DNA from: a virus
IMG/VR virus record: IMGVR_UViG_3300020472_000202
Location: 1-21,128 of that record
Direction: 5' to 3' (one strand)
DNA length: 21,128 nucleotides
This document shows positions 1 through 21,128 of this stretch, piece by piece. Positions within the stretch are counted from its first letter, which is position 1, and each line of letters starts with the position of its first letter. A model generated the notes under the pieces. That model searched no databases, was not told the DNA's origin, and saw only the letters and a list, made by a program, of their open reading frames with translations. The position numbers and the translations under genes were made by a program.

Positions 1-3000
1 TCATCAGATGCAGCAGATACACCAGTCAATGTGATGAGGTGATCTACATCTAAGGATGCCTTAGTGGACTTGGTGATACTGAATACACCAGTACTTGAGT
101 TATAATTAAGATCTCCACTAGCAGAAACGTGTCCACGAGTTCTTGCAGCAGTGGTAAACAGATTAGTGCTTCCCTCTGTTACATTGTCTGTGTCAATATC
201 TGCTTGTGTTACAGATAGAGCACCCGAACCATCGTGTGTAATACCTGTACCATATGTGAAGTGAGTTCTAGTTCTAGCAGCAGTTGTAAAGAGGTTAGTA
301 GAACCTTCAGTTACATTGTCTGTGTCTATGTCTGCCTGTGTGACAGATAGTTGTCCACCACCAGACAACGCAATACCCGTTCCGTAGGTAAAGTGTGTCC
401 TTGATCGAGCAGCAGTGGTGAACAGGTTAGTGCTACCTTCAGTTACGTTATCAGTATCAATATCTGCTTGTGTAACTGTTAGTGTATAGGTGTTAGCAGC
501 GTCATCATAGACCTTAGTAATACCTGTACCAGCGGTAAACAAGTTATTAACCCTGTCATCTACACGTTCATCAGTGAAGTAAAGATTAGTAGAACCTTCA
601 GTCAATGCGTCAGTATTATGGTTACTGATGTCACCAACCTGTGACTGACCATAAGTAATGGTTCCAGTAATGTTCATATTACCTTGAACTTCAAAGTTCG
701 TGGTAGATAGGAAGTTACTTACAGATAGAGTGTTAGAGAATGGGTTGTAGGTAAGGTTAGCAGAGTCAGTATATACTCCAGCATTACCAGTGTTCGCACC
801 CATAAATGCAGGGTAGAACAGAGTGTTGTTGTTAGTGTTAGTAACGTTAACCTGAGTTGCAGTATCAGCGTTACCTGTTAGAGCACCAGTTACATTACCT
901 GTAATCTGACCCGTGACTCCTAGGGTTCCACCCAAGGTTACAGCGTCATCAACATTAAGTGTTCCTTTGATATCTGTGTTACCAGATGCAGCAAGGATAG
1001 ATGCTTTAACTCCACCAGCACCACCAACAGAGAAGTTACCACCAACGAATGCTTTCTTAGCAACTGACAAACCACCATCAGTGGAGACAGATGCAAGAGC
1101 ATCATTATAAGCAGAGGAATCTGTTGTATTATCTGCTTGGACTAAACCTGCGAATGTTGCAGCACCTGCTGTTACATCAATACCAGCATTGAAATCTGCA
1201 TTACCATCAACGTTCAGAGTTGAATCGAAGTCAACTGCGTTAGCTACTCCTAGAGTACCTTCAGTAGTTGTGTTACCTGTTGCAGCAGCAACTTGGAACT
1301 TCGTACCGTTAACGTTAAATGAACCAGTTAGGTTCAGGGTTGATTGAAGTGCAGCAACACCAGATGCTGTGATAGCAGCAAAGTTAGATGCTTGAGTTAC
1401 TCCAAGAGTACCAGCGATTAATGTGTTACCTGTAGGACCATCAACGGTGACATTTCCAGCACCTACATCAAGGTCATCTCCAATCCAAACTTTCTTAGTT
1501 ACTGCTAAACCACCAGCGGTGTAAAGAGAAGCAGTATTATCTGTAGCACTTGTAGAATCTTCAGTACTATTTGCACGAACAACTTCAACGAAGTTAGTTA
1601 CACCTTCTACATCAAGAGTTCCATCTAATTGTGAGTTACCATAAACTCTAAGTATCCCACCAACAGCAGCGTTCTTAGTAATAGAAGCACCACCAGATAA
1701 TCTTAGAGCACCATCATTAGCAAAGGTGCCTGTAACTCCTGCCTGTGTTGTGCTTGTATTAGTAATATTTCCAGTAACACCAAGTGTTGATGTTACATTG
1801 GTTGCCTCATCTACGTCTAATGTTCCATCAATTACTGTATTACCAGTAGCAGCGGCAACTGTAAACTTGGTAGAGTTAATATCAAAGTCTCCAAGAACAG
1901 TACCAGTACCACTGACTGTCAAGTTAGATCCTGCTCCAGTTATATTGACTGAAGAAGATAGTGTTGAAATACCAGAAACACCAAATGTTCCTGCTACAGT
2001 TGTGTTACCTGTTGCTTCTGCGACTGTAAACTTATTACTATTAACTGCAAAATTATTTGTGACATCTAAGGTTCCTGTGATAGCAACGTTACCACCAAAT
2101 GATCCATCATCGGTTACTACGAGATCATCACCCACATATAGATCAAGACCAATACCAGCACCACCACCGACAATGAGAGCACCACTTGAAGCAGTAGTTG
2201 CAGCAGTGGTATCAAAAAGCTTAATGCTACCTGCATCAATACCTGAGCGAGTACCAGAGAATACTTCAGCACTGTTAGTAGCATTGTCATAAACAGCGAA
2301 CCTAGATGCTGAATCATCCCATCCGAAGAATCCAATCTTAGCAGCAGAATCATAGTATCTAAATTCTATACCACGGTCTTTATTATCATCTGATACTGGA
2401 GCAGTGTCTCCACCCAGTGTCATCACGGGGTCATCTAACTGAGTAACAGTTGTATTGAATGTTGTTGTAGTACCGTTAACTGTGAGGTCTCCTTCTACAG
2501 TAGCGGATCCACCTACATTCAAATCTTGTCCAGCAGCAAGAGTTACGGGGGAATTAAACTGAGTAGTTGCCTCAACCGTTAGAGCATCGCCTGTAGCGTC
2601 ACCAATAGTTGTTTGTGATCCATTGATAGCAACTTCACGATTGAATGTTGCATCACCGTGAACGGTTAATGTACCAGCAGCATTAGTACCAGCACCATTA
2701 CGTCCAATAATAGTGTTACCTACATTGTTTACAGCGAACTCAATGTTATCTGTGGTTGCTTTCTTACCAACGTATAGGTTGTCACCAATATGAAGGTCAG
2801 TTGCTATACCAGCACCACCAAATGATCTAAAGTTAGAATCATTATCCTGTGCGAATGATGGTGTCTTAGCTGATGTAACACCAGTTCTGAATTTATATCT
2901 TACCCTTAAGTAGTTCTGTGTGTTGAATGTTTCAGTAGAACCTAAGTCTTTCTCATTGATAGTACCGTTAACGTACAGGTCATTAGCAAAGAGAACATCT

Positions 3001-5675
3001 CCAGCAACATAACCACCACCGTCTACTCGTAAAGCACCGTAGTCAGTAGAACCAATTACATAGTTGTTACTACCATCAGTGGTAATTGTAGGTGTGTCTG
3101 TAGATTCAAAGTGAATAAGACTTGCTACATTTAGAGTACCTTCAATATCTGTGTTACCAGATGTACTTTGTACAACAAATCTATCAGCAGATCCATTGTT
3201 TAACTTAAGTGTCTTACCAGTTGTATCAATGATAATGTCATTATGTGATGTTGTGACACCATCTATTTCAACGTCTGCGTTAAGGTCTGCCTTACCATCC
3301 ACATTGAGGGTTGTATCAAAGTCAGCACCTTGCTTGACGTTAAGCGTCCCCTCAGTAATTGTATTACCATTATCGGAATCGATACTGAACTGAGTGTTGC
3401 CAGCAGCATTCTTAACTGCAAATTCTTTAGCGTCTGCTTGTACATAGAGATTGTCGGTTACAGTTGATTCAAGTTGAACATCAAGAGTACCTTCAATTAC
3501 AGTGTTACCATTATCAGTATCAACTGTAAACTTATCTACTCCACCAGCAGTCTGTATATTAAATGACTTGTTGTCTGCTTTGATTATTACATTATTATTA
3601 ACTTCTGATTGTCCAGCGATGGTAACTGTACCACCTACGTGAGCATTCTGAGAAAGACCTAAACCACCAGTTACTACTAGAGTTCCCGATGTTGTGGAAG
3701 TTGATCCTGTGTTTGTTGTGAGTCTGAGGTTGCCAGCAATGAGAGGAGCGTCAGTGCCAGTGAAAACTTCAGAGGTGTTAGTGGCGTTCGTGAGGAACCT
3801 AAACCCGCCAGTGCCAGACCATATGTTAGCGTCCGTGTAATCTTCGTCATACCCATAGAAACCTACCCTCGCTTGTGAATCATAATAAGAGAACTCAATA
3901 CCACGATCCTTACTATCATCTGAACCTGGAGCTGAGTCTCCACCAAGTACAAATATAGGATCATCAATAGTTACTACAGTACTATTAACTGTAGTTGTAG
4001 TACCATCAACTTGGAGGTTACCACGAACTTGAAGTGTTCCAGATGCAGTATCATCATCACCTGGATCCAAGATCATAGTAGCAGCAGTGCTACTTAAAGT
4101 GTCATCTTGGAACTGGAATCCTTCTACATTAACACGATTAGATACGTTAGTAGCAGAGATTGTAATATCTTCGTCTGCTGTAATGTTAATACTAGCAGTA
4201 CCTGCACCTGCGTTCTCTGAGATAATATCCAGAGTCCTATCAGTAGCAGAGTTTACATTATGATGGATCTTAAGAGATCCAGCAGTCCTTTCAATAGTCT
4301 GTAAAGGAGTGTTACCTGGTCTATCTAACTTGATATTCGCGCCACTAATATTAGTGTCAACATTAATATCAACCCCACCAGCACCAGTATTATCGGTGTT
4401 ATTAGCACTGAAAAGAAGAGCACCAGAGGTGTCATTAATCTTGACGTGGTTAAGGTAATCAAATCCAGTGTGACCAGTTGCAGTAGTAAGTTCATTATCT
4501 AATTCAAAATCCTGAACGGTAGTACCGTCAGTGAATGTAATTTTATTATTTTGTAGCTGTGTATTATCAATACCAGCAAGAGCTAATGATACGTGACCAT
4601 TGGCATCTACATCAAAATCTTCTTGTGCAAATGATGCAAGACCCTTCTGTTCAACAGAAGTATTGCTAAGGAATCTCCATCCACTTACATCTCCAGTGGT
4701 ATGAGCAGGTTCTCCACCACCAGCAGCAACCTGTTGGATTGCTTGATATACCTTAGAGTTTGCTTCTAAGATATGATATCTTTCATAAACTGTACCAGCA
4801 TTATAAGTATCGTACTTAGAACCTTCTGTTGCTGTGGCAATAGGTACGTTCTCTGCTAAGGTAACACGACCATATCTATCAACACTAAACTTAGTAGCGT
4901 TAACAGTTTCTGTACCATATGGTTCTGAGTTACTACCAGCAGAATTAACAGATGTTAATGATTCAACGTTATATGAACCAACAACAACTGCTGTGTCAGC
5001 AAGATCAATGAATGGGTTCTGTGAACTACCATCAGGTACTGTAAAGATTATACGTCCACCACCACCAGTTAATGTTCTGGTTTGTACATTACCAACGGAA
5101 GTACGTGTGAGGAAACCTAAAGATGTTAAGCCAGCAATTGCTGAAAGCTCGTCGTCAAGAGGTTGAGCATCAGTAATACCATAATTAGCAAGGGTAGAAG
5201 CAAGCTCAGCACCAATAACACGCCCCTGACTGTTAACACGAACCCTAGTATAGAGTGCATCAGCATTAGGGTTGTTGGGATCATAATGTGGAAGAGTTGT
5301 GATTAGAGAGAGGTCAGTAGTAAGTTCTAAGTTCTGAGAACCATCAAAAGAACCTGATCCAGTTACTTGTCCAGAGAGTTGGATCTGACGTGCGTTAGCA
5401 AGACGTGTCGATGTTGAGGCATTACCAATTAGAGTTGCAGTGACAGCACCAGCTTGGAAGTTACCGTCAGCATCCCTTTTAACAAGTGTATTAGCAGCGT
5501 TTGATTCTGTTTCTAGTGGTCGTTCATACTTTAGTGAGTTCCACGGTGTAACTCCATCACCAATTTTGATACGCGACGTATCGATCTCAATTCCCAATTC
5601 ACCCTGAGCGAGAATGGGGTTGATGTTTGCCCACTGTTGAGCACCATCACGTCGTAATTGTATTCTATTTGCCAT
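1..5675 (-). CDS. Very long tail-fibre/adhesin-like protein with Mtd-N-like N-terminus (3' end outside window)
   Basis: The frame is open from the ATG at 5673-5675 to the left edge, giving 1891 complete codons; the C-terminus lies outside. The first ~50 residues (MANRIQLRRDGAQQW, then AQGELGIE and IKIGDGVTPWNSL) match the pattern of the phage tropism-determinant N-terminal domain (Mtd_N), a virion attachment module. The rest is Gly/Thr/Asn/Asp-rich, predicted beta-repeat sequence. It has many GNTxIxGTLxV motifs, about six copies of an SGxLxVxGGxGI...VGxDLxV motif, a duplicated DDPxxxLGGDxAP module (residues ~549-652 and ~1062-1155), and three 44-residue repeats near residues 1717-1849. There is no signal peptide or membrane segment. 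The gene has its own perfect late promoter, directly behind a terminator. A role as a host-contact fibre is inferred from architecture and context. A receptor-binding tip, if present, would be in the missing C-terminus. The structural-protein call is firm; the exact tail position is unknown. Confidence 0.88.
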   Translation of the reverse strand, partial: MANRIQLRRDGAQQWANINPILAQGELGIEIDTSRIKIGDGVTPWNSLKYERPLETESNAANTLVKRDADGNFQAGAVTATLIGNASTSTRLANARQIQLSGQVTGSGSFDGSQNLELTTDLSLITTLPHYDPNNPNADALYTRVRVNSQGRVIGAELASTLANYGITDAQPLDDELSAIAGLTSLGFLTRTSVGNVQTRTLTGGGGRIIFTVPDGSSQNPFIDLADTAVVVGSYNVESLTSVNSAGSNSEPYGTETVNATKFSVDRYGRVTLAENVPIATATEGSKYDTYNAGTVYERYHILEANSKVYQAIQQVAAGGGEPAHTTGDVSGWRFLSNTSVEQKGLASFAQEDFDVDANGHVSLALAGIDNTQLQNNKITFTDGTTVQDFELDNELTTATGHTGFDYLNHVKINDTSGALLFSANNTDNTGAGGVDINVDTNISGANIKLDRPGNTPLQTIERTAGSLKIHHNVNSATDRTLDIISENAGAGTASINITADEDITISATNVSNRVNVEGFQFQDDTLSSTAATMILDPGDDDTASGTLQVRGNLQVDGTTTTVNSTVVTIDDPIFVLGGDSAPGSDDSKDRGIEFSYYDSQARVGFYGYDEDYTDANIWSGTGGFRFLTNATNTSEVFTGTDAPLIAGNLRLTTNTGSTSTTSGTLVVTGGLGLSQNAHVGGTVTIAGQSEVNNNVIIKADNKSFNIQTAGGVDKFTVDTDNGNTVIEGTLDVQLESTVTDNLYVQADAKEFAVKNAAGNTQFSIDSDNGNTITEGTLNVKQGADFDTTLNVDGKADLNADVEIDGVTTSHNDIIIDTTGKTLKLNNGSADRFVVQSTSGNTDIEGTLNVASLIHFESTDTPTITTDGSNNYVIGSTDYGALRVDGGGYVAGDVLFANDLYVNGTINEKDLGSTETFNTQNYLRVRYKFRTGVTSAKTPSFAQDNDSNFRSFGGAGIATDLHIGDNLYVGKKATTDNIEFAVNNVGNTIIGRNGAGTNAAGTLTVHGDATFNREVAINGSQTTIGDATGDALTVEATTQFNSPVTLAAGQDLNVGGSATVEGDLTVNGTTTTFNTTVTQLDDPVMTLGGDTAPVSDDNKDRGIEFRYYDSAAKIGFFGWDDSASRFAVYDNATNSAEVFSGTRSGIDAGSIKLFDTTAATTASSGALIVGGGAGIGLDLYVGDDLVVTDDGSFGGNVAITGTLDVTNNFAVNSNKFTVAEATGNTTVAGTFGVSGISTLSSSVNITGAGSNLTVSGTGTVLGDFDINSTKFTVAAATGNTVIDGTLDVDEATNVTSTLGVTGNITNTSTTQAGVTGTFANDGALRLSGGASITKNAAVGGILRVYGNSQLDGTLDVEGVTNFVEVVRANSTEDSTSATDNTASLYTAGGLAVTKKVWIGDDLDVGAGNVTVDGPTGNTLIAGTLGVTQASNFAAITASGVAALQSTLNLTGSFNVNGTKFQVAAATGNTTTEGTLGVANAVDFDSTLNVDGNADFNAGIDVTAGAATFAGLVQADNTTDSSAYNDALASVSTDGGLSVAKKAFVGGNFSVGGAGGVKASILAASGNTDIKGTLNVDDAVTLGGTLGVTGQITGNVTGALTGNADTATQVNVTNTNNNTLFYPAFMGANTGNAGVYTDSANLTYNPFSNTLSVSNFLSTTNFEVQGNMNITGTITYGQSQVGDISNHNTDALTEGSTNLYFTDERVDDRVNNLFTAGTGITKVYDDAANTYTLTVTQADIDTDNVTEGSTNLFTTAARSRTHFTYGTGIALSGGGQLSVTQADIDTDNVTEGSTNLFTTAARTRTHFTYGTGITHDGSGALSVTQADIDTDNVTEGSTNLFTTAARTRGHVSASGDLNYNSSTGVFSITKSTKASLDVDHLITLTGVSAASD
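130..525 (-). repeat. Three tandem 132-bp (44-residue) repeats inside the fibre gene
   Basis: Matching landmarks occur at 178, 310 and 442 on the plus strand, so the period is exactly 132 bp. Each unit encodes VTQADIDTDNVTEGSTNLF followed by TTAAR and a variable part ending in a TYGTGI-like motif. A diverged half unit continues at ~526-610 with NLYFTDERVDDRVNNLF, a motif common in fibre proteins of marine T4-like phages. The third copy differs from the first two mainly at synonymous positions. Confidence 0.9.
2214..2495 (-). repeat. Second copy of a ~95-residue DDPxxxLGGD module in the fibre gene
   Basis: This stretch encodes NGTTTTFNTTVTQLDDPV, then LGGDTAPVSDDNKDRGIEF, an IGFFGWDD element and NATNSAEVFSG. 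It corresponds segment by segment to the copy at 3721-4035, with diverged nucleotides, so it is an old internal duplication within one protein. Confidence 0.85.
3721..4035 (-). repeat. First copy of the DDPxxxLGGD module in the fibre gene
   Basis: It encodes DGTTTTVNSTVVTIDDPI, then LGGDSAPGSDDSKDRGIEF, a VGFYGYDED element and NATNTSEVFTG. It lies about 1.5 kb from its paralogous copy at 2214-2495 and is slightly longer, with an insertion after the VGFYGYDED element. Confidence 0.85.
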
Positions 5676-5717
5676 TGGTTAGGTCTCTAATCTGCACGGA
5701 CAATATGCCTCTCAAGA

Positions 5718-5725
5718 TATTTATA
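5718..5725 (-). promoter_or_regulatory. T4-type late promoter for the fibre gene
   Basis: The minus strand reads TATAAATA, an exact match to the late promoter element used by T4-like phages (gp55/gp33/sliding-clamp dependent in T4). It lies 42 bases before the fibre ATG, giving an expected leader of roughly 35 nt. It begins only a few bases beyond the T-run of the preceding terminator. Confidence 0.85.
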
Positions 5726-5730
5726 ACCGT

Positions 5731-5757
5731 AAAAAAGGGACTCTTGCGAGTCCCCTT
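5731..5757 (-). terminator. Rho-independent terminator closing the baseplate transcript
   Basis: On the minus strand GGGACTC and GAGTCCC form a 7-bp stem closed by a GCAA (GNRA) tetraloop. The stem can be extended by a G-U and two A-U pairs into the following run of six T. It starts a few bases after the TAA of the 70-aa gene. Confidence 0.9.
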
Positions 5758-5760
5758 CGT

Positions 5761-5973
5761 TTATTCTTCTGTGGTGACCTCGTTAACTTCCTCACCAGGT
5801 TGGAGGATATACTCTAATGTCTCTATCGCTCCTTGCAGTTTTAGTGCCTGTTGCTCATTCGATCGAATCTTTTGAGCCATTTTTTGGTTTTCTTCAACCA
5901 TACTCGCAAGTCGAGTCTTGAAATCGCTCAGGAGTTTTTCCTGATCAACAGTTTCAGGTACATCGGCAGTCAT
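5761..5973 (-). CDS. Small acidic coiled-coil protein, 70 aa; possible fibre-assembly factor
   Basis: This is the last gene before the terminator. Its ATG overlaps the upstream TGA as ATGA, a 4-base overlap that suggests translational coupling, and a GGAG Shine-Dalgarno lies 8 bases upstream. The protein is almost entirely one predicted coiled coil. Core positions L15, F18, L22, M25, N29, M32, I36, N39, A43, L46, I50, L53 and I57 follow an unbroken 3-4 heptad spacing, with two Asn in the core. It ends in an acidic tail. I do not recognise the family with certainty. Length, coiled coil, acidic tail and position just before a long fibre gene recall T4 gp57A, the 79-aa trimeric fibre chaperone. 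That is an inference from form and context; no clear sequence homology is claimed. Confidence 0.8.
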   Translation of the reverse strand: MTADVPETVDQEKLLSDFKTRLASMVEENQKMAQKIRSNEQQALKLQGAIETLEYILQPGEEVNEVTTEE

Positions 5974-6197
5974 AATTTGTTCTCCAAGTTTTTAATTAGT
6001 AAAGATTTAATCTCTGAGATTTCAGATTTTAGCACATCTAACTCTTCTTGCATAGAGTCGATCTTGCCATCCCTCTTTTTCCTTGCCTTAGCAGCAGTTC
6101 CAGGAGGAGTTTCCTTGGTATTTAGTATAGCACCTGATGTGGTATCCCGCACTAATTCGGGTTTACCCTTCACGTGCAAATAATGTTTAGAGGTCAC
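5970..6197 (-). CDS. Small basic/coiled-coil conserved phage protein, 75 aa, GTG start
   Basis: The start is a GTG at 6195-6197, inside the last codons of the upstream 2403-aa gene (11-base overlap, different frame). The only internal Met, at residue 48 or later, is too far downstream. The N-terminal half carries VKGKPELVRDTTSGAILNT, a pattern I associate with short conserved proteins in structural clusters of T4-like and other phages (xGxPxLVRDxxSGAIxN). A Lys/Arg-rich linker follows (residues ~37-45). The C-terminal third is a coiled coil with I46, M49, L53, L56, I60, I63 and L67 in perfect heptad register. The gene is coupled to the next coiled-coil gene by ATGA. Its function is unknown. 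A structural or assembly role is inferred from its place between virion genes. Confidence 0.8.
   Translation of the reverse strand: MTSKHYLHVKGKPELVRDTTSGAILNTKETPPGTAAKARKKRDGKIDSMQEELDVLKSEISEIKSLLIKNLENKL
5982..5985 (-). promoter_or_regulatory. Shine-Dalgarno for the 70-aa gene
   Basis: GGAG on the minus strand, 8 bases before the ATG at 5971-5973. It is one of few clear ribosome binding sites in the window and supports that start. Confidence 0.75.
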
Positions 6198-9100
6198 TTA
6201 ATGCCATTACTCGAAGGTTCTTGATCTCAGGAACGTATGATTGGTTCTTAGAGGTCATAATAACCTTAACCTGTGCTACGTTAAATTCAGCACCATTATA
6301 AGTGTATTCTAGATCTCTTAGTAGATAAGCTTCAGTCTTCTGTACTGTCTTATCTTCTATACCGTTCCCATTAAAGTATGTATATCCTATCTCACTGAAT
6401 GCGAGAGATGTACCAACGGGTTGAATACGATACATAACGTAAATTTCAGTGTCAGGATGTCTCCAAGCTTCAAACATAACCTTCAATGTATTAGCAGGTT
6501 GTAGAAGATTGACCACCTTAGTAATGTAAACAGCATCGTTTAGATCACCAGTGTTCTTCTCTGCATTAGAAACAGAAGTAGTGAGGTTATTAATTCTATT
6601 TGATGTTGTAATGAGTGAACAACGATCCGTATCAATAACAGGACTGATGTTATGATTCTCACTGCTTATCAATAGTTGCATAGTAAGTGACTTAGAACCA
6701 CTCAACTTAGCATCCTCATTAACCTTAGAACATACAAGTTTAGGGAATGTTAGATAGTTATCTTCATTAGCGATACAGTCAAGATATACACCATCGTTAA
6801 TAAATGATGCTTCATCAATATTATTACCATCAGTAATAGATGTTGCACTAACAGCATTCAAACGAGGAATAATATCTGTCTCTGGGAAGACATTCATCTG
6901 TAATTGAGGGAAGAACTGTTCGAACTGAACGTTCTGAGTTGCAGTAATATTAGATCCACCATTGGTAATACCATTAGTAGATACAGATGTAACTGCTACC
7001 TTATAAGAATCAAGAGTAGGTGAACCAATTGCAGTATGTAACTTGTTAATTTCTACAAGAGGAATACCATCAAGGTTATAACATTCAACAATACTTAATG
7101 AACTATGTACTAGAGCACTAGTTCCTGCCTTACCACGAGAACCAGAAGGTAGTGTAATGATCTTACCATCAGCAGATATTGCACTGTATTCAATGATCTC
7201 AAAGTGTCTTTGACCAACTTCAGGGTCACGAATAATGATGTAACCAGGATTACTTGTACCTACAGCAGCACCATTAATAGTTGTATGGAATGCAGATGCA
7301 TCATTAATGTGTAATGAGAATGTACCACTTACACCATCAGATGCTGTCAAACCATTAGTGTGGTAAGCAGAGTCAATAATAGTAGCAGCAACTTCAGAAA
7401 TTACACCTTCAAGTTTAACGTTGTTACCCTTATCGTGCATACAATGGTTTGCGTGCATCACTGTAATCTCAGTTGCTTGGTTAAAGTATGAGATAGGAGC
7501 AGCAGGATAATCGTTAATGTCATCTCCAGTTAAGGCTACACCACCAGATGCGATAGTACCAGAACCAGTTGTAGATCCATCAGTATCCTGAGTGATAGCA
7601 TCACCAACAGCAAAGGTTCCTGTTACAGATTTAACTGAAACAACACCAGTACCAGATACCCATCCAGTAACCATAGCAGTTGCACCAGTACCATTTGTTA
7701 AGGTGTCATCAACATTGAATGTTCCTGTAACACCAGTTAGTGTTAGATCACCAAGTGATCTTGAAGATACTAATCTATAAATCCAGTTAGCACCAGACTG
7801 TACACCTTCTCTGAAGGTTCCATTCACATCATCAACAATGATGTATGCGTTAGATGAACCTTGTACACCTTGTACAACCTGTCTGATAATAGCAGAAGGA
7901 ACAGGTGAAGTATCAGTCTGTTGAAGTTCAGCACCAATAGTGAAGTTAGCAATATGGTCTGAAAGGATAATCTTGATTTGGGGTTTTAAAGTCTTAATTG
8001 GGTTGCTTCGTAGTTCGGCGATACCACCGTTACCTCTTGCTAGTTCTGAGTTATTGAATACAGCAGTACCAGTTGTACTCTTAGCAAACTCTGCTTTATA
8101 AAGGTTGAACTTAAGGTCTTCATACTGGTCAGCAGTCCACGTAGATGCGTTCTGTGATTTGAATAGAACACCAGCATAAGGCTGTTCAGAAATCGTTCTA
8201 TCATTAGTAACGTCATCCTCACCCATTCGTGAGATCCAAAGTTTATATTCATTGGAGTCAGAAAGAACAACCAAGCAATACTCTCTGTTCTCAGTCACAT
8301 ATATTGGTGATGGGAATGAGAACTTAGTTGATACAGTTCCATTCTCAGACAAGTTTATTTGACTAGGAAGGAGAGTAACGTCACTGAAAGCAAGAACTTT
8401 AGTGGTAGGATAACCATTAGCCATCTCCCTAACCTGTATCGAGACTGGAATCCTTTGATCTTTTGTATTAAAGAATAATTCTGCACTTGTTAAGAATGCT
8501 CCTCCCTTAGATTCTACTAAGAATGACTGTGCTAGTGGGTCATACCAACCTGTGTCTCTAGTTGCAGTAGACTGGTCGTTAACAATTCTATCTGATACAA
8601 CTGTATCTCTTACAATATCTGCATTTCTAACTGCAAGGATGGTCTGTTGCTTGGTCTCGATAACTCCAGATGCAACATAATTAGCAGATGCAGCAGAGTC
8701 AACCTGTCCAGGAATCCTAGAGTCAGTATCTGAAGTTGTTAAACGAACGACACGAGTACCAGTTGCAAATCTTGGGTTAGTGGAAACACCTGGATTAGGT
8801 ATCCACATAATGCCTTCCATATCACCATTAGTGTTTGCAATCAAACGCTTCGTCTTAACAACAGCACGTGCACCAGAGGTTTGTCCTACAAGGATCTCAG
8901 TCTCTAATGGGTTACCATAGAAAGCACCAGCAACTGTCTCAGACATTGTTTGAGTATCAATGTTGAGTAATGGTGTGGTAGATGCATAAGATGTTGGTAG
9001 TTCACTCTGATCATAAGGTGATAATCCATCATCAAATCCTGTCTCAGGTGTAACTAACTTAAGTCTACATCCAGATGTCTGTCCAATAACAGTCTCACCA

Positions 9101-12100
9101 GTAACAAATGGTGTGTTATTAGTACGAGTATCATCAACTGGGTTCTTAATAACCTCAATCAATCTTGGTGTAGTATAGAAGTTTACATCTACGTTATCAA
9201 TGAATGCATAGAATCTTGTGTTAGGCTTAAGACGTTGGATCTTAAACGCAATGTTTCTTGAACGAATGAATGGAACTACTGTTCTTTCAATCGTCTTATC
9301 TCCTAATGACTGACGGTCAACACGTGGAGTAATGATAGTTCTAATACCTGATCTTGTCTGTGATCTAGTAGTATTAGTTGTGGTTGTAGTGATCCTTCTA
9401 ATATATGGCCAAGAACCTCTTCTCATAGTCTGAGTATTGGTTCTACTGGAGTTAGAAGTCCAGTTAGTTCTCCAAGAGTTCCATTGAGTTGGAACAAAAC
9501 CTGTGTTAGTGTCTCCACCAAATCTCTGAACCTGTGCAGTGAAATCACCTTCTAGGTTTACAACTTTGTCTGGAGCACGACGTGTATCTACCCAGTCATC
9601 AGAAGATGGGAATAAATCAAGTCTACCAATATAAGCAAACACGTTAAATGGGTTTACATTCTCAACACGTGATGCATATGGTTGGACAATAAATGTCTGT
9701 TCATCATAAGGAAGAGTCAAAGTACCAACACTATGATGCTGAACTCCACTAGATCCACTAGCACTATATTCTAGTGCTACGTTAGTAGTATAGTGAGAAG
9801 CACGTAATTTACCTTCTGCAAAAGATACAGCACAAGCAAAGTCTTCGTGAGTTGTTGCTGCTGAATCAAATGAACTGAAGTCATCTACAAGGAAACCATT
9901 CTTAAACTTATCAAATCCATCACTATCTTTAACAGATAGAGATGCAGTTTCTAATTCAAGTAGGTTCAATGCAGTGTAGTACTCAAGATTATCAACACGT
10001 CTTTCAATTAGACCGATGTCACGCATCGTGAAACGACGGTTGTTCTCTCTAACAATGTGTACTCCTTCTGGACCATAACCATAAGGTTCGTGATACAGAG
10101 TAGCAAGTAACATTGCATTATCAATATTTGCAGGTATGTCATCAGACTCACCTGGAACACCCCTAACGATCTTGAATTGTTGCTGATCAGTTAAGAATAG
10201 TTTGTCAATTCTGCTGACATAATAGTCATAGTCACAACGGAAGTCAGACTCTGGCTTAGGAATGTCAATAATAGTAGCGTTATTTGATACACCACCAGAG
10301 GAGAATCCTCTATCTTTGAAGTCAAGTGATGCACAGTTAACATAGTATGGTGATCCAACAGTACCTGAACCTGATAATACAGGAGTTACAGCAGGTCTAA
10401 AGTCAAGAACATCTCTGAGTTCTCTAGTCTCACCATTAAATTGAATACTTGGGATGTTGGAATAATCGATACCAACATAGGACTGTGATGCAAAGTAGTC
10501 ACCCGTTGCTTCGTGGGTGAATCTGTTGAACACAATCATTAACTTACGAAGAGGTGCACTAGCAGAACTGTATCTGATTAGTTTACCAATATCATAATAG
10601 TGACCTAACTGGTTAGGATCAAGGTAGAAGTTGTCAGTAATGTTACGTGAACCATTGTTAATAGATCCATCAGCATCATTAACTAGACCAGTAAGAACAT
10701 TACCAGCAGCATCGAAACCACTAATAGTCTCACCTAATGTAAAGAAATTATCATTCTCATAAACAAAGTGGCAAACATATGAAACAGAGTTAAAGTTTAC
10801 AACTCTTGCTTTTGCCTTAGATGTTGCACCTTCTATCACAGTACCTTTCTGGAAGATGGTGGCATCCTGCATCGTTAGATGAGGAATAACAGCAGCATTA
10901 TCATCATTAGATTCGTAGACAGCGTGAACACGGTAGACATCTGTAGCTCCTAGAGAGATCTCTTCGTCTTCAATACGTGTACCATATAATGAACCATAGG
11001 TTAAACCATACTTGATGTTGTCAGAAGAGTTAGCAGTACGCTCAACCTTCATAACTTCCATCTCAGTAGCATTCTTCAGTTTCTTCTCTGCTTGGTTCTT
11101 AGATACTGAGGTAATCAATCTGGCAGATGTAATACCAGTAAGACCTGTTACAGTCAAAGATGTTCTAGGTGTACCAGTTGTATTGAATGTATGTACTGAT
11201 TCAATATCAATAACTGTTCCTGCTGTAGGAGCAAGAGATACTAATTGATAATGATCTTTATCATATGCAAGGAACTGTTCGTCTGCTGGTAATGAGATCG
11301 TAAAGTCATTAGCACCAGTAACAGTTATATCATCAAATGTACGTGCAACGATTGCTGATTCATCAGCGATTGATTTGATAGATGCTTTAGGCATCTCAAT
11401 CATAAGGTCAGCAACGTCATTGTCATAGATTTGAGGTCTACGACGAACTATAAATCCATAATCAGCAGCACTAATAGCGTTACCACTATATCCAGCAGAT
11501 GTAGCACTAGTGATCTGGTTATCAATATTAGTAGAAACAATACTGATGAGATCAATTTGCTGCTCATCAGAACCATTAACGGTTAAAACATCACCTGGTC
11601 TTATGTCCAATGTGAAGTTTGACTGTGTACCAGTTAGGGTACCAGTAGCACCACTAGAACTAACGTTAAAGTTAGTACCAGCAATAACTGTTTCTTGATC
11701 TAATAAGAAGTCTCCAGCAAAGATGATAGCGTTTGTATCAGGGTCTTTACCAGTTATACCCTTAGCATCAGTGATTTCGTACTTATAGTAATCACTAAGA
11801 GTACCAATTTCTACACCATCACGCTCAATAACTTCACCGTCTCGGAAAGTACCATAGACTTGGTATACCTTAATTAGATCTACACCGTTATAATCGGCTT
11901 CTACAAATGCTTTTGCTTTAGAACTACGTCCTCTAATAACGTGTCCCTGTGCAAGAGTCACAGAACCACTCATCTTCATCAGAGTTAGTGGTTGTAAGTC
12001 AAACACATATGCTTTAAATACAGTCGCTTGAGCATTAACAGTAGTACCATTATGGAACTCAAATGCTGCAACACGACCATAACCAATGATATTACCTGAA

Positions 12101-13398
12101 GCGGTTAAGTTATAGTTTGGTTTGATATCACGAAACTCAACAACTTGATAGTTCTCTGTGATATTATTACCATTAACAATAGGTGAACCCTTCACATTAT
12201 TCATCAGCATAAAGTTGCCGAGTTCAAATGGGATAATAGAGTTCTGTAATGCAACAGTTGTCCTTGATTTCTCTAGGTCAACGTAAGTAGGAACAAGAGT
12301 TTCTGATTCATATCCTCTTACATATGCCTTACCTGGACCTATCTCAACTGAGAAGTGGGCAGTAGAAGACGATATACCGCCAGGAGATGTCCTACCAGGT
12401 AAATACACCCCACCATTGATTCCGTCGTTCCTATGCTCTCTGACACGTACGTCAAAGTCTCTTACAGTATAGTCACCAGACTCATCAAATGTTCTACGAG
12501 CAAGTTCCCTTGCCATCTCATTATATGCAGTTCTCTCTACAAATGTTTCAATGTTAGAATTATTGATTCTTAATAGTTCAATAAAGTTCTTATCTGTATC
12601 ATCGTCAATAACTTTCTTAACAAGACTAGTTCTGATTCTAAATCTATGTCCACCTGGAGCAGAGTAGTTAGAAGTACCAGTTGCATTGTCATTTAGACCA
12701 GGGTCATCTTCTGGAGTTACAATAGACTCAAAGATTTCTAGACCAACCCTATAAGATGGTGAGTTTGTATACTGATCAAGTATGATTGTTTGATCAACAA
12801 CATCAACAAAATAACCACGAATGAAATAAACACCGTTAGTAATAGATGCAGTTGAACCTACAGCAGTAGAATTAGTAGGAAGTAACTGTGCAAATGGAGT
12901 TCCTATCTCAATCAAAGAACTACCATAAGTTATTTCAGACTCACATATTAACTGTTCATTATCTACAAAGCTTCCTTGGTTAGAATCTGTACCACCAGAA
13001 GTCAAATACTTAACATATAATGTAATATAACCACGCTCAGAAGTATTAGCAGGGATGGAGAATAGGATCTTTGCCTTAACACCAGTAGTCAAACCACTGA
13101 TAATCTTTCCATCTAACTGTTCTCTATATTGCTCAACGTCTGCACCTAAGAATGAACCCTGAAGTATAACTGCTTTAGCGTCTAGGTCATAACCAATCTG
13201 ACCTGGGATGACCATAGAGCCATCCTTAAACATATGCGAACCAAACGATTCAACCTGATTCTGCATCAGGGATTGCATCGTGGTAAGTTCTCTAGCCTGA
13301 ATAGGATATCCAGGACGGAACAGCACTCTGTAGAAGTTATTCGCCTTATCGAAGTCGTCGAAATATGGCGATATATTCAGATTGGTATTCTGTGGCAT
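6187..13398 (-). CDS. Giant virion/baseplate-associated protein, DUF4815-like, 2403 aa
   Basis: The ATG at 13396-13398 lies 4 bases after the gp8-like gene. The N-terminus (NISPYFDDFDKANNFYRVLF, then PIQARELTTMQSLMQNQVE and GSMVIPG) fits the DUF4815 pattern of large structural proteins in marine T4-like phages. The middle has repeated barrel-like TSKAKAxV and GQTSGxRxxV segments. A Thr/Arg/Asn-rich stretch (~1307-1353) precedes an LKPNTRFYAFID motif (~1390) seen in many phage baseplate proteins. Around 1613-1720, WYDPLAQSFLVE, FFNTKDQRIPVSIQVRE and REYCLVVLSDSNEYKLW form a jelly-roll-like module. Near 7600-7800 there are VTGTFxVxDxxT repeats. There are no membrane segments. A peripheral baseplate or fibre-connector role is inferred from its position after gp8; T4 has no obvious counterpart of this length, and I cannot equate it with gp7, gp9 or gp10. 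Confidence 0.9.
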   Translation of the reverse strand: MPQNTNLNISPYFDDFDKANNFYRVLFRPGYPIQARELTTMQSLMQNQVESFGSHMFKDGSMVIPGQIGYDLDAKAVILQGSFLGADVEQYREQLDGKIISGLTTGVKAKILFSIPANTSERGYITLYVKYLTSGGTDSNQGSFVDNEQLICESEITYGSSLIEIGTPFAQLLPTNSTAVGSTASITNGVYFIRGYFVDVVDQTIILDQYTNSPSYRVGLEIFESIVTPEDDPGLNDNATGTSNYSAPGGHRFRIRTSLVKKVIDDDTDKNFIELLRINNSNIETFVERTAYNEMARELARRTFDESGDYTVRDFDVRVREHRNDGINGGVYLPGRTSPGGISSSTAHFSVEIGPGKAYVRGYESETLVPTYVDLEKSRTTVALQNSIIPFELGNFMLMNNVKGSPIVNGNNITENYQVVEFRDIKPNYNLTASGNIIGYGRVAAFEFHNGTTVNAQATVFKAYVFDLQPLTLMKMSGSVTLAQGHVIRGRSSKAKAFVEADYNGVDLIKVYQVYGTFRDGEVIERDGVEIGTLSDYYKYEITDAKGITGKDPDTNAIIFAGDFLLDQETVIAGTNFNVSSSGATGTLTGTQSNFTLDIRPGDVLTVNGSDEQQIDLISIVSTNIDNQITSATSAGYSGNAISAADYGFIVRRRPQIYDNDVADLMIEMPKASIKSIADESAIVARTFDDITVTGANDFTISLPADEQFLAYDKDHYQLVSLAPTAGTVIDIESVHTFNTTGTPRTSLTVTGLTGITSARLITSVSKNQAEKKLKNATEMEVMKVERTANSSDNIKYGLTYGSLYGTRIEDEEISLGATDVYRVHAVYESNDDNAAVIPHLTMQDATIFQKGTVIEGATSKAKARVVNFNSVSYVCHFVYENDNFFTLGETISGFDAAGNVLTGLVNDADGSINNGSRNITDNFYLDPNQLGHYYDIGKLIRYSSASAPLRKLMIVFNRFTHEATGDYFASQSYVGIDYSNIPSIQFNGETRELRDVLDFRPAVTPVLSGSGTVGSPYYVNCASLDFKDRGFSSGGVSNNATIIDIPKPESDFRCDYDYYVSRIDKLFLTDQQQFKIVRGVPGESDDIPANIDNAMLLATLYHEPYGYGPEGVHIVRENNRRFTMRDIGLIERRVDNLEYYTALNLLELETASLSVKDSDGFDKFKNGFLVDDFSSFDSAATTHEDFACAVSFAEGKLRASHYTTNVALEYSASGSSGVQHHSVGTLTLPYDEQTFIVQPYASRVENVNPFNVFAYIGRLDLFPSSDDWVDTRRAPDKVVNLEGDFTAQVQRFGGDTNTGFVPTQWNSWRTNWTSNSSRTNTQTMRRGSWPYIRRITTTTTNTTRSQTRSGIRTIITPRVDRQSLGDKTIERTVVPFIRSRNIAFKIQRLKPNTRFYAFIDNVDVNFYTTPRLIEVIKNPVDDTRTNNTPFVTGETVIGQTSGCRLKLVTPETGFDDGLSPYDQSELPTSYASTTPLLNIDTQTMSETVAGAFYGNPLETEILVGQTSGARAVVKTKRLIANTNGDMEGIMWIPNPGVSTNPRFATGTRVVRLTTSDTDSRIPGQVDSAASANYVASGVIETKQQTILAVRNADIVRDTVVSDRIVNDQSTATRDTGWYDPLAQSFLVESKGGAFLTSAELFFNTKDQRIPVSIQVREMANGYPTTKVLAFSDVTLLPSQINLSENGTVSTKFSFPSPIYVTENREYCLVVLSDSNEYKLWISRMGEDDVTNDRTISEQPYAGVLFKSQNASTWTADQYEDLKFNLYKAEFAKSTTGTAVFNNSELARGNGGIAELRSNPIKTLKPQIKIILSDHIANFTIGAELQQTDTSPVPSAIIRQVVQGVQGSSNAYIIVDDVNGTFREGVQSGANWIYRLVSSRSLGDLTLTGVTGTFNVDDTLTNGTGATAMVTGWVSGTGVVSVKSVTGTFAVGDAITQDTDGSTTGSGTIASGGVALTGDDINDYPAAPISYFNQATEITVMHANHCMHDKGNNVKLEGVISEVAATIIDSAYHTNGLTASDGVSGTFSLHINDASAFHTTINGAAVGTSNPGYIIIRDPEVGQRHFEIIEYSAISADGKIITLPSGSRGKAGTSALVHSSLSIVECYNLDGIPLVEINKLHTAIGSPTLDSYKVAVTSVSTNGITNGGSNITATQNVQFEQFFPQLQMNVFPETDIIPRLNAVSATSITDGNNIDEASFINDGVYLDCIANEDNYLTFPKLVCSKVNEDAKLSGSKSLTMQLLISSENHNISPVIDTDRCSLITTSNRINNLTTSVSNAEKNTGDLNDAVYITKVVNLLQPANTLKVMFEAWRHPDTEIYVMYRIQPVGTSLAFSEIGYTYFNGNGIEDKTVQKTEAYLLRDLEYTYNGAEFNVAQVKVIMTSKNQSYVPEIKNLRVMALSDL

Positions 13399-13402
13399 TG
13401 TT

Positions 13403-14938
13403 TTAGAACTCTACTACGATCTTAATGTCCTCAATTTGGTCGCCAGCACGGGAGATTGCTCTCCTATTGTCTATGTAGATGACTTTTCCAGAGTCCTTCT
13501 TCACTTCTGGTTTGGCGTACCCAGATGTAAATGACATACCAAGATCATATTCAGTGTTGTTTATAACACGTGTTGCTTCACCAGGAATAATTGGGAAGTT
13601 AATGTCTGGGTCGGCAGAGGTACCTGATCCAGATCCAACAACAGTATTACCTCCATCAAAGACAGTCTTATTACCAGAGATCTCAGGGAAGATACCATCA
13701 ACTCTGTTCTGGTAGTATTTCAGAACTTTAGTTGTAGTATTCCAAGAAACAACTCGTCCTCTAGCAGTCACCTGTTGACCACCAATAGTACGAGTCTGTG
13801 TAATAATTTCGTCAGTGTTAAATGAACCTGTAAAATCTGGAGAGAAAATTACAGCGTTAGTAGCAGACAAGGTAATTGCGTCTGCCAATTCTTCGGTACC
13901 GTACTTGCTTGGATTAAGTGTTAATCCAATACGACGATAATCGTTATCAGTTGGGAAGTCACCTGATCCTTCATCGTAGGTGAACTTGGTGTTAATCATT
14001 ACACGAAAACCACCCAGTTCGATGGCTGGGTCTGATCCGTGTCCTCCCTTCGGTGCGATGATGACATCGATAGCACCACCGCTACCAGTACCAGCACCAA
14101 TACCGTTAATTTCATCAATAATTACCTTACCAAATGAGTAGTTAGAACCACCAGAGGTTACAGTAGCACTAACAATGCGACCGCCGTCCACAACGACACT
14201 AATCCTACCGCCCGTGCCATCTCCCTTGATCGGGATATTTTCGTATGTACCATTGTTGTAACCAGAACCAGATGATTGTATAACCACTGTATCTATCTCA
14301 CCACCAACGGCATCAGATTGTACAGCAGTGTCTTGTAGTACAGGCATATAATCGCCTGAGAAGAACTTCAGTACCTGACCGACGGGAATAGTAAACATAT
14401 ACTTCCAACGATAACCGTCGGCGGTAGTAATAATAGAAGTACTAGTTCCAGTAGGTTCAACTGTTGAAGGCTTTCCGTTAGGGTCGGAAGGTGAGGTACC
14501 ATTGTAAATACACTTGTAAGCTTGATATGAAGAGTTAACGACATAGAAATCAGCGTCATATAGTTTCGTAGCACCAGAAGATGCAGTCTTACTTGACGAA
14601 TAGTCGTGACGATACATATCGTACACATAACCTAAACCACCAGTGGTTTGTTCTGGGGGTATCCAGTCAATACGACGTATAACCTGAACAGCGTCGTTCG
14701 CTAGAACACGCTTCATCGAGATCATATCATCATATGAGTCGGAAAATTCTTGAAAAGAATCAACAGGAGTAGGTGGATTGTTCTCGTTATCCCACTCTTG
14801 AGGTCTTCCTATAAAAACATACAGACGATCACGATTCGCACCAGCAGCTATATCGCTCTGGTTCTTATCGGGACCTTCAAGCGATTTGATGAATTTTTCT
14901 GCGGTAAAAATCCTAAATTGATCGGTAAGTAATGCCAT
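13403..14938 (-). CDS. 8: Baseplate wedge protein gp8-like, 511 aa
   Basis: This is the best-recognised gene here. As I recall T4 gp8, segments match in order: the N-terminal LEGPDKN, IGRPQEW and PPTPVDS (residues 20-61); VIRRIDW (86-92; VIPRRDW in T4); ADGYRWKYMFTIP (173-185); RRIGLTLNP (335-343); and the C-terminal GKVIYIDNRRAI, DQIEDIKIVVEF (T4 GEMIYMENRPPI, DQTEEINILFTF). In T4, gp8 is a dimer in the wedge that bridges gp7, gp10 and gp6. The protein is longer than the ~334 aa of T4 gp8. Much of the excess lies at ~212-310, where GSGYNNGTYENIPI and GSNYSFGKVII repeats occur, and at ~350-475. The start follows a late promoter and a GAGGAAGG sequence. Expected location is the virion baseplate. 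Confidence 0.88.
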   Translation of the reverse strand: MALLTDQFRIFTAEKFIKSLEGPDKNQSDIAAGANRDRLYVFIGRPQEWDNENNPPTPVDSFQEFSDSYDDMISMKRVLANDAVQVIRRIDWIPPEQTTGGLGYVYDMYRHDYSSSKTASSGATKLYDADFYVVNSSYQAYKCIYNGTSPSDPNGKPSTVEPTGTSTSIITTADGYRWKYMFTIPVGQVLKFFSGDYMPVLQDTAVQSDAVGGEIDTVVIQSSGSGYNNGTYENIPIKGDGTGGRISVVVDGGRIVSATVTSGGSNYSFGKVIIDEINGIGAGTGSGGAIDVIIAPKGGHGSDPAIELGGFRVMINTKFTYDEGSGDFPTDNDYRRIGLTLNPSKYGTEELADAITLSATNAVIFSPDFTGSFNTDEIITQTRTIGGQQVTARGRVVSWNTTTKVLKYYQNRVDGIFPEISGNKTVFDGGNTVVGSGSGTSADPDINFPIIPGEATRVINNTEYDLGMSFTSGYAKPEVKKDSGKVIYIDNRRAISRAGDQIEDIKIVVEF

Positions 14939-14950
14939 TGGCTGCTTGTG

Positions 14951-14958
14951 CCTTCCTC
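14951..14958 (-). promoter_or_regulatory. Shine-Dalgarno-like sequence of the gp8-like gene
   Basis: GAGGAAGG on the minus strand, 12 bases before the ATG at 14936-14938. It is immediately downstream of the late promoter element. A transcript starting about 6 bases after TATAAATA would begin near 14954 and carry only part of this sequence, so full use would need read-through from upstream. Confidence 0.55.
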
Positions 14959-14959
14959 T

Positions 14960-14967
14960 TATTTATA
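14960..14967 (-). promoter_or_regulatory. T4-type late promoter for the gp8-like gene
   Basis: A perfect TATAAATA on the minus strand within the 35-base gap between the 624-aa gene and the gp8-like gene, 21 bases before the gp8 ATG. It probably drives gp8, the 2403-aa gene and the two small genes up to the terminator at 5731-5757. Confidence 0.85.
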
Positions 14968-14973
14968 CTGGGT

Positions 14974-16848
14974 TTAATCAGGCTCGTTTCTAACTGCTGA
15001 AGGATACTCAATTCTTAGAGTAGTTCCTATAGCACCAGTTCCCGCACCAGTGATTAATTCATTATTATTCCAGAGAGCGTTGCCGTTATTTTCAACAATA
15101 GACTTCACTCTTAATGTTTTAGTTTCAGAGTCCCAAGATTCAACTGTTCCAGTTATACCTGTGATAGAACCTGTTACAGTTTCATCAACGTTATAGTACT
15201 GAGCAGCACCTGGATCGAGACTACGGAAGATAAAATCAACTTTTGCATAATGCAGATCTCCATCACCAAGTGATCCAGCAACGGATACTGTGGGTGAAAG
15301 AGAAGGTTTTGAACCATCGGTCATTTGGTCACCAACTGCAAACAGAGTCGTGTTAGTACCACCAAGGGTTTCTTCAATACCATATAGTGATACTGCTATA
15401 CCACCATCTAGATTTATCTCACCTTCAAAATCTGTACCTGTGTTTATGATGTCAGGTATACCATCTCCAGCACCATCCAGTTCAGCAATATCTTCAAATG
15501 CTTTATCTGGAATCTCATTAAGTGGTACTGTTAAAGTTACAATATTGTTTCCAGCTGAATCAACAAGGTTGTGTGGAACAACACCAGTAGCAGATGCAGA
15601 TGCAACACCACCAGTAAAGTCAATAACCTGTGATTTAACTTGTGAACTACCACCATCAATGAATGCTAGTTCATCAACTTCAAATACTAGATACAACGAA
15701 CGAGTAGCTGGAATCCAGTCATAGACACGAGCAATTTTATTGCTAGAACTTTCATTGGTTCTAGTAACTCTGTCTCCTACATTAAAGTTATATCCTGAGA
15801 TACCACCTTGGTCTGCAAGACCATCCAGTACTACCTTCTGATCATATCTAAAATTAAGTGCACGGTCACAACCAGTAAAGGATGTGAGTGTCTTACCTGT
15901 ATAACGAATAACCTCCCTACCGACTAGGATCTTACCTGAGCCTGGATAAGGAGATGTTGTCTGTACATATACAGTCTGATCATTCTCATCAAGATCTTGA
16001 AGAAGACCTGTTATATCATAGATTGTTGAGTTGAAAGACTGTCTATTTCTAGACTCTTTTGTGAGATCAGTGTTTCTAGTGAATAGAACTTGAGGATCAC
16101 TGGAGTAACCACCACCAGGATTGGTGATGTCTATATGAGTAATAGCACCAAGATTAACTGTTGCTACTGCTTTACCACCAGATCCACCACCACCATTCAA
16201 TAGAATGATAGGTGGAGTTTCATAGAATTCACCCTGATTTGATACGTCAACAGATTTAACGATACCAAATTCGTCAACCTCAGTAACACCAGTAGCACCT
16301 TGACCGCCACCACCAGCAATAATGATATTGACATCACCTATCTCATAATTAGAACCAGCTTGTTCTAATGACAAACCAGTTACCAAACCTGTTACAGGAC
16401 GTAGTTCAGCACCAGATCCACCACCACCCTTTATCTCAGCAGTAGTAGGATCAGAGTAGTACTCGTCTCCGTTAGATAATACTTGAATATATTGTAACGA
16501 ACCAGCAGGTGCAATAATATTACCTTGGGAATCTAATTGATCTTCTTCCCATAGTATTGCTTTTGCCTTAGCACCTACTCCATTACCAGTTGTGGTTATA
16601 TCAATTCTAAAAGGATCATATCCTTCACCAGGATCAAGAACCTTGACAGCAGCAATCTGCCCGTGTTCAATGATCGGTTCGAGAACAGCGTCCCGAATCG
16701 GCGTACCACAGTTGGATATCTTTAGTTCAGGTGGATCAGAGCTGTTATAGCCAACACCACCATCCACCACATAAACGTCTCGAACGCCAAAAATAGAGTT
16801 AAAGAGTGGTTCAATTTTCGCTCCTGATCCTGGGACTGTTCTGGTCAT
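14974..16848 (-). CDS. Virion structural protein with GxGY repeats, 624 aa
   Basis: The ATG at 16846-16848 is 3 bases after the preceding stop. Residues ~20-255 hold about six repeats of a form like VxxxGxGYxxxPxIxxxxxGGxGAxA: GGVGYNSSDPP (30-40), DPGEGYDPF (72-80), SNGDEYYSDP (125-134), QAGSNYEIG (163-171), NQGEFYETPP (204-213) and NPGGGYSSDP (243-252). Glycine runs separate them. This beta-rich repeat is widespread in marine T4-like phage baseplate and fibre proteins. Residues ~260-350 form a different region (GSGKILVGREVIRYTGK, then TSFTGCDRALNFRYDQ). The C-terminal half has VGDRVTR- and FAVGDQMTDG-like segments and an NVDETVTGSITGITG region resembling small barrel repeats. Its position just before gp8 suggests a baseplate part. 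I cannot match it to T4 gp7. Function is otherwise unassigned. Confidence 0.85.
   Translation of the reverse strand: MTRTVPGSGAKIEPLFNSIFGVRDVYVVDGGVGYNSSDPPELKISNCGTPIRDAVLEPIIEHGQIAAVKVLDPGEGYDPFRIDITTTGNGVGAKAKAILWEEDQLDSQGNIIAPAGSLQYIQVLSNGDEYYSDPTTAEIKGGGGSGAELRPVTGLVTGLSLEQAGSNYEIGDVNIIIAGGGGQGATGVTEVDEFGIVKSVDVSNQGEFYETPPIILLNGGGGSGGKAVATVNLGAITHIDITNPGGGYSSDPQVLFTRNTDLTKESRNRQSFNSTIYDITGLLQDLDENDQTVYVQTTSPYPGSGKILVGREVIRYTGKTLTSFTGCDRALNFRYDQKVVLDGLADQGGISGYNFNVGDRVTRTNESSSNKIARVYDWIPATRSLYLVFEVDELAFIDGGSSQVKSQVIDFTGGVASASATGVVPHNLVDSAGNNIVTLTVPLNEIPDKAFEDIAELDGAGDGIPDIINTGTDFEGEINLDGGIAVSLYGIEETLGGTNTTLFAVGDQMTDGSKPSLSPTVSVAGSLGDGDLHYAKVDFIFRSLDPGAAQYYNVDETVTGSITGITGTVESWDSETKTLRVKSIVENNGNALWNNNELITGAGTGAIGTTLRIEYPSAVRNEPD
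16080..16780 (-). repeat. Array of ~6 GxGY protein repeats (~40 residues each)
   Basis: Degenerate repeats in the N-terminal 255 residues of the 624-aa protein, with Gly-Gly-Gly-Gly runs between units. Single or paired units of the same kind occur in the partial gene at ~20727-20882 and in the gp8-like protein at ~14010-14305. Confidence 0.75.
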
Positions 16849-16851
16849 TTA

Positions 16852-18507
16852 TCATTTTACGGTGATTGTGCCGTTCATATCGGCGTGCGCTGTGCACTGA
16901 TAATATAAGGTATCTGGTGCATCAAGTGGAACGGTAATAACTTGCATACCTGTGTTAGATCCAGAAACACCAGTTGTATACTCTGTACCAGAGGTACCAG
17001 AACTAGACTGAATCCTTAATGGGTGTGCACCACCTGCTTGGTTATGCAAATCATATGTAAATCCTCTATGGAATACCAAAGAAGCATTAGATACGTTAGT
17101 TGCTAAGCCAGGTCCGTTAACTGTATATGCACTCATTCCAGATGCAGTGAACTTATAAAGCAATGTTGGAGATGGCTTATAGATCGTTGCATTATCGTGA
17201 CCCTTAATGATAGATGCACCAGCAGGAGCATTACCAATCTGAGTCTGGAATCCACCACCAACTTCAGCGAAGTTAGTACCATCATTAGCAATATCAAAGG
17301 TACCGTTAGTACCAATCTTCATTCTCTTAGTACCAATCTTGATCTCACCATCAGCAGGGAGTTCAAGGTTACCATCAGCATCGATCTTTAATTTTCTAGT
17401 AGAAGTACCAAATCTAATTTCTCCATCAGGAACCGTTAGGTTACCAGTTGAGTCCATTGCTAATTTGTGAGTAGTACCAAACTGAATCTCAGTATCTTGA
17501 TCAAGAACTAGGTTATCACTACCATCAAATTCTATAAGTTTCTTAGAACCAGAAGCACCGAAACGTAGTTTCGATCCAGTAAGTTCTAGAACACCTGAAT
17601 CATCAAAGAATAATTTGTTACCACTACCAAAGTCTAAATCCTGACCACCAATATCAACTTTACCAGACTCATCTTCACTTAGAATTCTATTGACTGATCT
17701 GATTCTAACTGCATTTGCTACAGACAATTCTTGAGATTGGTTAGCACCAACAGCAGCTACTTGGATGTAACCACGTGCTGCACCTGCTTCAGCAGTGAAT
17801 GATGTAAACGTAACTTCTGCTTTAGCATCAGTAGAGTCTACAAGTTCCAGAGTGGTGCCAGCCTTCATAGCATTGAAACGAAGTCTGAACTTCTCTTCTT
17901 GTGTAGAATCTTCTGAAGATAATTTAGAAGCAACGGTACGAGTAGCACCAGTGTCAATACTATTAACTGTATGTGATTCTTCCTTCTTCCTCTTTATCTC
18001 ACCTGCTTCCTCAGATATAGCAGTATCACCAATCCAAAGTGAAGCACTGGTTAGATAAAGATCTCTGAAACGTAATGTAGAAGAACCCAAGTCATAAGCA
18101 TTATCAGTATTGGGAAGGAAGTTCGTAGAAATAACAACCTCATCACTACCATTGTTGGTAAGATTTGTTATTGCAGAACCACCGCCACCACCACCTTGTA
18201 GATCGTCGCCTGGCTGCCAGCGAGCATTAGCAGTATTCCACTTAAGAACCTGTCCATTAGTAACCCCACTAACGTCTATGTCCGTAAGATTTGATGCTGC
18301 TAGTTGTCCCTCTGTAAACGTACTACCAGTCCATTTGAGGACATTGTTCGTTGAGGGTGAATTAATTGTTATTTGAAGGTTAGTGTTATCTCCAAGGGCT
18401 GCATACAACTCATCTATAACGTTGTTGAGTTTAATAGCACCGTCTCGTAAGGTATCACCTGTTCCGTCATTGGCACTTACGCCAATATTAAGGTTCTGCT
18501 TAGCCAT
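16852..18507 (-). CDS. Tail-fibre-like protein with C-terminal cupredoxin-like domain, 551 aa
   Basis: The N-terminus (NIGVSANDGTGDTLRDGAIK, INELYAALG-like) is a pattern shared by many phage fibre-type proteins. Two VLKW segments (~57 and ~88), a glycine run (105-110) and a YDLGSSTLRFRDLYL motif (~138-152) follow. Residues ~170-280 are mixed and charged. Residues ~291-408 are about five 22-27-residue beta repeats (EIxFGTxxxLxxDxxGNLxxP). The last ~100 residues resemble a cupredoxin: H495, then LYYQCTAHADM with C538, H541 and M544, the order of type-1 copper ligands. There is no signal peptide, so it is not a plastocyanin redox carrier. No clear Shine-Dalgarno lies before the ATG at 18505-18507. 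A near-consensus late promoter does. It is probably a virion fibre or decoration protein; bound copper is unproven. Confidence 0.86.
   Translation of the reverse strand: MAKQNLNIGVSANDGTGDTLRDGAIKLNNVIDELYAALGDNTNLQITINSPSTNNVLKWTGSTFTEGQLAASNLTDIDVSGVTNGQVLKWNTANARWQPGDDLQGGGGGGSAITNLTNNGSDEVVISTNFLPNTDNAYDLGSSTLRFRDLYLTSASLWIGDTAISEEAGEIKRKKEESHTVNSIDTGATRTVASKLSSEDSTQEEKFRLRFNAMKAGTTLELVDSTDAKAEVTFTSFTAEAGAARGYIQVAAVGANQSQELSVANAVRIRSVNRILSEDESGKVDIGGQDLDFGSGNKLFFDDSGVLELTGSKLRFGASGSKKLIEFDGSDNLVLDQDTEIQFGTTHKLAMDSTGNLTVPDGEIRFGTSTRKLKIDADGNLELPADGEIKIGTKRMKIGTNGTFDIANDGTNFAEVGGGFQTQIGNAPAGASIIKGHDNATIYKPSPTLLYKFTASGMSAYTVNGPGLATNVSNASLVFHRGFTYDLHNQAGGAHPLRIQSSSGTSGTEYTTGVSGSNTGMQVITVPLDAPDTLYYQCTAHADMNGTITVK
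16855..17166 (-). other. Cupredoxin-like domain of the 551-aa protein
   Basis: Residues ~448-551. Putative ligands: H495 (codon 17023-17025, in GGAHPLRI), C538 (16894-16896), H541 and M544. Cys-x2-His-x2-Met is the short loop spacing of amicyanin, tighter than plastocyanin (x2, x4) or azurin (x4, x3). The LYYQC strand before the Cys and NGTITV after the Met fit the final cupredoxin strands. Confidence 0.75.
17284..17637 (-). repeat. Five ~22-27-residue beta repeats
   Basis: Residues ~291-408 of the 551-aa protein. Units read approximately EIQFGTTHKLAMDSTGNLTV, EIRFGTSTRKLKIDADGNLE and EIKIGTKRMKIG, with two more diverged units before them. Such short repeats probably form a trimeric beta-fibre shaft. 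Confidence 0.75.
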
Positions 18508-18531
18508 AGTAGTGGGGTTTTTCTACAGTTT

Positions 18532-18539
18532 TATTTATG
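18532..18539 (-). promoter_or_regulatory. Probable late promoter, one mismatch (CATAAATA)
   Basis: The minus strand reads CATAAATA, one base from the T4 late consensus, 24 bases before the ATG of the 551-aa gene. The element overlaps the TAA stop codon (18535-18537) of the upstream 577-aa gene. Confidence 0.6.
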
Positions 18540-20268
18540 TAAGGTCAAATTCATAATTAGTTAAATCAAAACGTACATTATTTCTAGTAAAGTCTGGGTT
18601 GGTATTATCCCTATCAAATGGGACTGCCGTCATATCAAATCTACCAACGTTACTATCCCATTTAAGAACGTTTGAAGTATCTTCGCCACCAGTACCACCA
18701 GTGACAGTTAGGATAACAAGGTTAGATGCTAGAGGTGAGTTCTGTGCTTGTACTTCACCACCTATAGGACCAGTAACGATACATCTAAATCGATAACCAG
18801 TCATATAAGCCAGTGCTATTAATGAATATGATGCTGAATTAGCACCAGTAATATTCGCCCAGGCAAAGCCTCCATCAGTTGAAACTTGCCATTGATACCC
18901 TTTAGTACCATCTTCAGGTTCAATTACGGCAATCAAACTAAACGTTTGAGTACCACCATTAGCAATAGTTGCATTAGTGGGCTGATTAGTAATAAGAATA
19001 CTAGGAGCAGCAGGTGGATCTCCTCCACCTTCACCTTCTCCACCACCAGCAGCCTGCCCTATGCCTTGGTTTGCTGGTATATTTAGTGCCTCTTTAGAAG
19101 AAAGACCAAATATAAATGGGAATTTAGGTGTCAAGTAACGGTTAGGTACTACAGTTACTACATTAGTACCACCCATCTCTGGATGATATAAGCACCAATA
19201 GTAAAGAGTTGAAGGTGCATCTTGGGGTACTGTTATCTCTACGTAAGCACCTGGTTGACCTGGTGTACCAACAACAGTAACACCATCAGTATATTCTGTT
19301 CCACCTTGATGTGTTCCGTCTTGAGTAGATGAAAATCTAAATGGATGTGGATGATTACTGCTATCTGATTGATCAAATCTATATGTGCTTCCCTTTATTA
19401 ATGTTAAATTTGCAAATTCTACTCCATCAATGAAGTAATCACCTTGTTGTAAGGTGACAGTATAGTTTTTACTCTCAGTCTCGTCGTTCCAAATTGTTAC
19501 AAAGTAAGCAAAAGTACCGTTTGGATACTCAGGAGTATGACAATAGCGACCATTATAAACATCTAAATGCCTCCCAGGTTTGTCAACGTTGTACTCATAG
19601 TCCTCCATCAACGCACCCTTGGGTGGATTTGCTGTTGTAGTACCATAAGCAGGTCTATTTACAGCAATTGATGCATTCATTTGATACCCTGTCTCCATTA
19701 TTACAACTGGAGATGTATTATCTTGAGGTAAATTGTATCCGTATGGACCATATACAGGATACCCATCAAATGATAAACCTAAAATCTTTGAGTGACCGTC
19801 AGGGTGACGCATATTGTCGCCAACATACTGACTTAAACCATAGTAATCATTATAAGCACCCATCACCTGATTAGCTTTCCAGCAACTTATAAAATCTCCA
19901 TCGTGATAATGGTATTGATCATTGTCATTAGGATGACCACCACAACTATCTTCACCAAAATTAACCATTCCAAAATTTTCAGTTGCAACCCAATGAAATC
20001 CTACAGGAGGACTTCCTAGATCACCAGCAGAAGGATTGAAGAGTGCAACACCATTTGCTGCTATACCAACAATACCTAATGGATAACTCTCACTAGTTTG
20101 TGTATTATTTCCACCTCTATATGTAAAAGCGTGACTAAAAGTGTAAGTCGCTATTTCATTAGGGTTGTTTGCATTAGGAAATGTCCCACTAGTAACGGGA
20201 TGAGGTAACCCATCACCCGTTACTGTGAGAATGTCATTACTTGGATTGTAACTACCGTTAGCTGCCAT
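18535..20268 (-). CDS. Multidomain virion protein: YHYH + cupredoxin-like + Ig-like, 577 aa
   Basis: The ATG at 20266-20268 shares one base with the upstream stop (TAATG). Residues ~50-262 fit the YHYH family: GVALFNPS, EDSCGGHPND, YHYH at 119-122, GLSFDGYPVYGPYGY (164-178), then HLDVYNGRYCHTPEYPNGTF. The biochemical role of this family is not known to me. Residues ~266-374 are cupredoxin-like, with H308 and LYYWCLYHPEM (C359, H362, M365). A Gly/Glu-rich linker (~401-420) leads to an Ig-like domain (~421-523; NQPTNATIANGGTQTFSLIA, YQWQVSTDGG, YRFRCIVTG). A short tail repeats RFDxT and FDLT. There is no signal peptide. Its place among baseplate genes and its fibre-type Ig module suggest a virion-displayed decoration or adhesin. 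Function is inferred only. Confidence 0.87.
   Translation of the reverse strand: MAANGSYNPSNDILTVTGDGLPHPVTSGTFPNANNPNEIATYTFSHAFTYRGGNNTQTSESYPLGIVGIAANGVALFNPSAGDLGSPPVGFHWVATENFGMVNFGEDSCGGHPNDNDQYHYHDGDFISCWKANQVMGAYNDYYGLSQYVGDNMRHPDGHSKILGLSFDGYPVYGPYGYNLPQDNTSPVVIMETGYQMNASIAVNRPAYGTTTANPPKGALMEDYEYNVDKPGRHLDVYNGRYCHTPEYPNGTFAYFVTIWNDETESKNYTVTLQQGDYFIDGVEFANLTLIKGSTYRFDQSDSSNHPHPFRFSSTQDGTHQGGTEYTDGVTVVGTPGQPGAYVEITVPQDAPSTLYYWCLYHPEMGGTNVVTVVPNRYLTPKFPFIFGLSSKEALNIPANQGIGQAAGGGEGEGGGDPPAAPSILITNQPTNATIANGGTQTFSLIAVIEPEDGTKGYQWQVSTDGGFAWANITGANSASYSLIALAYMTGYRFRCIVTGPIGGEVQAQNSPLASNLVILTVTGGTGGEDTSNVLKWDSNVGRFDMTAVPFDRDNTNPDFTRNNVRFDLTNYEFDLT
18700..19008 (-). other. Ig-like domain of the 577-aa protein
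   Basis: Residues ~421-523. Hallmarks are an NQPTNATIANGGTQTFSL first strand, the YQWQVSTDGGFAWANI tryptophan strand and YRFRCIVTG as the cysteine strand. It is similar to the Ig-like domain in the adjoining upstream gene. Such domains are common surface decorations on tailed phages. Confidence 0.8.
19147..19473 (-). other. Cupredoxin-like domain of the 577-aa protein
   Basis: Residues ~266-374. Putative copper ligands: H308 (codon 19345-19347, in HPHPFRF), C359 (19192-19194), H362 and M365, again Cys-x2-His-x2-Met. The APSTLYYWC strand is similar to APDTLYYQC in the neighbouring gene, and GTEYTDGV corresponds to GTEYTTGV there. Confidence 0.77.
19483..20121 (-). other. YHYH domain of the 577-aa protein
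   Basis: Residues ~50-262, defined by the CGGHPNDNDQYHYHDGD block, the GYPVYGPYGY block and the NGRYCHTPEYPNGTF block in the order expected for the family. Conserved Cys/His include C109, H112, H120, H122 and C243, suggesting metal binding as an inference. Confidence 0.85.
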
Positions 20269-21128
20269 TAGTTATCATCGAATATTTGATCTGGGGTGAA
20301 GTTATCAACGGTGGTAGAACCGATGTTGATAGTCAGTATGGCAGATTGAGAGAGTGTTGGAGTTGCACCCGTAGATGTTAATCCGACTCTAAATTCATCT
20401 CCACCGTCACCCTGGCTAGTAGCAGGTGTAGTGTAAGTAGGTGATGTAGCACCATCAATATTTATCCAAGAATTAGTTCCGTAATCCTTCTTCTGCCACT
20501 GATAGTTAATCACTCCACCAGCAGGTGTAGTGGATGCTATTACAGTGAAGGAAGCAGTCTGACCTTGGTTAACGGTTGTGTTAACAGGCTGAGACTCAAT
20601 AGTGATGAATGCTTCTCCTTGTGCAGCAGATTCGCCAGGAGGTACGTACTCAGGGTGGTAAATGTCAATTCCACCATTGACTCCAGCACCTGTAGGTCCT
20701 AAGAAGTCGTCTGCGACAGTAGTATGAACTGCAACATCTGGCATTACATAACCCTGACCAGCGTTCTTAACATCAATACGTGCGAGACCAACTAGTGCTT
20801 TGATCTTACCACCAAAACCAGAGGAGGAAATCACATCAACGTTTGGACGTGAAGTGAAACCATCACCAGAGTTGGTGAGGATTGCCTCAGTGATACGACC
20901 TCTTTCTATGTTTGCAAGTGCTTGTGCGTTACGTCCACGTACCGATCCAGTGTATTCGAAGGTAATTAGTGAGTTAGAAGACTCAATTAGAGCAACTTCT
21001 CTTTCAAATTCTTCACCTTCAATCATCAATTTATCACCAGTCTCAATAGGTGGTACGACTGTAGCAGCGATAACGTCAACGTCAGAACCAATGTAGGAGA
21101 ATGCAACGAATGTTGAACCTGCACGAGG
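20268..21128 (-). CDS. Virion structural protein, C-terminal part with GxGY repeats and Ig-like domain (5' end outside window)
   Basis: The frame is open from the TAA at 20268-20270 to the right edge with no stop, so 286 residues of a longer protein are visible. Codons near 21026-21029 (ATG, TTG) are not a convincing start: coherent sequence continues upstream (TFVAFSYIGSDVDVIAATVV, then PPIETGDKLMIEGEEF). Repeats of the GxGY type lie at ~20727-20882 (NSGDGFTSRPNVDVI, NAGQGYVMPDVAV). An Ig-like domain occupies ~20310-20606 (ESQPVNTTVNQGQTASFTV, then NYQWQKKDYGTNSW). Its stop overlaps the next start by one base, so the two are probably translated from one transcript. It could be the end of a baseplate wedge protein such as a gp6- or gp7-position protein. 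I cannot tell which. Confidence 0.83.
   Translation of the reverse strand, partial: PRAGSTFVAFSYIGSDVDVIAATVVPPIETGDKLMIEGEEFEREVALIESSNSLITFEYTGSVRGRNAQALANIERGRITEAILTNSGDGFTSRPNVDVISSSGFGGKIKALVGLARIDVKNAGQGYVMPDVAVHTTVADDFLGPTGAGVNGGIDIYHPEYVPPGESAAQGEAFITIESQPVNTTVNQGQTASFTVIASTTPAGGVINYQWQKKDYGTNSWINIDGATSPTYTTPATSQGDGGDEFRVGLTSTGATPTLSQSAILTINIGSTTVDNFTPDQIFDDN
20310..20606 (-). other. Ig-like domain of the partial gene
   Basis: A sequence of about 95 residues with PVNTTVNQGQTASFTVIAST, YQWQKKDYGTNSWINIDGA and a closing SQSAILTIN strand. It is paralogous to the Ig-like domain of the next gene (PTNATIANGGTQTFSL, YQWQVSTDGG). Confidence 0.8.

What the first reader, a model, noticed from the sequence alone, without database searches (positions are those of the whole stretch)
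16855..19473. Two adjacent phage virion genes each carry a cupredoxin-like domain with an amicyanin-type copper ligand set
Seen directly: the 577-aa protein has H308...C359-x2-H362-x2-M365 and the 551-aa protein has H495...C538-x2-H541-x2-M544. Both lie in similar strand contexts (APxTLYYxC, GTEYTxGV, HP(F/L)R). In known cupredoxins this His/Cys/His/Met set binds type-1 copper, and x2/x2 is the short loop found in amicyanin. The proteins lack signal peptides and are fused to fibre, YHYH or Ig modules, so they are unlike the soluble plastocyanin genes some cyanophages carry. Inference: the virion may display bound copper or use an apo-cupredoxin fold as an adhesin. Copper is toxic and scarce in the surface ocean, so a metal-loaded or metal-gated tail is conceivable.
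Basis: partly seen in the sequence, partly recalled or inferred. Interest (0 to 1): 0.8.

Follow-up and report, generated by a model that had tools for sequence, protein, structure and literature searches.

The report
Copper-protein domains on marine phage tails
Two tail genes of this marine phage each carry a domain shaped like a blue copper protein with all four copper-binding residues in place, and the same domain recurs in tail proteins of hundreds of sequenced cyanophages, which makes it worth testing whether phage particles carry copper.

Summary
Both regions are predicted with high confidence, and rusticyanin, nitrite reductase, plastocyanin and amicyanin lead the solved-structure matches. 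Profile alignment to plastocyanin is ligand for ligand, E 2.5e-6 for the baseplate-type domain. In a census with search patterns free of Cys, second His and Met, 128 of 129 complete viral copies keep C-x2-H-x2..4-M; the exception lost all four ligands. Degenerate copies lost three or four ligands together, as expected of a metal site. The domain lies in 321 of 50,697 phage records (baseplate type) or 287 (YHYH type), nearly all cyanophages, and in lipoproteins of marine bacteria and archaea. Copper binding, ligand distances and the role in the virion were not tested. Most likely this is a metal-locked attachment or tip module, loaded outside the host cell.

The parts
18535..20268 (-). 577-aa virion-type protein P0002: YHYH domain (residues 54-259), cupredoxin-like domain (266-374), Ig-like domain (about 423-516)
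   Evidence: Pfam YHYH E 1.2e-30; PHROG virion/tail families; PDB phmmer hits of the Ig-like part to phage Ig-like/tail proteins
19147..19473 (-). Cupredoxin-like domain of P0002, residues 266-374; ligands H308, C359, H362, M365
   Evidence: AF2 model pLDDT 97.4; Foldseek and VIA matches to AcoP, rusticyanin, nitrite reductase
16852..18507 (-). 551-aa P0001: T4 gp9/gp10-type N-terminal domain (3-81), long middle part, C-terminal cupredoxin-like domain; PHROG 'baseplate wedge tail fiber protein connector'
   Evidence: PF07880 E 2e-10; phrog_677 E 1.6e-67; N-terminus matches T4 gp10 residues 2-41 in the PDB, E 3.2e-6
16855..17178 (-). Cupredoxin-like domain of P0001, residues 444-551; ligands H495, C538, H541, M544
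   Evidence: AF2 model of residues 421-551; ten-residue blocks 88-97 pLDDT in the domain part; rusticyanin Foldseek E 1e-5; VIA Z 10.6, rmsd 2.1 over 93 residues to 2dv6; plastocyanin hmmsearch E 2.5e-6
14974..16848 (-). 624-aa baseplate wedge-type neighbour, no cupredoxin copy (context)
   Evidence: phrog_22827 and phrog_708; no profile hit in the window outside the two domains
13403..14938 (-). 511-aa T4 gp8-like baseplate wedge protein (context)
   Evidence: PF09215 E 1.1e-15, phrog_438

Best explanation
Each of the two proteins carries a real cupredoxin domain (at the C-terminus of P0001, in the middle of P0002) with a complete type-1 copper ligand set: His, Cys, His, Met, with an amicyanin-length loop. 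SHOWN by computation: predicted cupredoxin fold, ligand-for-ligand homology to blue copper proteins, ligands kept or lost as a set, recurrence in phage tail and baseplate proteins. INFERRED: (1) the protein is made without a signal peptide, in a cytosol that should hold almost no free copper, so it is packed as the apo-form; (2) after lysis the preformed site takes up copper (less likely zinc) from seawater; (3) the metal locks the Cys-His-Met loop to the beta-sandwich and stiffens the exposed end of the domain; (4) that end is the contact surface of a peripheral attachment module, used for host attachment or for holding a fibre to the baseplate. My confidence: fold and conserved site 0.95; binds copper in the virion about 0.6; attachment or tip role about 0.4.
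For: Fold. Sequence homology with His, Cys, His, Met aligned to those of plastocyanin, and to a nitrite reductase carrying an engineered amicyanin loop (2vmj). Amicyanin TIGR02657 matches 9 of 39 members at E 1 or less, best 5.5e-6; PF00127 Copper-bind matches 12 of 39, best 0.0013. Conservation: all four ligand columns at 90% or more in the 39-sequence alignment (five copies of the 42-copy set, three of them degenerate, had been left out of it); 102 of 110 non-redundant copies HCHM with nothing left out; 128 of 129 in the census with C/H/M-free search patterns. Joint loss: 5 of 5 degenerate copies aligned at all four positions lost three or four ligands, none lost one or two; the census exception lost all four. 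Cys+1 is Ser/Thr in 77 of 102 intact copies, and 99 of 102 have the ligand Cys as their only Cys, so a disulfide inside the domain is excluded there. Virion location: phrog_677 and T4 gp10-like N-terminus; S-SCSM1 gene 231, which carries an intact copy, is annotated 'virion protein', and that phage's virion proteome was measured by mass spectrometry (PMC9602691, passages seen; the passages do not name gene 231).
Against: No metal has been measured. Model coordinates were not readable, so ligand geometry is not measured. The residue after the first His is Pro in 97 of 102 intact copies, where classical blue copper proteins have Asn (recalled); the site may have unusual spectra or affinity. Single members match curated copper families weakly: P0001 to PF00127 at 13.6 bits against a cut-off of 21.2; P0002's own domain matches no NCBIfam model and in Pfam only Cu-oxidase_3 at E 0.15. 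A cupredoxin normally works by electron transfer and no redox partner is evident on a virion. The P0002 fold scores are moderate: only 4 Foldseek matches at E 0.001 or less, TM about 0.56, and VIA Z 8.6 at best, 8 of 997 chains at Z 8 or more, where the tool warns that unmatched models reach 7 to 8. No virion proteome names the window's own proteins.
Confidence: 0.55

Rival explanations
1. Zinc or another metal, not copper, fills the site and acts only as a structural pin for a beta-sandwich tip.
For: Only the conserved ligand set is shown here, not the metal; zinc occupies many recombinant cupredoxins (recalled). The neighbouring YHYH domain has been predicted to be a zinc site (PMC7824862, one passage seen).
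Against: His-Cys-His-Met is the type-1 copper set; zinc sites rarely use Met (recalled). Met is the most conserved of the four ligands, 97%.
Confidence: 0.2
2. Redox-active module: the domain passes electrons to or from the host surface, or scavenges oxidants, during adsorption.
For: The same domain occurs in lipoproteins of marine bacteria and archaea; the closest solved folds include electron carriers.
Against: No redox partner domain was recognised in P0001-P0004 or the gp8-like protein. The phages infect hosts with different electron chains (Synechococcus, Prochlorococcus, Pelagibacter, Methylophilales).
Confidence: 0.12
3. Metal-free adhesin: a cupredoxin-derived fold used as a receptor-binding sandwich, with the Cys/His/Met kept for folding only.
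For: Some copies have lost the site but are still encoded (L064, L034, L159; a third, partly matched Syn9 stretch without the first His).
Against: Joint conservation and joint loss of the four residues. Receptor-contact surfaces usually vary rather than keep such a set (recalled).
Confidence: 0.13
4. Metal bait (a copper version of the Ferrojan horse): copper on the tail is recognised by host copper-uptake receptors.
For: Iron sites in tail fibres are described for T4 gp37 and proposed for a marine Alteromonas phage (PMC11705849, passages seen); the domain's near restriction to cyanophages and other marine phages.
Against: Type-1 copper is tightly held and buried (recalled); no host copper receptor was examined.
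Confidence: 0.1

Closest known systems
Type-1 (blue) copper cupredoxins: plastocyanin, amicyanin, rusticyanin, AcoP, N-terminal domain of Hyphomicrobium nitrite reductase
   Same: Predicted fold; His...Cys-x2-His-x2-Met; Cys at a strand end; Ser/Thr after Cys in 77 of 102; profile homology to plastocyanin E 2.5e-6
   Different: Fused to phage baseplate or fibre modules, no signal peptide seen; Pro instead of Asn after the first His in 97 of 102; metal binding not shown; no known electron-transfer partner
PHROG 677, cyanophage 'baseplate wedge tail fiber protein connector' (gp9/gp10-like)
   Same: P0001 matches profile positions 184-409 of 412 (best stretch, protein 74-551), whole E 1.6e-67, so the copper-protein-like domain is part of the family
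   Different: In the rows listed the genes are named baseplate wedge tail fiber connector, tail pin, gp9, fibre, or hypothetical protein; none is named a cupredoxin
Iron sites in phage fibre tips (T4 gp37 HxH; Alteromonas phage R22Y proposal)
   Same: Metal at a tail extremity (PMC11705849, passages seen)
   Different: Those are trimeric fibres with HxH iron sites; here a single-chain cupredoxin domain with a mononuclear His/Cys/His/Met set
YHYH domain (PF14240)
   Same: Fused upstream of the cupredoxin domain in P0002; reported fused to tail proteins and predicted to be a zinc-dependent hydrolase (PMC7824862)
   Different: A separate domain; that paper's main text has 0 occurrences of cupredoxin, copper or plastocyanin

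Membership tests
Cupredoxin fold | Greek-key beta-sandwich matching solved cupredoxins | tested here: met
   P0002, moderate scores; P0001, clearer
Type-1 copper protein | His, Cys, His, Met at the equivalent positions | tested here: met
   Profile alignments to plastocyanin and nitrite reductase bring the four ligands together, first His to first His in the plastocyanin rows
Type-1 copper protein | Ligand side chains converge in space | not testable with these tools
Type-1 copper protein | Binds copper with a blue or green charge-transfer band | not testable with these tools
   Needs purified protein
Type-1 copper protein | Asn after the first His (second-sphere hydrogen bond; recalled, not universal) | tested here: not met
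   Pro in 97 of 102 intact copies, Asn in 1
Amicyanin | C-x2-H-x2-M loop | tested here: met
   All 299 copies (of 330) that match Y.C..H.{2,5}M have two residues between His and Met; amicyanins among the hits. Two other phages have longer loops.
Amicyanin | Score above the curated cut-off of the amicyanin model | tested here: inconclusive
   9 of 39 members match TIGR02657, best E 5.5e-6; cut-offs not shown for members; P0002's domain does not match
Amicyanin | Secreted soluble electron carrier | tested here: not met
   No signal-like start by eye and fused to phage modules. Not filed as amicyanin.
Pfam Copper-bind (PF00127) | Score above gathering cut-off | tested here: not met
   P0001 13.6 bits against 21.2; P0002 no match
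T4 gp9/gp10-like baseplate protein | T4_gp9_10_N domain at the N-terminus | tested here: met
   PF07880, 41.5 bits against cut-off 25; T4 gp10 residues 2-41

The most novel reading that the evidence does not exclude
Virions of common marine tailed phages are copper proteins: baseplate and fibre tips carry several type-1 copper domains per particle, made metal-free in the host and loaded from seawater after lysis, and the copper state switches the tail into its attachment-competent form. The same domain is exchanged with surface lipoproteins of marine bacteria and archaea, so virus particles would be part of the ocean's copper-binding ligand pool.
Probability: 0.25. Interest if true: 0.88.

Novelty: new variant of a known kind. 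Interest (0 to 1): 0.7.

Why it matters
If these domains bind copper, a baseplate protein found in some 318 cyanophage-named records (for scale, 459 cyanophage-named records carry the gp8-like marker, though the two sets were not matched record by record) is a metalloprotein that its listed annotations do not name as one, and the iron-on-tails idea gains a second, better-defined metal with a diagnostic colour and EPR signal. It makes a concrete question testable in cultured phages (Syn9, S-SM1, P-SSM4): is there copper in the particle, and does adsorption need it? It also gives a marker domain for naming 'hypothetical' marine tail proteins and bacterial or archaeal lipoproteins.

Tried and rejected
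Chance motif: rejected. Recent tandem duplication within the window: not supported. The two domains are 41% identical. In the tree the gp9-type copies (P0001's near relatives, e.g. L011; P0001 itself was dropped as a near-duplicate) are split by a branch with support 99/91 from the part that holds P0002, which sits in a 7-row clade (99/87). The tree has 112 columns for 102 rows, many open forks, an unsettled bootstrap, and only HCHM copies were put in. Disulfide inside the domain: rejected for 99 of 102 copies.

Rows left out before counts: alignment A1 (39 rows) lacks five of the 42 copies, all from L064 and L082: three degenerate and two intact with long insertions. One degenerate copy (L034) was kept. 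Of the 41 copies counted, 37 had C-x2-H-x2-M. The 110-copy count leaves nothing out except near-duplicates.

Retrieval bias (some database patterns contained Cys/His/Met): checked. Of distinct copies lacking any ligand-bearing pattern 45 of 61 are HCHM; of the 16 others 6 are incompletely aligned (K---, N---, -CHM) and 8 have the ligand strings seen in L064 (YETM, YCYY, HSGE), 2 are KSDP and YSQM. Of distinct copies holding a ligand-free pattern 60 of 64 are HCHM, 3 YETM, 1 truncated. The dedicated census took 160 loci; 132 distinct copies passed a first-half profile and reached its end, 3 were truncated by contig ends, 128 of the other 129 keep C-x2-H-x(2-4)-M (63 of 64 non-redundant). Loci without such a profile hit were not counted, many contigs overlap earlier scans, and the first His is part of some patterns, so it was not tested there without bias.

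'Cellular' hits that are phage: the Pelagibacteraceae genes examined (L148, L152) are T7-like tail fibres, and the gene of a 'Euryarchaeota' MAG locus (L108) matches phage tail families. Three checked loci (L121, L139 with a lipobox-like start; L133 without one seen) have chromosomal neighbours such as BacA, RecO, EamA and a phenol hydroxylase. Signal peptides were judged by a crude hydrophobicity script. Non-copper fold rows: 4 of 50 (two antibodies, a semaphorin, an arginine deiminase); antibody chains and others lower in the sequence searches; taken as beta-sandwich background.

Papers: searches 'cyanophage + cupredoxin', 'phage + tail fiber + cupredoxin' (22), 'phage + virion + plastocyanin-like domain' (67), 'bacteriophage + cupredoxin + structural protein' (79), 'cyanophage + copper-binding' (102) and 'phage + tail + blue copper' (103; 12 of 19 listed) showed no paper whose title or abstract start reports this. 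Only listings were seen for those; subscription papers and preprints are not held. Of PMC7824862, PMC7029224, PMC9602691 and PMC11705849 I saw found passages only.
Full report
WHAT IS THERE. The window is one 21,128-base virus record. The seven long reading frames I scanned, all on the minus strand, form a T4-like baseplate and fibre block: a gp8-like wedge protein, a DUF4815 protein of 2403 aa, an Mtd_N-type protein of 1891 aa and several wedge or virion proteins. P0001 (16852-18507) has a T4 gp9/gp10 N-terminal domain and matches the cyanophage 'baseplate wedge tail fiber protein connector' family up to its last residue. P0002 (18535-20268) has a YHYH domain, then the domain of interest, then an Ig-like domain.

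FOLD. The P0002 domain (109 aa, 39-sequence alignment) was modelled at mean pLDDT 97.4. Foldseek's best PDB rows are AcoP and rusticyanin (E 4.2e-4 and 5.3e-4; 4 matches at 0.001 or less; 46 of the 50 rows listed are copper proteins by title), and VIA gives Z 8.6 to nitrite reductase 2dv6 and to rusticyanin 2cal (rmsd 2.4 A over 91 and 2.7 A over 100 residues). The P0001 domain was modelled in ten-residue blocks of 88-97 (mean of the whole model 85, with a poorly predicted N-terminal linker). Its best rows are rusticyanin, E 1e-5, 19 matches at 0.001 or less, and VIA Z 10.6, rmsd 2.1 A over 93 residues to 2dv6, 116 of 999 chains at Z 8 or more. Among viral predicted structures the named matches are mainly cyanophage virion and tail-fibre proteins.

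SEQUENCE HOMOLOGY WITHOUT STRUCTURE. A profile of the P0001-type domain (A3) finds plastocyanin in the PDB at E 2.5e-6 and, at 2.7e-4, a nitrite reductase whose loop had been exchanged for the amicyanin-type loop (2vmj). In the plastocyanin alignments His, Cys, His and Met fall on the copper ligands (which residues bind copper in the solved proteins is recalled). The wider profile A1 gives weaker but equally copper-led results (best E 0.0063; 42 sequences at E 10 or less, antibodies among the lower ones). None of the chains listed is a phage protein, so these searches found no solved phage copy of the domain.

CONSERVATION. Of 330 domain copies, 110 are non-redundant; 102 keep all four ligands (57 of 63 from viral contigs, 44 of 46 from genome contigs, 1 of 1 window). 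Met (97%), Cys (96%) and second His (95%) are among the five most conserved columns, and first His (94%) is ninth. Five degenerate copies are aligned at all four positions and each has lost three or four ligands; three of the five come from one multi-domain protein (L064). Three further copies are not aligned at the Cys-His-Met loop. Because some of my database patterns contained ligand residues, I ran a census with patterns taken only from the first half of the domain: 128 of 129 complete copies keep C-x2-H-x(2-4)-M, and the exception (L425) has no ligand left, His included (limits of this census are under Tried and rejected). In 15 named phages, 18 of 22 matched stretches have HCHM, and every one of the 15 has at least one; the other 4 are partial matches. 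Loop length varies a little: S-SKS1 and Sf-CH1b have insertions.

DISTRIBUTION. tblastn of the P0001 domain finds 321 of 50,697 phage records (249 Synechococcus, 50 'Cyanophage', 19 Prochlorococcus, 3 marine single-cell viruses). The P0002 domain finds 287, including 3 Pelagibacter and 4 Methylophilales phages, and a third query 199. For scale, the window's gp8-like protein finds 519 records, 459 of them named Synechococcus, Cyanophage or Prochlorococcus. These counts include many near-identical isolates. Examples: T4-like Syn9, P-GSP1 (Autographiviridae), pelagiphage HTVC028P, Methylophilales phage Melnitz. No enterobacterial phage appears in the organism tallies, where two records have no host in the name.

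CELLULAR RELATIVES. A genome scan returned 67 loci, by their titles mostly marine MAGs and single cells. Several encode proteins with a lipobox-like start. Read in full: an archaeal (Euryarchaeota MAG) lipoprotein with collagen-like Gly-X-Y repeats and the domain near its C-terminus (L112); a Woeseiaceae protein with a cadherin-like stretch (L139; just under the Pfam cut-off) and SAR86 and other gammaproteobacterial proteins with the domain at or near the C-terminus; a fasciclin-like repeat protein (repeat type recalled). Three loci checked have ordinary chromosomal neighbours. The Pelagibacteraceae copies examined are T7-like tail fibres. On the tree phage and cell labels are intermixed (22 changes, 2 would be the minimum; clustered more than shuffled labels; poorly resolved). 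So the arrangement 'stalk plus cupredoxin domain near the tip' is shared by phage tails and cell lipoproteins of the same habitat.

HOW IT MOST LIKELY WORKS. The data support a cupredoxin domain with a maintained metal site. From there, inference: proteins without signal peptides fold in a cytosol with practically no free copper; the preformed site would load after lysis; a copper-locked loop would stiffen the distal end of a tip domain. I favour an attachment role because the domain sits in baseplate connectors, fibres and lipoproteins, often at their ends. Electron transfer, zinc, metal-free adhesion and metal bait are the rivals. The conserved Pro after the first His (97 of 102), where classical blue proteins have Asn (recalled), marks this as its own branch and may change colour and affinity.

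NOVELTY. Cupredoxins are known; their recurrence as a module of marine phage tails is not reported in the titles or abstract starts that my six searches listed. Annotations under the listed hits say 'baseplate wedge tail fiber connector', 'tail fiber', 'hypothetical protein' or 'virion structural protein' and the like. I file it as a new variant of a known kind.

Noticed in passing
L112:3245-4339 (read in full); L114, L119, L121, L122, L125, L128, L129 have like N-termini: Archaeal (Euryarchaeota MAG) lipoprotein with collagen-like Gly-X-Y repeats and a cupredoxin-like domain near the C-terminus. L118, from a MAG titled Acidiferrobacter, groups with these and may be misbinned.
   Followed up: partly
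L064, ORF of 3079 aa from position 1960: One very long phage protein with seven cupredoxin-like stretches, some intact and some with three ligands lost.
   Followed up: partly
window 19492-20109, P0002 residues 54-259: YHYH domain with clustered His/Cys (CGGHPNDNDQYHYHDGDFISC; RYCHTPE just after it in the domain), possibly a second metal site in the same protein; proposed elsewhere as a zinc hydrolase (PMC7824862, passage).
   Followed up: no
BFVD entries A0A481Z6J5, A0A481Z7Q7, A0A481YWX9: 'Beta-sandwich proteins' labelled pithovirus and marseillevirus match the P0002 model (E 3e-7 to 7e-6).
   Followed up: no
A1 members: The plant At5g54830-like domain PF25489 matches 8 of 39 members, best E 1.2e-4, better than PF00127's best; its relation to cupredoxins was not examined.
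   Followed up: no
L251, ORF from 3831 (Syn9 gp103): The Syn9 baseplate gene after gp102 holds another HCHM copy, whereas the gene at the same place in the window (P0004) has none: the domain may move between adjacent baseplate genes. Equivalence is by position only.
   Followed up: partly
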